Shown piece after piece: positions 1-64,000 of a stretch of 64,000 nucleotides of DNA. Position numbers and translations under genes: made by a program. A model generated the notes under the pieces. That model made no database searches. It saw only the letters and a list, made by a program, of their open reading frames with translations, and was not told where the DNA came from. The stretch spans positions 1 through 64,000 of the forward strand of contig NZ_QEHR01000005.1 of NCBI RefSeq assembly GCF_003095375.1, read 5' to 3'. Position 1 is the stretch's first letter, and each line of letters opens with the position of its first letter. The stretch is from Marixanthomonas spongiae (GTDB lineage: Bacteria; Bacteroidota; Bacteroidia; Flavobacteriales; Flavobacteriaceae).

Positions 1-95
1 CTTTTAATGCAAAAATTAAAGCATTTAGAGCACAATTAAGAGGCGTAAGAAGAACTGAATTCTTCCTGTACAGACTTGAAAAATTATTTGCTTAA
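1..95 (+). CDS. ISAon1-like transposase, C-terminal end (cut by window start)
   Basis: The first complete codon is at 3 and an open frame runs to TAA at 93-95, giving a 30-residue tail that starts FNAKIKAF and ends FFLYRLEKLFA. From memory this is how the ISAon1-type (ISL3-related) DDE transposases common in Bacteroidota end. The rest of the element lies left of the window, so intactness cannot be judged. Its closeness to a tRNA gene and to a duplicated tRNA 3' end fits an insertion-prone spot. The family assignment rests on a short tail only. Confidence 0.65.
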   Translation, partial: FNAKIKAFRAQLRGVRRTEFFLYRLEKLFA

Positions 96-158
96 AAACT
101 CAAAAACCCAGAAAATGTTCTTGATCCAGCTTGAGGCTTTTGATGGTTTCTGAAACAA

Positions 159-186
159 AAAAGTCCGCACTATCGTGCAGACTTTT
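159..186 (-). terminator. Rho-independent terminator after the tRNA 3' remnant
   Basis: A 12-bp hairpin with one mismatch (AAAAGTCCGCAC, loop TATC, GTGCAGACTTTT) is followed on the minus strand by a run of T. It lies just past the 17-bp tRNA-like remnant at 195-211, as a normal terminator would after a tRNA gene. Confidence 0.7.
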
Positions 187-194
187 CGCTCTAA

Positions 195-211
195 GTGACC
201 TCGACAGGATT
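195..211 (-). repeat. Orphan copy of the tRNA-Arg 3' end
   Basis: These 17 bases are identical to 368-384, which is the 3' acceptor strand and half of the T-arm of the tRNA-Arg gene. The rest of a tRNA is absent to the right of it. It is either the remnant of a second tRNA-Arg copy or an attachment-site duplicate left by an integrated element. The copy has its own terminator at 159-186. Confidence 0.7.
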
Positions 212-330
212 ACTATTGTGGTCCTGATAAAATTCATTGTTGCAAATTAGAAACCACGCATCACTTAGGCGATGCTGATTTTGTATTTTACTCCCAAATT
301 TTGAGCGAGCTCAATTTCTCCATAAAACAC

Positions 331-357
331 AAAACCACGCTCTTGGGAGCGTAGTTT
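331..357 (-). terminator. tRNA-Arg terminator
   Basis: An 11-bp stem with one mismatch (332-342 with 347-357, loop TTGG) is followed on the minus strand by a T-rich stretch. It sits 11 bases past the tRNA-Arg 3' end. Confidence 0.7.
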
Positions 358-368
358 CTTAAGTGTCG

Positions 369-442
369 TGACCTCGACAGGATTCAAACCTGTAACCTTC
401 TGAGCCGTAATCAGATGCGCTATTCAGTTGCGCCACGAGGCC
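369..442 (-). tRNA. tRNA-Arg (anticodon ACG)
   Basis: The minus strand folds as a 74-nt cloverleaf. The acceptor stem GGCCTCG pairs with CGAGGTC and the discriminator is A at 369. The anticodon stem is TCTGA/TCAGA around a loop TTACGGC, which puts the anticodon ACG at 408-406. The T-arm is ACAGG/CCTGT. CCA is not encoded. ACG is normally edited to ICG and reads CGU, CGC and CGA. A terminator hairpin follows at 331-357. Confidence 0.95.
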
Positions 443-627
443 ATAATTTCCTGCGCAGGCAGGAATCTATTTTGTGATTTTCACTTTTTCAAAATTAAAC
501 TTCTTTTTACTGGTAAAAAAGAATGTTTTGATCAATACAAAGAAGAAAAATAAAACCTCCATTGTTTCGGGGTGCAAATATATTTCTTTTTACCTTTATA
601 CACAAAGCACTTTCACAAAAAATTACA
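443..627. other. Intergenic region between divergent tRNA-Arg and apt
   Basis: This AT-rich stretch holds the promoters of both divergent genes. A CCTGC/GCAGG palindrome lies at about 450-463, next to the tRNA 5' end. No TAnnTTTG match is certain. The apt reading frame is open through 562-627, but the homologous part of the protein starts only at the ATG at 628. Confidence 0.4.
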
Positions 628-1140
628 ATGGATATAGAAAAATACATTCGTGAAATCCCCGATTTCCCAAAAACAGGGGTAAACTTCAAAGATATTACCC
701 CACTTCTGGCGCACGCCGAGGCTACTGCTTTTTGTTTGGAACAATTGGCCGCTCTTACCGAAAGTCAACAAATCGACAAGGTTGTGGGCATCGAATCGCG
801 CGGATTTTTGTTTGGTACGTTGCTGGCAAAGGAGTTGAAAGCGGGTTTTGTCCCTGTCCGTAAAGGAGGGAAATTGCCGCACCATACCTTAAAACAACCC
901 TACGCACTGGAATACGGAATGGACGCGTTGGAAATCCATGAAGATGCCATAAAAAAAGGCGATAAAGTATTGTTGCACGATGATATTTTGGCTACTGGGG
1001 GCACTGCCCGCGCTGCCTGCCAGTTGATTGAAAAATTAGGCGGCGAAATCGTGCAATGTAATTTTTTAATTGAATTGGAATTTTTGAAAGGGGCAAGCAA
1101 GCTGAAATCGTACGATGTACGCTCGTTGCTCTGTTATTGA
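628..1140 (+). CDS. apt: Adenine phosphoribosyltransferase
   Basis: The product (170 aa) makes AMP from adenine and PRPP in cytoplasmic purine salvage. The N-terminal MDIEKYIREIPDFPKTGVNFKDITPLL is the usual APRT opening. The PRPP-binding loop (LLHDDILATGGTA) lies around residues 115-127, and ESRGFLFG is also typical. An upstream in-frame ATG exists at 562, but the extra 22 residues have no APRT counterpart, so I chose 628. The 3' end overlaps the small minus-strand gene by 7 bp. Confidence 0.95.
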   Translation: MDIEKYIREIPDFPKTGVNFKDITPLLAHAEATAFCLEQLAALTESQQIDKVVGIESRGFLFGTLLAKELKAGFVPVRKGGKLPHHTLKQPYALEYGMDALEIHEDAIKKGDKVLLHDDILATGGTARAACQLIEKLGGEIVQCNFLIELEFLKGASKLKSYDVRSLLCY

Positions 1141-1289
1141 TTCACGGCGTTTTTTGTTACCCACAGTTTATAGCCAAAAAGGGCCAATTGAAATTTGGAT
1201 GCCTTAGCGAGATCCACATTTTTTTTGGTATAGCTGGGCAGTAGCTTTTTGTTCAATTTGGCCAAGGTTTTAAAAAACTGCTTTTTCAT
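1134..1289 (-). CDS. Conserved small basic protein (51 aa)
   Basis: The frame starts ATG AAA AAG CAG and encodes a lysine-rich 51-residue protein (MKKQFFKTLAKLNKKL near the start, GYKLWVTKNAVNQ at the end). Similar short proteins are common in Flavobacteriaceae, sometimes labelled SsrA-binding protein although they lack the SmpB fold; I recall this and cannot check it. A second in-frame ATG at 1295 would add two residues. It is convergent with apt and overlaps its stop. Function is unknown. The charge and length suggest an RNA- or ribosome-associated peptide, which is speculative. Confidence 0.6.
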   Translation of the reverse strand: MKKQFFKTLAKLNKKLLPSYTKKNVDLAKASKFQLALFGYKLWVTKNAVNQ

Positions 1290-1302
1290 AACCATAAAGT
1301 TA

Positions 1303-1331
1303 AAAAAACCTTCCCGAAAAGGGGAAGGTTT
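1303..1331 (-). terminator. Terminator of the blaI-blaR1 operon
   Basis: A perfect 10-bp stem (1306-1315 with 1322-1331) with a 6-nt loop is followed on the minus strand by seven T. It is 21 bases past the stop of the M56 gene. Confidence 0.9.
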
Positions 1332-1352
1332 AAGAAATTTATAAGAGTTGTA

Positions 1353-3185
1353 TTACTCTCTGGTAATAATCTCAATCACGCCGTTAACTCCTTTTCCGCC
1401 ATATTTTTTCAATGCTTTTTTACCTTTTAAGACGATTACTTTTTTAATGTCTTCGGGGGCAATCTGTTTTACTTGCGGTACCGAAGTCAATTTACCATCA
1501 ACATAATACAGTGGTTCTTTATCGTTGGTGTCGCTTACCAATCCTTTTTTTTCTAAAACAGAACCGGGCTTGTTCTTGGCAATGGTCAATTTCTTTGTTT
1601 CTTCCGAAACTTCTTGTTGCGGTTGGTTTCTTTTTTTCAACCGTTGCATTTGGTATTTTGCCCGTTTTTTTTCTAGCACAGCTCGTTCTTCTTGCAGTTT
1701 GGCCATGCGTTCTTTTTGGGCTTCCATTCGTTTCTTTTGCCTAATTTCTATTTCTTCACGGCGTTCTTTCATCCGTTCTTTCATGTGTTCCATTTCTTCA
1801 TTTCTTTCCAACATCATTTCATCACGCTCTGCCATCATTTTTTGTCGCTGGGCTTCTTGTTCTTCTGTTAAAACGGTTCTTGAACTAATACCTCCGTTTT
1901 CTGAAACGGTAAGCACATAATCACTTATGGGTTGCCCGCTGCTTACACTATAATTATTGTTATTGCCGCGCGAATCGCTGAATGAAATGGAAATACCGGT
2001 TATTTCGCCTTTATTGTTACGTTTTACGTTTTTGTAATTAAAACTGGCTTTATTTTCAGTTTTCAGTTTTTGTTTATACGCTTCAAGCTCGGCATCACTG
2101 GTGTTTTTTGTAATTACAATTTTAATGGGTTTTACCGAATCTAACTGGGTTTTGCCATTTCTTTTTTCTGCTGAAAACGAGCTTGTTTTGTTCTTTTTTT
2201 CTTCAGAAGAAGCAGTTCCGCTATTTGCTGTATTCGTTGCTGTATTGTTTTTATGTGTTTCGGAAATCCCGCTGTCATTGTTTTGAACAGTAGCATCGAC
2301 CGAAGGCTTTTCAGTTTCAGAATATTGAATGTTCTCATTTACGTTAAAACCCCATAGAAACAAAGCCAAGAGTGGCGCGATGGTCACCGATTTTAATATG
2401 TTTACTTTTTTTGAATTCTTTTTATTTAACATAACAATTCGTTTTTTGATGAATGATTGATAAAAATTAGTGGTCAACGCTGGTATGGGATAAGTAGATG
2501 AGGCCTTTACCAACGCTACTTGGTATTCTTTTCTTGATGAAACTTGTGTGGCAGTTTCATTGTCTGCAATAAACTCTAAATTTTCTTCGATGCTTTTTTT
2601 GTACAACCACGCAAAAGGATTGACCCACTGAACGGCCGTGAGTAAATTTGCCAATATAATATCGATGGAATGCTTTTGATGAGCGTGTACTTTTTCGTGC
2701 TTTAAAATCATAGCAAGCTCCTTAGCTTGGTGCAAGTTGGGATTGTACACGATGTAGTTGAAGAAAGAAAAAGGCAATAGTTTTTCATCTGTTTCTATGA
2801 ATTTGAATCCATTTTTAATGGCAACGGGATGCTTTCGTAACAATAAAGAAAGCGAGTAGCATTGCTTGGCAAACCGTACTAAAAATATAGCGGTCACCAG
2901 AGCATATATAATAAGCGCAATTAACCACCAATCCGTTTGTTGCGTTGCGGTAGCCAATTGAGTTGGGATTTCTTCAGAATATGCTGCTACATCAACACTT
3001 GGAGCGGGGATGGTAATTGTTTTGTCAAACTCAATAAAGGGAAAAATAAAGGACAATAGGAGTCCGCTACCTAAAAAGAGCCTGTTGGTTGTAAAATGCG
3101 TGTCACTTTTTAAAAGTGTTGCATACACTAAGTAGAAAAGCGATAGTACAATTGCGGTTTTACCTATATATACAAGGACATCCAT
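1353..3185 (-). CDS. BlaR1-family M56 sensor metallopeptidase with plug-like tail
   Basis: A 610-aa membrane protein. N-terminal membrane segments lie at about 5-25, 36-53 and 86-104. The M56 zinc site HEKVH is at residues 163-167, with a further hydrophobic segment near 265-285. Known family members sense an envelope signal and cleave the partner BlaI-type repressor. After the membrane part comes a long charged coiled coil (about 430-515, rich in M, E, R and K). The end (YGGKGVNGVIEI) resembles the short plug motif of TonB-dependent receptors. The gene lies 1 bp past the blaI-like stop, so the two form an operon. The ligand is unknown; no beta-lactamase is nearby. Confidence 0.9.
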   Translation of the reverse strand: MDVLVYIGKTAIVLSLFYLVYATLLKSDTHFTTNRLFLGSGLLLSFIFPFIEFDKTITIPAPSVDVAAYSEEIPTQLATATQQTDWWLIALIIYALVTAIFLVRFAKQCYSLSLLLRKHPVAIKNGFKFIETDEKLLPFSFFNYIVYNPNLHQAKELAMILKHEKVHAHQKHSIDIILANLLTAVQWVNPFAWLYKKSIEENLEFIADNETATQVSSRKEYQVALVKASSTYPIPALTTNFYQSFIKKRIVMLNKKNSKKVNILKSVTIAPLLALFLWGFNVNENIQYSETEKPSVDATVQNNDSGISETHKNNTATNTANSGTASSEEKKNKTSSFSAEKRNGKTQLDSVKPIKIVITKNTSDAELEAYKQKLKTENKASFNYKNVKRNNKGEITGISISFSDSRGNNNNYSVSSGQPISDYVLTVSENGGISSRTVLTEEQEAQRQKMMAERDEMMLERNEEMEHMKERMKERREEIEIRQKKRMEAQKERMAKLQEERAVLEKKRAKYQMQRLKKRNQPQQEVSEETKKLTIAKNKPGSVLEKKGLVSDTNDKEPLYYVDGKLTSVPQVKQIAPEDIKKVIVLKGKKALKKYGGKGVNGVIEIITRE

Positions 3186-3186
3186 A

Positions 3187-3540
3187 TTATTTGTTTTCTA
3201 TTAGTTCCAAAATCTCCCGAAGCTCGGTTGCACTAATTTTTTCTTCTTTGGCAAAAAAGGAAACCATGCTTTTATAGCTGTTGTCAAAATATTTTTTAGT
3301 GGCCAAGTTCATAAAGCGTTCCGTATATTCGGCTTTACTAACAACAGGAAAATATTGATGGGTTTTCCCATAAGCTTTGTGCGATACAAACCCTTTTTCT
3401 TCCAAGTTCCTAACGATGGTCGAAACGGTATTGTAATGGTTCTTGCCGGGCAGAAGCGCAATAAGCTCTTTAACGAAGGCTTTTTCCAGTTGCCAAAGCG
3501 CCTGCATGATTTCTTCTTCTTTATTGGTGAGTCGTTCCAT
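3187..3540 (-). CDS. BlaI/MecI/CopY-family repressor
   Basis: A 117-aa winged-helix repressor. It begins MERLTNKEEEIMQALW and continues with the typical recognition region YNTVSTIVRNLEEKGFVSHKAYGKTHQYFPVV. The C-terminal part mediates dimerisation and carries the cleavage site in known relatives. An ATG three codons upstream (3549) is possible, but family alignment favours 3540. It is first in the operon with the BlaR1-type sensor. Three dyads at 3555-3599 just upstream are good candidates for its own operators. Confidence 0.93.
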   Translation of the reverse strand: MERLTNKEEEIMQALWQLEKAFVKELIALLPGKNHYNTVSTIVRNLEEKGFVSHKAYGKTHQYFPVVSKAEYTERFMNLATKKYFDNSYKSMVSFFAKEEKISATELREILELIENK

Positions 3541-3554
3541 AGAATGCAAATGTA

Positions 3555-3599
3555 TAACTATTTATTTAGTTAACAAACTATTTTTATAGTTATATAACT
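3555..3599. promoter_or_regulatory. Probable BlaI-type operators (three dyads)
   Basis: TAACTA-N6-TAGTTA (3555-3572), AACTAT-TTTT-ATAGTT (3576-3591) and AGTTATATAACT (3588-3599) lie end to end, 15 bases upstream of the repressor start. Such AT-rich dyads fit dimeric BlaI binding that blocks its own promoter. Confidence 0.65.
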
Positions 3600-3795
3600 G
3601 AAATTTTAGTTTATTGGTGTTTTTTTAGTTGGTAGTGGATATCCCTAAACCCCAAAAATTTATACTGTAATTCGTACATCCCATTCCATATTTTTCATTC
3701 TTACTTTCCATTTTGCATTTACCATTTCGTATTTCGGAAATCGTATTACGTACTTCATATTTCATTTTAGTATCTTCGCACGGTAAAAAAACACT

Positions 3796-4758
3796 ATGGG
3801 AATTTCATTGCTTTTTGTCTTTCTAGGATTATTATTATTGGTTATTGGAGGGGAGTTTTTGGTGCGTTCTTCGGTTGCTTTGTCATTTAAGCTGAAGTTA
3901 TCAAAAATGGTGATTGGCTTGACGGTGGTTTCTTTTGCCACCTCGGCACCCGAACTTTTGGTGAGCGTACAAGCAGCCCTTACCGGCTTTAGCGATATTT
4001 CCCTGGGGAACGTCATTGGTTCCAACATTGCCAACATTGGCTTGGTGCTGGGCATTACGGCCGTTATTGCACCTTTGACCATAGACCGTGATTTCTATAA
4101 ATTCAATTGGCCGGTGATGATGCTGCTGTCGATCGCCTTGTATTTTTTACTGAAAAGCGGCAATCAAATAGACCGCTTGGAAGGGGGTGTCCTGCTTGCT
4201 TTACTGGGGGTGTATTTGTTTTTGCTGATACGCCGCGCCCGGAAACAAGAAAAATCGAAACCCGTGGATGAAAGCATAGACGATGGGCTTTCAAAAACCT
4301 CCGGCTTTAAAATAATAATCTGGTTGTTGTTGGGCGGTTTTGGCCTTTGGGGCGGTAGTGAGCTTTTGGTTACCGGAGCGGTCGATATGGCTGAGGCCCT
4401 TGGCGTTACCGAACGGGTGATCGCCGTGACCATGATCGCCGTGGGCACGAGCGTTCCTGAACTGGCCGCTTCGGTCATTGCGGCCTTAAAGAAAGAAAAA
4501 GCCATCTCGCTGGGCAATTTAATTGGGTCCAATATTTTTAACATTGCTTCGGTTTTGGGCATTACGGCACTTATACAGCCCATTGCCGTTAAAAGCAAGG
4601 AAATTTTGACCAACGATATTTTTTGGATGTTGGGTTTTGCCGCCATATTGATTCCATTGGCATTTATTCCGAAGAAATTTGAACTGGGAAGGTACAAAGG
4701 ACTCTTGATCGCAATCGCCTACGCCGTGTTCATCAGTCTTGCTTTTTTGGAAAAGTAA
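3796..4758 (+). CDS. Ca2+/Na+ exchanger (CaCA family, YrbG-like)
   Basis: A 320-aa inner-membrane antiporter with ten predicted helices in two inverted repeats. Each repeat carries the alpha motif of the family: LGNVIGSNIANIGLVLG near residues 70-90 and LGNLIGSNIFNIASVLG near 237-255, plus two copies of the TSAPEL/TSVPEL signature. It exchanges Ca2+ for Na+ or K+ across the inner membrane. A weak -7 box (TATCTTCG, 3771-3778) precedes it. It is a single gene, with a 285-bp gap to glnN. Confidence 0.93.
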   Translation: MGISLLFVFLGLLLLVIGGEFLVRSSVALSFKLKLSKMVIGLTVVSFATSAPELLVSVQAALTGFSDISLGNVIGSNIANIGLVLGITAVIAPLTIDRDFYKFNWPVMMLLSIALYFLLKSGNQIDRLEGGVLLALLGVYLFLLIRRARKQEKSKPVDESIDDGLSKTSGFKIIIWLLLGGFGLWGGSELLVTGAVDMAEALGVTERVIAVTMIAVGTSVPELAASVIAALKKEKAISLGNLIGSNIFNIASVLGITALIQPIAVKSKEILTNDIFWMLGFAAILIPLAFIPKKFELGRYKGLLIAIAYAVFISLAFLEK

Positions 4759-4912
4759 AAAATTGACCCGTTCCCCGATGTTTTCAGCAACTCCTCCCTA
4801 ATGGTTGAGCCTTCTTATACTTTCTTATTTCCGTAAAAAACACTTTTACAAGATGCTTTCGTAGCGTTCTTCGGAAAAAAAACAACACACGAAATTACTT
4901 CATAAAAAAAAT

Positions 4913-5011
4913 CACCCCCCTAAAATTAAGGGGTTGTGAACATTTTAAGTATGTTTTTTAATAAGTTAACATTAAAATTATGGGGGTGTAAAAAAATAAA
5001 AACTATTTTTG
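4913..5011 (+). promoter_or_regulatory. glnN promoter region with CACCCCC/GGGGGTG inverted repeat
   Basis: CACCCCC (4913-4919) and GGGGGTG (4982-4988) form an inverted repeat whose right arm lies 16-22 bases upstream of a TATTTTTG -7 box (5004-5011). A smaller hairpin (CCCCT/AGGGG) lies beside the left arm. The rest of 4759-5043 shows no gene. Nitrogen control of glnN is likely in general, but the regulator is not identified. Confidence 0.5.
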
Positions 5012-5043
5012 CGCCATTCTAACTTTAAATAAAAGACTGTTGT

Positions 5044-7230
5044 ATGTCAACGTTACGATTTTACGCCATTAAAGAAACCTTTAACAGAAGACCTGTAGAG
5101 GTAAAAGAACCGGAACGCCGTTCGGCCATTTTCGGACAAAACGTTTTTAACGAGACTGCCATGCGGCAATACCTCACAAAAACGTCTTACAATAGTGTGA
5201 TGGACGCTATTGAGACCGGAAAAAAAATAGAGCGCAGTGTAGCCGATCACATTTCCACCGGAATGAAGGAATGGGCCATCGCAAAAGGGGCCACGCACTA
5301 TACACACTGGTTTCAACCTTTGACCGGCGCAACTGCCGAAAAGCACGACGCTTTTTTTGAAACCATAGACAATGGGCAGAGCATTGAAAAATTTGGCGGT
5401 CAGCAATTGGTGCAACAAGAACCCGATGCATCCAGCTTTCCGCACGGTGGCATTAGGAACACATTCGAAGCCCGCGGGTACACCGCTTGGGATCCTACTT
5501 CGCCTGCTTTCCTGTATGGCACCACTTTGTGTATTCCTACGGTGTTCGTTTCTTACACTGGAGAGGCACTGGACTACAAAACGCCCTTGTTGCGGGCGTT
5601 GCAAACCGTAGATCAAGCCGCGACCGCAGTAGCAAAATATTTCGATAAAAACGTTACCAAAGTAAGTGCTACCCTGGGCTGGGAGCAGGAGTATTTTCTT
5701 ATCGACAAGGCCTTGGCACTTTCCCGTCCAGATATCATGCTTTCTGGACGTACCTTATTGGGGCATTCCTCACCAAAAGGACAACAGTTGGACGACCATT
5801 ACTTTGGTTCTATCCCCTTGCGTGTCCTTAATTATATGCGGGACCTGGAAACCGAATGCATGCTATTGGGCATCCCCGTAAAAACACGGCATAACGAAGT
5901 GGCGCCCAACCAGTTTGAACTGGCCCCCATTTTTGAAGAGACCAACCTGGCCGTGGACCACAACTCGTTGTTGATGGATTTAATGGACAAGGTAGCAGAC
6001 CGCCACAACTTTAAGGTCTTACTGCACGAAAAACCTTTTGCTGGCGTAAACGGCAGCGGGAAGCACAACAACTGGTCGTTGGCCACAAATACCGGCGTTA
6101 ATTTGTTGGGTCCCGGCACCACGCCCATGAAAAATCTTCAGTTTTTAACCTTCTTCATCAACACCTTAAAAGCAGTAAACGATCACGAAGAATTATTGCG
6201 GGCGTCCATTGCCGGGGCGAGCAACGATCACCGTTTGGGAGCAAACGAAGCCCCGCCGGCCATTATTTCAGCATTTATTGGCAGTCAATTGACCGATGTG
6301 CTGGACGAGCTTGAAAAAGTGACCGACGGCAAACTGTCGCCACAGGAAAAAACCGATCTTAAATTGAACGTAGTGGGTAAAATCCCTGAAATATTGATGG
6401 ACAATACCGATAGGAACCGTACCTCGCCCTTTGCCTTTACCGGCAATAAGTTTGAGTTCCGTGCCGTGGGCTCCACCGCAAACTGCGCCAACCCCATGAC
6501 CGTGCTAAACGCCATTGTTGCCAAGCAGTTGTTTAACTTCAAGGAAAAAGTGGACGGTTTGATCAAAGGCAAGAAAATGAAGAAAGACGATGCTATTTTC
6601 AACGTATTGCGGGAATATATAAAAGATTCCAAGCGCATCCGTTTTGAAGGCGATGGCTATGGTGACGCTTGGGAAAAAGAAGCCAAAAAACGAGGTTTGA
6701 GCAATAACAAAACCACTCCTGAGGCACTAAAGGCCAGAATTTCCAAAAAATCGATTGCCCTTTTTGAAGACCTTAATATAATGAGCAAGGTTGAAATTGA
6801 AGCCCGCCACGAAATAGAGATGGAAGAATATGCCATGCGCATCCAGATTGAAGGTCGGGTGCTGGGCGATATCGCCAGGAACCACATTATCCCCATCGCC
6901 ATTCAATACCAAAACATCCTTATTGAGAATGTGAGGGGGTTGAAGGATATTTATAAAGATGACTTCGAGAAATATGGCGGGGAACAATTGATTCTTGTTG
7001 AAAAAATATCGCACCATATTGAAAGCATCAATAAAGGGATTACCAGTATGATCAACGAACGGAAAACGGCCAATAAGATAGCAGATGCCGAAAAACGCGC
7101 TAAAGCCTATTGCAATAAGGTAAAACCGTACTTTGAAACCATACGCTACCACTGTGACAAACTAGAGCTTTTGGTCGATGACGAGATTTGGCCTATGACC
7201 AAATACCGAGAGCTTTTGTTTACAAAATAA
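5044..7230 (+). CDS. glnN: Glutamine synthetase type III
   Basis: At 728 aa this is the long GSIII class typical of Bacteroidota, which makes glutamine from glutamate, ammonia and ATP in the cytoplasm. Recognisable parts are the GSIII N-terminal region (FGQNVFNETAMRQYL), the Glu-box GWEQEYFLID, the substrate region RHNEVAPNQFELAPIFEETNLAVDHN, GSGKHNNWS, and the nucleotide-binding region DRNRTSPFAFTGNKFEFRAVGS. A long C-terminal helical part completes the class III fold. ATG at 5044 lies 33 bases past the -7 box. A strong terminator follows. Confidence 0.97.
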   Translation: MSTLRFYAIKETFNRRPVEVKEPERRSAIFGQNVFNETAMRQYLTKTSYNSVMDAIETGKKIERSVADHISTGMKEWAIAKGATHYTHWFQPLTGATAEKHDAFFETIDNGQSIEKFGGQQLVQQEPDASSFPHGGIRNTFEARGYTAWDPTSPAFLYGTTLCIPTVFVSYTGEALDYKTPLLRALQTVDQAATAVAKYFDKNVTKVSATLGWEQEYFLIDKALALSRPDIMLSGRTLLGHSSPKGQQLDDHYFGSIPLRVLNYMRDLETECMLLGIPVKTRHNEVAPNQFELAPIFEETNLAVDHNSLLMDLMDKVADRHNFKVLLHEKPFAGVNGSGKHNNWSLATNTGVNLLGPGTTPMKNLQFLTFFINTLKAVNDHEELLRASIAGASNDHRLGANEAPPAIISAFIGSQLTDVLDELEKVTDGKLSPQEKTDLKLNVVGKIPEILMDNTDRNRTSPFAFTGNKFEFRAVGSTANCANPMTVLNAIVAKQLFNFKEKVDGLIKGKKMKKDDAIFNVLREYIKDSKRIRFEGDGYGDAWEKEAKKRGLSNNKTTPEALKARISKKSIALFEDLNIMSKVEIEARHEIEMEEYAMRIQIEGRVLGDIARNHIIPIAIQYQNILIENVRGLKDIYKDDFEKYGGEQLILVEKISHHIESINKGITSMINERKTANKIADAEKRAKAYCNKVKPYFETIRYHCDKLELLVDDEIWPMTKYRELLFTK

Positions 7231-7263
7231 CATTAACAAAACTTTAACACTTTAAAATAAAGG

Positions 7264-7305
7264 TCGTTCAAAAGCTGAAATTTGGTTTTTGAACGATTTT
7301 TTTTT
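7264..7305 (+). terminator. glnN terminator
   Basis: TCGTTCAAAA pairs with TTTTTGAACGA across a loop of about 12 nt and is followed by nine T. Confidence 0.88.
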
Positions 7306-7643
7306 GTGTACGTCCTTTCGCATTAATTATTTTAATAGGAAAATTCTTACAATCAATTTGAGTTTTAAATACGTACGTGTTAACACTTAGTTGTGATTGT
7401 GTTTTTTTTCGCAACTTTGGGATGTGTTTCAAAAGGGACTGAACACTGAAACGCAACTCCTCACTATAAGTCCCAAAACCGAATTTAAATAATACTGTAT
7501 TGTATAATAGCCGTTTAGTAGAACGGATGTTATGTTGACTGAAATAAATATTTTGGTCCATACAGAAAAGTACCACATATTGAGAGCCAATATGTGTCAT
7601 ATTCAAACCAATATAAATCAATTAGTAACTAAATTTTTAAATT
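7306..7643 (+). promoter_or_regulatory. Long leader upstream of the curli operon
   Basis: The 338-bp gap carries no gene. Its main feature is the perfect 9-bp inverted repeat at 7574-7596. No clear TAnnTTTG box was found, so the start of transcription is uncertain. The length suggests regulated expression. Confidence 0.4.
7574..7596. promoter_or_regulatory. CACATATTG-N5-CAATATGTG dyad before csgA-like gene
   Basis: A perfect 9-bp inverted repeat with a 5-nt centre ends 47 bases upstream of the curlin start codon. It may be an operator or a hairpin in the mRNA leader. Confidence 0.6.
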
Positions 7644-9116
7644 ATGAAGAAATTAATGTTAAGCGCAGCAGCGCTAATGATTGGAGCGATAGGTTTCGCT
7701 CAGGTAACCGACACCGATGGAGATTTGTCTCCATCTCCTAATGTGGTAGCGCCACTTCCTAATGCCGCTGCAGGTGCAAATACGGGTGAGTCCGTGCAAA
7801 ATGGTAACGACAACCGCGTATGGGTACGTCAAGCTGGTACTAGCCAATCGGTTTATACCAATCAAAGTGATGGATCGGGCATTGGTGGTAATTTGGCCAA
7901 AGTAATGCAAACTGGAGCAGTATCTGCTGCTAGTGGTGTTGCCAATGCGGCAGATACCCGTCAACAAGGTACTGAAAACCAGAGCAACACTATTCAAGAA
8001 GGTGATGCTAACGAAGCTGTGACGCGTCAAGGTATGAACGACGATGGCAGTACTGGTAATAAAGCTAGAATTCGCCAGGGTACAGGACAACAAGCTCAAG
8101 ATAACTTTGCTGCGATAGACCAAGATGGTGATGGCAACCTTGCAAGCACTAGACAAACGTATGATAACAGTGATGCGTGGACCCAACAGGTTGGTGATGA
8201 AAACAAGTCGATGATTGTACAAAATGCCAGCCCTAACCAGTCTGATGGACATTATGCATCAGTTGAGCAACAAGGTGACTTAAATGAGTCTTTTGTTGAC
8301 CAACGCGGTAACGGTGCTCGTAACTCTGCTTACCTATTACAAGTAGGTGATGAGAACCAGTCTAAGCAATACCAAATAGCCACTGACGGCAAAGGAGGTA
8401 CTGGTAACGACGCTTTGGTTGTACAAGGTGACGGTACGGTTGGTACAAATTTGATAGGTTCGATTTGGATCGGTCAATTATTGCCAATCGATAATATTGC
8501 CAATGGATCGTTCAACCCAGGTTCTGACCGTGCTGCAGCTTTCCAAAGACAAGAAGGTGCCGGTAACGATGCCGAAGCACACCAATTTGGTGAAGACAAC
8601 TACTCTGAGCAACGTCAAACAGGTGATAACAACGATGCTTTTGTAGTGCAAAATGCGTATGGTAATCCTAATGGGAATTCCAACTATGCAAAACAATTGC
8701 AAGTAGGTAATGATAACCAAGCAGGTATTGGTCAAAATGGTACTGGTCATAAAGCATACCAGCGTCAGTATGACAACAATAACATTGCAATGTCAACTCA
8801 GAGAGGACAAGACAACTTGGTTAATACTTACCAAGATGGTGACTTTAACCACGCTACAACAGGGCAGCGCGGTCAAGACAACCAGATATTATTGGTTCAA
8901 AGAGGAGGGCACAGCTACAGCGTAACGCAAAACTTACCAAACGGTACTCCAGTAGGTATGCCTAACGGTGGTAATGTAGCCGATATCCTTCAGTTAGGAC
9001 CTAATGGTGACTTCGCAAACGATGGAATCGATTGTACATTTGACCCAGAGATGGATCTTGATATGGATTACAGCATTCCAGACATCTCTATCGATGATGT
9101 ATGTCCAGGTTGCTAA
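7644..9116 (+). CDS. CsgA-like curlin, major amyloid subunit candidate
   Basis: A 490-aa secreted protein. The signal peptide is MKKLMLSAAALMIGAIGFAQ. The body is a chain of imperfect curlin repeats of about 20-25 residues, with the N-x5-Q spacing (GDENQSKQYQ, GEDNYSEQRQ, GDNNDAFVVQ). These stack as a beta-solenoid in known curli. It is about three times longer than E. coli CsgA. The last ~35 residues are acidic and hold three Cys (DCTFD and VCPGC), which is unlike the repeats. First gene of the curli operon; secretion would go through the CsgG pore encoded downstream. Confidence 0.9.
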   Translation: MKKLMLSAAALMIGAIGFAQVTDTDGDLSPSPNVVAPLPNAAAGANTGESVQNGNDNRVWVRQAGTSQSVYTNQSDGSGIGGNLAKVMQTGAVSAASGVANAADTRQQGTENQSNTIQEGDANEAVTRQGMNDDGSTGNKARIRQGTGQQAQDNFAAIDQDGDGNLASTRQTYDNSDAWTQQVGDENKSMIVQNASPNQSDGHYASVEQQGDLNESFVDQRGNGARNSAYLLQVGDENQSKQYQIATDGKGGTGNDALVVQGDGTVGTNLIGSIWIGQLLPIDNIANGSFNPGSDRAAAFQRQEGAGNDAEAHQFGEDNYSEQRQTGDNNDAFVVQNAYGNPNGNSNYAKQLQVGNDNQAGIGQNGTGHKAYQRQYDNNNIAMSTQRGQDNLVNTYQDGDFNHATTGQRGQDNQILLVQRGGHSYSVTQNLPNGTPVGMPNGGNVADILQLGPNGDFANDGIDCTFDPEMDLDMDYSIPDISIDDVCPGC

Positions 9117-9149
9117 GCCCTTGGCTTAAGTAAGTCTAAATAATTTCAG

Positions 9150-9185
9150 AAGGAGGGCTCATAATAATATGATGTCCTCCTTTTC
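9150..9185 (+). terminator. Partial terminator between csgA-like and csgB-like genes
   Basis: AAGGAGG (9150-9156) pairs with CCTCCTT (9176-9182) with a further inner stem, followed by a short T run. It probably lets the major subunit be transcribed more than the assembly genes. Confidence 0.6.
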
Positions 9186-9231
9186 ATAAAAAACAATGGT
9201 TATTACATAATAATTTTATATATTTAATATT

Positions 9232-9753
9232 ATGAAAAATTTAACAAGCATTTTTTTTCTTACAGCGCTTTTTGTGAGTTCAGTAGCATTTTCACAAACG
9301 TATAAAAACGAAAAAACCGAAAATGAGAAAACAGGAGAGGCTCAAGCGGTGACGCCAGAATTGTTTAAATCGTTGGGCATTGATAATTCACCTAACCCGA
9401 AGAACGCGACCTTGACCGACAATACCGTTTTTATTCGGCAAATTGGCGAAGGTAATCGCGCCGCCATTAATACCGATACCAATGCCAGTGAAATCAATTT
9501 GGTTCAAAATGGAGTTCAAAATGGTGCTGATTTAGATTATACCGCAAACACCATTTTCACCGATGTACGCCAAAATGGCAATTATAACTTTGTAAAGGAT
9601 TTTGTGTATGATCGCAACGTAGATGCCGCACTGGAACTTACCCAAGAAGGTGGAAACTATTTTGAACGCTTTGGTACCAATGATCTTACAAAATCGTTGA
9701 AATTTAAACAAACCGAAAATTCTCCCGACATTATTATACGAAGTTATCAATAA
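9232..9753 (+). CDS. CsgB-like curlin-repeat protein (minor subunit or nucleator)
   Basis: A 173-aa secreted protein with signal peptide ending VAFSQ. It holds a few curlin-type strands with N-x5-Q or related spacing (VFIRQIGEGNRAAIN, INLVQNGVQNG, DVRQNGNYNFVKD). The small size, few repeats and position after the major subunit fit a nucleator role as for CsgB. Sequence identity to CsgB is low, so the exact role is inferred from context. Confidence 0.75.
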   Translation: MKNLTSIFFLTALFVSSVAFSQTYKNEKTENEKTGEAQAVTPELFKSLGIDNSPNPKNATLTDNTVFIRQIGEGNRAAINTDTNASEINLVQNGVQNGADLDYTANTIFTDVRQNGNYNFVKDFVYDRNVDAALELTQEGGNYFERFGTNDLTKSLKFKQTENSPDIIIRSYQ

Positions 9754-9766
9754 GCCAGATTTTATT

Positions 9767-10540
9767 TTGAAATTAAAACCCTTTATTCTACTTACCTGTT
9801 TATTAGTTGGTGCCGTACCTACAGTCTCCCTTCATGCACAATTTTATAACAAAGAAGTAAAAGCCGAAATCCTGATTGAAAAAAACAGTGAATTTACCAC
9901 TTTCAAAGCATCAGCAGAAAACTTGACCCCGTCTGATTATTCCTTACAATATGATTTTATGGTCTTTAAGACCGGTGCAAACGGCAATACCTCAAAGAGT
10001 AACCAAGTCCACGATTTCTTTATAAAAGGTAATGATAAAATCCTTCTTTCTCAGGTGAACATTAATTATAACGAAGAAGGAAAAATCATTTTGGTACTGC
10101 TTCTTTACGATAAAGACGGCAAGCCCATTGGCAAAGACCGGATTGTTCTTGAGCATGGCGGAAAAACCGAACTGGATCCCCAACGCGAGCAAGTCGTTGC
10201 CCCCTCACAAGATCAAGCCAAACCCCAAGACGGGTTTATAATAAACGGCTTGGTGATTGAAGATACCTTAACCAAAGCTGGAAGAGACTTTTACCGGTAT
10301 TTTTATTCCGATTATTACAACAGGGGTATTATCTCGGCTAAAAACATTACCATAGAAGAGGCACCCGGAAGGGGCCGCACCACCAGAATAAGTGTTAAAG
10401 TGGGCGACGACTTGGTATGGCAGTTTTTTTCGCAGCCCAGAAAAGAGTTTTTAAAACAAATGGCCCGCACGGCCTTGGACCGTTCCATCGCCTATTTACA
10501 ACGCCTGCAACAACAAAAAGAACAAATAACCAGATATTAA
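9767..10540 (+). CDS. csgE: CsgE with an N-terminal CsgH/CsgC-like domain
   Basis: A 257-aa periplasmic protein starting at TTG (9767), since no ATG precedes the signal peptide (cleavage near LHAQ). Residues ~25-125 form a beta-rich domain; the pattern around MVFKTGANGNTSKSNQ and LLLYDKDGKPI resembles CsgH, a curli fibre inhibitor with the CsgC fold. Residues ~155-257 are CsgE (LVIEDTLTKAGRDFYRYFY, DDLVWQFFSQPRKEF). E. coli CsgE is about 129 aa and caps the CsgG pore, bringing subunits to it. A fused inhibitor-like domain would combine chaperone and gate; this is inference. Confidence 0.88.
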   Translation: MKLKPFILLTCLLVGAVPTVSLHAQFYNKEVKAEILIEKNSEFTTFKASAENLTPSDYSLQYDFMVFKTGANGNTSKSNQVHDFFIKGNDKILLSQVNINYNEEGKIILVLLLYDKDGKPIGKDRIVLEHGGKTELDPQREQVVAPSQDQAKPQDGFIINGLVIEDTLTKAGRDFYRYFYSDYYNRGIISAKNITIEEAPGRGRTTRISVKVGDDLVWQFFSQPRKEFLKQMARTALDRSIAYLQRLQQQKEQITRY

Positions 10541-10544
10541 ACTT

Positions 10545-10949
10545 ATGAAAATCCCAATCTATTTACTTTTTATTTTTTTTAGTTGTGCTCTAAGTGCACA
10601 ACAATTGACCTATAAGCCATTAAATCCAGCTTTTGGAGGCGATACTTTTAATTATAATTGGATGTTGAGTTCTGCCAATGCACAAAACGGATTTACTGCT
10701 CCAGGTAGGAATCGCGATCAACAATCAGATCTAGAACGTTTTGGTGAATCCCTGAACAGTCAGATTTTAAGCCAGATATCAAGACGGTTGCTGCAACAAC
10801 AAATAGAAGGTTTGGGCGATTTTACTGAGCCCGGCACCTTTACGTTTGGTACCTTGGCCATCGAGGTATTCGAGTCAGACGAAGGTTTGGTGATCAATAT
10901 CCTGGATACCTCAAATGGCGAACAAACACAAGTAATAGTTCCTAATTAA
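10545..10949 (+). CDS. csgF: Curli assembly factor CsgF
   Basis: A 134-aa protein with a signal peptide (ends LSAQ). It continues QQLTYKPLNPAFGG, the conserved CsgF opening that inserts into the CsgG pore in known structures, then the NYNWMLSSANAQNGF region. CsgF couples subunit export to nucleation at the cell surface. It starts 4 bases after csgE and ends 11 bases before csgG. Confidence 0.93.
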   Translation: MKIPIYLLFIFFSCALSAQQLTYKPLNPAFGGDTFNYNWMLSSANAQNGFTAPGRNRDQQSDLERFGESLNSQILSQISRRLLQQQIEGLGDFTEPGTFTFGTLAIEVFESDEGLVINILDTSNGEQTQVIVPN

Positions 10950-10960
10950 CCTAACTGTTT

Positions 10961-12334
10961 ATGCATAAAAAAGTTATACTGGTTTGTTTAACAGGCCTTG
11001 TTTTACTGGTAAGCTCGTGTAGCACCTACTTTAACCAGCCGTTGCAACAAACCCCATCGAGAGTTGGTGAGTTTTCAAAATCTACCCAAACGTTGCTTGA
11101 TCTTCCCGAAGCCGCAGACCCCGTTGAGGTTGCGGTTTACAATTTTAGCGACCAAACAGGGCAGTACAAGCCCGTGGAAAATGGAAGCACCTTCAGTACC
11201 GCCGTGACCCAAGGCGCTACGACTATTTTAATTAAAGCTTTGGAAGATTCTGGTTGGTTTATCCCAATTGAACGGGAAAATTTGAGCAACCTCTCTACCG
11301 AGCGTAGCATTATACGCAACACCAAACAGGAATACATTAAAAATCTGAACCCCAACGAGCCGCCATTACCACCGTTGCTGTATGCCGGGCTTTTGCTGGA
11401 AGGCGGTATTGTTTCGTACGATACGAACATTGTTACCGGAGGTATTGGTGCCCGGTATTTTGGTATTGGCGGATCATCAAGGTACCGTCAAGACCGCATT
11501 ACCATTTATTTACGAGCCGTTTCTACCAGCAATGGCGAGATTTTGAAAACCGTGTATGTGTCAAAAACCATTTTGTCGCAATCGTTGGATGCCAGTTATT
11601 TCCGCTTTGTTAAATTTCAGCGTTTGTTAGAGGCCGAAACAGGGATTACCCGCAACGAACCACTACAGATAGCCGTAAAGGACGCCATTGAAAAAGCAGT
11701 GCACGACCTTATTGTAGAAGGAATAAAAGAACGGTTTTGGTCCACTAAAGAAGGAGCCGAAACCAACAAGCAGTTGGTGGAAAATTATACCAAGGAAAAA
11801 GAAGAACAAGAATCCATTGAGCTGTATAACCGCGTGTTTAAAAAACGAACCGCCAAAAGAAACTTAAGCCTGTCGGGAGGGGTTTCTTTAATCGATGCCG
11901 ATTATGCCAAAAAGAACGCTGGTTTTTTAGCGCGTTTGGGATATCAAGAAAAATTCACCCGTAATTTAGGATATGGTTTTTCTGGTTCGGTCATGCAATT
12001 GGATAGCGGAAAGCAATTTTCGGACATTTTCAGCGAAATAAATTTAAATGCCTATTTCGACATATTGCCTGATGATGATGTGGCCCCGTATATTTATGCA
12101 GGTGCAGGTGGGGTTTTTAATATGTCTGGAGCCTCCAACAAAGCCGCAGATACCTTCATAAAAATGCAGTATGGCGCCGGATTGAAATATTACCTTTCCC
12201 AACGGTTGGGCCTCAAGCTTTTTGCAGAGCACAATATTGTGTTCAGTGATGAGCTGGACCATGTAATCAACGGAAAAAGAAACGATTTTTATTTTAACTT
12301 CGGTCTTGGGCTGGATTATTATTTTGACTTTTAG
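10961..12334 (+). CDS. csgG: CsgG curli pore with C-terminal beta-barrel extension
   Basis: A 457-aa outer-membrane lipoprotein (lipobox LLVSSC, Cys20). Residues ~20-275 are CsgG: VAVYNFSDQTGQYKP, FSTAVTQGATTILIKAL, GGIGARYFGIGGSSRY, SKTILSQSLDASYFRF. E. coli CsgG stops at about 277 aa. Here a linker (~275-300) is followed by ~155 residues of alternating strands (LSLSGGVSLI, PYIYAGAGGVF, FYFNFGLGLDYYFDF), like a small outer-membrane barrel. In the constriction loop, the E. coli Y-P-A-S-N-F segment is V-E-N-G-S-T-F, so only the Phe is kept. CsgG forms the nonameric curli secretion channel. Confidence 0.93.
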   Translation: MHKKVILVCLTGLVLLVSSCSTYFNQPLQQTPSRVGEFSKSTQTLLDLPEAADPVEVAVYNFSDQTGQYKPVENGSTFSTAVTQGATTILIKALEDSGWFIPIERENLSNLSTERSIIRNTKQEYIKNLNPNEPPLPPLLYAGLLLEGGIVSYDTNIVTGGIGARYFGIGGSSRYRQDRITIYLRAVSTSNGEILKTVYVSKTILSQSLDASYFRFVKFQRLLEAETGITRNEPLQIAVKDAIEKAVHDLIVEGIKERFWSTKEGAETNKQLVENYTKEKEEQESIELYNRVFKKRTAKRNLSLSGGVSLIDADYAKKNAGFLARLGYQEKFTRNLGYGFSGSVMQLDSGKQFSDIFSEINLNAYFDILPDDDVAPYIYAGAGGVFNMSGASNKAADTFIKMQYGAGLKYYLSQRLGLKLFAEHNIVFSDELDHVINGKRNDFYFNFGLGLDYYFDF

Positions 12335-12363
12335 AAACACGTAAACGCAAAGCAACCTACACG

Positions 12364-13887
12364 ATGAAAACAAAACACTACTATATTTTTTCCTTCTTGC
12401 TCTTTATAGCCTTTTTAAGCTGTAATGAAGACACTTTGGAAATTGAACGCAAAGGAACCATTATTGGAACAGTACTCGACAAAGAAACCGAAGAACCGTT
12501 GGAGAATGTGCAGATAACCACTAATCCCGCATCCACTACGGCAACAACAGATGAGAAAGGGGAGTTTACATTAAATAATATTTTAATTGATGATTATTCG
12601 GTACAGGCCGAACTCGATGGGTACCGCACCGGTTTTGAAGCCGTGAATGTCGTGGAAGATGGTATTTCTGAAGTGGTTATCAACTTAGAGGTGAAAGACG
12701 AAGACAACCAGCCTCCTTCTCAACCAATACTCGTATTTCCCGAAGACGGTGCTGAAGACGTTGAACTGGAGGTGCAATTTACTTGGGGAGCTTCCGATCC
12801 TGAAGACGACGATATTTTCTATACCTTAAAATTGCGCAACGGCAGTACCAGCGAGATGCAGGAGTTTGAAATTGAAAAAGACACCTTTTTTATTGTTGAC
12901 AACCTGCAACTGGCCACGAATTATTTTTGGCAGGTATCGGCCAAAGATGAAGATAGCGAGGCTGTAGAGTCGGCCATAAGTGAGTTCAAGACGTTGACCA
13001 CGCCCAACAACCCTTACTTTTTTGTTAAAAAAGAAGACAATAACAATGTTATTTATTCGGGTAATGCAGATAATGATACTATAACGAACACGGTGGACCA
13101 AAACCTGTTTAAGCTAACAAATGAAAATACCAACAGTTTTAAGCCAAAAAAGAACAATACATTGCAACGGTTGGCTTTTTTACGAACTGTAGGCGGTGAT
13201 ACCCATTTATTTACCATGAACCTGGACGGAACAAATGTGGATCAAATTACCTCCACGGTACCGGTAGCCGGTTTTAGACAAGAGCAGATATCCTACACCT
13301 GGTCTGACGATGGCGCTTTTTTATACTATCCTTATTTCGATAAACTGTACCGTATAAACAACGATGGCAGTAACCGTACCTTGGTGTACAGCACAGCTGA
13401 TGGGTCCTTTATCTCGGAAGTGGAAATACCGGAATTCGATACTGATTTACTGTTGTTGAAAACCAATGACAACCGTGGGTATAACGTCCGGATTTTTACC
13501 TACAGGCTATCGGCCAATGCCGAAGAGACCGTGATACTGGAAAATGTTGATGGCGCTGCGGGTGCCATAGATATAACCGCCAATGCCGATAGGGTGTTGT
13601 ATTCGCAAGATATTTCCGGCTCAGAAAATTCAGTGTACCGGCAATTTACGGCTAGGATGTTTTTATATGATATTGCTTCGGGAGATCCAGCCGTCATGAT
13701 AGATACCGATGTAGATCCTGGGGATAACGAATTGCAATGCCGCTTTTCACCAACCGAAGGAGGCGTTATCTTTACCCGTGTGGGCAATAATTTTGGTGCT
13801 GTCCCTGACATATTTACCAAGGTATTCGGCTCAGACATTAATGACAATAAAACTTTTACCAAAGCCTCTATGCCCGACTGGGAATAA
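12364..13887 (+). CDS. Curli-operon lipoprotein: carboxypeptidase-regulatory, FN3-like and TolB-like domains
   Basis: A 507-aa lipoprotein (AFLSC, Cys20). In order: a carboxypeptidase-regulatory-like beta-sandwich (~30-110, GTVLDKETEEPLENVQI), a fibronectin III-like domain (~118-210, PPSQPILVFPEDGAEDVE), and a TolB-like beta-propeller (~225-505; repeats such as MNLDGTNVDQIT and INNDGSNRTLVY). It starts 29 bases after csgG and is followed by the operon terminator, so it is probably made with curli. A surface anchoring or matrix role is plausible; function is not known. Confidence 0.8.
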   Translation: MKTKHYYIFSFLLFIAFLSCNEDTLEIERKGTIIGTVLDKETEEPLENVQITTNPASTTATTDEKGEFTLNNILIDDYSVQAELDGYRTGFEAVNVVEDGISEVVINLEVKDEDNQPPSQPILVFPEDGAEDVELEVQFTWGASDPEDDDIFYTLKLRNGSTSEMQEFEIEKDTFFIVDNLQLATNYFWQVSAKDEDSEAVESAISEFKTLTTPNNPYFFVKKEDNNNVIYSGNADNDTITNTVDQNLFKLTNENTNSFKPKKNNTLQRLAFLRTVGGDTHLFTMNLDGTNVDQITSTVPVAGFRQEQISYTWSDDGAFLYYPYFDKLYRINNDGSNRTLVYSTADGSFISEVEIPEFDTDLLLLKTNDNRGYNVRIFTYRLSANAEETVILENVDGAAGAIDITANADRVLYSQDISGSENSVYRQFTARMFLYDIASGDPAVMIDTDVDPGDNELQCRFSPTEGGVIFTRVGNNFGAVPDIFTKVFGSDINDNKTFTKASMPDWE

Positions 13888-13911
13888 AATGATAACTGAC
13901 CAGATGCTTTC

Positions 13912-13946
13912 AAAAAAAAACGTCCCAAATTTCCGGGACGTTTTTT
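13912..13946 (+). terminator. Curli operon terminator
   Basis: AAAAAACGTCCC pairs with GGGACGTTTTTT around an 8-nt loop, with a T tail. Confidence 0.93.
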
Positions 13947-13952
13947 ATTGTC

Positions 13953-13960
13953 TATTTTTG
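13953..13960 (+). promoter_or_regulatory. purM -7 box
   Basis: TATTTTTG matches the Bacteroidota TAnnTTTG element 20 bases before the purM ATG. It comes right after the curli terminator. Confidence 0.6.
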
Positions 13961-13979
13961 CAGTTGAAAACACGTTGCT

Positions 13980-15173
13980 ATGAGTCAGGAAATTTCAAAA
14001 CGATATGCCAAGCGTGGTGTTTCGGCTTCAAAAGAAGACGTACACAGCGCAATCAAGAATGTGGATAAAGGGTTGTTTCCCAATGCCTTTTGTAAAATAG
14101 TTCCCGATTACCTTACGGGGGACGACGATCATTGTTTGGTCATGCATGCCGATGGGGCCGGGACAAAATCTTCCTTGGCCTATATGTATTGGAAAGAAAC
14201 CGGCGACCTCTCCGTATGGAAAGGGATCGCCCAAGACGCTTTGATAATGAACGTGGACGATCTGCTGTGTGTAGGAGCTACCGATAATATCATGCTGTCT
14301 TCTACCATAGGGCGCAACAAAAATATGATTTCTGGCGAAGTGATTTCGGCCATTATCAACGGAACAGAAGAGTTGATTTCAGATTTACAAAAACATGGCG
14401 TGTCCATCCATTCCACTGGAGGCGAAACGGCCGATGTAGGCGATTTAGTACGCACCATAATTGTAGATTCCACAGTTACCGCACGGATGAAACGAGGCGA
14501 TGTTATAGACAATGCAAACATTAAAGCCGGTGATGTTATAGTGGGACTATCCTCCTTTGGTAAGGCTACTTACGAAACCGAATATAACGGCGGAATGGGG
14601 AGTAATGGTCTCACCTCTGCAAGACACGATGTATTTCATAATTATTTAGCAGAAAAATACCCGGAAAGTTTTGATGCTTCTGTCCCTCAAGATTTGGTCT
14701 ATTCTGGATCCAAAAAATTGACCGATGCAATCGCTGAAACATCTTTAGACGCTGGAAAACTGGTTCTGTCTCCAACCCGAACCTATGCGCCGGTCATTAA
14801 AAAAATCTTATCGAAGTTTACCAATGAACAGATTCATGGAATGGTGCATTGCAGTGGCGGGGCACAGACCAAGATACTTCACTTTGTTGAAAATCTCCAT
14901 ATTATAAAAGACAATTTATTTGAGGTTCCGCCTTTGTTCCAGCTTATTCAACAGGAAAGCAAAACCGATTGGAAAGAAATGTACCAAGTGTTCAATATGG
15001 GACACCGTATGGAGTTGTACGTTCCCAAGGAAATAGCTTCAGAAATTATTGATATCTCCAAATCTTTTGATGTTGATGCGCAGATAGTTGGGAGCGTAGA
15101 AGCCATGCCTGCCGTCAAGCAGGAAAAAAAATTGACAATAAACACTGTTCAAGGTAGTTTTGTGTATAGTTAA
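13980..15173 (+). CDS. purM: Phosphoribosylformylglycinamidine cyclo-ligase (AIR synthase)
   Basis: A 397-aa PurM-type enzyme that converts FGAM to AIR with ATP in purine synthesis. It shows the family opening RYAKRGVSASKEDVHSAI, the ATP/Mg region HADGAGTKSSLAYMY, DDLLCVGA, STGGETADVGD, and the C-terminal AIRS domain with MVHCSGGAQTKI. It is longer than E. coli PurM (345 aa), as is usual for the Bacteroidota form. ATG at 13980 follows the -7 box closely. A second AIRS-superfamily function cannot be fully excluded. Confidence 0.88.
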   Translation: MSQEISKRYAKRGVSASKEDVHSAIKNVDKGLFPNAFCKIVPDYLTGDDDHCLVMHADGAGTKSSLAYMYWKETGDLSVWKGIAQDALIMNVDDLLCVGATDNIMLSSTIGRNKNMISGEVISAIINGTEELISDLQKHGVSIHSTGGETADVGDLVRTIIVDSTVTARMKRGDVIDNANIKAGDVIVGLSSFGKATYETEYNGGMGSNGLTSARHDVFHNYLAEKYPESFDASVPQDLVYSGSKKLTDAIAETSLDAGKLVLSPTRTYAPVIKKILSKFTNEQIHGMVHCSGGAQTKILHFVENLHIIKDNLFEVPPLFQLIQQESKTDWKEMYQVFNMGHRMELYVPKEIASEIIDISKSFDVDAQIVGSVEAMPAVKQEKKLTINTVQGSFVYS

Positions 15174-15193
15174 CCATTGCTTGTTTTTTTTTG

Positions 15194-16309
15194 ATGAAAC
15201 GCTACATAATTTTATTATTGTTGCTATGGCCTGTAATTGCCTTGGCTCAAGAAGATAACCAAAGGGGCTATGTTTTTATGGTCAATACCCTACATGCAGA
15301 AAACCCTGTGATCTTTAAAACGCCTGTTGTTGAAAATAACAAAAGGGAACCTGTTTTTATGAGTAGCAGCTTGCAACCTAAAGATCCCGTTTTTTTCCGT
15401 GTAGCCTTAAAACAAAGGCCTATTAAAAGAAGTGTGTACGGTTTTGTGAAACCCACCTTATGGGGATCGTACAATAAAATAGGCGTAAATGTTAGCGAAG
15501 TGGCTTTCGTAAATTGGAATGCGGGAGGAGTAAGCTCAGTTTCAGGTTTGATAAACGTAGATTTAAAACGAACCTATAAAACCAAAAATACCCGTTGGAG
15601 AAATGAATTGTTGGCCAAATACGGTGTAAACAAGCAAAAAGAACTGGGTTGGCGCAAAACCGAGGATAATATTGAACTGAACAGTTCTTTCGGTTTCAGG
15701 AACGACAGCCTTACCAACCTTTATTATACGGCAAAACTGCGATTTTCCACTCAATTTTCAAATGGGTATGAATATCCAGATATTTCAAACAGGATTTCCA
15801 CCATATTTTCCCCTGCTTATCTTTTTACAGGAATAGGGGCAGAGTATGGCGCGAATGACGAAAATTTCTCCATATATGCTTCTCCGCTTACCATGAAATC
15901 GACCTTGGTATTAGATCAGGAATTAGCCAATAATGGAGCTTTTGGTGTGAAGCCAGCGGTTAGGGATAGCGAAGGTAACGTTATAGAAGAAGGAGAGCAC
16001 CTGCTTACCCAAATGGGTATTTTGATCACCAATGAATATAAAGCCAAGATTGCAGAAAACATAACGTTATCGAATAAGTTGTCGCTATATACTGATTATT
16101 TGAACGATTTTGGCAATATCGACATCGATTGGGAAGTAGCCTTCAACTTTAAGGTGAACCATTTTGTGGTGGCCAATTTAGGATCGCATTTTATCTATGA
16201 CAACGACATAAAAATGCGAGTGGAAAATGCCGATGGCGAAACCATAGAAAAAGGCCCAGTAGCCCAATGGAAACAGCAACTGGGAATTGGAATAACAGTC
16301 GAGTTGTAG
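15194..16309 (+). CDS. DUF3078 outer-membrane protein
   Basis: A 371-aa secreted protein; signal peptide ends IALAQ. Residues ~85-371 match the DUF3078 pattern (WGSYNKIGVNVSEVAFVNWNAGGVSSVSGL, KTKNTRWRNELLAKYG). The rest is alternating amphipathic strands ending in a typical outer-membrane beta-barrel C-terminus (LGIGITVEL). ATG at 15194 is preferred over TTG at 15191. It starts 20 bases after purM. The substrate or role is unknown. Confidence 0.85.
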   Translation: MKRYIILLLLLWPVIALAQEDNQRGYVFMVNTLHAENPVIFKTPVVENNKREPVFMSSSLQPKDPVFFRVALKQRPIKRSVYGFVKPTLWGSYNKIGVNVSEVAFVNWNAGGVSSVSGLINVDLKRTYKTKNTRWRNELLAKYGVNKQKELGWRKTEDNIELNSSFGFRNDSLTNLYYTAKLRFSTQFSNGYEYPDISNRISTIFSPAYLFTGIGAEYGANDENFSIYASPLTMKSTLVLDQELANNGAFGVKPAVRDSEGNVIEEGEHLLTQMGILITNEYKAKIAENITLSNKLSLYTDYLNDFGNIDIDWEVAFNFKVNHFVVANLGSHFIYDNDIKMRVENADGETIEKGPVAQWKQQLGIGITVEL

Positions 16310-16416
16310 CGCATTTGAATTTGTGTTCAACAAGGTTATTTTATTTAATTCATTTGTGCTTTTGAGACTTATGCAATTGAAATAGAAGCAAAAATAAATA
16401 TTCCTTCAAATTATCG

Positions 16417-16424
16417 TAAATTTG
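16417..16424 (+). promoter_or_regulatory. prfA -7 box
   Basis: TAAATTTG matches TAnnTTTG exactly, 40 bases before the prfA ATG. A small CCTG/CAGG hairpin (about 16431-16447) lies in the leader. Confidence 0.65.
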
Positions 16425-16464
16425 TAACCGCCTGTCCCAACGGCAGGTTGTGATAATAAAATAT

Positions 16465-17541
16465 ATGTTAGAAAAACTGCAAATAGTAAAACAACGGTTC
16501 GATGAAGTAAGCGATCTTATCATCCAGCCCGACATCATCTGCGACCAAAAAAGGTACATAGAGCTCAATAAAGAATACAAAGACCTCAGGGTACTGATGG
16601 ACAAAAGGGAGCGGTACCTAACCCTTACCAACCGCATTGAAGAAGCCGAAGAGATTATAAAAGAGAGTACTGACGAAGAAATGGTCGAGATGGGGAAAAT
16701 GCAGCTGGAAGAAGCCCAAGAAGAACTGCCAAAACTGGAAGAAGAAATAAAATTTTTATTGATACCGAAGGATCCCGAAGATTCCAAAAACGCCGTCATG
16801 GAAATCAGGGCGGGGACTGGTGGCGATGAGGCCAGTATTTTTGCCGGCGACCTGTACCGTATGTACACCAAATATTGCGAGAGCAAAGGTTGGAAAGTAA
16901 ACACTGTAGATTACAGCGAAGGGACCAGTGGTGGTTTTAAAGAAATACAAATGGAGATTGAAGGAGAAGATGTGTATGGAATCTTAAAATTTGAAGCAGG
17001 CGTTCACCGGGTACAACGCGTGCCACAAACCGAAACACAAGGCCGCGTGCACACCAGTGCCGCAACCGTGATGGTGTTTCCTGAAGCAGAGGAGTTTGAT
17101 ATTGAAATCGACCCGAAAGATGTACGAATCGATTACTTCTGTTCTTCAGGGCCTGGCGGACAATCAGTGAACACCACCTATTCTGCGGTTCGGTTAACCC
17201 ACGAGCCTACTGGCTTGGTAGCGCAATGCCAAGACCAAAAGTCGCAACATAAAAACAAAGAAAAAGCGTTTAAGGTACTTCGTTCTAGGTTGTATGATAT
17301 GGAACTGGCCAAAAAACAGGCAGAGGATGCCGAAAAACGAGGTTCCATGGTTACCAGCGGCGACCGTAGCGCAAAAATACGTACCTACAACTATCCTCAA
17401 GGCCGTGTAACCGATCACCGCATCAACCTTACCTTGTACGACTTAAGTAATATCATTGATGGGGATATCCAGAAAATAATCGATGAGTTGCAAATGGTAA
17501 GCAATACCGAAAAACTTAAAGAAGCCGGGGAAACGTTTTAG
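16465..17541 (+). CDS. prfA: Peptide chain release factor 1
   Basis: A 358-aa class I release factor that reads UAA and UAG. The stop-codon recognition motif is P-Q-T (in [10 protein letters not shown]), the RF1 PxT type and not the RF2 SPF type. The catalytic GGQ is at residues 231-233 ([10 protein letters not shown]). The N-terminal coiled coil and PCRF domain are complete. An upstream GTG at 16450 is in frame, but 16465 gives the usual N-terminus ([19 protein letters not shown]). Confidence 0.97.
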
Positions 17542-17603
17542 AATAGTTAAAATTAAAAACACTGTTCTCTCCTTTGGGAGAGATTCCGAAGGCAGAGAGG
17601 AAC

Positions 17604-18422
17604 ATGATAACACAAAAGCTAATCTCAGAAATAAGAAGAAAAAAATCGTTCCTGTGTATAGGATTGGATGTCGATTTAAATAAAATTCCGAAACAGTTAC
17701 TGGAAGATGAAGACCCGATTTTTTCTTTTAACAAGGCGATAATCGATGCTACCCATCATTTGGCAGTTGCTTACAAGCCCAATACGGCTTTTTATGAAGC
17801 ATATGGGATAAATGGTTGGAAATCCCTTCAAAAAACAATTGAATACCTAAACGAAAACCATCCGGAAATTTTTACCATTGCCGATGCCAAACGCGGCGAT
17901 ATAGGCAATACGTCTTCCATGTACGCCCACGCTTTTTTTAACGATTTGGGTTTCGATTCGGTAACGGTCGCGCCTTATATGGGAAAAGATTCCGTAGAGC
18001 CCTTTTTAGCTTTTAAAGATAAACACACTATTTTATTGGCATTGACCTCCAATGAAGGGGCATTCGATTTTCAAACGAGGAAGATCGCTTCAGAAGAAGT
18101 GTATAAAACTGTTTTAAGCACATCAAAAAACTGGAAGAACGCCAAAAATTTAATGTACGTAGTGGGGGCGACCAAAGCAGCATATTTTTCGGAAATACGA
18201 AAAATCGTACCAGACAGCTTCTTGTTGGTTCCGGGCATAGGCGCACAAGGTGGTAACTTGGCCGAAGTGTGCAAGTTCGGGATGAACGAGAATGTCGGGT
18301 TATTGGTCAACTCATCCCGGGGAATTTTATATGCTTCAAATGGTTCAGATTTTGCTGAAGCGGCCCGCAAAGAAGCCAAAAATCTGCAACAACAAATGGA
18401 AAGCATATTGCATGCAGTTTAA
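17604..18422 (+). CDS. pyrF: Orotidine 5'-phosphate decarboxylase, type 2
   Basis: A 272-aa enzyme for the last step of UMP synthesis. The active-site block [11 protein letters not shown] (residues 94-104) is that of the longer PyrF subfamily 2. LCIGLDVDL near the N-terminus and [11 protein letters not shown] near the C-terminus are also family features. ATG at 17604 is chosen because the preceding in-frame segment from 17574 has no homologous sequence. The 3' end overlaps the BtuF-like gene by 11 bp. Confidence 0.95.
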
Positions 18423-19188
18423 AGATCAGTTAGGAAATACCATATCGCTCAACAGTACGCCCAAACGGATAGTCTCACTAGTACCTTCGCAAACGGAATT
18501 GCTGGTGGATTTGGGACTAAAAGAGCAACTCGTAGGAATTACCAAGTTTTGTGTGCACCCAAAGAATTTAAGAAAGGAAATAAAAGTAGTTGGAGGCACC
18601 AAAAGCCTTCATTATGATAGAGTTGAAGCCCTAAACCCAGATGTGATAATTTGCAATAAAGAGGAAAACACCAAAGATATGGTAACTAAGCTTCAGAACA
18701 TTGCGCCGGTTTGGGTAAGTGATATTTTTTCTATTGAAGACAGTCTAGAGATGATACGGTCATTAGGTGCAATGTGCAATGCTGGAGTGCAAGCTTCAAA
18801 AATGGTGATGAAAATAAATTCCGAAAAAAATAGCTTTGAACAATTTATGCAAAGCAAACCCAGCAAGAAAGTTGCTTATGTTATATGGAAAAAACCGTTT
18901 ATGCTGGCAGGAAAAGCTACGTTTATAAATGAACTGTTGGCACTCAATAATTATGAAAATGTATGCCAAAATGCAAGCTCGCGTTATCCAAAAGTGGAAA
19001 AAGATTTTTTGAAACAGGCTGACGAAGTATTGTTATCTACCGAGCCTTTTCCATTCAAAGAAAAGCACGCTGTAAAATTGAGGGAAGAGTTGGGGACGAA
19101 AGTCAACGTAGTAGATGGGGAATATTTCAGTTGGTATGGTTCAAGGCTTGCAGAGGCTTTCTCCTACTTTAAAACATTGCATAAATAG
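18412..19188 (+). CDS. BtuF-like helical-backbone metal/cofactor binding protein
   Basis: A 258-aa periplasmic-binding-protein-fold protein: [33 protein letters not shown], and a C-terminal half with the long connecting helix typical of BtuF/FhuD-type proteins. No signal peptide or lipobox is visible with ATG at 18412, so it may act in the cytoplasm or use an unrecognised export route. It overlaps pyrF and has no ABC permease or ATPase beside it. Ligand may be a corrinoid or an iron chelate; this is unproved. Confidence 0.85.
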
Positions 19189-19191
19189 CAA

Positions 19192-19374
19192 TTAATTATC
19201 TGCGTACTGATACCGTAACGATTGTATCTGCTCTAAAACCCGTTCAGCTTGTTGGTGTATTTCATCACTTTTTTCCTTGTCTTTCAAAGCAATTTCGTAA
19301 GATTTCCGCATTAAATTTTTATAGCGTCTTTTAAGCTTTTCGAGTTTTGTTTCTCTTTTAAACCAATTCGTCAT
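19192..19374 (-). CDS. Lacal_2735 family small protein
   Basis: A 60-aa charged helical protein (MTNWFKRETKLEKLKRRYKNL, AERVLEQIQSL). The pattern matches the short Lacal_2735 family of Flavobacteriia, whose function is unknown. ATG at 19380 would add two residues. It is convergent with the BtuF-like gene, 3 bases apart. Confidence 0.75.
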   Translation of the reverse strand: MTNWFKRETKLEKLKRRYKNLMRKSYEIALKDKEKSDEIHQQAERVLEQIQSLRYQYADN

Positions 19375-19503
19375 AACCACATTTATTTCATACGATACAA
19401 AATTAATTATGTTGTTAAAAAAGTGCTGTTAGTGTTTGGTTAATTCTATCATAATTATTTATGGCTTAGATGATAGATGCGTTAAAACCTTAACAGATAG
19501 ACG

Positions 19504-20214
19504 TTAATCCTGAAGCGCGAATACCTGTCTTAATAATGAAGTAGTCCTGAATTGAACGGAGTTCCTTATTTTCTTTTCTTCCACCCCGATCATGGTGTAA
19601 ACACCTTTTAAGGCCTCATTAGTAACATAATCGGTAAGGTCTGGGTTTACTTTATTCACAAAAGGAACTGCATTGTATTTTGTGATGATGTTGGTCCATA
19701 TTCTATCGGCTCCCACTTTTGAGAAGGAGTTTTGGATAACCGGATTAAACTTTGCGTACAATTTGTTGTTTGCTTTGTTTTGCAGATAATTGGTAGCTGC
19801 ATTATCCGGCCCCAACAAAATGTTTTTTGCGTCGGCAAACGTAATTTCTTTAACAGCGTTTACGAAAATTGGGGTGGCTTCTTTAACGGCGTCTTCGGCG
19901 GCACGGTTCATGGCTTTTAGGCCTTCGTCGGCCAAGCTTCCTAAACCTATATCGCGTAACGTCTGGTCAACTTTTTGTAATTCTTCTGGCAACAGAATTT
20001 TAACCAGCTTGTTTTTATAAAAACCATCTTTCTGGGTGAGTTTGGTAACTTGTTTGTCTATACCAAAGTTCAAGGCTTGGCGTAGGCCATTGGCGATCAT
20101 GGTTGGGTCGGTGCCCACTTGTCCACTGGGCAATGTATTGACCACGTTTTGCAGTTCGGCACAGGAAACCAATATAAAGATGGAACAGAAAAGGATGAAT
20201 TTTTGATAGCGCAT
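19504..20214 (-). CDS. DUF4197 lipoprotein
   Basis: A 236-aa protein with lipoprotein signal (ILVSC, Cys18). The body is mostly helical (GLRQALNFGIDKQVTKLTQKDGFY, AAEDAVKEATPIFVNAVKEITFADAKNIL, ALKGVYTMIGVEEKKIR) and follows the DUF4197 pattern. Location is probably the periplasmic face of a membrane. Function is unknown. Single gene. Confidence 0.88.
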   Translation of the reverse strand: MRYQKFILFCSIFILVSCAELQNVVNTLPSGQVGTDPTMIANGLRQALNFGIDKQVTKLTQKDGFYKNKLVKILLPEELQKVDQTLRDIGLGSLADEGLKAMNRAAEDAVKEATPIFVNAVKEITFADAKNILLGPDNAATNYLQNKANNKLYAKFNPVIQNSFSKVGADRIWTNIITKYNAVPFVNKVNPDLTDYVTNEALKGVYTMIGVEEKKIRNSVQFRTTSLLRQVFALQD

Positions 20215-20243
20215 AGGAGTATTATTTTAAGTAAAGATATATA

Positions 20244-20279
20244 AAAGCCCTTCAATCTTGAAAAAGATCAAAGGGCTTT
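20244..20279 (-). terminator. Terminator of the T9SS-cargo gene
   Basis: AAAGCCCTT (20244-20252) pairs with AAGGGCTTT (20271-20279) plus an inner ATCTT/AAGAT stem; a T-rich stretch follows on the minus strand. Confidence 0.85.
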
Positions 20280-20303
20280 AAAAAAGACGATTAATTAAAA
20301 ACT

Positions 20304-21215
20304 TTATTTAATCACTTTAACTGTTTTAGAGGTGCCATCAATAGTTACTTGCACCAAGTAAGCGCCAGATGATAGTCCGCTCATATCGATTTTTGGAGAA
20401 ATAGCATCCGGTTGAGCCGACAATACTGCTTTTCCAAGCACATCGTAAATGGTTACTGAGCTTACAGCAGCAGCAGATTCGATGTTCAATACATTTTTAA
20501 CTGGGTTAGGATATACGCTGAATACAGCTTCAGAAAATTCATCTGTACTCAATTGACCTACACCTGCTACGACATCATCTATGAAATAATACGAAAATTC
20601 ACTAGGTGCAAAAAAGTCAACACCGCCTAAATAGGGTGCTGTTAGATCATTGAACGGGGTTCCGGCAGGAATAGCTACATCACCATCTACAATTAACTCA
20701 TAAGTCTTGGCATCTAAATCAAAATAAATGGTAACATTAAACCAGGTGTCGTGTGGAAATGTCCACGTAAAGTTGGCGTCAGGGTCTTGTCCCTGACCCG
20801 GAGTTTGATTATTCGGATTAAAATAATGATCTGTCAATAAAAAACTACCTTCTTGGGGAGTTGTTATTTCACCTTGAACATTAAAGAAACCTTCGTGTCC
20901 ACTAGGAACATACATTTCCCAAGCAACAGTATAAATTCCACTGCTAGGTTGAAATGCTGTTAAAAAAAGTTGGTCTTGAGGTCCTGCATTTCCAGGGCCA
21001 ATGACCATAGACTGAGAACCAGAATTTGCTTGATCTGTGGTTACTTGTCCTTCTTCAGGAGTGTTTTCATCTCCGGACCAAGTTCGCCACTGAAATGATT
21101 GCGGTGAAATATCACCAAGATCATACGCTTCAATATCATCAGTTTGTTCAACTTGCGCAATTCCAGTAAATGCGAATGCACATAAAGCAAAACTTAATAA
21201 GTAAACTTTTTTCAT
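20304..21215 (-). CDS. Secreted protein with T9SS type A sorting domain
   Basis: A 303-aa protein with signal peptide (ends TGIAQ). Residues ~25-210 form a jelly-roll-like domain resembling carbohydrate-binding or laminin-G folds (SGSQSMVIGPGN, YTVAWEMYVPSGHEGFFNVQGE). The C-terminal ~75 residues are a type A sorting tail (VYPNPVKNVLNIES, VTIYDVLGKAV, SGAYLVQV, ending KTVKVIK). That tail sends proteins through the type IX system to the cell surface. No catalytic motif is seen, so binding or adhesion is more likely than enzyme activity. Confidence 0.9.
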   Translation of the reverse strand: MKKVYLLSFALCAFAFTGIAQVEQTDDIEAYDLGDISPQSFQWRTWSGDENTPEEGQVTTDQANSGSQSMVIGPGNAGPQDQLFLTAFQPSSGIYTVAWEMYVPSGHEGFFNVQGEITTPQEGSFLLTDHYFNPNNQTPGQGQDPDANFTWTFPHDTWFNVTIYFDLDAKTYELIVDGDVAIPAGTPFNDLTAPYLGGVDFFAPSEFSYYFIDDVVAGVGQLSTDEFSEAVFSVYPNPVKNVLNIESAAAVSSVTIYDVLGKAVLSAQPDAISPKIDMSGLSSGAYLVQVTIDGTSKTVKVIK

Positions 21216-21344
21216 AATGTTAATGTTTTAGTTGTTAATAAATTTAATGAAAGATACGAAAATATCATAATTATTGCTAATTTACTGAAAATTTATTTTA
21301 TGTCTAAACAATCTTCTTAAACCCTTTTTTTACTGCCTTTTTCG

Positions 21345-21352
21345 TAAATTTG
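21345..21352 (+). promoter_or_regulatory. icmF -7 box
   Basis: TAAATTTG matches the TAnnTTTG element 30 bases before the icmF ATG. Confidence 0.6.
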
Positions 21353-21382
21353 TACTTCAAAAAAAATTAAGACAACATTACT

Positions 21383-24300
21383 ATGGAACAGGCCAAACCT
21401 TATACCCCTAAAAACAAAGTACGAATCGTAACCGCGGCCTCGCTTTTTGATGGCCACGATGCCGCTATAAATATTATGCGGCGCATTATTCAGTCAACCG
21501 GGGTGGAGGTGATCCATTTAGGACACGACCGCAGTGTGGAAGAGGTAGTCAACACGGCAATACAGGAGGATGCAAACGCAATAGCCATGACTTCATACCA
21601 AGGTGGCCATAACGAATATTTTAAATATATGTACGACCTGTTAAAGGAAAAAGGTGCCGAACATATAAAAATTTTTGGCGGCGGCGGTGGCGTGATTCTC
21701 CCAGAAGAAATAGAAGAATTGCAAAACTACGGTATAACCCGTATCTACGCTCCCGATGACGGCCGCGAATTAGGGTTGCAGGGCATGATCAACGATTTGG
21801 TTAAAACGGCCGATTTCCCCATAGGAGAAAACTTGAATGGTGAAGCGGAAAAACTTTCAGAAAAAGACCCAAGTTCCATTGCCCGGATTATTTCAGCAGC
21901 CGAAAATTTTCCTAAAGTTGCAAAACAGGCATTAGATTCAATTCATAAAAAAAATAAAACAAGCAGCATCCCTGTTTTGGGCATCACAGGAACGGGCGGT
22001 TCAGGAAAATCTTCTTTGGTCGATGAGTTGGTGCGCCGTTTCTTGGTCGATTTTCCCGAAAAAACCGTTGGGATCATTTCAGTAGATCCTTCAAAACGAA
22101 AAACGGGTGGGGCCTTGCTTGGCGACCGTATTCGTATGAACGCCATCAATTCTCCTCGGGTTTATATGCGCAGTTTGGCCACTCGCCAGAGCAATTTGGC
22201 ACTTTCCAAACACGTGGCCGAGGCGGTACAGGTACTAAAAGCAGCGGAATACGATCTTATTATCCTTGAAACATCCGGAATTGGTCAAAGTGATACCGAA
22301 ATTTTAGATCACAGTGATGTTTCCCTTTATGTGATGACGCCAGAATTTGGTGCGGCAACACAATTGGAAAAAATCGATATGCTGGACTTTGCCGATTTGG
22401 TGGCCATCAACAAGTTTGATAAACGAGGTGCCAAGGATGCGCTTCGCGATGTGAAAAAGCAATACAAGCGCAATCACCAACTATGGGATGCAAAGAATGA
22501 GGATTTGCCGGTGTTTGGAACTATTGCTTCGCAGTTTAACGACCCTGGCATGAACAAGCTGTACAAATCCATTATGGACGAAATCGCTTCCAAGACAAAA
22601 GCCGATTTACACAGTGATTATGAAATTTCAGATGAAATGTCCGAAAAGGTATTCGTTATCCCTCCAGCGCGAACACGCTATCTTTCTGAAATATCCGAAA
22701 ATAACAGGGCGTACGATAAAAAGGCAACCGAGCAGGCTGAAGTTGCCCAAAAACTTTACGGGATTTTTAAAACGATTGAAACGGTTTCAGGTGCTACGCC
22801 TACTTTGGATAAATCGGGAATTGATTCTGAATCACTATCCGTTTCCGAAGAAAATAAGGATATAGTAGAGCTTTTAATTGCTGAATTTGATAAGGAAAAA
22901 ATGAATCTCGACCCTTATAATTGGGAGGTTATCATAGGTTGGGACGAAAAAGTAAACCGGTATCAAGAACCGGTTTATAAATTTAAGGTAAGGGATAAAG
23001 AAATAAGCATTGATACCCATACCGAGTCGCTTTCACATACACAAATACCAAAAGTGTGTTTGCCAAAGTACCAAGCTTGGGGCGATATATTAAAATGGGT
23101 GTTGCAGGAAAATGTTCCGGGCGAATTCCCTTATACCGCTGGATTATACCCTTTTAAACGCACAGGCGAAGACCCTACCCGTATGTTTGCGGGAGAAGGC
23201 GGTCCAGAACGTACCAATCGGCGTTTTCATTATGTAAGTATGGGGCTTCCGGCCAAACGCCTTTCAACTGCTTTTGATAGCGTAACCCTTTATGGTAACG
23301 ACCCCGATCACCGTCCCGATATCTATGGAAAAATAGGGAACGCCGGCGTTTCCATCTGTTGTCTGGACGATGCAAAGAAACTGTACTCTGGTTTCGATTT
23401 AAGCCACCCAATGACCTCGGTGAGTATGACCATTAATGGGCCGGCCCCGATGCTCCTTGGCTTTTTTATGAATGCGGCCATTGACCAAAACTGTGAGAAA
23501 TACATCAAAGAAAACGGCCTTGAAGATGAGGTGGAAAAGAAAATTGCCAAAATTTACAAACAAAGCGGTATGGACCGCCCCAAATATCACGGCGAACTGC
23601 CTGAAGGAAACGATGGTCTGGGTTTGATGCTGCTTGGGGTTACCGGTGACCAAGTATTGCCTCAAGAGGTGTATAACAAGATAAAGTACGATACTCTAAA
23701 ACAGGTTCGCGGTACGGTACAGGCCGATATTTTAAAAGAAGATCAAGCCCAGAACACTTGTATTTTTTCTACGGAATTTGCACTTCGTTTAATGGGCGAT
23801 GTTCAAGAATATTTCATAGAAAAACAAGTTAGAAACTTCTATTCGGTATCTATTAGTGGTTATCATATTGCCGAAGCTGGCGCCAATCCCATTACTCAAT
23901 TGGCTTTCACCTTGGCCAATGGCTTTACATACGTTGAATATTATTTAAGCCGTGGGATGGACATCAATAAATTTGGCCCTAACTTGTCGTTCTTTTTCAG
24001 TAACGGTATAGATCCTGAGTATTCAGTAATTGGTCGCGTAGCACGAAAAATTTGGTCTAAAGCTTTAAAGGAAAAGTACGGTGCCAACCCAAGGGCGCAG
24101 ATGTTGAAATATCACATTCAAACATCAGGTCGTTCGTTGCACGCGCAAGAGATTGATTTTAATGATATCCGTACTACGCTTCAGGCTTTATATGCTATTT
24201 ACGATAACTGTAACTCACTGCACACCAATGCCTACGATGAGGCGATTACCACGCCTACGGAAGAAAGCGTGCGCCGTGCCATGGCCATTCAGTTAATTAT

Positions 24301-24808
24301 CAATAAGGAATTAGGCTTGGCTAAAAATGAAAATCCAATTCAGGGTTCGTTTATTATCGAAGAGTTGACCGATTTGGTAGAAGAAGCTGTTTTAAAAGAA
24401 TTTGATAGTTTAACCGAACGCGGTGGGGTGTTGGGCGCAATGGAAACCATGTACCAACGCGGAAAAATCCAAGAAGAAAGCTTGTATTACGAAACCCTGA
24501 AACATACTGGTGAATTTCCTATAATTGGCGTCAATACCTTTTTAAGCAGTAAAGGTTCGCCCACTATCCAGCCCAAGGAAGTGATTAGGGCTACTGAAGA
24601 GGAGAAACGGGCACAAATAGACACCTTGGAAAAACTTCACAAAACCTATGAAGACCGTGCCGAGGAAACCTTAAAACGGGTGCAAGAAGCGGCTATCGAA
24701 AACAAAAACATGTTCGAGGAGCTCATGGAGGCAACCAAGGTGTGTTCGTTAGGGCAAATTACCGAAGCACTGTTTGAAGTAGGAGGGCAATACCGTAGAA
24801 ATATGTAA
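21383..24808 (+). CDS. icmF: Fused isobutyryl-CoA mutase IcmF (B12 domain, G-protein chaperone, mutase)
   Basis: A 1141-aa fusion. In order: B12-binding domain (~10-140; DGHDAA with axial-ligand His25, and IFGGGGGVI); MeaB-type GTPase (~190-420; P-loop GTGGSGKSS 203-211, NKFD 343-346); and the methylmalonyl-CoA mutase-type TIM barrel plus small domain (~560-1130; [21 protein letters not shown]). IcmF interconverts isobutyryl-CoA and n-butyryl-CoA using adenosylcobalamin, and the GTPase domain guards cofactor loading. The fusion order is what sets it apart from plain MCM. Single gene with its own promoter. Confidence 0.95.
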
Positions 24809-24842
24809 CGTGCAATAGTAAAAGGTGACTATAAATTTTTAA

Positions 24843-24883
24843 ATTACGACAAAAATACGTAAATTTGTGACAAATGTCGTAAT
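24843..24883. promoter_or_regulatory. Promoter/operator of the Xre-RES toxin-antitoxin pair
   Basis: ATTACGACA (24843-24851) and TGTCGTAAT (24875-24883) form a perfect 9-bp inverted repeat that frames a -7 box TAAATTTG (24860-24867). The right arm ends one base before the antitoxin ATG. This is the layout expected for autorepression by the antitoxin or toxin-antitoxin complex. Confidence 0.75.
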
Positions 24884-24884
24884 C

Positions 24885-25376
24885 ATGGAAGCAGGTAAAG
24901 TTATTAATTTAGTTCAGGAGCCCGAAGTGTTCTACCGTATTCAAAATAAATATGATAGGATTATAAGCGTTTTAGGCGGTAGTACGCAAGTATCACAGGT
25001 AGTAAACAGTGATATAGACCTCATAAAAATAACCCGAAAGGGCTTGCCTACATCGGTTGTTTCCACATTGAGCAAGGTCTTGGGTATTTCCATGGAAAAA
25101 ATGAGCAATTTGCTTCATATTTCGCATCGTACCATACAGCGAAAGGGAAGCAACGATTTGTTGAATGTGTACAGCACAGAGCAAATCCTTGAAATTGCCG
25201 ATGTCATTTCCCGGGGCATCGAGGTTTTGGGTACTCTCGATAATTTTACAGCTTGGTTGCATTCCGAAGTCCGCGCTTTAAATTATGCCAAGCCGCTCGA
25301 TTTCCTCGACACCAGCTTTGGTACCAAGCTCGTTAAAGATATTTTGGGCAGGATTGAACATGGTGTTTATTCCTAA
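24885..25376 (+). CDS. Xre/MbcA/ParS family antitoxin (DUF2384)
   Basis: A 163-aa antitoxin. Residues ~15-95 form a helical Xre-like HTH part (ITRKGLPTSVVSTLSKVLGISMEKMSNLLHISHRTIQR). The C-terminal half is the MbcA/ParS toxin-binding domain (ISRGIEVLGTLDNFTAWLHSEVRALNYAKPLDFLDTSFG). ATG at 24885 is preferred to GTG at 24867, which lies inside the operator and -7 box. It is 14 bases upstream of the RES toxin and should bind its own promoter. Confidence 0.92.
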   Translation: MEAGKVINLVQEPEVFYRIQNKYDRIISVLGGSTQVSQVVNSDIDLIKITRKGLPTSVVSTLSKVLGISMEKMSNLLHISHRTIQRKGSNDLLNVYSTEQILEIADVISRGIEVLGTLDNFTAWLHSEVRALNYAKPLDFLDTSFGTKLVKDILGRIEHGVYS

Positions 25377-25390
25377 TCGCTTTTTTTATT

Positions 25391-25849
25391 TTGAAACTTT
25401 ACAGAATAGCCAAAAAAAAATTCATTACCGATGTTAGTGGCGAAGGTGCCAGGCTTTACGGTGGGCGTTGGAACAAAACAGGCGATGCGATGCTTTATTG
25501 TTCGCAGCATCTGTCGCTTTGTGTGTTGGAAATTTTAGTGCATTTAGATTATCAATATTTTACCGACGATCATTATTTTATTGAAACTGAAATTGCAGAC
25601 AAGGATATATTTTTCTTAAAAGAAATTGAAAACGTCCATATCAATTGGCGGAACAACCCTCCTTTATCGAGCACACAGGATTATGGTTCCAACTGGTTGC
25701 AAAACTCTGGACAGCTTGCTATGGGTGTTCCTTCGGCTGTATTGCCTTTTGAATACAATATCCTTCTTAACCCAAAGCACCCCGATTTCCCGAAAATTAA
25801 ATTTTCAAAAGAGAAAATTTTGGACATTGATTCGAGAATACAGGTGTGA
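25391..25849 (+). CDS. RES-domain toxin
   Basis: A 152-aa RES toxin starting at TTG. The three residues that name the family are visible: Arg26 in GGRWN, Glu47 in VLEIL, and Ser115 in GVPSAV. RES toxins with known activity, such as MbcT, degrade or modify NAD+ and share the diphtheria-toxin-type fold. The Xre/ParS antitoxin lies directly upstream, so the pair is a complete type II module. Confidence 0.92.
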   Translation: MKLYRIAKKKFITDVSGEGARLYGGRWNKTGDAMLYCSQHLSLCVLEILVHLDYQYFTDDHYFIETEIADKDIFFLKEIENVHINWRNNPPLSSTQDYGSNWLQNSGQLAMGVPSAVLPFEYNILLNPKHPDFPKIKFSKEKILDIDSRIQV

Positions 25850-25900
25850 TAGGGCAGCTACCTGAATTTTTTCCGATAAGAAGAAACAGTATCTAATATA

Positions 25901-26296
25901 TCACAAGGTCAAGAGCCACGTACGCTGCAACTTCCTGAATTTTTTGAGTTCGTGCCGCAATAGATTTAGAAACTCTTTTCCATTACTGTTAGAACGTTCC
26001 AAGCGTTCGCAGTTTTTATACAACAGGTTGGTCAACCGGGTCACCGAAGCTGCGTGTTTGTGTTTGGCCTCAGAAAAAAGTTGGCTTTCGGCCTTCAATA
26101 TCTGTGGTGCCAAATTTGTGGATTGCTGCACCATATCACCTGTAAAATAAATATGGTGGTCTTCTGTTCCATCTTCTTTTAAAATGGCTAAATCGTGGGC
26201 CAAATATTCTGAAATCCTCCTTGAAAGGGCAAAGATATCCTCCGCCTTTTTATAAAGTGCTGTTTGAGGAATTTTATGTGGAAGGTGAGTGGCCAT
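25901..26296 (-). CDS. Conserved helical protein of unknown function
   Basis: A 131-aa protein with no signal peptide or membrane segment and a predicted all-helical pattern (IFALSRRISEYLAHDLAILKE, LFSEAKHKHAASVTRLTNLLYKNCERLERS). It looks like a four-helix bundle, as in several small regulatory or accessory proteins in Bacteroidota. I do not recognise a named family. It stands alone between the toxin gene (convergent) and lrp (divergent). Confidence 0.6.
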   Translation of the reverse strand: MATHLPHKIPQTALYKKAEDIFALSRRISEYLAHDLAILKEDGTEDHHIYFTGDMVQQSTNLAPQILKAESQLFSEAKHKHAASVTRLTNLLYKNCERLERSNSNGKEFLNLLRHELKKFRKLQRTWLLTL

Positions 26297-26352
26297 GGCA
26301 CCAAGTACTTTATTAAGTTATAATAACACAAATTTACTAAGATAATTACTTA

Positions 26353-26388
26353 TTTGTCAATGTAATTTAAGGCAAATAATTATATTTG
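26353..26388 (+). promoter_or_regulatory. lrp promoter
   Basis: TTTG at 26353-26356 and TATATTTG at 26381-26388 are a -33/-7 pair with 24-nt spacing, slightly long for Bacteroidota. The start codon is 38 bases downstream. Confidence 0.55.
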
Positions 26389-26426
26389 GAATAAATTTTA
26401 AACTTATTTATTTAAAAACCTTAAAA

Positions 26427-26864
26427 ATGATTGATGACCTAAATTGGAGGATTTTAAAGCATTTACAAGAAAATGCCAGGCTTTCCAGTGCCGAAATAGG
26501 CCGAAGGGTAGGAATGAGCTCTCCGGCTGTAACCGAACGTATAAAGAAAATGGAAGATGCCGGCGTGATCCATGGATACCACACCGTGGTTTCGCCCTTC
26601 GAAGCAGGATATCAACTAAAAGCGATTATTACCTTGCGGGCATTTATGGGAAAGCTGAAGCCTTTTCTTGAAAAAGTAAAAACCTACGATGAGGTGTTGA
26701 ATTGTTATCGAATAACCGGCAACGAGAACATAGTGATGGAAGTGGCGCTGAAAAACCAAAAACACTTAGAAAATTTCATCGACCAATTGATTGTGTATGG
26801 CGAAACCAAAACCCAGATTGTACTTTCACATGTGGTTAAAAACAACGAAATTAAGAAAGCTTAA
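26427..26864 (+). CDS. Lrp/AsnC family transcriptional regulator
   Basis: A 145-aa regulator. The N-terminal winged HTH (LNWRILKHLQENARLSSAEIGRRVGMSSPAVTERIKKMEDAGVI) is followed by the AsnC ligand-binding domain (~65-140; LKAIITLRAFMG, CYRITGNENIVMEVAL). Such proteins sense amino acids and act as octamers. The effector and targets are not evident from neighbours. Confidence 0.92.
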   Translation: MIDDLNWRILKHLQENARLSSAEIGRRVGMSSPAVTERIKKMEDAGVIHGYHTVVSPFEAGYQLKAIITLRAFMGKLKPFLEKVKTYDEVLNCYRITGNENIVMEVALKNQKHLENFIDQLIVYGETKTQIVLSHVVKNNEIKKA

Positions 26865-26969
26865 CGTTTTTACGGGCTATCAGTTAAACTTATATCAATT
26901 AAGGAGATATTGGCAATAAGCCGATAAGGTGTGTATTATTTTTGATCCAAATCAACTACAACTACGATT

Positions 26970-27221
26970 ATGAAAAATTATACATTCCATTTCTTATTGA
27001 TAACCATTATTACTGCGATTTTAGGATTTTCAGGATTTGAATTCCCCGGCAGCACCGTCATTCGTTTTGCATGTTTGGTTTCAAGTGTCGGGTTGCTTAT
27101 TTCCTGTTTAGACGCTGTACTCATTACCCGAAGAAACAGAAAAATGAAGAAACAGATGAGCACCAAAAAAGTTACGAGCGAGAATACTTCTAATCGTTTC
27201 GATAACAAAACGACATCTTAA
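26970..27221 (+). CDS. Small membrane protein, DUF1328-like
   Basis: An 83-aa protein with two hydrophobic stretches (~6-24 and 31-52) joined by a GFSGFEFPG turn, and a basic hydrophilic tail with KKMST and NKTTS. The first 52 residues resemble DUF1328/YtjA small membrane proteins, but the match is weak. It could be stress-related, which is not shown. Confidence 0.5.
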   Translation: MKNYTFHFLLITIITAILGFSGFEFPGSTVIRFACLVSSVGLLISCLDAVLITRRNRKMKKQMSTKKVTSENTSNRFDNKTTS

Positions 27222-27324
27222 TGATTTCCTGTAAAGAAGGTGTTATATTTTTTCAGAAATATTCGCTTAAATAGGTTTTTCTGAATAAATTGTGGATAAT
27301 TGTATATTTATCCAAAATTTTAAT

Positions 27325-27933
27325 ATGAAACAGTTCTTAAGCCTGATTTTTTTACTGATATGTTTTTTTCCTTTTGCCCAAACCGATAAAGAACTGATTG
27401 AAGAAATTGAAACATATCACGCTTCAGAAAACAAAACCTTTGCCTCGGCCGAAACCACCATTTTGACCAAAAAAGATTTTAAGATCTTTAAGGAATTGGA
27501 ATTTTATCCAATCAATTTAAAATACAGAGTCGAGGCCACTTTCATAAGAACTCCCAATGAAACCCCTTTTTTAATGCCAACCACCACAGATAGGTTGCCA
27601 GAATACGTAAAATATGGGGAAGCACACTTTACTTTAGATGGCCAAAAATTAAAACTGAACCTCTACCAAAACACCCAACCTTACGATGAGCCGGGCTATG
27701 AGGATTATTTGTTTTTACCCTTTACCGATTTAACCAGCGGGGATGGCTCCTACGGTGGCGGACGATTTTTAGATGCCAAGATACCAGAGGGCGATACCAT
27801 TATATTGAACTTTAATAAGGCTTACAACCCATATTGCGCTTACAATGCACGGTATTCGTGTCCCATTCCGCCTAAAGAAAATAATTTATCGGTGCGTATT
27901 GAAGCGGGGGTAAAAGATTTCAAAAAGCATTAA
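27325..27933 (+). CDS. DUF1684 secreted protein
   Basis: A 202-aa protein with signal peptide (ends FPFAQ). The DUF1684 core is clear: FKELEFYPINLKYRVEATF, YGEAHFTLDGQKLKLNLYQ, YEDYLFLPFTDLTSGDGSYGGGRFLD, and the end NPYCAYNARYSCPIPPKENNLSV. The frame opens at TTG 27292, but the signal peptide begins at ATG 27325. Its stop overlaps the convergent crcB stop by 4 bp. Function is unknown. Confidence 0.85.
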   Translation: MKQFLSLIFLLICFFPFAQTDKELIEEIETYHASENKTFASAETTILTKKDFKIFKELEFYPINLKYRVEATFIRTPNETPFLMPTTTDRLPEYVKYGEAHFTLDGQKLKLNLYQNTQPYDEPGYEDYLFLPFTDLTSGDGSYGGGRFLDAKIPEGDTIILNFNKAYNPYCAYNARYSCPIPPKENNLSVRIEAGVKDFKKH

Positions 27934-28301
27934 AGAAATTTTACCAAGTACATACCACCAAAAACGGCGGCAAACCCAATAATAAAACTGCCCATTGTAT
28001 AAAGTGCAAAGTGTAAAAAATCGCCCGAACGCAAAAAGACGTGGTTTTCATAAGCGAAGGTGGAAAAAGTGGTAAATCCTCCGCAAAAGCCCGTAGCAAG
28101 AAACAAAACTGTGTTTTGCGAAATGGAGTTATGCTTAAAAAAGAGTCCTAAAATAATCCCGATAATAAAACTGCCAATTATATTTGCCGTCATGGTGCCG
28201 TAGGGGATGCCCGTTTCTGCGCTGTTGAGGTGTTTGCTTATCCAGTACCGCAATGAGCTGCCTATGCCACCACCAATAAATACCAATATCAATTGTTTCA
28301 T
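27930..28301 (-). CDS. crcB: Fluoride exporter CrcB/Fluc
   Basis: A 123-aa protein with four membrane helices. It has the family motifs GGGIGSSLRYWIS near the N-terminus, GTMTANIIGSF in helix 2, and TGFCGGFTTFSTFAYEN in helix 3, which lines the fluoride path with the conserved Phe and Asn residues. It lowers cytoplasmic fluoride as a dual-topology dimer. It directly follows the SRPBCC-GyrI gene with no gap. No fluoride riboswitch is visible upstream. Confidence 0.95.
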   Translation of the reverse strand: MKQLILVFIGGGIGSSLRYWISKHLNSAETGIPYGTMTANIIGSFIIGIILGLFFKHNSISQNTVLFLATGFCGGFTTFSTFAYENHVFLRSGDFLHFALYTMGSFIIGFAAVFGGMYLVKFL

Positions 28302-29363
28302 TTAAAGTCCTTTTGGCTTTGTTTTTTGCTGAATAGGAATATATATTTCGGTAATCCAGTTGGCAGGATTCGGCACTTCTCCGGGATCGTTTGTGTAAAC
28401 TTCAAACATATTGGCGTTGGTATCCCTTTCCAGATTATTTTCCGCTATGTACTGCTCTGCTTTTTTATATGCTTGAGATAGATTGGTATAATTTCCCTTA
28501 AGGGTAGTTTTTACGGCAGTAGAAGGTTCCATAAAACCTGTTAAAACGGGGCTTCCCTCTGGGGTTATTACCCGGTCTTTTACAGGAACGGCAGCCGAGA
28601 AAATAACGGTTCCATTGGCTTGGTCCATAGCGTTGTAAATGGTAAAGGGCATTCCCGAAGGCTGTATGTTGTTTTGTTGCATATATCCCGTGACCTGGCC
28701 AAACATGGAACCCATTTTTTTGCTGATTTCAGATAATTTGGATGCAGTTGTATTGTACATATAATAACCGCCGCTGTACCGGGTTATGCCATCAACGTTT
28801 ATGGAATATTGTTCCATGCTTTCGTTCACTACATCTTCGAGGTTGTTTAATCCGTTCTCGAACATTTTTGAAAGCCCGGTTTCTATATCGTCTTCTTGAA
28901 ATGCCATAAACACCTTTTCCATAAAAGATTGTTCTCCTTTCATACCCCACGTTACCTTAGTTTGCCCAGGGGTTTCAGTATCTTCAAAATACCAATATAC
29001 TTCGCTTTTGCTGTCGCCAATTGGCGTGTTGAAAATAATTTCTTGCTCAATCTCTTTATTAGGTATTACTTTCACTGTTTTCATTGACCCATCACCAACA
29101 GCATCGCTGGTCCACGAATACGAAGCTCCTTCTCCTTCGGTCTTTTCGGCATAATCAATCTTCATGTTTTCATCTTCTTCCATCCACGGCCCCCACTGTG
29201 GCCAGCTTTTAAAATCTTTCACGTTATTGTACACCACTTCGGCAGGGGCGTTTATGGTTTTTGTTTCAGAAACATCAAAACTGCCATCCTGGGTCGCAAA
29301 ATAAATAGCGGCACCGATTATTACAATCAAAATAAGGAAAAGGAGGTATTTTAAAATTTTCAT
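28302..29363 (-). CDS. SRPBCC domain plus GyrI-like effector-binding protein
   Basis: A 353-aa protein. A single membrane anchor (~4-22) is followed by a START/polyketide-cyclase-like SRPBCC domain (~30-175; KTINAPAEVVYNNVKDFKSWPQW) and a GyrI-like domain (~200-350) that in relatives binds small hydrophobic ligands. The stop adjoins the crcB start, so the two are likely co-transcribed. It may be a periplasmic or membrane-tethered lipid or drug binder; function is unproved. Confidence 0.85.
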   Translation of the reverse strand: MKILKYLLFLILIVIIGAAIYFATQDGSFDVSETKTINAPAEVVYNNVKDFKSWPQWGPWMEEDENMKIDYAEKTEGEGASYSWTSDAVGDGSMKTVKVIPNKEIEQEIIFNTPIGDSKSEVYWYFEDTETPGQTKVTWGMKGEQSFMEKVFMAFQEDDIETGLSKMFENGLNNLEDVVNESMEQYSINVDGITRYSGGYYMYNTTASKLSEISKKMGSMFGQVTGYMQQNNIQPSGMPFTIYNAMDQANGTVIFSAAVPVKDRVITPEGSPVLTGFMEPSTAVKTTLKGNYTNLSQAYKKAEQYIAENNLERDTNANMFEVYTNDPGEVPNPANWITEIYIPIQQKTKPKGL

Positions 29364-29435
29364 TTACGGAAGTTTGTTGGTTATAATCCATAAAGATAAT
29401 CATTTTAACATAATAGGGCTATTTAGGGTGTTTCT

Positions 29436-29462
29436 TTGGTTGCTATGAATTTACTACATTTG
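29436..29462 (+). promoter_or_regulatory. Promoter of the DPP III gene
   Basis: TTG (29436-29438) and TACATTTG (29455-29462) are a -33/-7 pair 16 nt apart. This places the transcript start near 29468 and rules out the ATG at 29448 or GTG-type starts upstream. Confidence 0.65.
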
Positions 29463-29483
29463 CTGAAACTAAAAATCAACAAA

Positions 29484-31526
29484 ATGAAGAATACTTTTAT
29501 CTTGGCTGCTTTTTTGAGCGGCTTGCTGTTTTTTTCGTGTGCTGAAGAAAAAAATAAAAAATCCACACCGGAAGTTGCTGAAACAACGTCCCAAACCGAT
29601 GATTTTGACTATCAAGTAGATCAATTTGCCGATATTAGGATATTGCGTTATCAAATTCCTGGCTGGGAAGACCTTTCTTTAAAAGAACAAAAACTGGTGT
29701 ATTACCTTACCCAAGCAGGGTTGGAAGGCCGTGATATTATTTGGGATCAAAATTACCGTCACAACCTAAAAATACGTGAGGCGCTGGAAAATATTTACAC
29801 CACCTATGAAGGCGACAAAGCTACAGACGATTGGAAAAACTTTGAAACCTACCTGAAAAGGGTGTGGTTTTCCGGTGGCATACACCACCATTACAGCACG
29901 GCCAAAATGAAGCCCGATTTCAGTAAAGAATATTTGCAAACATTACTGGACGAAACCAATACCCAACTTACGGGAGAAGCTTTTGAAGTATTGTTCAACG
30001 ATAAAGATTCTAAAAAGGTAAACCTGAGCAAAGATGCCGATATTGTTAAAGAAAGTGCCGTGAATTTTTACGGTCCCAATGTAACCACGGCCGATGTGGA
30101 AAATTTTTACGGAAACGTGAAAGTAGATGATAACGAGCCCATTGAAGTTGGTTTGAATACGAAACTGGTCAAGGAAAATGGCAAGTTGGTCGAGAAAACC
30201 TGGAAAAGTGGGGGTATGTACGGTTCGGCAATCGATAAAATAGTGGAATGGCTGGAAAAAGCCAAAGGAGTCGCCGAAAACCCACAACAAGAAAAAGCGT
30301 TAAGCCTGTTGATTGAATATTACAAAACCGGCAGCTTAGATACGTGGGATGACTATGCCGTGGCTTGGGTAGAATCTACTGAAGGTGACATCGACTGGAT
30401 CAACGGATTTATTGAAGTCTATAACGACCCAAAAGGGTATAAAGGCTCTTATGAATCGATTGTACAAATCAAGGATTTTGATATGTCCAAAAAAATGGCC
30501 GTTCTTTCTGAAGAAGCACAATGGTTTGAAGATAACTCCCCTTTGATGGAAGAACATAAAAAAGACAGTGTTAAAGGAGTATCATACAAAACAGTTATCG
30601 TCGCCGGGGAAGCCGGGGATGCCTCTCCCAGCACGCCCATAGGTGTGAACTTGCCCAACAACAATTGGATACGCCAAGCTCATGGAAGCAAATCTGTTTC
30701 TTTGGGCAACATTATAAACGCTTATAACAATGCCGGCGGAAGTGGTCGTTTGCACGAGTTTGCCCATGATGAAGAAGAAGTAGAACTGGAAGAAGAATAC
30801 GGCAAAAATGCCGATAAATTGCACACCGCCCTTCACGAAGTAGTGGGGCATGCTTCTGGACAGATAAACGAAGGTGTTGGTACTCCAAAAGAAACATTGA
30901 AAAGCTATAAATCTACCATCGAAGAAGGCCGTGCCGATCTTTTTGGGCTGTATTACCTAATGGATCCCAAAATTGAAGAGTTGGGGCTTACCGATAACTG
31001 GGAAAAAACAGGGAAAGCCGCTTACGACGGGTACATCCGTAACGGTTTGATAGGCCAGTTGGTTCGTTTGGAATTGGGTGACGACGTAGAAGAAGCTCAT
31101 ATGCGCAACCGCCAATGGGTAAGTGCTTGGGCATTCGAAAAAGGAAAAGACGAAGGCGTGATCGAAAAAGTAACCCGCGACGGTAAAACGTATTACGACA
31201 TTAAAGACTACCAGAAATTGCGTGAGATTTTTGGCGAACTGTTGCGCGAAACACAGCGTATTACTTCCGAAGGTGATTATGAGGCTGCCAAAGCCTTAGT
31301 TGAAGATTACGGTGTAAAAGTAGATCAAGAACTTCATAAAGAGGTATTGGAGCGAAACAAGCAGTTTAAGTCGCCTCCTTACAGCGGTTTTGTTAATCCG
31401 GTAATCGTTCCAAAAACGAATGAGGAAGGTGCTATAGAAGGTTTCAGTATTGAACAACCCGCTTCTTTTGAAGAGCAGATGTTGCAATATTCTGAACAAT
31501 TTGGAAATCTTCCGGTGGAAAATTAA
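29484..31526 (+). CDS. Dipeptidyl peptidase III, M49 family, lipoprotein
   Basis: A 680-aa lipoprotein (LFFSC, Cys16). The zinc motif HEVVGH is at residues 451-456, which fits the M49 HExxxH-type site. The second motif EEGRAD at 480-485 supplies the third ligand. DPP III removes dipeptides from peptide N-termini. Secreted or lipidated forms are frequent in Bacteroidota and serve peptide feeding. ATG at 29484 is chosen because of the promoter and lipobox. A strong terminator follows. Confidence 0.93.
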   Translation: MKNTFILAAFLSGLLFFSCAEEKNKKSTPEVAETTSQTDDFDYQVDQFADIRILRYQIPGWEDLSLKEQKLVYYLTQAGLEGRDIIWDQNYRHNLKIREALENIYTTYEGDKATDDWKNFETYLKRVWFSGGIHHHYSTAKMKPDFSKEYLQTLLDETNTQLTGEAFEVLFNDKDSKKVNLSKDADIVKESAVNFYGPNVTTADVENFYGNVKVDDNEPIEVGLNTKLVKENGKLVEKTWKSGGMYGSAIDKIVEWLEKAKGVAENPQQEKALSLLIEYYKTGSLDTWDDYAVAWVESTEGDIDWINGFIEVYNDPKGYKGSYESIVQIKDFDMSKKMAVLSEEAQWFEDNSPLMEEHKKDSVKGVSYKTVIVAGEAGDASPSTPIGVNLPNNNWIRQAHGSKSVSLGNIINAYNNAGGSGRLHEFAHDEEEVELEEEYGKNADKLHTALHEVVGHASGQINEGVGTPKETLKSYKSTIEEGRADLFGLYYLMDPKIEELGLTDNWEKTGKAAYDGYIRNGLIGQLVRLELGDDVEEAHMRNRQWVSAWAFEKGKDEGVIEKVTRDGKTYYDIKDYQKLREIFGELLRETQRITSEGDYEAAKALVEDYGVKVDQELHKEVLERNKQFKSPPYSGFVNPVIVPKTNEEGAIEGFSIEQPASFEEQMLQYSEQFGNLPVEN

Positions 31527-31555
31527 TCAATCCGGATTGATCTTAATAAGAATGA

Positions 31556-31590
31556 AAAACCTCCTTGGAAATTTCCGAGGAGGTTTTTTT
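31556..31590. terminator. Bidirectional terminator between the DPP III gene and the CHASE2 cluster
   Basis: AAACCTCCTT pairs with GAGGAGGTTT-type sequence around a GGAA/TTTCC inner stem, with T runs on both strands (seven T on the plus strand). It can serve the DPP III gene and transcripts arriving from the minus-strand cluster. Confidence 0.85.
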
Positions 31591-31652
31591 AATGAAACAA
31601 AATTTAAATAGTTAGATGAGCTTTCAAAAATAAGGTATAGCTGTCTTTAAAT

Positions 31653-31674
31653 AAATACCCGTTATTGGGTATTT
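31653..31674. promoter_or_regulatory. Dyad 1, AAATACCC-N6-GGGTATTT, past the end of the cluster
   Basis: A perfect 8-bp inverted repeat with spacer GTTATT, 14 bases beyond the stop of the last cluster gene. The same dyad occurs at 39567-39588 and 40016-40037. No promoter or gene start lies next to this copy, so its role is unclear. Confidence 0.75.
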
Positions 31675-31688
31675 TCAAAGAAGAAACT

Positions 31689-32474
31689 TTAATGGCACAG
31701 ATTATAAAAATCACATAATTCTTGATCGATTTGTTTTTGGGTTAAACCTAATTGCAAGAGGTTTTCTGTAAGTTTTGTAATTTCATTTTTTTCCCGTTCA
31801 TAATCTGCAGCTGTAAGGTATTTAAAAGCGTTAAACTTAATTTGAGTAAAATTAGGAAACTCTTTTTGAGATACACCCCACGCAAAAGAATTGCCTTTTG
31901 TGAGCAGGACATCATCAACAAAAAGAGTAATGGAATTACCGTACACGCCTATTTTCGAAAGTGTGTTAGTGGTATTGTTTCTTAAGAAAAAATAATAGTA
32001 TTCATTCGGTTTTTTTTCATTCCACGAAAAAGTGATTTCATTACTGAAAATACGTATGCTGTCTTTGGGTTCTATTAATATATCCAGCAAATTGTCCCGA
32101 TAAACGTTACCGGTATGCTGCTTGGTGTTTTCGGCACCTTTTAATTGTTTCCAAACATAGGTAAAGTATTTTTTGGAGAAAGTGTCTTCATCAAACGGTT
32201 TGGGATAGCTTTTAATTTCCGGAACATTATATTTCCCGGTATCGTTAAGTTCATATAGCCTTCCTTCCTGATCGACAAACAATACCTTGTTGTCTTTTAA
32301 AAGTTCGATAGTGCCACTTTTTACCAAAGCACCTTTTTTTAGTGTTTTAGTAGAACTGTCAATAGTATTGGTAGGAGAACCTTCGGTTTTATAAACTATG
32401 AATTCTTGTGCTTGCGTCGAAAGCGATGCTAAAAAGAAAATAAACATCAATCTTGAAAAAAATAGCTTTTCCAT
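31689..32474 (-). CDS. Secreted FecR-like protein, last gene of the CHASE2 cluster
   Basis: A 261-aa periplasmic protein with signal peptide (ends STQAQ). Residues ~25-80 (YKTEGSPT, LKKGALVKSGTIELLKDNKVLFVDQEGRLYEL) resemble the FecR-type beta domain that follows the pattern KxGxxVxxG...L.dGs.v.l. The middle part (~145-205) is beta-rich with FSWNEKKPNEYYYFF. The C-terminal ~50 residues are helical and end CDFYNLCH. Its start overlaps the CHASE2 gene by 28 bp, so translation is coupled. It may sense or scaffold CHASE2 in the periplasm; this is inferred from position. Confidence 0.7.
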   Translation of the reverse strand: MEKLFFSRLMFIFFLASLSTQAQEFIVYKTEGSPTNTIDSSTKTLKKGALVKSGTIELLKDNKVLFVDQEGRLYELNDTGKYNVPEIKSYPKPFDEDTFSKKYFTYVWKQLKGAENTKQHTGNVYRDNLLDILIEPKDSIRIFSNEITFSWNEKKPNEYYYFFLRNNTTNTLSKIGVYGNSITLFVDDVLLTKGNSFAWGVSQKEFPNFTQIKFNAFKYLTAADYEREKNEITKLTENLLQLGLTQKQIDQELCDFYNLCH

Positions 32475-33625
32475 TTGTATCTTTTGTTTAATTTAAAAAT
32501 CAAAATTTTATATAATCCTATGAACTCTACGCTTAACACCAGTACAGCAATAATCAATTCTGGTTTAAAAAGAATATTTATTTTATATAACCATAATGAA
32601 AACCATAATAGAAATACTGTAAACAAAAGTTGAACAATCTTTTTATTGAGCATATAACTCACAGGTTTTTTAGTACTGGCATACATAAAATACAACAGCG
32701 CTAAATATGAGATTATTCCAGTTATAAATAATATTGCCCAATTAGGTATTACTTTAATAAAATCATTGTTTATGAGCATTGCAATAATATTAGCGTGGAT
32801 TAGGACACCAAACATATCTGGAGGGCTTTTACCTGCTGTTTTAATGTTCAAAGGAGTGAAAAATTTATCTTCAATATCATAGTAATTATTATGGGGGGTG
32901 CCCAAGTAGCCAATCAATACAATTTTATCTTTTAAAAAAGGATGGGTATCTGTTTCCATAAATTCTTGGTACGAGAATGTAAAAAACTGATCTGATGTGC
33001 CACTGTAATTTATTGGTATTGGTTTTGAAAGCTTCTCTCTCATTCTTTTATGGTTCCATTTATCTTCCAAAAATTGTTTTGAAACCAGTGTTGAAAAAGA
33101 TGTTTGTGTACTGTCGCTAATATTTTGATAGCCTTCGAACTCCCGTATAACATCTGTTTTTAAATTAAAATTTAAATTGGAATACCCTACAAGTTCAGGG
33201 TTTTTTATAAAGGGAGCGGCGTTGTAGGCCCAAGATTTGCCTAAAAAAGCTTTGGAAAGTATGACGTTGTCGGGCTGCAAACTGTTGCCTAAAAGAGAAT
33301 CTACATAGCTGTCCTTTTTATCTTTGAAGACTATATCAAGACCAATTACTTTTGGTTTTTGTTTTTTTACGTGTTCTATTAATTGATGTATTTGAAACCT
33401 GTCCTTGTGTTCTATATTGACCACCACAATATCTTTAACAGGTTTTTTATCGAACATTTCCTGCGAATAATAGAGGTCTAAAAAACTAAAGTCTTTAAAT
33501 GCATTTGTGAATGGATTAAATATAGAAAGATTAACAATGAGAAATGAAATTAAGTAAATTACAATTACTGAAAATACAAGGCACAGGCCCGCATCTTTCA
33601 TCAATAATTTAAAACTCTGTTTCAT
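32447..33625 (-). CDS. Stand-alone CHASE2 membrane sensor
   Basis: A 392-aa inner-membrane protein. One N-terminal helix (~13-35) leads into a large extracytoplasmic CHASE2 domain (~50-285; VKDIVVVNIEH, KPKVIGLDIVF, KDKIVLIGYLG, DMFGVLIHANIIAMLI), followed by three helices (~290-380) and a short basic tail. In most known proteins CHASE2 feeds a kinase, cyclase or other output domain; here none is attached, so the output must come from partners. Its start overlaps the channel stop by 4 bp (ATGA) and its end overlaps the FecR-like gene. Confidence 0.88.
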   Translation of the reverse strand: MKQSFKLLMKDAGLCLVFSVIVIYLISFLIVNLSIFNPFTNAFKDFSFLDLYYSQEMFDKKPVKDIVVVNIEHKDRFQIHQLIEHVKKQKPKVIGLDIVFKDKKDSYVDSLLGNSLQPDNVILSKAFLGKSWAYNAAPFIKNPELVGYSNLNFNLKTDVIREFEGYQNISDSTQTSFSTLVSKQFLEDKWNHKRMREKLSKPIPINYSGTSDQFFTFSYQEFMETDTHPFLKDKIVLIGYLGTPHNNYYDIEDKFFTPLNIKTAGKSPPDMFGVLIHANIIAMLINNDFIKVIPNWAILFITGIISYLALLYFMYASTKKPVSYMLNKKIVQLLFTVFLLWFSLWLYKINILFKPELIIAVLVLSVEFIGLYKILIFKLNKRYKWKSYFFQD

Positions 33626-34308
33626 TTTTTGTTGATTTTAGTTGCTTTGGAAAGTGCCGCTGCAACAATACCTGCGGGTACCGTTACAATGCCTAAACCG
33701 ACAATTAAGATACAGAACGTAAACAATTTACCTCCAGTGGTAATAGGATATATATCGCCATAACCAACAGTTGTTAAAGTTGAAATAGACCACCACAGGC
33801 TGTGGAAAATAGATTTAAATTTTTCTGGTTGTACCTCATGTTCAAAATAATAAATGCCTACAGCCGATAGATACAATAAAATGGCTGTTATAAACAAAAA
33901 CAAAATAACTTCTTCTTTGGCCTCTACGGCGGCTGTTTTAAAACGAGTAAGGGCTTTATTATAGCGAACTAGTTTTAATACCCGAAAGATTCTAAAAACC
34001 CTGAAAGCCCTAAGCGATCTTAAATCTACACCAATAGCGATGTAAAATGGCAAAATGGCCAATAAATCAATAATACCATAAAAACTGAAAATATAACTAA
34101 GTTTAGAGCTTGAAAAGTAAATACGTAAGATGTATTCAATTGTAAAAACCGCAATACAGACAACATCGAAAATTTTTAAAAAGATTACAGTTTTTGGGTG
34201 AAGGTTTGGTATGGTTTCTACCGCAAAAGCAATCATGGAAAGCACGATGAGTATTTGAATAAAAATATCAAAACGCCTTCCTAATCTGGAATTTACATTG
34301 GTGATCAT
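33622..34308 (-). CDS. Voltage-gated potassium channel
   Basis: A 228-aa six-helix channel. The S4 helix has Arg at every third position (around residues 96-115). The pore loop carries TTVGYGD (filter at residues 180-185), diagnostic of K+ selectivity. The S6 helix is followed by a short KINKK tail with no RCK or cyclic-nucleotide domain. A TTG at 34326 would add six residues; ATG at 34308 fits better. It sits between the M48-Sel1 and CHASE2 genes and overlaps the latter. Likely role is to change membrane potential or K+ content when the cluster is active. Confidence 0.93.
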   Translation of the reverse strand: MITNVNSRLGRRFDIFIQILIVLSMIAFAVETIPNLHPKTVIFLKIFDVVCIAVFTIEYILRIYFSSSKLSYIFSFYGIIDLLAILPFYIAIGVDLRSLRAFRVFRIFRVLKLVRYNKALTRFKTAAVEAKEEVILFLFITAILLYLSAVGIYYFEHEVQPEKFKSIFHSLWWSISTLTTVGYGDIYPITTGGKLFTFCILIVGLGIVTVPAGIVAAALSKATKINKK

Positions 34309-34341
34309 GTTTCTTAAAAATTGCAAGGAAAAATTTTTAGT

Positions 34342-36120
34342 TTACCATTGGCCTAATCTCGTTAAGTAGTTAATGGCCTCTACATTTCCTTGCTTTGCAG
34401 CTTTTTTCCACCAGGATACTGCCAAATCTTTATCTTTTTTAACTCCTTTTCCTTTATAATAAAGCCAACCTATTCGTTCTTGAGCGTGAGCGTTGCCTTT
34501 ATTTGCTGGGGTGATGTACATGTTGTAAGCATCAGGGTACATTCGTTTATTAAAATAAGAATCTCCCTTGATCACTTGTTTTGCGATAGTTTCAACTTTA
34601 GTCTCTTTAGATTCTGTTTTTTTAACAGGAATGCTCTTTTTCGGATTTTCTTCGGCTTCAACTTTTGCTAAACCTTCTGCTGCATATGGGTGGTTGCCTT
34701 CTGCAGCTTTATTGAACCAAAACCGTGCATTTTTTAAACTTTTAGACACGCCGTACCCCTCAAAATAGCAAGTTGCTGCCATATACTGTGCTTCAACATC
34801 ACCTTGTTGTGCTGAAGAAATATACCAGTTTAATGCTTTACTGGCATCTTTTTCCACACCCCTTCCATATAAGTAGAGATTTCCTAAAAGATGTTGGGCT
34901 TCTGCATTTTTGCTTTCTGCTGCTTTTGTCAATAACTTGAATGCTTTACTGTACTCTTCATTTTGAATGTAAAGAGCAGCCTTCTCAACAGATTCTTTTA
35001 CGCTCATCCCATTAATGCCTTCTTCAATTTTTTCAAACTCACTGGTGGCTATTACTTCAATTATATCACTGTTTTTATCTGCATCTTGTGATCGGGTCAA
35101 AAATTGGTTTCCAAAAATGATGGCTTTATCGTAGTTTTTATTTTTATAGTATGATTTGCTTAAATGGTACACTACAGATGTATTTGCAAAAAAAGCAGTG
35201 TTGTCTATAGGTGAGTTGGTATATAACTCACTAATTTCCTTTATTCTTTGGTCTTTATCGAGGCCCTCAATGCTTAAATAGTTGACATACGCATCCATTG
35301 CTTTTTCTTGATTCTCTATACCTGTGTAGCAGATCGCTTCAAAATAACGTATATCTTCAGTGTAACCTTTATAATACCTGTTTCTGGCGACGCTTAGTTG
35401 CTTTAAGGTCTTTTGGTAGTCATCTTTAATTAAGGATCGACTTTTTAATTTATTGTCAATCATCTGCACTAATTTTAGTGCTACTTCACTTTCGTCTTCT
35501 TTTCTAACTTTAATAGTGAGGGCTTTGTTTTTTACAGATTTCCAGCCTTCTTCTGCTTTTTGAGTCCTGTCTGCTCGTGCTGGGTGAGACGAAGTGGCTT
35601 TTTCAGGTAGTTTACTGGTAACTAACAATGTTTCTTCTAAAGAAGCTCCTAAATTTGCCAGTGCTCGTCCGGCAAAATAATCTGCTTGTAGTTCATAATC
35701 ATGATTACTGCTGCCGTTATTTAAGCTATGCCCATTTAAATGGTGTCCAATTTCATGTGCAAGTACAAATTTACCAGACCAGTCATTCGAAGTGCTATTG
35801 ATAAGGCTTTGCAGCCAATCACTATCATATATTATATACCGGACATCTTCACCTTGAATAGGTATGATTTTGGCTACTGCATTTTCAATGTTTGAACATT
35901 CTTTAAGCTCAAAACCTGCTTTACTTACCCCTGCAGTTTGAACAATTTCATTAATAATATCTTCTACTTCTTTTGGTGTGCTCATAAAACCCAATCCAAT
36001 GGTTTGACAAAGTTCATCTACCTCTTCTTCGGTTTCAGCTTTTACCACGTCTTGAAATTTTTGCGAAAAAACAGGGCTTATTGTGAAAAAAATGAAACCC
36101 CAAACTACTATTTTTTTCAT
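34342..36120 (-). CDS. M48-like metalloprotease with C-terminal Sel1 repeats
   Basis: A 592-aa protein with signal peptide (ends PVFSQ). QDVVKAE (23-29) comes right after it. The M48-type zinc site HEIGHH is at residues 122-127, with a downstream YELQADYFAGRAL that gives the third ligand Glu. The middle region (~190-370) is helical and TPR-like. The last ~200 residues hold Sel1-like repeats (AQHLLGNLYLYGRGVEKD, AQYMAATCYFEGYGVSK, AQERIGWLYYKGKGVKKD). Sel1/TPR regions bind partner proteins, so this is a periplasmic protease with its own substrate-recruiting scaffold. It lies 43 bases after the 163-aa gene. Confidence 0.88.
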   Translation of the reverse strand: MKKIVVWGFIFFTISPVFSQKFQDVVKAETEEEVDELCQTIGLGFMSTPKEVEDIINEIVQTAGVSKAGFELKECSNIENAVAKIIPIQGEDVRYIIYDSDWLQSLINSTSNDWSGKFVLAHEIGHHLNGHSLNNGSSNHDYELQADYFAGRALANLGASLEETLLVTSKLPEKATSSHPARADRTQKAEEGWKSVKNKALTIKVRKEDESEVALKLVQMIDNKLKSRSLIKDDYQKTLKQLSVARNRYYKGYTEDIRYFEAICYTGIENQEKAMDAYVNYLSIEGLDKDQRIKEISELYTNSPIDNTAFFANTSVVYHLSKSYYKNKNYDKAIIFGNQFLTRSQDADKNSDIIEVIATSEFEKIEEGINGMSVKESVEKAALYIQNEEYSKAFKLLTKAAESKNAEAQHLLGNLYLYGRGVEKDASKALNWYISSAQQGDVEAQYMAATCYFEGYGVSKSLKNARFWFNKAAEGNHPYAAEGLAKVEAEENPKKSIPVKKTESKETKVETIAKQVIKGDSYFNKRMYPDAYNMYITPANKGNAHAQERIGWLYYKGKGVKKDKDLAVSWWKKAAKQGNVEAINYLTRLGQW

Positions 36121-36163
36121 AATGTTTATTTATATAAATTTCCGACAATAATTTGCCATTGTA

Positions 36164-36655
36164 TTATTGATTGTTTTTTGTTAAGAACGAAACTAAATTT
36201 TTCCGTATGCCAATTACTTCTTGGCCTTCTAGATTTATAAAGCCTATTTTTTTGGTTTTTGAATCCAATAAAATTGAAAGCTCACAGTTTTGTGCGCAGA
36301 GCTCAAATTGAAAATCAGGTTCAAACGATACTTTTTTGTTGGTAGCAACGACGTAGTTAGCGGGATTTGTAATTTCAGAAATGAACTTATCAACAGCATT
36401 TTTTATTATACTGTCTGTTTTTACAGCTTTTTTTCCATATTGGTTTGTGGTTCCTTCAATCAGTACATCTTCAATCTTGTACATGACTATTTTTCGTGTG
36501 TTTTGAATATGTCCTAATTTTGCCTTGCCTACTGTTTTTCCCAAATCGACAGTTTCCTCTTTTACTACGTCTTGCGAACTATATATACTTTTTTTTTGTC
36601 CTTTACAGCAAATTGTTAGGGCACAGACTAATAGGGTGACAGTTAGCTTTTTCAT
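36164..36655 (-). CDS. Small secreted cluster protein with QDVVKEE motif
   Basis: A 163-aa protein with a hydrophobic N-terminus and Cys residues at 16-17 (TICCKGQ), so either a lipoprotein or a cleaved signal peptide. QDVVKEE lies at 28-34 and is followed by KTVG and, further on, a KIVMYKIED stretch. The papain-like protease upstream shows the same order (QDVVKEE, KTVG, KYRMYAKV) in its region after the catalytic domain, which suggests shared ancestry of this part. Its start is 1 base beyond the protease stop. I do not recognise a family. Confidence 0.65.
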   Translation of the reverse strand: MKKLTVTLLVCALTICCKGQKKSIYSSQDVVKEETVDLGKTVGKAKLGHIQNTRKIVMYKIEDVLIEGTTNQYGKKAVKTDSIIKNAVDKFISEITNPANYVVATNKKVSFEPDFQFELCAQNCELSILLDSKTKKIGFINLEGQEVIGIRKNLVSFLTKNNQ

Positions 36656-38101
36656 TTAAGATCGTTTTATGTCCAACACCATCATTGCTGTTGTGCCTTT
36701 TTCAAACTTTGCATCAAACTTCATTTTGTTTTTTGACAGTTTCATGTGTTCTTTAGCAATCAAGCTGTCATTAAAAATCATGTATAATTTATCAAGCATA
36801 TCACCTTCAAGGGTGTCTAATTGTTCTTTTACTTTTTTTGTGTCTATTTTTTCGAGGGAGAAAACAACAATTGTGTAGTCGGAATCAACATCTTTGTTAA
36901 GCCTGAAAAAATATTTTTCTCCAGGAATCACCAGCTCGGCTTCTGTATTGTCAAAATATGGGGATATTCCATCTTGATGCGGAAACAGTACCCCGTTTTC
37001 ACCAGCGCTGTCTGCAGCAAATACATATACGTAGCTTGGTTGGTTAACTTTTGCATACATGCGGTATTTGGTTTCTTTTGGGTAAGAGGTAGTGGTTTTA
37101 TAGTCACCTACTGTTTTATCGTTGGTTTCTTCTTCTTTTACAACATCTTGCCAGCCCAAAACGCTTTTTTTGAAAGACGCACCCCCTTTTATCACTTGCA
37201 TTTCGGCACCACCTTTCAGCTCAATTCTTAATTCACCTGCTAAGGTTTTGAGCTTGTTTACCGGTTTAGGTTTTGGGATGATTTCTAATGCATAACGGGT
37301 ATAATTAACAAAATCATCATATTTTACCCAGATATATCCATTATTGCCCCAATCTGTCCCCCAGCTGTTTATGATTTCAAAAGCACCGCCGTATTTTTCA
37401 TCATCAAAGCCTACAACGCACATGGCGTGGCCACCTCCAGTTAGTTGATTGTCTGGTACGTAAACTCCTTTGGCAATGTGTAATGCTTTTTCTACCTTAA
37501 AACCAATAATTACCGGGTTACCATTGTGTATGGCCCGTTTTACGTTTTCAATTTTTTCTTGTTTGGTTTCGCTACCTACAATAACACGGTTATATTCCTT
37601 GATAACATTAGATTTTGCTTTTTCAAAAATAGTTTCAGGAATGTCATCGTCACAAAATTGGGCGTCTTTGTAATCTTCAAAATATGGAGATCCATCTTCT
37701 ATTAAAGACCTTAAAGCACGGTCCAAGGAGGCGCCTTTTTGGCAATTATAACTATTTTCTTTCGTCGCAGCGTTTAGGTAGGTAAAAATGGGAGAGAAGG
37801 CTATTTTATTTATTTCTTCTTGCTCTTTTAACTCTAACTGCTTGGCTTCTACAATGGTACGGCCGTAATAGGCAGTTGCCCAACCGGTACAGGTGCCATA
37901 TCCTCCTTGACTTCTAACCACAGGAGCATATTTTTTAATCGAAGCCTGAGTTATATCGGCCAGATCATCAAAAAATGCGACATTTTTGGGTTTCGCAGGT
38001 ATCTCTTCGTAAGCTTCGTCATCAAACACCAACCCTGTACCATGCTGAGCAAGACACAGGGGGGCGATTAATAAAATAATATAAAAAGAAAATTGTTTCA
38101 T
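36656..38101 (-). CDS. Papain-like C1 cysteine protease with DUF4384-like tail
   Basis: A 481-aa secreted protein (signal peptide ends CLAQ). The C1A fold is clear: Cys71 in GTCTGWA, His225 in GGGHAMCVVG and Asn245 in INSWGTDWGNNGYIWVK, with an oxyanion Gln in RSQGG. No pro-domain is seen. A linker with QDVVKEE (318-324) leads to a beta-rich region (~345-480; YRMYAKVNQPSYVYVFAADS, GVLFPHQDG, PGEKYFFRL) like DUF4384, which often accompanies caspase-like proteases. It is the third gene of the operon. Its substrate may be another cluster protein; this is inferred. Confidence 0.88.
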   Translation of the reverse strand: MKQFSFYIILLIAPLCLAQHGTGLVFDDEAYEEIPAKPKNVAFFDDLADITQASIKKYAPVVRSQGGYGTCTGWATAYYGRTIVEAKQLELKEQEEINKIAFSPIFTYLNAATKENSYNCQKGASLDRALRSLIEDGSPYFEDYKDAQFCDDDIPETIFEKAKSNVIKEYNRVIVGSETKQEKIENVKRAIHNGNPVIIGFKVEKALHIAKGVYVPDNQLTGGGHAMCVVGFDDEKYGGAFEIINSWGTDWGNNGYIWVKYDDFVNYTRYALEIIPKPKPVNKLKTLAGELRIELKGGAEMQVIKGGASFKKSVLGWQDVVKEEETNDKTVGDYKTTTSYPKETKYRMYAKVNQPSYVYVFAADSAGENGVLFPHQDGISPYFDNTEAELVIPGEKYFFRLNKDVDSDYTIVVFSLEKIDTKKVKEQLDTLEGDMLDKLYMIFNDSLIAKEHMKLSKNKMKFDAKFEKGTTAMMVLDIKRS

Positions 38102-38121
38102 AGAAATTATTTAAACTTTAA

Positions 38122-38784
38122 TTATTGACGGTTGGACAATCCATCAAGATCTTCGAATAAACGACCCTCTCCCTCATCTATGTATTCGTCATTCACATCG
38201 TCATTTTTTTCAATAATAATTAATCCATATTCAGCATCGATAATCCCATTTTGCCCTATACTTCCTGAAATTGCTATCCCGTTTATAAACGTAACAGGAC
38301 CAGATGAACCGGGACTTGTTCCGCTGGTTTTGACGATAATCGTGAAGTTATTACCAGAACCAGTTATGTAGGATTCAACCCCTGTTTCCGTCGAAACGCT
38401 GTTCCCGTCAGAATCAATTTGTGAACCGGAGTATTCTATTTTTAAGCTTTCATTATCTTGGCCAAATAAAGAAATTAACTTATCTAAAAAAACATCGCCC
38501 GTTTCATAGCCGTCCCCAGGAATATTGGTGGCTTTTAATGTGAAAGGACTCATTAAGTAAGTTCCTTCTACTTCTGGCGGGGTGTTTCCTGTGTTAACGG
38601 TTATTCCTAAGTCTAACAAACCTTGGTAGGCATCTTCGGTTAAAAAGTCTATAATATCGTCTTCTGTTCCTGTAAAACCTAAATCTTCGCCATCTTCAAG
38701 GAATGATGCTTCTGATTCAACATCGCAGGACGCCAGACCCAACAGCGATATAAAAAGTGTAATGTATATATATGATTTTTTCAT
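38122..38784 (-). CDS. Acidic lipoprotein of the CHASE2 cluster
   Basis: A 220-aa lipoprotein (LLGLASC, Cys20) with a very acidic mature N-terminus (DVESEASFLEDGEDLG). The body is beta-rich (YLMSPFTLKATNIP, FTIIVKTSG, GIAISGSIGQNGIIDAEYGLIIIEK) and the end is acidic again. I do not recognise a family. It lies 25 bases after the beta-barrel gene and 20 before the protease gene. Likely on the periplasmic side of the outer membrane. Confidence 0.7.
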   Translation of the reverse strand: MKKSYIYITLFISLLGLASCDVESEASFLEDGEDLGFTGTEDDIIDFLTEDAYQGLLDLGITVNTGNTPPEVEGTYLMSPFTLKATNIPGDGYETGDVFLDKLISLFGQDNESLKIEYSGSQIDSDGNSVSTETGVESYITGSGNNFTIIVKTSGTSPGSSGPVTFINGIAISGSIGQNGIIDAEYGLIIIEKNDDVNDEYIDEGEGRLFEDLDGLSNRQ

Positions 38785-38809
38785 TGTATTGTGTTTTAAA
38801 TTGAGTGTT

Positions 38810-39511
38810 TTAAAGTATGTTGAAACGTAAGGAAATGTTCAGCGTAACAGGGGTTTTGTTTTTAAACGTCACTTCGTCCACTTGATCTTCAACGCCTAAT
38901 AACTTTTCGTTGTTAAAAGTAAAAAGAGTAGGGGTTGTCAAAGCATCGGCCCCTACAAAAACTCCATTAACAATTTTCCAAGTTAGCCGTAGTCCTCCAG
39001 CCACATAATAACTGCTTCCGTAACTAACCTCGTCCGACTTTCGTTGAAAATGTAGCCACCCCAATCCAAGTAATGGAGATATTTCAAAATTTGTGTCGAT
39101 GGGATCACCTAAAGCGAAATCATATTTTAGAGCAAAATACCCATCATAAGCCCTAATATCTTCTCCGCCAATAATCGAAAAGTATCCCAAGGATCCAAAT
39201 CCTAAACCAGATTCGTTAAAATCTGCGTTGACCACTAAGCCTATACCTACGTTAAAAATGTTTTCATCATTTGAAAAACTCTGTGTGTCCCCATCTTGGG
39301 TAATTTGAATTTCATCGATGAATAATGGAATAGGCATAAACATTACGCCTAAAGAATATTCTTTGAAGGTTTGTACCTTATCTTGTGCGAAAGATTCTTC
39401 TAAAGCATACTCATAAGTTTCTCCGGGAGCTTGTGGAAATAAGCTGGTTTCTTGTGCTTTAGAAGTGGCCCAGCACAAAACGCACAACACAATTAATGTA
39501 ATTTTTTTCAT
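38810..39511 (-). CDS. Outer-membrane beta-barrel protein, first gene of the CHASE2 operon
   Basis: A 233-aa protein with signal peptide (ends TSKAQ). The remainder alternates polar and hydrophobic residues in strands of 9-11 (YSLGVMFMPIPLFI, FNVGIGLVVNADF, YFALKYDFALG, YVAGGLRLTWKIV) and ends in VTLNISLRFNIL, a typical barrel closure. It lies 55 bases downstream of dyad 2 and behind a near-consensus -7 box (TACTTTTA, 39539-39546 minus). Confidence 0.78.
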   Translation of the reverse strand: MKKITLIVLCVLCWATSKAQETSLFPQAPGETYEYALEESFAQDKVQTFKEYSLGVMFMPIPLFIDEIQITQDGDTQSFSNDENIFNVGIGLVVNADFNESGLGFGSLGYFSIIGGEDIRAYDGYFALKYDFALGDPIDTNFEISPLLGLGWLHFQRKSDEVSYGSSYYVAGGLRLTWKIVNGVFVGADALTTPTLFTFNNEKLLGVEDQVDEVTFKNKTPVTLNISLRFNIL

Positions 39512-39538
39512 AATTAAAATTTGGTTTATAATTTTTGT

Positions 39539-39588
39539 TAAAAGTAAGTTAAGAGGGAATAGTAGTAAATACCCATTATTGGGTATTT
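39539..39588 (-). promoter_or_regulatory. Dyad 2 and promoter of the eight-gene CHASE2 operon
   Basis: AAATACCC-N6-GGGTATTT (39567-39588, spacer ATTATT) lies upstream of TACTTTTA (39539-39546), one base off TAnnTTTG. The dyad centre would be about 45 bases upstream of the inferred transcript start, where LuxR/NarL-type activators usually bind. The dyad overlaps the last codons of the regulator gene. Confidence 0.65.
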
Positions 39589-39983
39589 TTTGTAAGAAAT
39601 GCCTTTTTCGATTCGCTATTGTTGTATTTATAAGCCAAAGATTGCAGTTGTCGGCTTCCTTTTATCTTGAGTTTTTTAATAATGTTTTTTCTATGGGTGC
39701 CAACTGTTTGTTGGCTTATGGAGAGCATTGCTGCAATTTCTTTAGAGCGCAATCCGTTGCCCACCAACGTGAATATTTGAATCTCCCTCGGGCTGAGGTT
39801 TTTGATTTTCGGACTTTTTTGCTCTAATATTAAAGAATAGTAAATTGCCTTGTCTATTATCCTTTTGCTTTCTGATATCTGTTTCAAGGCGTCCAATACA
39901 GCTATCGTTTCATTATTATTTAACTGTAACGAATTTTTTTTTGCCTTTTTAAGAAGTTCCGTTATTTTTTTGTACGTGTTCAC
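39576..39983 (-). CDS. LuxR/NarL-type HTH regulator (HTH only)
   Basis: A 135-aa protein beginning at GTG. Residues ~55-120 are a LuxR-type HTH (LSPREIQIFTLVGNGLRSKEIAAMLSISQQTVGTHRKNIIKKL). The first ~50 residues are helical (KKITELLKKAKKN, IAVLDALKQISESKRIIDKAI). There is no receiver or ligand domain, so activity may depend on dimerisation or a partner. Dyads of the same sequence lie upstream of it and of the next operon, which fits self-regulation. A -7 box TACTTTTG (39988-39995 minus) is so near the GTG that the mRNA may be almost leaderless. Confidence 0.88.
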   Translation of the reverse strand: MNTYKKITELLKKAKKNSLQLNNNETIAVLDALKQISESKRIIDKAIYYSLILEQKSPKIKNLSPREIQIFTLVGNGLRSKEIAAMLSISQQTVGTHRKNIIKKLKIKGSRQLQSLAYKYNNSESKKAFLTKNTQ

Positions 39984-39987
39984 AGCA

Positions 39988-40037
39988 CAAAAGTAGATGC
40001 TTTACAAAATGCATAAAATACCCAATTCAGGGTATTT
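39988..40037 (-). promoter_or_regulatory. Dyad 3 and promoter of the LuxR-type regulator
   Basis: AAATACCC-N6-GGGTATTT (40016-40037, spacer AATTCA) and the -7 box TACTTTTG (39988-39995, minus strand) lie in front of the regulator. The dyad is centred about 45 bases upstream of the predicted start of transcription, the same spacing as in front of the downstream operon. Confidence 0.68.
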
Positions 40038-40096
40038 TTTTAGTGAAGCACTTGTTTTTCTTGCGTAATATCGAAAAAAAAAGAAAAAATGTCTTT

Positions 40097-40285
40097 TTAT
40101 CCCTTTATATAGGTTTTAACAGCCAGAAGAAGCAAAATAAAAACAATAAAACCCAGTAGTATCCAAAAAGTTCCTTTGTAGTGTTTTTTATGGCGGTTGA
40201 TGTCTTTTCTATAGCTATATATAATAATAACAATAAATGCAATTGCAGCAAGAATAGCAAAAACCCATTGACCGGTAGTAAACAT
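40097..40285 (-). CDS. Small two-helix membrane protein
   Basis: A 62-aa protein with helices at ~5-24 and 39-58, separated by a basic loop (YRKDINRHKKHYKG). Similar short proteins occur in Flavobacteriaceae but have no known function. It has its own promoter, and its stop is 60 bases right of dyad 3; it may or may not belong to the CHASE2 cluster. Confidence 0.65.
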   Translation of the reverse strand: MFTTGQWVFAILAAIAFIVIIIYSYRKDINRHKKHYKGTFWILLGFIVFILLLLAVKTYIKG

Positions 40286-40290
40286 AAAAG

Positions 40291-40316
40291 TGTATTTTTA
40301 TCAAAACAAAAATACA
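40291..40316. promoter_or_regulatory. Divergent promoter with TGTATTTTT/AAAAATACA dyad
   Basis: A 9-bp inverted repeat with an 8-nt centre between divergent genes. The right arm contains TATTTTTG on the minus strand, a match to TAnnTTTG for the small membrane protein. The left arm gives TATTTTTA on the plus strand for the MazG-like gene. Confidence 0.55.
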
Positions 40317-40331
40317 ATTAAACAAATCAAT

Positions 40332-40721
40332 ATGAAGCATAAAATTGCCGCGGTGAGCAAATTTCATCAAGCTTTTGGCTTAGGGATTAATAAAACTCCC
40401 ACAGCAAACTTGGGAACCGAAAAAAACTTGTTGCGCTATACTTTGATGTGTGAAGAAAATGAAGAATATTTAGAGGCCGCGAATGCCAATGACTTGGTAG
40501 AAGTGGCCGATGCCTTGGGCGATATGCTTTATATATTGTGCGGGACCATTATTGAGCACGGGATGCAACACAAAATAGAAGAAATATTCAACGAGATACA
40601 ACGTAGCAACATGAGCAAATTAGGTGCCGATGGCAAACCTATTTGCAGGGAAGACGGTAAAATTTTAAAAGGCCCTGATTATTTTAAGCCCAATATCCAG
40701 GCTATTTTGAAAAATGAATAA
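40332..40721 (+). CDS. MazG-like nucleoside triphosphate pyrophosphohydrolase
   Basis: A 129-aa all-alpha NTP pyrophosphohydrolase-fold protein. The metal-binding pattern is EENEEYLEA followed by EVADALGDMLYILCG (ExxE...ExxD type). The tail (MSKLGADGKPICREDGKILKGPDYFKP) is the conserved nucleotide-side region of this subfamily. It probably hydrolyses non-canonical or excess nucleotides. The frame is open from 40290, but MKHKIAAVSKFH at 40332 is the likely start. Confidence 0.88.
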   Translation: MKHKIAAVSKFHQAFGLGINKTPTANLGTEKNLLRYTLMCEENEEYLEAANANDLVEVADALGDMLYILCGTIIEHGMQHKIEEIFNEIQRSNMSKLGADGKPICREDGKILKGPDYFKPNIQAILKNE

Positions 40722-40743
40722 AGACTTTCAGTACTAAAATAAC

Positions 40744-41814
40744 CTATGCAACAGGATACCGCCAGCCAAACGGATCGTCGGCCCTGTTTTGCTGGATGTC
40801 CATCAACTCCTTTTTAAAACGTTTGGCATAACTGTCTTCTTGTTTGGGAATGTCATACACCGTTTCCTGATAGCTGAAAGCACTCACAGGACTGATTACG
40901 GCAGCAGTACCTGCACCGAAAATTTCTTTTAAGGTCCCATTTTTTGCTGCTTCTACCAACTCTGAAACCTGAATACGCCTAACTTCTGCTTTAATGCCAT
41001 TATGTTCTGCCAATTTAAGCACACTTTTTCTTGTTACTCCGTCTAAAATTCGATCACTGGTCGGTGCAGTGATCAACGTATCGCCAATCCTGAAAAAAAC
41101 ATTCATCGTACCCGCTTCTTCCAAATATTTATGTTCTTTGGCGTCGGTCCAGATAACCTGCTGAAACCCTTTTTCGCGAGCCAAATTGGTAGGATAAAAT
41201 TGAGCGCCATAATTTCCGGCCGCTTTGGCAAAACCAACTCCACCATCGGCAGAGCGGCTAAACTGTTCTGCGATCACTACCCGTACATCGCCCGTGTAAT
41301 AGGCTTGAGCAGGTGCCATAATGATCATAAATTTATATTCATCAGAGGGTGCCGCAGAGACGCCTACTTCGGTCGCCATAGCAAAAGGACGTATGTAAAG
41401 CGAATTTCCTTCGCCCGGTTGCACCCAATCTTTGTCCAACTGGACTAAGGTATGGAGCGCTTCAAAAAAGAATTCCCTCGGAAATTCAGGAATGGCCATA
41501 CGCTTGGACGAAATGTTTATACGCTTAAAGTTATCCTCCGGGCGGAACAGAAACACCTCGCCTTGGTCATCCTTATAGGCTTTCATCCCTTCAAAAACGG
41601 CCTGTCCATAGTGAAACACCTTTGTGGCGGGCGACAGTTCCAAATTACCATAAGGTTTAATGGTAGGATTCTGCCATTTACCGTCCTTATAATCGCACTC
41701 AAACATATAATCGGTAAAATTTTTACCAAAGGTCAAGTTGTCAAAATCCACTTGATCTAATTTCGATTTCTTTATTTTTTCGACTGTTATATGTTCGTTG
41801 GTTGCAATACTCAT
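40744..41814 (-). CDS. ilvE: Branched-chain amino-acid aminotransferase
   Basis: A 356-aa class IV PLP-dependent aminotransferase of the longer BCAT type. It shows HYGQAVFEGMKAY, the RPEDNFKRINISSKRM region, NYGAQFYPTNLAREKGFQQVIWTD, KYLEEAGTMNVFF and GAGTAAVISPV. The catalytic Lys is in the KAAGNYG region. It catalyses the last step of Leu, Ile and Val synthesis and the first of their breakdown. Single gene, convergent with the MazG-like gene. Confidence 0.96.
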   Translation of the reverse strand: MSIATNEHITVEKIKKSKLDQVDFDNLTFGKNFTDYMFECDYKDGKWQNPTIKPYGNLELSPATKVFHYGQAVFEGMKAYKDDQGEVFLFRPEDNFKRINISSKRMAIPEFPREFFFEALHTLVQLDKDWVQPGEGNSLYIRPFAMATEVGVSAAPSDEYKFMIIMAPAQAYYTGDVRVVIAEQFSRSADGGVGFAKAAGNYGAQFYPTNLAREKGFQQVIWTDAKEHKYLEEAGTMNVFFRIGDTLITAPTSDRILDGVTRKSVLKLAEHNGIKAEVRRIQVSELVEAAKNGTLKEIFGAGTAAVISPVSAFSYQETVYDIPKQEDSYAKRFKKELMDIQQNRADDPFGWRYPVA

Positions 41815-41925
41815 GGGATAGGATGTTTAGTGTTCAAAATTAGTTAAAATTTACACCATAAAAAATGTAAAAATTCCTTAAAATTGTAGAAGATTAAGAT
41901 ACAATTAATTTCTGAAAAAATAATC

Positions 41926-42471
41926 ATGAAAAATTTTCTAATTGCATTTGTATTGGTGTTTATTGCTGTAAGTTGTAAAAATGGCACTAAAGAAGAACCG
42001 GTTGAGGCCCAAAAAACCGAAACCGAGCAAACCACCGAAAACAACAAGGATATGGCCTACCAATCTTTCGGGGAAGAAATTGACGATGCCAACGTGATGA
42101 GCGCTGCCGATATGAAAGCAAAATTTGAAGGTATGCAAGTGGGCGATACCGTTGCTGTAAAGTTCCGCTCGGCAGTGAATTCCGTTTGCCAGAAAAAAGG
42201 ATGCTGGATGCGCTTGGACATTGGCGGGGAAGAGGAAGCTTTTGTAAAGTTTAAGGATTACGGTTTTTTTATGCCCAAAGACATTGCCACCGAAGAAGTG
42301 ATCGTTGCAGGAAAAGCCTATGTTGAAAAAACAAGCGTGGAAGACCTGAAGCATTTTGCAGAAGATGCCGGTAAAAGCGAAGCCGAAATCGCTGCCATTA
42401 CCGAACCAAAGACTACCTACGCCATTCTATCGCACGGCGTACTATTGCCCGAAATGGCCGAAAAGCAATAG
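41926..42471 (+). CDS. DUF4920 lipoprotein
   Basis: A 181-aa lipoprotein (IAVSC, Cys18). A low-complexity Glu/Thr linker (~20-45) is followed by the DUF4920 domain (~48-145; YQSFGEEIDDANVMSAADMKAKF, VNSVCQKKGCWMRLDIGGEEEAFVKFKDYGFFMPKD). The two Cys in VCQKKGCWM may bind metal or form a disulfide. It is 2 bases from mnmD. Role unknown. Confidence 0.88.
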   Translation: MKNFLIAFVLVFIAVSCKNGTKEEPVEAQKTETEQTTENNKDMAYQSFGEEIDDANVMSAADMKAKFEGMQVGDTVAVKFRSAVNSVCQKKGCWMRLDIGGEEEAFVKFKDYGFFMPKDIATEEVIVAGKAYVEKTSVEDLKHFAEDAGKSEAEIAAITEPKTTYAILSHGVLLPEMAEKQ

Positions 42472-42473
42472 CA

Positions 42474-43148
42474 ATGAAACGCAAGTTTCTCAAAACGGGC
42501 GATGGGTCTATGACCATACATCTGCCCGATTGGGACGAACAATACCACTCTAAGCACGGGGCCATCGCCGAAGCCCAGCACGTTTTTATTAAAAACGGGT
42601 TGTTGCATTGCTGCAATACTCACGAAGCCAGCACCTTTTCCATCATGGAAATTGGTTTCGGTACGGGCTTAAATGCGTTTTTAACCCTCTTAAAGGCCAA
42701 AGAAAAGAAACTTCAGATAAATTATACGGGGATAGAGGCCTATCCAATACCTGCCGAAGAATTGCCGGGGTTGAATTATCCTGAGCAATTGAACGCAAAT
42801 AAAGATACTTTTAAAAACCTTCATACTTCCAACTGGGGACTGCCAGTCCAGATTTCGCCAAATTTTCAGCTTACCAAACGAAAACAATTTTTTTCAGAAA
42901 TAGAAGCTATCGAAGCGTTCCATCTTATTTACTTCGATGCCTTTGGAGCTCGCGTACAACCAGAACTTTGGACTTTTGAGATATTCAAAAAAATGTATCG
43001 GGCGCTGAAAACCAATGGGGTTTTGGTTACTTATTCGGCAAAAGGCAGCGTACGCCGAAATATGAAAGCAGTAGGTTTTACCGTGGAGCGATTGCCTGGC
43101 CCACCCGGAAAAAGACAAATGCTTCGGGCTACGAAAATTCATCAATAG
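42474..43148 (+). CDS. mnmD: tRNA 5-methylaminomethyl-2-thiouridine methyltransferase (MnmD)
   Basis: A 224-aa SAM-dependent methyltransferase equal to the first half of E. coli MnmC. It completes mnm5s2U34 in tRNAs for Lys, Glu and Gln. SAM motif I is IMEIGFGTGLNAFLTLL, and FHLIYFDAFGARVQPELWTFEIF with YSAKGSVRRNMKAVGFTVERLPGPPGKRQML is diagnostic. The FAD-dependent MnmC(o) half is absent, as in other MnmD-only bacteria. It follows DUF4920 directly. Confidence 0.93.
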   Translation: MKRKFLKTGDGSMTIHLPDWDEQYHSKHGAIAEAQHVFIKNGLLHCCNTHEASTFSIMEIGFGTGLNAFLTLLKAKEKKLQINYTGIEAYPIPAEELPGLNYPEQLNANKDTFKNLHTSNWGLPVQISPNFQLTKRKQFFSEIEAIEAFHLIYFDAFGARVQPELWTFEIFKKMYRALKTNGVLVTYSAKGSVRRNMKAVGFTVERLPGPPGKRQMLRATKIHQ

Positions 43149-43273
43149 TCTTTGTGAAATTTTTAACGGCCTGCTTCTTAATATTGCGTTAAGTGCTATT
43201 GCCGTTGGTTGTATATGCTGTAACTTTAAAATAATAGGTATAATAAGATACAATATTACAATTGCGTTGATTT

Positions 43274-44179
43274 ATGAAAGTATTGATAACAGGAGCAACA
43301 GGATTGATAGGCACCCAATTGACGAAAGAATGCCACAATGCAGGCATTAGCGTAAATTATTTGACCACAAGTAAGAAAAAAATAGAAAACAAGCCCAACT
43401 ACAAAGGATTTTACTGGAATCCGTATAAAGAAGAAATCGATCCCGATGCCTTTACCGATGTGACTACTATTATCAATTTGGTAGGAGCTACCATTTCAAA
43501 ACGGTGGACCAAAAGCTACAAAAAAACCATTATCGAGAGCCGTACCCAAACGGCCAACCTCATATTCAAAACCCTTAAAAACAACAAAACGAGTGTGCGG
43601 CATTTTATTTCGGCCAGTGGGGTGAGTATTTACCCCAACAGTGAGTCCCGTTTGTATACCGAAGAAGACACCGCTGTGGACGACACGTTCTTAGCCGAGG
43701 TGGTTCAAAAATGGGAGGCCTCCGCAGATCAATTTAAAAAACTGGACATGCGGGTGGCCAAAGTACGTACCGGCGTAGTGCTCGCCGAAGAAGAAGGTGC
43801 GTTCCCAAAACTTTTAAAACCTATCGAAAAAGGATTTGGCGCTCCACTGGGCAGTGGAAAACAATGGCTTTCTTGGATCCACATCGATGATATTGCGTGT
43901 GTTTACGTTCATATCATAAAAAACGGCTTAAGGGGTATTTACAATGCGACCGCCCCCAACCCGGTGACCAATGAAAAGATGACCCGTAAAATTGCTTCGT
44001 ATTTAAATAAAGACCTGTGGTTGCCCAATGTCCCTGGGTTTGTACTGCGGTTAATCCTTGGCGAAATGGCTGTATTGGTACTCAAAGGGCAGTTGGTAAG
44101 CTCCAAAAAATTGGAGGAAAGCGGTTTTGAATTTCGGTACGTCAATGTGGCACCGGCGATAAAAAACCTGCTTAAATAA
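43274..44179 (+). CDS. TIGR01777 family NAD(P)-dependent epimerase-like protein
   Basis: A 301-aa Rossmann-fold protein of the YfcH/SulA type. It has the nucleotide motif ITGATGLIGTQL, INLVGATISKRWTKSYKKTIIESR, and FISASGVSIYPNS. The C-terminal DUF1731-like part (LPNVPGFVLRLILGEMAVLVLKGQLVSSKKLEESGF) is the family mark. The substrate is not known for this family. Ends in a terminator shared with yceI. Confidence 0.92.
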   Translation: MKVLITGATGLIGTQLTKECHNAGISVNYLTTSKKKIENKPNYKGFYWNPYKEEIDPDAFTDVTTIINLVGATISKRWTKSYKKTIIESRTQTANLIFKTLKNNKTSVRHFISASGVSIYPNSESRLYTEEDTAVDDTFLAEVVQKWEASADQFKKLDMRVAKVRTGVVLAEEEGAFPKLLKPIEKGFGAPLGSGKQWLSWIHIDDIACVYVHIIKNGLRGIYNATAPNPVTNEKMTRKIASYLNKDLWLPNVPGFVLRLILGEMAVLVLKGQLVSSKKLEESGFEFRYVNVAPAIKNLLK

Positions 44180-44207
44180 AAAAACGGCCCAAGTAGAGCC
44201 GTTTTTT
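44178..44207. terminator. Bidirectional terminator between TIGR01777 and yceI genes
   Basis: AAAAACGGC and GCCGTTTTTT pair around a 9-nt loop, with A and T runs on the two sides so that both convergent genes can stop here. Confidence 0.88.
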
Positions 44208-44229
44208 GATAATGAAATTTTCAGTGGTA

Positions 44230-44895
44230 TTATTTTTTGGCGACCAGCGAAACGGTAAGCTCAATATCGTCGCTTATAAATTTATCACCCAAATTGTCAT
44301 AAACCGATTTTGAACCGTAGTTAACGCCCCATTTGGTGCGGTCTATGGTAAACGGTTTGCTTTCCAAAGTTATTTTGTCAACATCCATGTTTACTGTAGC
44401 CGGAAACTCAATATGGTTGGTTTTGTCCTTAATGGTCAAGTTTCCTTTTACCATACTGTGGTCTCCCATAGCTTCAATGGCAGTTAACTGGAAAGTGGCG
44501 GTTGGGTATTTGTTTACGTTGAAAAAATCGCCTTCTTTTCCTTCAACAGTCCCCATTAAATGCGCTTCTAAGTTTGCTTTTTTCTCGCCTTCCAGGTCTT
44601 CATCATTAATGGTTTTCATATCAATGACAAACTTACCGGCCTCTACTGCATTGCCCTTTACCATAAGGGTGCCTTCGGCGATGTCGATGGTGCCGTGGTG
44701 GCTTCCCGTCGGTTTGGTGCCATGCCATTTAATAGTGGAAGCACCTGCGTCCACCTTATAATCTACGGCTTCGTTGGTAGCTTCGGCCACTGTTTTGGCT
44801 TCAGAGGTTTTTGCTTCATTTTTGGAATCGTTGCACGAAACAGCCCCTATTGCTATAAAGGCTATCAACATGCTGTTGATGATTGTTTTTTTCAT
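44230..44895 (-). CDS. YceI-family lipid-binding lipoprotein
   Basis: A 221-aa lipoprotein (IGAVSC, Cys21) with a low-complexity linker followed by the YceI lipocalin-like barrel (~45-220; YKVDAGASTIKWHGTKPTGSHHGTIDIAEG, FNVNKYPTATFQLTAI, NHIEFPATVNM, FTIDRTKWGVNYGSKSV). YceI proteins bind isoprenoid-type lipids in the periplasm. A -7 box TATTTTTG (44924-44931, minus) lies upstream. Confidence 0.93.
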   Translation of the reverse strand: MKKTIINSMLIAFIAIGAVSCNDSKNEAKTSEAKTVAEATNEAVDYKVDAGASTIKWHGTKPTGSHHGTIDIAEGTLMVKGNAVEAGKFVIDMKTINDEDLEGEKKANLEAHLMGTVEGKEGDFFNVNKYPTATFQLTAIEAMGDHSMVKGNLTIKDKTNHIEFPATVNMDVDKITLESKPFTIDRTKWGVNYGSKSVYDNLGDKFISDDIELTVSLVAKK

Positions 44896-44985
44896 AGTAT
44901 TGATTGTGTTTTTATAGTTTTGGCAAAAATATGCTTTTTAGGTGTTCATATTCTTAAAATACTATTAAAATAAATGTGTTGACAT

Positions 44986-45018
44986 TTTGTCATTTCTTCT
45001 GAAATGGCAGTACTTTTG
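44986..45018 (+). promoter_or_regulatory. grpE-dnaJ promoter
   Basis: TTTTG (44985-44989 area) and TACTTTTG (45011-45018) form a well spaced -33/-7 pair (21 nt). Transcription should start near 45025, which excludes the frame opening at 44987. Confidence 0.65.
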
Positions 45019-45040
45019 CAACTTTCAGAAAAAAACAAAA

Positions 45041-45613
45041 ATGATCTCGTTTATGAGCAAGAAAGATAAAACCCAGAAAGAACAGGTTGTCCAAGAAGAA
45101 GAGGTGGCAACTCAAGAGCAAGAACAGACCAAAGATACTGCCGAAACGGAAAGTAACGGGCAAGATAAGATAGCACAGCTTCAAGAAGAAGTTGAAAAAG
45201 AAAAAGAGCGCTACCTTAGGTTGTTTGCAGAATTTGAAAACTATAAGAGAAGAACCGGCCGCGAACGGGTAGAATTGTTTAAAACCGCCGGGCAAGATGT
45301 CATTACCTCCCTGCTTCCCGTAATGGATGATTTTGACCGTGCTTTGAAAGAAATTGAAAAAACAGAAGACGAAAATCTGTTGAAAGGAGTGCAGCTCATT
45401 CAGAATAAATTAAAGGAGACACTCCGTTCTAAAGGGTTAGAGCCCATAAAAACCGAACAGGGCGACACCTTTGATGCCGAAATACACGATGCGGTAACGC
45501 AAGTGCCTGCTCCGTCGGACGATCTAAAAGGAAAAATAGTAGATGTAATTGAAAAAGGGTACACCTTGGGTGAAAAGATCATCCGGTTCCCAAAAGTTGT
45601 GATAGGCCAATAA
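45041..45613 (+). CDS. grpE: GrpE nucleotide-exchange factor
   Basis: A 190-aa DnaK co-chaperone that swaps ADP for ATP. It has an acidic/polar N-terminal tail, a long coiled coil (~45-85; EEVEKEKERYLRLFAEFENYKRRTGRERVELF), and the C-terminal beta-wing (LRSKGLEPIKTEQGDTFDAEIHDAVTQV, GYTLGEKIIRFPKVVIG). ATG 45053 (MSKKDK) is an equally likely start. The frame also runs upstream to 44987, but the promoter lies within that stretch. It is 3 bases ahead of dnaJ. Confidence 0.96.
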   Translation: MISFMSKKDKTQKEQVVQEEEVATQEQEQTKDTAETESNGQDKIAQLQEEVEKEKERYLRLFAEFENYKRRTGRERVELFKTAGQDVITSLLPVMDDFDRALKEIEKTEDENLLKGVQLIQNKLKETLRSKGLEPIKTEQGDTFDAEIHDAVTQVPAPSDDLKGKIVDVIEKGYTLGEKIIRFPKVVIGQ

Positions 45614-45616
45614 TTT

Positions 45617-46732
45617 ATGAAGGAAGATTATTACGAAATACTCGGAATAGATAAAAACGCCTCGGCGGCAGAAATTAAAAAAGCATACCGCAAGATGGCC
45701 ATTAAGTACCATCCCGATAAAAACCCCGGTGATTCTGAAGCTGAAGAGCTATTCAAAAAATCTGCTGAAGCTTATGAGGTATTGAGCAACCCCGATAAGA
45801 AAGCCCGGTACGACCGTTTTGGCCATCAAGCTTTCGATGGTGCCGGTGGTTTTGGCGGTGGCGGTATGAATATGGACGATATCTTTAGTCAGTTTGGGGA
45901 TATTTTCGGCGGTGCCTTTGGTGGCGGTGGCGGCTTTGGCGGTTTTGGAGGCAGAGGCCGTAGAACCGTAAAAGGGAGCAACCTCCGCATTCGCGTGCAA
46001 CTTACCTTAGAAGAGATAGCCAACGGTGTAGAAAAGAAAATCAAGGTTAAACGTAAAAAAGTTGCAAAAGGCACTACGTACAAAACCTGTTCTACCTGTA
46101 ACGGTACGGGACAAATGACCCGTATTCAAAACACTATATTAGGTCGCATGCAAACGGCAACTACTTGTAACGTATGCGGTGGCAGCGGTCAAATTGTAGA
46201 CGAAAAACCCTCAAACGCCGATGCCCACGGCATGTTGGCCACCGAAGAAACGGTTTCTATAAAAATCCCTGCAGGCGTAGAGGATGGGATGCAACTTAAA
46301 GTTTCAGGAAAAGGGAACGATGCCCCCGGAAACGGAATTGCAGGCGATCTTTTGGTTGCCATAGAGGAAAAAGAGCATCCCACCCTGCAACGCGAGGGTG
46401 ATAACCTACATTACGACCTATATATAAGTTTCCCAGATGCCACTTTGGGGGCTTCAAAAGAAATCGACACCGTTACCGGAAAAGTTAGAATTAAAGTAGA
46501 GGCCGGGGTGCAAAGCGGAAAAATTTTACGCCTGCGCAACAAAGGGATACCAAGCATTAATGGTTATGGTACCGGCGATCTTCTGGTTCATGTTAACGTA
46601 TGGACACCAAAAACGTTGAGCAAAGAACAACGTGCTTTTTTCGAGAAAATGGTTGATGATGAACATTTTACACCGAAACCTGAAAAAGAAGATAAATCGT
46701 TTTTTGAAAAGGTAAAAGATATGTTTTCTTAA
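45617..46732 (+). CDS. dnaJ: DnaJ (Hsp40) with a single zinc centre
   Basis: A 371-aa J-protein: J domain with HPD at residues 32-34, Gly-rich linker (~75-115), substrate-binding C-terminal domains. The zinc region has only two CxxCxGxG motifs (158-165 and 184-191) where the standard has four. These correspond to the inner pair, which makes zinc centre II; the outer pair (centre I) is missing and replaced by [10 protein letters not shown] and a [11 protein letters not shown] loop. No frameshift is seen. It partners grpE and DnaK (not in window). Two terminators follow. Confidence 0.96.
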
Positions 46733-46769
46733 ATAAACGTTAATTAAATAATTTTTACTTATATTTGAT

Positions 46770-46798
46770 TTATCGCTACGCTTTGTAGCGATAATTTT
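46770..46798 (+). terminator. First hairpin/terminator after dnaJ
   Basis: A perfect 10-bp stem TTATCGCTAC/GTAGCGATAA with a 5-nt loop is followed by a T-rich run. TATATTTG, a full -7 match, lies just before it (46760-46767). The rest of 46733-47035 has a second terminator and AT-rich sequence, with no gene. Confidence 0.7.
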
Positions 46799-46820
46799 TC
46801 TTTTTCATAGCAATTTTTTT

Positions 46821-46860
46821 CCCACCCTTTATGTTAATAGAGGGTGGGTTTTGTTTTTTT
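46821..46860 (+). terminator. Second terminator after dnaJ
   Basis: CCCACCCT (46821-46828) pairs with AGGGTGGG (46841-46848) and is followed by TTTTGTTTTTTT. Confidence 0.88.
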
Positions 46861-47035
46861 GAATATTCCTATAAACTACACAATAGCTGTATAGCTTACG
46901 ATATACTTTTTTTCAGAAATACTCGAAAAACCGTAACGTTAAAGAATTTCTTGGCACTAATAAATTAAAAATTGGTAAAATGATATTTGTCTTCAAAGGC
47001 ATTTCAATACTTTTACCGAATCGATTATAAACTAT

Positions 47036-47962
47036 ATGGAAAAACTTTTAGTGGCCCACAATGTTTCCAAATCATTTGGCAAGCACACCGCAATAAACAA
47101 TATTTCGGTCGAGGTTCCCAAAGGCAGTGTTTTTGGGCTTTTGGGGCCAAACGGAGCAGGAAAAACAACATTTATCCGCGTGATCAACCAAATCACCATG
47201 CCCGATACGGGTACGGTGATCTTAGATGGTGAACCTTTGCAGCCCCATCACATACAATATATTGGCTATCTGCCCGAAGAACGGGGCCTGTACAAGTCCA
47301 TGAAAGTAGGGGAGCAGGCATTGTATTTGGCACAATTGAAAGGCTTGAGCAAAACCGAAGCAAAAGAACGCTTAAAATATTGGTTTAACCGTTTGGAAAT
47401 AGGCGATTGGTGGAACAAAAAAATTCAAGAACTCTCCAAAGGTATGGCACAAAAAATCCAGTTTGTGGTCACCGTGCTACACCAGCCAAAATTGTTGATC
47501 TTCGATGAGCCTTTTAGTGGGTTCGATCCCATCAATGCCAATTTAATTAAGGACGAAATATTAAAACTGCGCGACGATGGTGCCACCATTATTTTTTCGA
47601 CCCACCGTATGGAATCGGTCGAGGAAATGTGCGACCATATTGCCCTTATCAACAAAGGGAACAAAATATTGGACGGTAAATTGATAGACATTAAGCGGAA
47701 ATACAAATCGAACACCTACGAAGTGGGCATACAAACAGCATATCCCGATGTGGTCACGGCCGATTTAAAACAAAAATTCAAGCTCTTCCCGGCTACCTTT
47801 AAAAGCATCAACAACGAACTGCAGTATAAAATACAGATTCCGGAAACCCATACGGCCAACGATTTGATAACCTATTTAATAGGTAAGGGTGAACTTACCC
47901 ACTTTGTGGAGGTCATCCCTACAGCCAACGATATATTTATAGAAACGGTACGCAACAACTAA
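47036..47962 (+). CDS. ABC transporter ATP-binding protein (NatA-like)
   Basis: A 308-aa ATPase: Walker A GPNGAGKTTF, Q-loop, signature LSKGMAQKIQF, Walker B LLIFDEPFSGFDP, and the His-switch STHRM. A C-terminal ~80-residue extension (~225-305) is typical of NatA/DUF4162-type ATPases. It powers the ABC-2 permease 12 bases downstream. The substrate may be Na+ or a lipophilic compound; not shown. Confidence 0.93.
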   Translation: MEKLLVAHNVSKSFGKHTAINNISVEVPKGSVFGLLGPNGAGKTTFIRVINQITMPDTGTVILDGEPLQPHHIQYIGYLPEERGLYKSMKVGEQALYLAQLKGLSKTEAKERLKYWFNRLEIGDWWNKKIQELSKGMAQKIQFVVTVLHQPKLLIFDEPFSGFDPINANLIKDEILKLRDDGATIIFSTHRMESVEEMCDHIALINKGNKILDGKLIDIKRKYKSNTYEVGIQTAYPDVVTADLKQKFKLFPATFKSINNELQYKIQIPETHTANDLITYLIGKGELTHFVEVIPTANDIFIETVRNN

Positions 47963-47974
47963 TTATAAAGAACC

Positions 47975-49282
47975 ATGAACCACCTTCCGCTCATACTCAA
48001 AAGGGAATATTTAAATAAAATACGCAACAAGTCGTTTATTATCATGACGTTTTTAAGCCCGTTGTTGCTGGTCGGTATTTTTACCTTGGTCGCTTATCTT
48101 TCAAACATCAATAACGATAGTGTGCGCACCATTACCATTCTTGATGAAAGCCGATTGTTTGTCGATCAATTTGAAGATACCGGCTCCATACATTACAAAC
48201 CGTTGAACGATATCACGTTGGCCGAGGCAAAGAAACTTTCCGAAGAATCTGAATATTATGGTTTTTTGTATATCCCCAAAACACAGACCATCGATGAGCT
48301 GGCCAATAAAATCACTTTTTATTCTGAAGACTCTCCATCCTTGACCATTATGGGCGATATTCAAGATGCCATAGAAGAAAAAGTAAACACCGAAAAACTG
48401 CAGGAAGCAGGGATCGACCCTAAAAAAATAGACCAATTGCGCATTAATATAAACACCAACCTGGAAACCTATGCCGGGGAAGAAACCTCCAAGCTGGGAT
48501 CGGGCCTTAAATTGATTTTTGGTGGCGCAGCGGGCTATTTATTGTTTATGTTTATCATCATCTACGGAAATATGATTATGCGCAGTGTAATCGAAGAGAA
48601 AACCAGCCGCATTATCGAAGTGATCATTTCTTCGGTAAAACCCATAAAACTACTGCTGGGCAAGATTTTTGGAACCACATTGGCTGGAATCACCCAGTTT
48701 GTGGCGTGGCTAATTTTAATAGGGGTATTCGGCCTTGTGGTTACTTCGGTATTGGGCATAGACCCTTCTACCGTGCAAACGCCACAACAGCAAATGATGG
48801 AGGCCAATGGCAGTGGGGTTGAACAAATAGCGGCAGAAGTAATTCGTGAAGTAACCTCGCTACCGATAACCAATTTGATTATTATGTTCATCCTGTTTTT
48901 CATTGGCGGTTATTTGTTATATGCCTCTTTATATGCAGCTGTTGGTGCGGCGGTTGACAGCGAAACCGATACGCAGCAATTTATGATGCCCATCCTTTTA
49001 CCGTTGATCTTGGCGGTTTATGTAGGGTTCTTTACCGTTATTGACAATCCGCACGGTACGGTTTCGCAAGTGTTTTCATTTATCCCGTTCACCTCGCCCG
49101 TGGTGATGTTAATGCGCATTCCATTTGGGGTGCCAATTTGGCAACAAATTGTTTCGGTAATTATTTTATTTGCTACTTTTATGGGGATGGTTTGGTTTGC
49201 GGCAAAAATATACCGGGTTGGTATTTTAATGTACGGAAAGAAACCGAGCTACAAAGAATTAGTGAAGTGGCTTAAATACTAA
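47975..49282 (+). CDS. ABC-2 type permease (NatB-like)
   Basis: A 435-aa inner-membrane protein: one N-terminal helix (~20-42), a large extracytoplasmic domain (~45-175), then five helices with the ABC-2 mark MIMRSVIEEKTSRIIEVIISSVKPIKLLLGKIFG after helix 2. With the ATPase it forms an exporter. The genes downstream (MscS, beta-barrel, sigma54 regulator) follow with 2-6 base gaps, so this looks like one long operon. Confidence 0.92.
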   Translation: MNHLPLILKREYLNKIRNKSFIIMTFLSPLLLVGIFTLVAYLSNINNDSVRTITILDESRLFVDQFEDTGSIHYKPLNDITLAEAKKLSEESEYYGFLYIPKTQTIDELANKITFYSEDSPSLTIMGDIQDAIEEKVNTEKLQEAGIDPKKIDQLRININTNLETYAGEETSKLGSGLKLIFGGAAGYLLFMFIIIYGNMIMRSVIEEKTSRIIEVIISSVKPIKLLLGKIFGTTLAGITQFVAWLILIGVFGLVVTSVLGIDPSTVQTPQQQMMEANGSGVEQIAAEVIREVTSLPITNLIIMFILFFIGGYLLYASLYAAVGAAVDSETDTQQFMMPILLPLILAVYVGFFTVIDNPHGTVSQVFSFIPFTSPVVMLMRIPFGVPIWQQIVSVIILFATFMGMVWFAAKIYRVGILMYGKKPSYKELVKWLKY

Positions 49283-49284
49283 CA

Positions 49285-50181
49285 ATGGTTCAAAAGGAGG
49301 ACGTTTCAGAAAAAATTGAAGAGGTTGTAAAAGAAGATATCTGGGGCGCTATCCAGGAATTTCTCCAAATGGGAATTCATTTTGGCGAAGGTGATAAGCG
49401 GGTGAGCATAACCATTGGCTTGTTGCTCTTGCTAATAGCTTCCATATTTGTTGCAAGCCTTATATTAAAATGGATACGCAAAATCTACACCCGTAAAATG
49501 GTCGAGGGTGATAAACGGAAGTTTATCAGTGTGTTCAAGTTTATAAAATACGTTACTTACATTGTTGTTTTTATTTCGGTTCTAAGTGTTGCCGGGTTTA
49601 ATATTACCCCGCTTTTGGCAGCATCGGCAGCTTTGTTGGTTGGTTTTGGCCTGGCGCTCCAAGACCTTTTTAAAGATGTGATTGGCGGTATTTTTATCAT
49701 TCTTGATAAATCGTTATTGGTGGGCGATATCATTGAACTCGAAGGCAAAGTTGGCCGGGTTACCGATATTAAGCTGCGCACCACCCGCGCCATTACCAGG
49801 GACGATAAGATTATCATTATACCCAACAGTAAATTTATTACCGATACATTGTACAACTATACCCAAAACCACCGTACAACAAGGGAGTATGTTAAGGTTG
49901 GGGTGGCTTATGGCAGCGATACCAATTTGGTGCGCGACCTGCTTTTGCAAAGTGCGGCAAAACAAAAAGGAGTGTTAAAAAGTCCTAAACCTTTCGTATT
50001 ATTTGAGGATTTTGGTGATTCAGCACTTATATTTAGTGTTTACTTTTATATTGGCGACAGTTTTGTCGATCCCCGTATTAAAAGTGAAATGCGTTTTCGC
50101 ATAGAACAATTGTTCAGGGAAAACCAAATCAACATCCCGTTCCCGCAACGCGATGTGCATTTGTTTCAAACTAAAAAATAA
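49285..50181 (+). CDS. Small-conductance mechanosensitive channel (MscS)
   Basis: A 298-aa MscS protein: three membrane helices (~45-65, 88-108 and the pore helix ~110-140 with LLAASAALLVGFGLALQDLFKDVIGGIFI), the beta domain (GDIIELEGKVGRVTDIKLRTT) and the C-terminal vestibule (~200-290). It opens under membrane tension to release solutes. The Gly/Ala-rich pore pattern is intact. Confidence 0.93.
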   Translation: MVQKEDVSEKIEEVVKEDIWGAIQEFLQMGIHFGEGDKRVSITIGLLLLLIASIFVASLILKWIRKIYTRKMVEGDKRKFISVFKFIKYVTYIVVFISVLSVAGFNITPLLAASAALLVGFGLALQDLFKDVIGGIFIILDKSLLVGDIIELEGKVGRVTDIKLRTTRAITRDDKIIIIPNSKFITDTLYNYTQNHRTTREYVKVGVAYGSDTNLVRDLLLQSAAKQKGVLKSPKPFVLFEDFGDSALIFSVYFYIGDSFVDPRIKSEMRFRIEQLFRENQINIPFPQRDVHLFQTKK

Positions 50182-50187
50182 AATAAC

Positions 50188-51120
50188 TTGAAAAAGAGAA
50201 AGAACCCACTTTTAAAAAACATTTTCACCCTTTTTTTTATTCTAATTTGCAGTACCGCTTTTGCACAGACCACCGATCTTGCCAGAGTTGAATATTTGCA
50301 CATTCCCTTTTCAAAATCTGATAATTCCATACAACGATATCGAGCCCTTGCTCAAATTCCCATTCCTGTCGATGAAGATAAAAACGGCATTTTTGTCGTT
50401 GGGCTGGAATACCGCTATGTGGACTATTCCTTAAAAGATGAAGAAGACATCGCTGCTTTTGGTGAACACATGGTCAACTCCTCCCAACGTATGTACAGTT
50501 ACTTAGGCTACACTTGGAAACCCAATGACACATGGCGTTTTGGTGCCAAAGCAGGAGCGCGGATCAATTCTACTTTAGAAGGGAAAATAGGTGGCGATGA
50601 TATTGTTTATGAGTTTGGCATTTACTCCATTTTGGATAAAAAAGATGATACCACCGTCGCCAAACCCTACCGTCTTATTTTAGGCCTTACCTATTCCACA
50701 ACACCGGGCCGTAATTATCCGTTACCCCTTATTAATTATTTTAAAGAGTTCCATCCCAATTGGACCTTTACCTTGGGGGTGCCTAAGACCAATGTACGCC
50801 ACTATTTAAACGACAGCCATAAAGACGCCATACAGGCTTTTGCCACCTTGGACAATATCTTCGCCAACCTGCAAACCAATTTTGTCCCGATGTCACCACA
50901 AAACCCCAACGGAAAACAGGTGGAAAACATAGAACACACCATCGGGCTTTTGGGATTAGGCTACGAGCATTTTTTTACCGAACATTTCCTTTTTTATGGT
51001 TATGCTGCTCACTCGGTCTATAATAACTTTAGGCTGGAAAACAACGATGGCGATAAAATTTATGAAATAAACACCACCAACACCCCCTATTTTAGAGCTG
51101 GACTAAAATTTAAATACTAA
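50188..51120 (+). CDS. DUF6268-like outer-membrane beta-barrel protein
   Basis: A 310-aa secreted protein from TTG at 50188 (signal peptide ends STAFAQ). It alternates strands typical of a barrel: GIFVVGLEYRYVDY, MYSYLGYTWKPNDTWRFGAKAGARI, YRLILGLTYSTTPGRNYPL, and a last strand PYFRAGLKFKY. The layout matches DUF6268. It sits between the channel and the regulator and may be the outer-membrane part of the same system; this is inferred. Confidence 0.8.
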   Translation: MKKRKNPLLKNIFTLFFILICSTAFAQTTDLARVEYLHIPFSKSDNSIQRYRALAQIPIPVDEDKNGIFVVGLEYRYVDYSLKDEEDIAAFGEHMVNSSQRMYSYLGYTWKPNDTWRFGAKAGARINSTLEGKIGGDDIVYEFGIYSILDKKDDTTVAKPYRLILGLTYSTTPGRNYPLPLINYFKEFHPNWTFTLGVPKTNVRHYLNDSHKDAIQAFATLDNIFANLQTNFVPMSPQNPNGKQVENIEHTIGLLGLGYEHFFTEHFLFYGYAAHSVYNNFRLENNDGDKIYEINTTNTPYFRAGLKFKY

Positions 51121-51123
51121 GCT

Positions 51124-52287
51124 ATGCCAAAGATTTTAATTATTGAAGATGAAGCGTCCATTCGCCGCGTCTTAGTGAAAATCCTTACCGAAGAAAACGA
51201 TACCTACGATGTTACCGAAGCCGAAGACGGTCTGGAAGGCACCGAACTCATTAAAGATAAAGACTTCGATCTCGTACTCTGCGACATTAAAATGCCAAAA
51301 ATGGACGGGGTAGAAGTGCTGGAATCCATTAAAAAAATAAAACCCGAAACGCCTATCGTCATGATTTCGGGCCACGGCGATATCGAAACCGCTGTAAATA
51401 CGATGCGTATGGGTGCGTTTGATTATATTTCGAAACCACCAGATTTAAACCGCTTGTTGAATACCGTTCGCATTGCCTTGGACCGAAAAGAACTGGTAGT
51501 GGAAAATACCCGTTTAAAGAAAAAAGTGAGTAAGAATTACCAAATGATCGGGGAGTCTGACGAAATTGTGCACATAAAAGAAATGATCGAAAAAGTGGCC
51601 CCAACCGAAGCTAGGGTGCTCATTACCGGCCCCAATGGTACTGGAAAAGAATTGGTCGCTCATTGGTTGCATCAAAAAAGCGATCGCAACAAAGGCCCCA
51701 TGATCGAGGTAAACTGCGCCGCCATACCCAGCGAATTGATAGAAAGTGAACTTTTTGGCCACGTAAAGGGCGCCTTTACCAATGCCAATAAAGATCGTGC
51801 CGGTAAGTTTGAAGCGGCCAATAAAGGTACTATTTTCTTAGATGAGGTAGGCGACATGAGCCTTTCTGCCCAAGCAAAAGTACTGCGGGCCTTACAAGAA
51901 AATAAAGTACAGCGCGTAGGGAGCGATAAAGACATAAAAGTGAATGTACGCGTTATTGCCGCTACCAATAAAGACCTGAAAAAAGAGATTGAAGAAGGTA
52001 ACTTCCGGGAAGACCTCTACCACAGGTTGGCAGTAATATTGATTAAAGTACCGCCATTAAACGAACGCCGGGATGATATTCCGTTATTGGTGGATTATTT
52101 CAGCAAGAAAATAGCCGATGAACACGGAACGGCCCACAAAAAATTCTCAGAAAAAGCCCTTAAAAAATTAAAAGAATACGACTGGACTGGAAACATACGG
52201 GAGCTTCGCAATGTGGTAGAACGATTGATTATCTTGGGCGGAAAAGAGGTAAGCGAAAAAGACGTAAAACTATTTGCAACCAAATGA
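51124..52287 (+). CDS. Sigma54-dependent response regulator without DNA-binding domain
   Basis: A 387-aa NtrC-type protein. The receiver domain has the phospho-acceptor Asp54 (LCDIKMPKMDG). The AAA+ domain (~140-375) has Walker A GPNGTGKE at 169-176 and the sigma54-contact loop GAFTNA (216-221) in place of the usual GAFTGA. The protein ends at the C-domain helix (ERLIILGGKEVSEKDVKLF) and has no Fis-type HTH. It would have to act from solution or via a partner, as FlgR-like proteins do. No histidine kinase lies next to it. Confidence 0.92.
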   Translation: MPKILIIEDEASIRRVLVKILTEENDTYDVTEAEDGLEGTELIKDKDFDLVLCDIKMPKMDGVEVLESIKKIKPETPIVMISGHGDIETAVNTMRMGAFDYISKPPDLNRLLNTVRIALDRKELVVENTRLKKKVSKNYQMIGESDEIVHIKEMIEKVAPTEARVLITGPNGTGKELVAHWLHQKSDRNKGPMIEVNCAAIPSELIESELFGHVKGAFTNANKDRAGKFEAANKGTIFLDEVGDMSLSAQAKVLRALQENKVQRVGSDKDIKVNVRVIAATNKDLKKEIEEGNFREDLYHRLAVILIKVPPLNERRDDIPLLVDYFSKKIADEHGTAHKKFSEKALKKLKEYDWTGNIRELRNVVERLIILGGKEVSEKDVKLFATK

Positions 52288-52294
52288 ATATTGT

Positions 52295-53173
52295 ATGAAA
52301 GCATTTAATATTTCAGATTATAAAGTTTCTAAGAAAGTAATCATTGAAGAAACAGCTACAAAAGTAGATTTAGGCGCTTCAGAAGACGAAATAAAAGACG
52401 CCTTGCGCACCACCCGGAAAGACTTGGCGAAATTTCAGGATACCATGTACGCCCACGGAAAATACGCTGCCTTAATTTGTTTACAGGGAATGGACACTGC
52501 TGGGAAAGACAGCTTGATACGTGAAGTTTTTGAAGAGTTCAACAGTCGGGGCGTAGTGGTGCACAGTTTTAAAACGCCTTCAAAAAACGAACTGAAACAC
52601 GATTACCTGTGGCGGCACTATATTGCGTTGCCACAACGGGGAAAATTTGGGGTGTTCAACCGCACGCATTATGAAAATGTATTGGTAACCCGCGTACACC
52701 CCGAATATATTTTAAATGAAAACCTGCCTAATATCACTAAAGTTTCAGATATTGACGAATCCTTTTGGCAGCAACGTTTTGAACAGATCAACGCCTTTGA
52801 AAAAACACTTTCTGAAAACGGCACCATCATTTTCAAATTCTTTTTGAACATCAGCAAAGAAGAGCAAAAACACCGCTTGTTGAGACGGCTGAACAAAAAG
52901 GAGAAAAACTGGAAATTCTCGCCCGGCGATTTAAAAGAACGTAAACTGTGGGATGAGTATATGGAATGTTACGAAGCTGTATTGAACAACACTTCTACTG
53001 AATATGCGCCTTGGTATATTATTCCTTCGGACAGTAAAAAAACTGCCCGCTATTTGGTTTCAAAAATCCTGTACGAAACCATGACCAGTTATAAAGATAT
53101 TAAAGAGCCTGAATTAGCGCCTGAAATCGAGGCTAAAATTTCAGAATACAAAGAACAGCTGAAGAATGAATAA
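52295..53173 (+). CDS. Polyphosphate kinase 2 (PPK2) family protein
   Basis: A 292-aa PPK2: Walker A GMDTAGKDSLIREVFEEF, lid region FKTPSKNELKHDYLWRHYIALPQRGKFGVFNRTHYENVLVTRVHPE, and C-terminal WKFSPGDLKERKLWDEYMECYE. It moves phosphate between polyphosphate and (d)NMP or NDP. ATG at 52295 lies 8 bases after the regulator stop; the upstream in-frame start at 52274 overlaps that gene and is less likely. Subclass I-III cannot be told by eye. Confidence 0.93.
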   Translation: MKAFNISDYKVSKKVIIEETATKVDLGASEDEIKDALRTTRKDLAKFQDTMYAHGKYAALICLQGMDTAGKDSLIREVFEEFNSRGVVVHSFKTPSKNELKHDYLWRHYIALPQRGKFGVFNRTHYENVLVTRVHPEYILNENLPNITKVSDIDESFWQQRFEQINAFEKTLSENGTIIFKFFLNISKEEQKHRLLRRLNKKEKNWKFSPGDLKERKLWDEYMECYEAVLNNTSTEYAPWYIIPSDSKKTARYLVSKILYETMTSYKDIKEPELAPEIEAKISEYKEQLKNE

Positions 53174-53247
53174 TATATTAGAAGCAACCCTAATAAAAGG
53201 ACAATGAACGGGGATTTGTTCCGTTATTAAAATCGAAAACACATGCT

Positions 53248-54660
53248 ATGAAAAAACAAATTACTTTTCTTTTATTAGTATTATTTATAGGTCATTCTTA
53301 CGCCCAAAAAGTGAATACCGAAGACTCGCTTACCATCCGTAACCTTTACGATATGGCGTTGTTAAACGGGAAAAGCTACGATTGGTTAGACCATCTATCC
53401 AACGAAATTGGAGGGCGATTATCGGGTTCTTTGGAAGCACAACAAGCCGTGGAATATACCGAAGCCGAACTGAAACAACTAGGGCTTGACAAAGTTTGGC
53501 TGCAACCCGTTATGGTCCCAAAATGGACGCGCGGCACCAAAGAGTACGCCTATATTGAAACCGCTCCTGGCGTTTCCACTACAACTAATATTTGTGCATT
53601 AGGTGGTTCTGTAGCCACCCCTGCATTAGGGCTTAAAGCTGAAGTGATCGAAGTTCAGGGCTTGGACGACTTAAAAAACTATGGTCGTGAGCAAATTGAA
53701 GGTAAAATCGTGTTTTACAACCGCCCTATGCAAGCCAACCTAATCAACACCTTTGAAGCCTACGGCGGTTGCGTGGACCAACGCTACGCTGGTGCTGCAG
53801 AGGCGGCCAAGTATGGCGCGGTGGGCGTTATCGTGCGTTCTATGAACCTGCGCCAAGACGATTTGCCACATGCCGGTTCTATGAGCTATGGCGACATACC
53901 GGCGGACCAACGTATTCCAGCCTGTGCCATCAGTACCAACGGGGCCAATTATTTAAGCAGCGCCCTGGGTATAAAACCCGATCTTAAATTCTACTTTAAA
54001 CAAAACTGCAAAACCTTTGACGATGTAAAATCGTATAATGTAATCGGTGAAATTACAGGGTCTGAACATCCAGATAAGTACATTGTAGTGGGCGGCCACT
54101 TGGATTCATGGGATTTGGGCGACGGCTCCCATGACGACGGTGCCGGTTGCGTACAATCTATGGAGGTGTTGCGCTTGTTTAAAAAAATAAACTATAAACC
54201 CAAGCACAGCATTCGTGTAGTATTGTTTATGAATGAGGAAAACGGTTTGCGCGGCGGAAGAAAATACGCCGAACAAGCAAAACTGAAAAACGAACAGCAT
54301 ATTTTCGCTTTGGAAAGCGATGCGGGAGGCTTTACACCGCGCGGGTTCTCCTTTGATACCGATGAAGCCAACTTTGCGCAAATTGAAAGCTGGAAACCGT
54401 TGTTTGAGCCGTATTTGATCCATTCGTTCACCAGGGGTGGAAGCGGAGCAGACATAGGCCCATTGAAAGATGAAAACATCGTATTGGCCGGTTTACGTCC
54501 CGATTCGCAACGTTATTTTGTTCACCATCACGCTGCTAATGACACGTTTGACGCCATCAACAAACGCGAATTGGAATTGGGCGGTGCCACCATGGCCAGT
54601 TTGGTGTATTTAATTGATAAGTACGGAACGAAAACAGCGACGAGCGACGTAAAAAATTAA
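53248..54660 (+). CDS. Secreted M28 family zinc peptidase
   Basis: A 470-aa peptidase with signal peptide (ends HSYAQ). A PA-type insert domain lies at ~115-250 (GKIVFYNRPM, AGAAEAAKYGAVGVIVRS). The M28 zinc ligands are visible: His in VGGHLDSWDLG, Asp in HDDGAG, Glu pair in MNEENGLRGG, Asp in ESDAGGF and His in VHHHAANDTFD. Probably an aminopeptidase or carboxypeptidase in the periplasm. Single gene. Confidence 0.93.
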   Translation: MKKQITFLLLVLFIGHSYAQKVNTEDSLTIRNLYDMALLNGKSYDWLDHLSNEIGGRLSGSLEAQQAVEYTEAELKQLGLDKVWLQPVMVPKWTRGTKEYAYIETAPGVSTTTNICALGGSVATPALGLKAEVIEVQGLDDLKNYGREQIEGKIVFYNRPMQANLINTFEAYGGCVDQRYAGAAEAAKYGAVGVIVRSMNLRQDDLPHAGSMSYGDIPADQRIPACAISTNGANYLSSALGIKPDLKFYFKQNCKTFDDVKSYNVIGEITGSEHPDKYIVVGGHLDSWDLGDGSHDDGAGCVQSMEVLRLFKKINYKPKHSIRVVLFMNEENGLRGGRKYAEQAKLKNEQHIFALESDAGGFTPRGFSFDTDEANFAQIESWKPLFEPYLIHSFTRGGSGADIGPLKDENIVLAGLRPDSQRYFVHHHAANDTFDAINKRELELGGATMASLVYLIDKYGTKTATSDVKN

Positions 54661-54673
54661 CCTGACCCCACCC

Positions 54674-55345
54674 CTACCACCAAACCACAAAGAATTTTTC
54701 AAGTTTCCCCTTTTGTTTTTTATATACCAAAGGGGATTTTTTAAGGTGTATCAATACTGAAACACGTTCTTCTGCTTCAGAAAAAGAAAACCATTCGGTC
54801 AAATTTTTAGGAGGGAGCAACCATTGTTTCTTATCAGGGATTGCAAATTGGGCTTCGGGATTTTCTTCGCTTTCAAATTCTAAAAAAGGAATATACGTTC
54901 CCAAGACACAATCTTGATACTGTTTTGGAAATTTTTCTATGTTAAAGTTCTTCGGAATAAAGAGAAATGATTTAATGCACACCTGCTGCTCAATAGTATT
55001 AACGTCAAGTTTTAAACCTTCTAAAATTGCAGCAGTTTCAGAAGCATGGAGCAATGGAAATTGTTTTTCTTTAACCTTATCCAATTTTTCTTGCAGCCTG
55101 TCTTTGCGATTGGGGCCAATCCATTTCGCTTCGTAGCTGGGGCCTAAACGATCATCAAACAGATAAAATTTGCAGGCTAGTTCAATATGAAGTGTTTTGT
55201 TGGTTTTGGTATCAAAAACCAAATAATCCAATTCGCCCAAGGTTTGCGTTTCGCCTTGTATTTGAGTGTTGGCAGCGAGCAATCGGTAACGTTTAGATTG
55301 TTTCAGCAAAAATTCAAAACAAGCTTCGGCCTGTTTTCCCAACAT
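54674..55345 (-). CDS. DUF1853 family protein (true start unclear)
   Basis: A 223-aa protein from the first ATG. The nuclease-like core pattern of DUF1853 is visible (TLGELDYLVFDTKTNKTLHIELACKFYLFDD), i.e. an E-D-ExK-like arrangement. The same frame stays open 51 codons further upstream to 55498 with sequence typical of the family's start (HTLDYFLKAPEL and LFQFPEKTMLGK), but this part has no ATG, GTG or TTG; only ATT-type codons are available. So either a rare start is used or the 5' end has been lost next to the heptanucleotide repeat. Confidence 0.8.
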   Translation of the reverse strand: MLGKQAEACFEFLLKQSKRYRLLAANTQIQGETQTLGELDYLVFDTKTNKTLHIELACKFYLFDDRLGPSYEAKWIGPNRKDRLQEKLDKVKEKQFPLLHASETAAILEGLKLDVNTIEQQVCIKSFLFIPKNFNIEKFPKQYQDCVLGTYIPFLEFESEENPEAQFAIPDKKQWLLPPKNLTEWFSFSEAEERVSVLIHLKKSPLVYKKQKGKLEKFFVVWW

Positions 55346-55512
55346 CGTTTTTTCAGGAAATTGAAATAAAGAGCGGTCAATTCCTTCTTCAGAAAAAGAA
55401 AAGAACGAAAAAGGAAAAGAACCTGAAACAGCTGTAAGTTCCGGTGCTTTTAAAAAATAATCTAATGTATGTTTTGAAATAATATTGTGTTTTCGGCTTT
55501 AAACATTTAATT

Positions 55513-55634
55513 TTCGACATTCGACATTCGACATTCGACATTCGACATTCGACATTCGACATTCGACATTCGACATTCGACATTCGACATTCGACATTCG
55601 ACATTCGACATTCGACATTCGACATTCGACATTC
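55513..55634. repeat. Heptanucleotide tandem repeat (TTCGACA), about 17.4 copies
   Basis: An exact 7-bp unit repeats over 122 bp without interruption. On the minus strand the unit (TGTCGAA) is free of stops in all frames and reads as a cycle of M-S-N-V-E-C-R. It fills the space between the DUF1801 stop (55637) and the 5' region of the DUF1853 gene. The number of copies is likely to vary between cells. Confidence 0.97.
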
Positions 55635-55636
55635 AA

Positions 55637-56092
55637 TTACCTCTTCACCACGCTTTCATACTTTTCAATCCACTCATCAACGGTCATCTTCCCAACCAGT
55701 TCTGCCATTAAATCAAAAGGTATTTTCTTTGGGTTTTTAAACCGGATACAGCTTTTTCCCATATCGAGTTTGTTAGAAGCATGCTTGGGCCACTCCTTGG
55801 TAAACCAATTTAAAAGATCGGGATCACTATAAATTCCGGAATGATAGAGTGCAATATGGTTTTTTTGAGAAGCCAGATTTATAAATGGAAGCGGTTGCTT
55901 TGGGTCGCAATGATAGCCATCGGGATATCGGGAATGCGGTACGACGTAACCCAACATTCCGTAGGTCATTTGTTCTTCAAACCCTTTTGGGAGGTTTTTT
56001 AAAATAATATTTCTGAATTTCGAAATAACTTCTTTACGATCTTCAGGAAGTTCGGCTATGTATTGCTCAGGTGTTTTGGCGTTAGATTGCAT
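55637..56092 (-). CDS. DUF1801 family protein
   Basis: A 151-aa cytoplasmic protein with the YdhG-like DUF1801 pattern: TPEQYIAELPEDRKEVISKFRNIILKNLP, MTYGMLGYVVPH, HIALYHSG, LDMGKSCIRFKNPKKIPFDLMAELVGKMTVDEWIEKYE. The tail is longer than in the minimal domain. Function is poorly known. The stop lies 2 bases from the tandem repeat. Confidence 0.92.
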   Translation of the reverse strand: MQSNAKTPEQYIAELPEDRKEVISKFRNIILKNLPKGFEEQMTYGMLGYVVPHSRYPDGYHCDPKQPLPFINLASQKNHIALYHSGIYSDPDLLNWFTKEWPKHASNKLDMGKSCIRFKNPKKIPFDLMAELVGKMTVDEWIEKYESVVKR

Positions 56093-56141
56093 CGTTTTAA
56101 ATTTTACCGAAAGTTACCAAATTTAACCCGATTGGGTTTGC

Positions 56142-56149
56142 TACCTTTG
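56142..56149 (+). promoter_or_regulatory. MATE gene -7 box
   Basis: TACCTTTG matches TAnnTTTG 17 bases before the TTG start, giving a very short leader. Confidence 0.55.
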
Positions 56150-56166
56150 CCCAAAATTTTTTCAAC

Positions 56167-57555
56167 TTGTTAAAACGGTACACTAAAGAATTCAAATACA
56201 ACATCCGTCTGGCAACGCCCGTAATTTTGGGAATGCTGGGCCATACGGTTGTGGCATTGGTCGATAACATTATGGTAGGGCAGTTGGGCACGGCCGAGCT
56301 TGCTGCTGTTTCGTTGGGAAACAGTTTTATGTTTATTGCTATGTCCATCGGTATTGGGTTTTCCACGGCAATAACGCCATTGGTAGCCGAAGCAGATGGC
56401 GAAAACAACTTCGAGACGGGAAAATCTTCATTTAAACACGGCTTGTTCTTGTGTACCATGCTGGCCATTTCGTTATTTATAATCCTGTTGTTTGCCAAGC
56501 CGTTGATGTACGTAATGAACCAACCCGTTGAGGTGGTCGATCTCGCCATGCCGTACCTTAATTTAGTGGCTATATCAATCATTCCATTGGTGGTTTTTCA
56601 GGCGTTTAAACAATTCAGTGATGGGTTGTCTATGACGCGCTACCCTATGTACGCCACCATTGTGGCCAATGTGGTGAACGTTATTTTAAACTATATTTTT
56701 ATCTTCGGAAAATTTGGCATGCCGGCCTTGGGCGTGGTAGGTGCGGCCATTGGTACCTTGGCATCTCGGGTTATCATGGTCGTGTATTTGTGGTATATAT
56801 TGTCGCAACACCATAAGTCGCGCGATTTTGTACTGAATATCAAGTTTTTCACATTATCGAAAGCGATGCTGAAAAAAGTATCCAATTTAGGAAGTCTTTC
56901 GGCTATGCAAATGTTTTTTGAAGTGGGAATCTTTACATCAGCAGTCTGGTTATCGGGAATCTTAGGAAAAAACCCCCAAGCAGCCAACCAAATTGCCTTG
57001 AACCTATCATCCATGACCTTTATGGTAGCTACTGGTTTTAGCGTGGCTGCTATGATACGGGTAGGAAACCAAAAGGGATTGCGGCGATTTTTGGAGCTAC
57101 GGCGCATCACGTTTTCCATTTTCCTGTTGTCCACCTTGATGGCCATTGTGTTTGCCGTTTCGTTTATGATTTTCAACACTGCTTTTCCCAAGTTGTACTT
57201 GGATTATGATAATGTGGCCGAATTTGCCGATAATTATGAAGTGGTTTCCATCGCTTCCAAATTGCTGTTTATCGCTGCAATCTTTCAGATTTCCGATACG
57301 GTGCAAGTGGTTGCTCTGGGAGCGTTACGGGGTATGCAAGATGTTAAAATCCCTACCTTGATTACTTTTATTGCGTATTGGTTAATTGGATTTCCTATAA
57401 TGTACTACCTAAGTACATATACCGAATATGGCAGTTCAGGCATTTGGTTCGGGCTTTTGGCAGGACTTACCGTTTCGGGCATACTGTTATTCATCAGATT
57501 TAATTATCTTTCAAAAAAATTGATTGCAAGTAAGGCAGGCGCAGAACTTGACTAA
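56167..57555 (+). CDS. MATE family multidrug efflux transporter
   Basis: A 462-aa transporter with twelve predicted helices. The N-terminal lobe begins LATPVILGMLGHTVVALVDNIMVGQLGTAELAAVSLGNS, the standard MATE opening; the C-terminal lobe repeats the pattern (VSNLGSLSAMQMFFEVGIF, AANQIALNLSSMTFMVATGFSVAAMIRVGNQKG). It expels cationic compounds with Na+ or H+. The start is TTG at 56167, which places the first helix as in homologues. Confidence 0.93.
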   Translation: MLKRYTKEFKYNIRLATPVILGMLGHTVVALVDNIMVGQLGTAELAAVSLGNSFMFIAMSIGIGFSTAITPLVAEADGENNFETGKSSFKHGLFLCTMLAISLFIILLFAKPLMYVMNQPVEVVDLAMPYLNLVAISIIPLVVFQAFKQFSDGLSMTRYPMYATIVANVVNVILNYIFIFGKFGMPALGVVGAAIGTLASRVIMVVYLWYILSQHHKSRDFVLNIKFFTLSKAMLKKVSNLGSLSAMQMFFEVGIFTSAVWLSGILGKNPQAANQIALNLSSMTFMVATGFSVAAMIRVGNQKGLRRFLELRRITFSIFLLSTLMAIVFAVSFMIFNTAFPKLYLDYDNVAEFADNYEVVSIASKLLFIAAIFQISDTVQVVALGALRGMQDVKIPTLITFIAYWLIGFPIMYYLSTYTEYGSSGIWFGLLAGLTVSGILLFIRFNYLSKKLIASKAGAELD

Positions 57556-57573
57556 TTTTATAAAAACAGAACT

Positions 57574-57804
57574 ATGACGTTACCAAAATATATTTTAGGC
57601 GATAATACCGATTACCCCACCGCTATTTTTGTAATCCATACTGAATTTCCACGTTTTATCATCAACTTGGAAGACGATGAAGTGGAATGGTTAGAAGAAT
57701 TCGACAACCACGACCAGAAAGAATTAGAGTCAGAAACCGAAAATTACATAAAAGAAGCTACCGAGTTTTACGACCGCGAAGTAGCCCGTTACGAAGATGA
57801 TTGA
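57574..57804 (+). CDS. Conserved acidic small protein
   Basis: A 76-aa acidic protein (MTLPKYILGDNTDYPTAIFVIHTEFPRFIINLEDDEVEWLEEF). Similar proteins, usually next to the same PAP2 gene, are common in Flavobacteriaceae by memory; function unknown. It starts 18 bases after the MATE gene and overlaps the PAP2 gene by 8 bp. Confidence 0.78.
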   Translation: MTLPKYILGDNTDYPTAIFVIHTEFPRFIINLEDDEVEWLEEFDNHDQKELESETENYIKEATEFYDREVARYEDD

Positions 57805-58366
57805 AGAACTGCTGAAATATGACACCGAACTTTTCCTATTTCTGAATCAGTTAGGAAATACCTCTTGGGACGGCTTTTGGTTGATTGTTACCGAAAAATG
57901 GTCCTCCATTCCCATTTATGCGGTTTTATTGTACTTGGTGTATAAACACTACGGCTTAAAAGGAACTTTAGTTGTACTGGTAAGTGTCGCCTTGATGATT
58001 ACCGCAACCGACCAATTGGCCAATTTGTTCAAACACGGAATAAAGCGTCCGCGTCCGTGTCAAGTAGAAGCCTTGCGCGAAACCATGCGCTATGTAGCGG
58101 TACGTTGCGGCCGCTATGGCTATTTTTCGGCACACGCGGCCAGTACCATGGCAGCCGCAGTGTTTTTGAGCTTGTTGTTAAAAAAATGGTACCGTTACTT
58201 GCCCTTTCTACTATTATTTTGGGCAGCCGTAGTGGCGTATAGCCGTATTTATCTGGGCGTTCACTATCCGTTGGACACCATTACGGGCATGTTTTTTGGA
58301 GCGTTGATAGGGCTGTTGTTTTATCGAATTCAGCTTAGGGGACAACGGCGGTTTGTAAAACCTTAG
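57797..58366 (+). CDS. PAP2 family lipid phosphatase
   Basis: A 189-aa membrane phosphatase with five or six helices. The three catalytic motifs are KRPRPC (~75-80), a variant FSAHAAST for PSGH (~112-119), and SRIYLGVHYPLD (~150-161) with the nucleophilic His. It removes phosphate from lipid phosphates such as undecaprenyl pyrophosphate or phosphatidic acid. It overlaps the small acidic gene, so translation is coupled. Confidence 0.92.
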   Translation: MIEELLKYDTELFLFLNQLGNTSWDGFWLIVTEKWSSIPIYAVLLYLVYKHYGLKGTLVVLVSVALMITATDQLANLFKHGIKRPRPCQVEALRETMRYVAVRCGRYGYFSAHAASTMAAAVFLSLLLKKWYRYLPFLLLFWAAVVAYSRIYLGVHYPLDTITGMFFGALIGLLFYRIQLRGQRRFVKP

Positions 58367-58384
58367 CGGTTGGAATAGGAGTAT

Positions 58385-58652
58385 GACACTTCGATACAAC
58401 TGTTCAATAATTCTATTCTTGAACAGCCACTCAGTGGCCTTGATTGTTTGCAAAGGTTTAAATATGGTTTATAAACCCTTCCGACCCTACGGGCCACCCC
58501 CGCCTGCCACAGCATTCGGGCAGGTTCCTTTACTAAGGGAAGAAAAGCTGCTTCGTATAAATTCGGCAGACAGTGGAAAAACAAAGGCTAAAACCAAGGT
58601 TGCTGAGTGAATAGTCCAGAATGGAATTTTGGACTATTCGTATCGAAGTGTC
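58385..58652. other. Multi-hairpin element with 13-bp terminal inverted repeats
   Basis: GACACTTCGATAC (58385-58397) and GTATCGAAGTGTC (58640-58652) are a perfect inverted repeat. Inside are five further hairpins: 58400-58426 (8-bp arms), 58427-58437, 58455-58477 (6-bp arms), 58503-58524 (6-bp arms) and 58609-58639 (10-bp arms). No protein frame of note lies within. It sits between convergent genes. It could be a MITE-like element, a palindromic repeat cluster or a structured RNA. Confidence 0.75.
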
Positions 58653-58658
58653 CAAGTG

Positions 58659-60287
58659 TTATTTCTTGACCACATACAAATCCCGATACAACCGATCACG
58701 GTGCGTGCGACTTCCCGGAGCATTTGGGTTCATATCGTAGCGCGTTACTTTCTTGATGGTATAATGTTTAAATTTTTTTCTAAAAAACTCTTTGTCCGGT
58801 TCCGCGACGAGTACGCCAAACCTGTCTTCAGCAGGCATTTTAAAGCGGTCGTCTTTTTTCAATACTTCAATGGGCTTGCCGTATTCCCAGATCATCTCGG
58901 GCGTAAAGTAGGTGAGTTCATAGACCTTTAAATCGGTTTTCTGTTGCCAGTCGTTCAGTTTGGCCAGGCTTTTATATTCAGGATTAACGGTTAAGGTTTT
59001 GGCGAGCGGCATCCCAAAACAGATAATCGCGGCGATAAAAGCAATGGTTAAATAGAACACCGGTTTTATTTTTTTCTGAACTAATTTTTGAAGTATAAAA
59101 AAACCGATTCCGAATAGAACAATGGAAAGCGCGATATACCAGCCCCAATTTCCTGAAAGCGCATCTGCGCCCAAAAACAAATAGCCTCCAATAGGAAAAA
59201 CGAGACCGATGGTTGCAATCAATCCGAAGTTGAAATACACCGGAAAGGTTTCCCGTTTATCTGATATTTCAGAAAACCTTCGGAAAAGATATTCTATATA
59301 AAACCCCGTGTTCAATGCCAACGGAATCAATACCGGCAGCAAATAGCGCGATTTTTTTTCAGGGATAATGGAGAGCAGCACCACCGAAACCACCGTCCAT
59401 AAAAAAGTGAACAAATATGCCTTTTTATTAAAAACCCGGTTTTTTAAATAGGGATACAGTAACCCGATAAAAGCTGGAATAGTCCAAACGCCGCTTTGTG
59501 TAAAAAAGCTCCAGTAATAATAAAACGGACGCACGTTGTAACTGGTCCAGTTGGAGGTCTCCTTTTGGGTAATGGCGGCTACGTCTTGCGTGTCAAACGT
59601 ATAGGTGTACCAATGCCACCAACCTGAAACGGCGAAAGCAACAATCAAGAAAAGCAAAAGAGGAAGGATACGGCTCTTAAAATTCCTGTATTTATACACG
59701 ATTCCGAAGGAAATTAAAAAAGGTATGAACAGCGCATATAATGACACTGGCCCTTTGCTCATAAACGAAAACCCAAAAAACAAGGCAGCGATTAAAGCGT
59801 GCTGATATTTTTGTTTTTCCGAAGTAAAAAAGAGGTATAGTTGGTAAACACACACCATCATAAAACCGTGTGTAAATATATCCCATTGGCCGTTGCGCCC
59901 GGCAAAGACAATGTAAAACGACGTTGCCATAATCAAGGAGGAAATAAAGGCATACGTCCTGCTTCTTGTAAATTTTAAAGCCAGTTTATATGAAAACAAG
60001 ATTAAAACAACCGTAATCAAAGCGGCTGGGAGCCTAAGCGCAGTTAAGCTTTTTAACCCAAATATTGCTGCCGAAACAGCCGTGAGCCAAGTGGGCAAGG
60101 GCGGTTTTTGATAACGGGGCTCGCCATTGAGGGTGGTCAACAGCCAATTGCCGTCGTGCAGCATCTCGCGAGCGGTCGTAAAGTTTCGCGCTTCCATGAT
60201 GTTCACGAAAATAGCATCAAGGTTCACAAAAAAGATGGCAATGCAAACGAGAATCAGTATGACGATATGTAGTCTTTCAATTTTCAA
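58659..60287 (-). CDS. ArnT-like membrane glycosyltransferase (GT39/83 family)
   Basis: A 542-aa protein with about 12 membrane helices. The N-terminal luminal loop holds the acidic motif ending in D/E residues (VNLDAIFVNIMEARNFTTAREML), and RYQKPPLPTW is the conserved ArnT/PMT_2 segment. Proteins of this fold move a sugar from polyprenyl phosphate to lipid A or another acceptor on the periplasmic side. It is last of the GT2-LAB_N-GT39 set, overlapping the LAB_N gene by 11 bp. Confidence 0.92.
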   Translation of the reverse strand: MKIERLHIVILILVCIAIFFVNLDAIFVNIMEARNFTTAREMLHDGNWLLTTLNGEPRYQKPPLPTWLTAVSAAIFGLKSLTALRLPAALITVVLILFSYKLALKFTRSRTYAFISSLIMATSFYIVFAGRNGQWDIFTHGFMMVCVYQLYLFFTSEKQKYQHALIAALFFGFSFMSKGPVSLYALFIPFLISFGIVYKYRNFKSRILPLLLFLIVAFAVSGWWHWYTYTFDTQDVAAITQKETSNWTSYNVRPFYYYWSFFTQSGVWTIPAFIGLLYPYLKNRVFNKKAYLFTFLWTVVSVVLLSIIPEKKSRYLLPVLIPLALNTGFYIEYLFRRFSEISDKRETFPVYFNFGLIATIGLVFPIGGYLFLGADALSGNWGWYIALSIVLFGIGFFILQKLVQKKIKPVFYLTIAFIAAIICFGMPLAKTLTVNPEYKSLAKLNDWQQKTDLKVYELTYFTPEMIWEYGKPIEVLKKDDRFKMPAEDRFGVLVAEPDKEFFRKKFKHYTIKKVTRYDMNPNAPGSRTHRDRLYRDLYVVKK

Positions 60288-60909
60288 ACTGGCGCTGTTT
60301 TTTCCAAATGAATATATTTCTTACATAAATAATTAAACCCGCGATATGGCCAACAAACAATACTGGGTCCTCCCTAAAAATAGCGTAGGTCAATATCAAC
60401 GAAGCCCCAACTACGCTCATGCGCCAAAACCCAACAGGCAGTTGCGAGGTTTTGGTTTTTTCGGAATACAGCCATTGATACACAAACCGCAGCGTAAAGA
60501 GCAGTTGCGAAAAGACTCCCAAAAGCAACAACCACAACGGTATGTTCTCGTTATTGAACAGTTGATCCAAATCGTATTCGCCATTATTATAAGCATAAAC
60601 AACGATAAAAATTGGGAAGGCGAGCAAAAACAATTGAAACCACTTGGGTGACTTTTGCCATTCACCCTGTAAATGAAGGTTTCGTATGTAAATAAAATAG
60701 GTAAGTGATTGGCCCAACATAATGGCAAAATCGTCCCGTAAATAACCATACACAAACAATAAAAAAGAGGCCAACAAACTCAGTTTCCAGAATAGGGAAG
60801 GCGTGATGACGCGTTTGCTTTTTTCCGAAAGGATCCACTGCACCAACAAACGACCCGAAAAAAGCGCTTGCGCCAAAAACCCGATGCCGTAAATAAGCCA
60901 ATCGCTCAT
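60277..60909 (-). CDS. LAB_N-domain membrane protein
   Basis: A 210-aa protein of six helices made of two copies of the lipid-A-disaccharide-synthase N-terminal-type domain (IYGIGFLAQALFSGRLLVQWILSEKSKRVITPSLFWKLSLLASF and LLGVFSQLLFTLRFVYQWLYSEKTKTSQLPVGFWRMSVVGAS). Such proteins stand between GT2 and ArnT-like genes and may help move the lipid-linked sugar. Overlaps GT2 by 4 bp. Confidence 0.9.
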   Translation of the reverse strand: MSDWLIYGIGFLAQALFSGRLLVQWILSEKSKRVITPSLFWKLSLLASFLLFVYGYLRDDFAIMLGQSLTYFIYIRNLHLQGEWQKSPKWFQLFLLAFPIFIVVYAYNNGEYDLDQLFNNENIPLWLLLLGVFSQLLFTLRFVYQWLYSEKTKTSQLPVGFWRMSVVGASLILTYAIFREDPVLFVGHIAGLIIYVRNIFIWKKQRQFEN

Positions 60910-61616
60910 CCTTTGTCTTTCACTTGGTAATTAATGTATTTTTTTTTCATCCACAAATATGCAAAACAGTCCACCAAAGGACCAAACAGCCTGTTCCAAA
61001 GGCCGTATTTTGCTGTTCCTGCCATGCGTGGAAAATGCTGAATGGGAATTTGGATTATTTTTCCGTTTTGCAACAAGATCATAGCTGGTAAAAAACGGTG
61101 CAATCCATTGAACATGGGGATGCGTTTGGCATAATCGGTTTTGATTACTTTGAGCGGACAACCCGTGTCGTCCATTCCGTCGTGGGTAAAGGTACGGCGG
61201 ATGCCATTGGCGATTTTGGAGGACATATTTTTTACGAATGTATCTTTTCTATCAGCTCGAACTCCTGTAACCAAATCGTATTCGCCAATGTGTTGCAACA
61301 GTAGGTTAAAATCTTCTGGTGCCGTTTGCAAATCGGAATCAATATATCCTAAAAGTGGTGTTTCCACATAATCGAAACCGGCTTTTATGGCAGCGCTCAA
61401 CCCACAATTTTCGGCAAAAGAAATGTAGTTAAAAGCTTCATTTCTTTGGCAAATAGCTTCAATTAGTGCTTGGCTACCGTCTGAAGAGCCGTCGTTCACA
61501 AAAAGAATTGCTGTTTTTTTAATCGAAATTTTCGTGTAGGCCAGCAGTTCTTTTTCAACCCGTTGAAGGTTGTCTTCTTCATTGTACACCGGGACAATTA
61601 TGGTAAATTCGTACAT
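60906..61616 (-). CDS. GT2 polyprenyl-phosphate glycosyltransferase (DPM/ArnC-like)
   Basis: A 236-aa GT-A enzyme: IIVPVYNEEDNL, VNDGSSDGSQALIEA, the metal-binding DSDLQ (GYIDSDLQTAPEDF), and RADRKDTF. It joins a sugar from a nucleotide donor to undecaprenyl phosphate. No C-terminal membrane helices are seen beyond an amphipathic tail. TTG at 61628 could add four residues; ATG 61616 is preferred. It starts the three-gene set. Confidence 0.92.
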   Translation of the reverse strand: MYEFTIIVPVYNEEDNLQRVEKELLAYTKISIKKTAILFVNDGSSDGSQALIEAICQRNEAFNYISFAENCGLSAAIKAGFDYVETPLLGYIDSDLQTAPEDFNLLLQHIGEYDLVTGVRADRKDTFVKNMSSKIANGIRRTFTHDGMDDTGCPLKVIKTDYAKRIPMFNGLHRFLPAMILLQNGKIIQIPIQHFPRMAGTAKYGLWNRLFGPLVDCFAYLWMKKKYINYQVKDKG

Positions 61617-61714
61617 ATAAGGTTGCAAACTTGTTTGTGCAAAAGTATTTCTTTTTTACTGAATAATTCAGAAACATAAAAAAAGCTGTTACTTTGTAAC
61701 CTGAAAAATGCAAT

Positions 61715-62656
61715 ATGAAGATACTCGTAACAGGCGCAGCAGGGTTTATAGGATCACACACTTCGGAACGATTGGCCAAAATGGGCCATCAGGTTATTGG
61801 GATTGATAATTTCTCTCCATATTATAATATTGAGCTGAAAGAACTGAATGCCAAAGCCCTTTCTGAAAAAGGAATCGAAATATTGCGTTTTGACCTTCGT
61901 ACCGATAATCTTGTTGAAGCGCTTCCTGAAGATTTAGACTATATTTTTCACTTTTCGGCCCATCCGGGTATTTCGAACACTTCGACTTTTGAAGATTATT
62001 TTTCAAACAACATTTTAGCGACCAAAAACCTGATTGATTTTGTGCTTCAGTGTAAAAAAACACCGTTTATTGTCAACATTGGGACGTCCTCAATTTACGG
62101 CCTAGAGGCGACATTCCCCGAAAATGTAGTCCCAAAACCCGCCTCGTGGTATGGCGTAACAAAATTGGCCGCCGAGCAATTGGTGTTGGCAAAATCCCGT
62201 GAAGAAAAACTACAATCCACTTCATTACGATTGTATTCGGTCTATGGCCCAAGGGAACGTCCCGATAAGCTTTACACCCGTTTAATTGACTGTGGTTTGA
62301 ACAACAAACCGTTTCCGTTGTACGATGGCAGCGAAAAACACCTGCGCAGTTTTACCTACGTACAAGATATTGTGGATGGGATTGTAAGTGTTATTGGGAA
62401 AGAAGATATAGCAAATGGTGAAATTTTCAATCTGGGCACCGAAGAAGAAAGCACTACCGCAACCGGAATTGAAACTGTAGAAAACTTACTGAACACCAAG
62501 ATAGAAATTTCGGCAAAACCTCCGCGTGCTGGCGATCAATCCCGTACCAAAGCAAATATAGATAAGGCAAGGAAATTATTGAATTATAATCCTACAACCA
62601 ATTTGGAAGAAGGGTTGAAAGCGCAAATTGCTTGGTTTAGAACTAAATTCAATTAA
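61715..62656 (+). CDS. NAD-dependent nucleotide-sugar epimerase/dehydratase
   Basis: A 313-aa extended-SDR protein: NAD motif TGAAGFIGS at residues 7-15, active-site YGVTK (Y-x3-K), SSIYG and RLYSVYGPRERPDKL. Length and the SPYYN region resemble UDP-glucuronate 4-epimerases. It is divergent from the GT2 set and may make the sugar they use. Exact substrate unknown. Confidence 0.92.
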   Translation: MKILVTGAAGFIGSHTSERLAKMGHQVIGIDNFSPYYNIELKELNAKALSEKGIEILRFDLRTDNLVEALPEDLDYIFHFSAHPGISNTSTFEDYFSNNILATKNLIDFVLQCKKTPFIVNIGTSSIYGLEATFPENVVPKPASWYGVTKLAAEQLVLAKSREEKLQSTSLRLYSVYGPRERPDKLYTRLIDCGLNNKPFPLYDGSEKHLRSFTYVQDIVDGIVSVIGKEDIANGEIFNLGTEEESTTATGIETVENLLNTKIEISAKPPRAGDQSRTKANIDKARKLLNYNPTTNLEEGLKAQIAWFRTKFN

Positions 62657-62701
62657 ATTATTACTCTTTTTTTCAATCGGCAGTTTTTATATATCATTTT
62701 A

Positions 62702-62722
62702 AATGTTAACGGGTTTAACATT
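62702..62722. promoter_or_regulatory. AATGTTAA-N5-TTAACATT dyad upstream of the FG-GAP gene
   Basis: A perfect 8-bp inverted repeat 38 bases before the start codon, in an AT-rich promoter region with TATATTTTAG nearby. A regulator-binding site is possible. Confidence 0.5.
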
Positions 62723-62760
62723 ATTTTTATATTTTAGTCTTCTACCTTTAAATTTTAAAA

Positions 62761-64000
62761 ATGAAATTAAGAATATTATTATTTATTTCACTAATTTTTT
62801 TTATAAAATTAAATGCCCAAATTGGTTTTGAGGATTATACTATCATTGATGAATCACATGCTGTGTGGGGAATTAAATCAATATACGTTATTGATTTAGA
62901 TGGTGACGGTGACCTTGATCTAATTTTTGGTTCTTCTAATGTAGGTATTAACAAAATTGGTTGGTATGAGAATTTAGGAGAAGGCCAGTTTAGTGATTTA
63001 AAAATTATTGATAATGAAGCAGAAGATATAACAGATGTTTATGCTGATGATATTGACGGTGATGGAGATATAGATGTTTTATCTGCTTCTCAGGGTGACA
63101 ACAAAATCCGCTGGTATGAAAACTCCAATGGGGAAGGGGAGTTTGGAACTGAAAATATAATTAATATTGATGCATCAGAAGTACAGTCTATTCATGCTAG
63201 TGATATGGATGGCGATGGAGATTTAGATGTTATATCTGCATCAAGTTATCATAATATTTCTTGGTATGAAAATTTAGACGGAGAAGGTAACTTTAGTTCT
63301 GAAAAAGTTATTCATTCTATTCCTAGTAATTCTGTTTATTCAGGTGATATTGATGGTGATGGGGATATGGATGTAGTTTCTACTTCCTATCAAACAATAT
63401 CATGGTATGAGAATTTAGATAATCATGGTAATTTTGGATCTGAACAGGTCATAAATGAAAACCTTGAAGGTTTTGCTATAGAAATTTATTTGACTGATAT
63501 AAATAATGATGGAAATTTAGATGTAGTTTCAGCCTCTAAATCTGATAGAACTATAGCATGGTATGAAAATATTAATGGTCTTGGAGATTTTGGAGATCAA
63601 CAAATAATAAGTACTTCACAATTTGATACTGAATCTGTTCACACAAACGATATTGATGGTGATGGTGATATGGATGTAATCTCATCTTCTAGCTCTAATT
63701 TTAGTCGAATTTATTGGCATGAGAATGTAGATGGCTTAGGAAACTTTAGTACCTCAGACGAAATAGACACAAATAATTCAGGTCCTCAATTAGTTTTTAC
63801 TGGTGATATTGATAACGATGATGATATAGACATTGTATCAGCTGCCGTAGAAGGCAATGACATTATTTGGCTTCCTAATACAGATGGATTAGGAAGTTTT
63901 TCTACCCGGAAAAATATTCATTTATATACAAGAGATCCTAAAGGCATAGAAGCTAATGATTTAGATGCTGATGGAGATATAGATATTGTAGTAGTATCCA
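62761..64000 (+). CDS. Secreted FG-GAP/VCBS repeat protein (cut by window end)
   Basis: An open frame from ATG at 62761 runs to the window end (413 codons, no stop). The signal peptide ends KLNAQ. At least seven FG-GAP/VCBS-type repeats follow, each of about 50 residues, with Ca2+-binding blades DxDGDGDxD (for example DLDGDGDLDLI, DIDGDGDIDVL, DMDGDGDLDVI) and a WYEN strand. This is a beta-propeller like those on T9SS cargo adhesins of Flavobacteriia; a sorting tail would lie beyond the window. The DNA is notably AT-richer than neighbours. Confidence 0.9.
   Translation, partial: MKLRILLFISLIFFIKLNAQIGFEDYTIIDESHAVWGIKSIYVIDLDGDGDLDLIFGSSNVGINKIGWYENLGEGQFSDLKIIDNEAEDITDVYADDIDGDGDIDVLSASQGDNKIRWYENSNGEGEFGTENIINIDASEVQSIHASDMDGDGDLDVISASSYHNISWYENLDGEGNFSSEKVIHSIPSNSVYSGDIDGDGDMDVVSTSYQTISWYENLDNHGNFGSEQVINENLEGFAIEIYLTDINNDGNLDVVSASKSDRTIAWYENINGLGDFGDQQIISTSQFDTESVHTNDIDGDGDMDVISSSSSNFSRIYWHENVDGLGNFSTSDEIDTNNSGPQLVFTGDIDNDDDIDIVSAAVEGNDIIWLPNTDGLGSFSTRKNIHLYTRDPKGIEANDLDADGDIDIVVVS

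What the first reader, a model, noticed from the sequence alone, without database searches (positions are those of the whole stretch)
31689..39983. CHASE2 / K+ channel / two-protease cluster: candidate undescribed envelope-stress or defence system
Nine minus-strand genes with gaps of at most about 65 bp, several overlapping, combine a LuxR-type HTH regulator, a beta-barrel, a lipoprotein, a papain-like protease with DUF4384-like tail, a small secreted protein, an M48-like protease with Sel1 scaffold, a voltage-gated K+ channel, a stand-alone CHASE2 sensor and a FecR-like protein (seen in sequence). CHASE2 usually feeds an output domain on the same chain; here the sensor has none, and channel and FecR-like genes overlap it. 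DUF4384-like tails, CHASE2 and FecR-like domains are known companions of caspase/CHAT-type proteins in Bacteroidota and cyanobacteria (family knowledge from memory). I infer one system where an envelope or stress signal is sensed by CHASE2/FecR, proteases act in the periplasm and the channel shifts K+ or membrane potential. A protective or suicidal outcome cannot be told from sequence.
Basis: partly seen in the sequence, partly recalled or inferred. Interest (0 to 1): 0.85.

Follow-up and report, generated by a model that had tools for sequence, protein, structure and literature searches.

The report
CHASE2-linked exported protease gene cassette
Nine neighbouring genes in a marine flavobacterium encode an exported protease system built around a membrane sensor with no internal signalling part; the same sensor pair recurs in distant Bacteroidota beside either papain-type or caspase-type proteases, so this looks like a real, undescribed module whose purpose is still unknown.

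Summary
Nine minus-strand ORFs (31689-39983) form one block with gaps of at most 64 bp; CHASE2, Kv channel, M48+Sel1, C1 papain+DUF4384 and LuxR HTH are confirmed by Pfam. "FecR-like" is not: no FecR profile match; the predicted fold holds an FN3-like domain. The block is not a chance assembly. CHASE2 and its overlapping partner (FecRl) occur together in 6 of 199 family genomes and are otherwise absent. C1-DUF4384, a small lipoprotein and mostly M48 accompany them in 14 loci of about ten genera. The full nine-gene order recurs in Ulvibacter and a Dokdonia MAG; a congener lacks the block. In a sister clade the same pair sits beside an exported WD40-caspase instead. Two loci of other classes carry CHASE2, FecRl, papain-DUF4384 and caspase in one operon. 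All effectors have signal peptides and CHASE2 has only a ~17-residue cytosolic tail, so I infer that the sensor acts outward, through FecRl, on exported proteases. Channel, barrel, lipoprotein and LuxR are clade-specific additions. A 16-bp palindrome upstream of the operon, 3 of 8 genomic copies at this cluster, is a likely operator. Nothing supports phage defence specifically. Verdict: real, undescribed, widespread; biological outcome unproven.

The parts
39576..39983 (-). LuxR/NarL-type single HTH regulator, 135 aa, no receiver domain found
   Evidence: GerE 9e-17; same first position in L011 and L013
38810..39511 (-). exported protein, possible outer-membrane beta-barrel, 233 aa
   Evidence: signal peptide by eye, no Pfam; conserved in L011, L013, L027
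38122..38784 (-). lipoprotein, 220 aa
   Evidence: lipobox by eye, no Pfam; conserved in L011, L013, L027
36656..38101 (-). exported papain-like (C1) protease with C-terminal DUF4384, 481 aa
   Evidence: Pfam; Q65, C71, H225, N245 invariant in 13 of 13; nearest solved structure 3ois
36164..36655 (-). SmSec: small lipoprotein between the two proteases, 163 aa
   Evidence: conserved family of 12, Cys17 near-invariant; model pLDDT 84, no confident fold match
34342..36120 (-). exported M48-type metalloprotease with Sel1 repeats, 592 aa
   Evidence: Pfam; H122, E123, H126, E143 invariant in 17 of 17
33622..34326 (-). Kv-type potassium channel, 234 aa, no C-terminal ligand domain (clade-specific member)
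   Evidence: Ion_trans 2.5e-42, Kv/KvAP matches, TVGYGD and arginine-rich S4 in the sequence; in WIN, L011, L013 only
32447..33625 (-). stand-alone CHASE2 sensor, 392 aa, core
   Evidence: CHASE2 5e-25; N-terminal TM, periplasmic domain, C-terminal TM cluster; median tail after last TM 17 aa over 51 homologues
31689..32474 (-). FecRl: exported partner of CHASE2, 261 aa, core
   Evidence: start overlaps the CHASE2 stop by 22-31 nt in nearly all flavobacterial loci; model pLDDT 82 with FN3-like domain
40019..40034 (.). palindrome TACCC-N6-GGGTA, likely operator, 36 bp before luxR
   Evidence: same spacing in L011 (37, one mismatch) and L013 (36)
39570..39585 (.). second copy of the palindrome, between luxR and the barrel gene
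31656..31671 (.). third copy, 18 bp past the FecRl stop, at the 3' end of the block

Best explanation
The block is an accessory operon (gained or lost as a unit) for an extracytoplasmic sensor-protease system. Core: CHASE2, anchored in the inner membrane with its sensor domain in the periplasm, and its translationally coupled exported partner FecRl. Since CHASE2 has almost no cytosolic part, I infer that it signals sideways in the periplasm: a ligand or the state of the envelope changes the CHASE2-FecRl complex, which then holds, releases or activates exported proteases. Here these are the papain-DUF4384 enzyme and the M48-Sel1 enzyme, with the small lipoprotein as tether, chaperone or inhibitor. 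In sister lineages the same pair works with an exported WD40-caspase. The LuxR gene controls the operon through the TACCC-N6-GGGTA palindromes. Shown: conservation, linkage, export signals, intact catalytic residues, exchange of protease class. Inferred: physical complex, direction of signalling, operator function. I think the likeliest use is proteolysis of envelope or surface proteins under stress.
For: CHASE2 and FecRl in the same 6 of 199 family genomes and adjacent in 29 of 34 loci, L027 counted across an assembly gap; FecRl adjacent to 10 of 15 further stand-alone CHASE2 loci, against 0 of 20 cyclase-length CHASE2 controls. C1-DUF4384 orthologues (about 800 bits or more) in exactly 3 of 199 genomes, all with CHASE2. 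Full nine-gene order in L011 and L013. Protease exchange: WD40-caspase directly after FecRl, caspase-type clade 98/99, CHASE2-FecRl-papain-caspase in one operon in L111 and L113, caspase-CHASE2-FecRl in L175, found with FecRl as seed, papain-DUF4384 followed by caspase in L066, L067, L070. Signal peptides on all proteases. Catalytic residues invariant. Own genome has no C14 caspase. Block absent in a congener. Palindrome.
Against: 15 of 51 CHASE2 genes in the tree have no papain or caspase gene recognised by my models within 6 genes, for example L122-L124. In L008 and L042 the proteases lie on the opposite strand, convergent with CHASE2-FecRl, so one transcript is not universal. No interaction, transcript or activity data. 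My CHASE2 and FecRl models come from flavobacteria and lose distant members. Loci share descent, so counts are not independent. Signal peptides were judged by eye.
Confidence: 0.55

Rival explanations
1. A regulated-death or anti-phage system: CHASE2-FecRl senses damage and the proteases (papain/M48 here, caspase elsewhere) kill the cell, with the K+ channel depolarising the membrane.
For: Exchange with caspase-type proteases; caspase-TPR and CHAT-TPR genes beside the caspase-type loci; patchy distribution and loss.
Against: All proteases are exported, unlike the cytosolic protease effectors of known defence systems (general knowledge); no meaningful PADLOC match; housekeeping neighbours; channel in one small clade only.
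Confidence: 0.17
2. An exported protease set for protein or peptide feeding or surface processing, with CHASE2-FecRl sensing the substrate or wall fragments; no stress role.
For: Exported proteases of families with often broad specificity; marine flavobacteria degrade proteins (general knowledge); clade-specific barrel and lipoprotein genes.
Against: No transporter or SusCD pair in the block; exchange with caspases, which usually have narrow specificity (general knowledge).
Confidence: 0.2
3. Two unrelated units (CHASE2-FecRl pair and protease operon) that merely sit at one insertion hotspot.
For: Convergent arrangement in L008 and L042 and several CHASE2-FecRl pairs without a recognised protease.
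Against: Recurrence of the same partners in distant lineages at different genomic sites, including single operons.
Confidence: 0.08

Closest known systems
Burkholderia BiofilmReg operon (response regulator, periplasmic LysM-FecR protein, CHASE2 histidine kinase; PMC5192318)
   Same: A CHASE2 membrane sensor encoded beside an exported FecR-type partner
   Different: There CHASE2 feeds a cytosolic kinase; here there is no kinase, no LysM and the neighbours are exported proteases
Orthocaspases (prokaryotic metacaspases) with WD40, DUF4384 or CHASE2 accessory domains (PMC3501461, PMC7475262)
   Same: Same accessory parts; relatives of this module use exported WD40-caspases
   Different: The window and its whole genome have no caspase domain; a papain with DUF4384 and an M48 enzyme stand in its place, and CHASE2 is a separate gene
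Bacterial C1 cysteine protease of PDB 3ois
   Same: Best solved relative of the papain domain
   Different: DUF4384 tail and operon context

Membership tests
CHASE2 sensor proteins (PF05226) | CHASE2 domain | tested here: met
   89 bits, cut-off 26.3
CHASE2 transmembrane receptors (kinase/cyclase type) | cytosolic output domain on the same chain | tested here: not met
   392 aa, about 12-17 residues after the last TM; no second domain
FecR (PF04773) | FecR domain | tested here: not met
   not among the families matched by 28 members at E<=1, 25 of 28 families shown; PF04773 search of seven genomes hits other genes only
Papain family C1 | Gln, Cys, His, Asn active site | tested here: met
   Q65, C71, H225, N245 invariant in 13 of 13
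M48 metalloproteases | HExxH plus downstream Glu | tested here: met
   H122, E123, H126, E143 invariant in 17 of 17
Orthocaspase (C14) systems | caspase p20 domain | tested here: not met
   no C14 in the block or in the genome
Known anti-phage systems (PADLOC 2023) | match to a system component set | tested here: not met
   only weak HExxH and HTH matches
BiofilmReg-type CHASE2/FecR two-component operon | histidine kinase and response regulator | tested here: not met
   no kinase or receiver domain in the nine genes
NarL/LuxR regulators | GerE HTH with operator binding | tested here: inconclusive
   HTH met; palindrome present and conserved; binding not tested
Kv potassium channels | S4 arginines and TVGYG filter | tested here: met
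   sequence, Kv matches; conduction not testable here

The most novel reading that the evidence does not exclude
A previously undescribed class of outward-acting signalling system in Bacteroidota: a stand-alone CHASE2 membrane sensor and a dedicated periplasmic adaptor control exchangeable exported proteases (papain-DUF4384, M48, WD40-caspase), with no cytosolic output at all.
Probability: 0.4. Interest if true: 0.82.

Novelty: new variant of a known kind. Interest (0 to 1): 0.62.

Why it matters
CHASE2 is a very common bacterial sensor domain whose ligands are unknown and which is usually read as the input of a cytosolic enzyme. A conserved lineage with no such enzyme, tied instead to exported proteases that can be papain-type or caspase-type, would be a new way to wire a sensor. 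It would also give bacterial caspase homologues, whose role is a long-standing open question, a defined sensor partner and a compact operon to test genetically.

Tried and rejected
Fusion of CHASE2 and FecRl in Aequorivita L027: rejected, the frame runs through an assembly gap of N. K+ channel as partner of a caspase-papain operon in G131 (L066): rejected as probably coincidental; that channel lies next to miaA, as does the window genome's own channel paralogue at 39% identity. FecR membership: rejected. PADLOC capP match of the M48 gene: weak, a shared HExxH region. FecRl hit in G059: 35.7 bits, no CHASE2 in its region, dismissed. Fold search for the small lipoprotein: no match below E 0.001. 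The palindrome as plain terminator: less likely, since in L019 it lies between divergent genes and the sequence is conserved across genera, but not excluded. Literature: no paper with CHASE2, FecR and caspase together, none with CHASE2 and CHAT domain, none on stand-alone CHASE2; the library holds open-licence papers only.

Full report
Observation. The nine minus-strand ORFs between 31689 and 39983 are real and tightly packed (gaps). Pfam supports CHASE2, Ion_trans, M48 with Sel1, Peptidase_C1 with DUF4384 and a GerE HTH; the FecR-like protein, the small protein, the lipoprotein and the barrel have no family at the curated cut-offs. The block has lower GC (0.32-0.36) than most of its surroundings. 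It is bounded by a convergent M49-type peptidase gene (29436-31526) and, on the other side, by a small minus-strand ORF and the MazG-like gene at 40290-40721.

Is it a unit? In 199 genomes of the family the CHASE2 protein is found in five. The FecR-like family (FecRl) is found in these and in G015, whose contig ends inside a CHASE2 gene. Thus both occur in the same six genomes and neither occurs alone, apart from one dismissed 35.7-bit match in G059. A scan of GTDB contigs with the CHASE2 alignment gave 32 loci. Gene neighbourhoods show FecRl next to CHASE2 in 29 of 34 loci, counting L027 across an assembly gap, and mostly with a 22-31 nt overlap, a sign of translational coupling. In 14 loci, counting the window and L121, C1-DUF4384 is present; the small lipoprotein is present in 13 of them and M48-Sel1 in 12. 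The complete nine-gene order is in Ulvibacter litoralis (L011) and a Dokdonia MAG (L013); barrel and lipoprotein also occur in an Aequorivita MAG (L027). So channel and LuxR are additions of one clade and are not the core.

A control. PF05226 was searched in 296 genomes of the phylum. Stand-alone CHASE2 loci taken from this and from other seeds outside the first scan have FecRl adjacent in 10 of 15 cases, while 20 CHASE2 proteins of cyclase-like length have it in 0 of 20. These 15 include relatives of one genus and some loci of the family itself, so the contrast, not the exact ratio, is the evidence.

The protease arm is exchangeable. In Winogradskyella, Leeuwenhoekiella, Lutibacter and several MAGs the pair is followed by a protein of 1150-1700 aa with an exported WD40 region and a C-terminal caspase (Peptidase_C14) domain, and is mostly preceded by another lipoprotein family. 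Caspase-TPR and CHAT-TPR genes often lie alongside. A maximum-likelihood tree of CHASE2 puts most caspase-type loci in one supported clade (98/99) and the papain-type loci elsewhere. In two loci from other classes of the phylum (L111, L113) CHASE2, FecRl, C1-DUF4384, a 166-170 aa protein and a caspase follow each other on one strand. In another family of the order (L175), found with FecRl as the seed, the operon is caspase-CHASE2-FecRl. Relatives of C1-DUF4384 without CHASE2 are followed directly by a caspase gene in G012, G114 and G131. The parsimonious reading, which is inference, is an ancestral sensor pair with both cysteine proteases, of which lineages kept one. The window's genome has no C14 domain at all.

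How it may work. All proteases of both types start with signal peptides, judged by eye. Active-site residues of C1 and M48 are invariant. CHASE2 has an N-terminal TM segment, the periplasmic domain, a C-terminal TM cluster and then only about 17 residues. A cytosolic output is therefore unlikely, and FecRl, an exported protein with an FN3-like middle domain in a model of pLDDT 82, is the obvious partner. I infer that the pair gates or positions exported proteases. The small lipoprotein gene lies next to the protease genes in most papain-type loci and could be an inhibitor, tether or chaperone; its model (pLDDT 84) matches no solved fold.

Regulation. The palindrome TACCC-N6-GGGTA occurs three times in the window, all at the edges of the block or between luxR and the next gene, against 0.06 expected. 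The whole genome holds eight, with two for the reversed control pattern; of the five others three lie inside genes. It sits 36-37 bp before the luxR start in the window, L013 and, with one mismatch, L011, and before the first gene C1-DUF4384 in L016, L019 and L023. It resembles the 7-2-7 operators of NarL-type regulators (from memory). A role as an operator is likely but untested; the copy at the 3' end could also be a terminator or a trace of insertion.

Gain and loss. In a congener (G054) the same flanking genes, 67-98% identical, enclose a Mutator-family transposase and a different lipoprotein instead of the nine genes; one palindrome copy remains. The Ulvibacter block lies at the same genomic site as the window's.

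What is known. A periplasmic FecR-type protein beside a CHASE2 kinase is described in Burkholderia (PMC5192318), and CHASE2, WD40 and DUF4384 are known accessory domains of cyanobacterial orthocaspases (PMC7475262; see also PMC3501461). I found no description of stand-alone CHASE2 with an exported partner and exchangeable proteases, within a library of open-licence papers. Hence 'new variant of a known kind', with a fair chance that it is more. The weak points are the absence of any functional data, loci with the pair but no recognised protease, and the untested direction of signalling.

Noticed in passing
window 31656-31671, 39570-39585, 40019-40034: Palindrome TACCC-N6-GGGTA, three of eight genomic copies at this block; conserved upstream of the operon in other genera.
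   Followed up: yes
L073 9118-11332 (congener G054): Transposase of the Mutator family and an unrelated lipoprotein occupy the site of the nine-gene block; one palindrome copy stays.
   Followed up: partly
L016, L017, L019, L023: A second CHASE2 gene follows FecRl in Maribacter, Croceivirga and relatives.
   Followed up: partly
L110 4758-6704: One protein with a weak FecRl-like N-terminus, a caspase domain and an outer-membrane beta-barrel, directly after a stand-alone CHASE2 gene: a possible natural fusion of partner and protease.
   Followed up: partly
L041 11169-13073: Stand-alone CHASE2 in a Bacteroidales MAG followed by a protein with weak FecRl and transglutaminase-like (papain-fold) matches, with a caspase gene nearby.
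   Followed up: no
L066, L067, L070: Papain-DUF4384 and exported caspase genes in adjacent pairs without CHASE2.
   Followed up: partly
G000 contig C2 446102-446785: Second Kv-like channel beside miaA, seen also in G131; looks like a housekeeping paralogue.
   Followed up: partly
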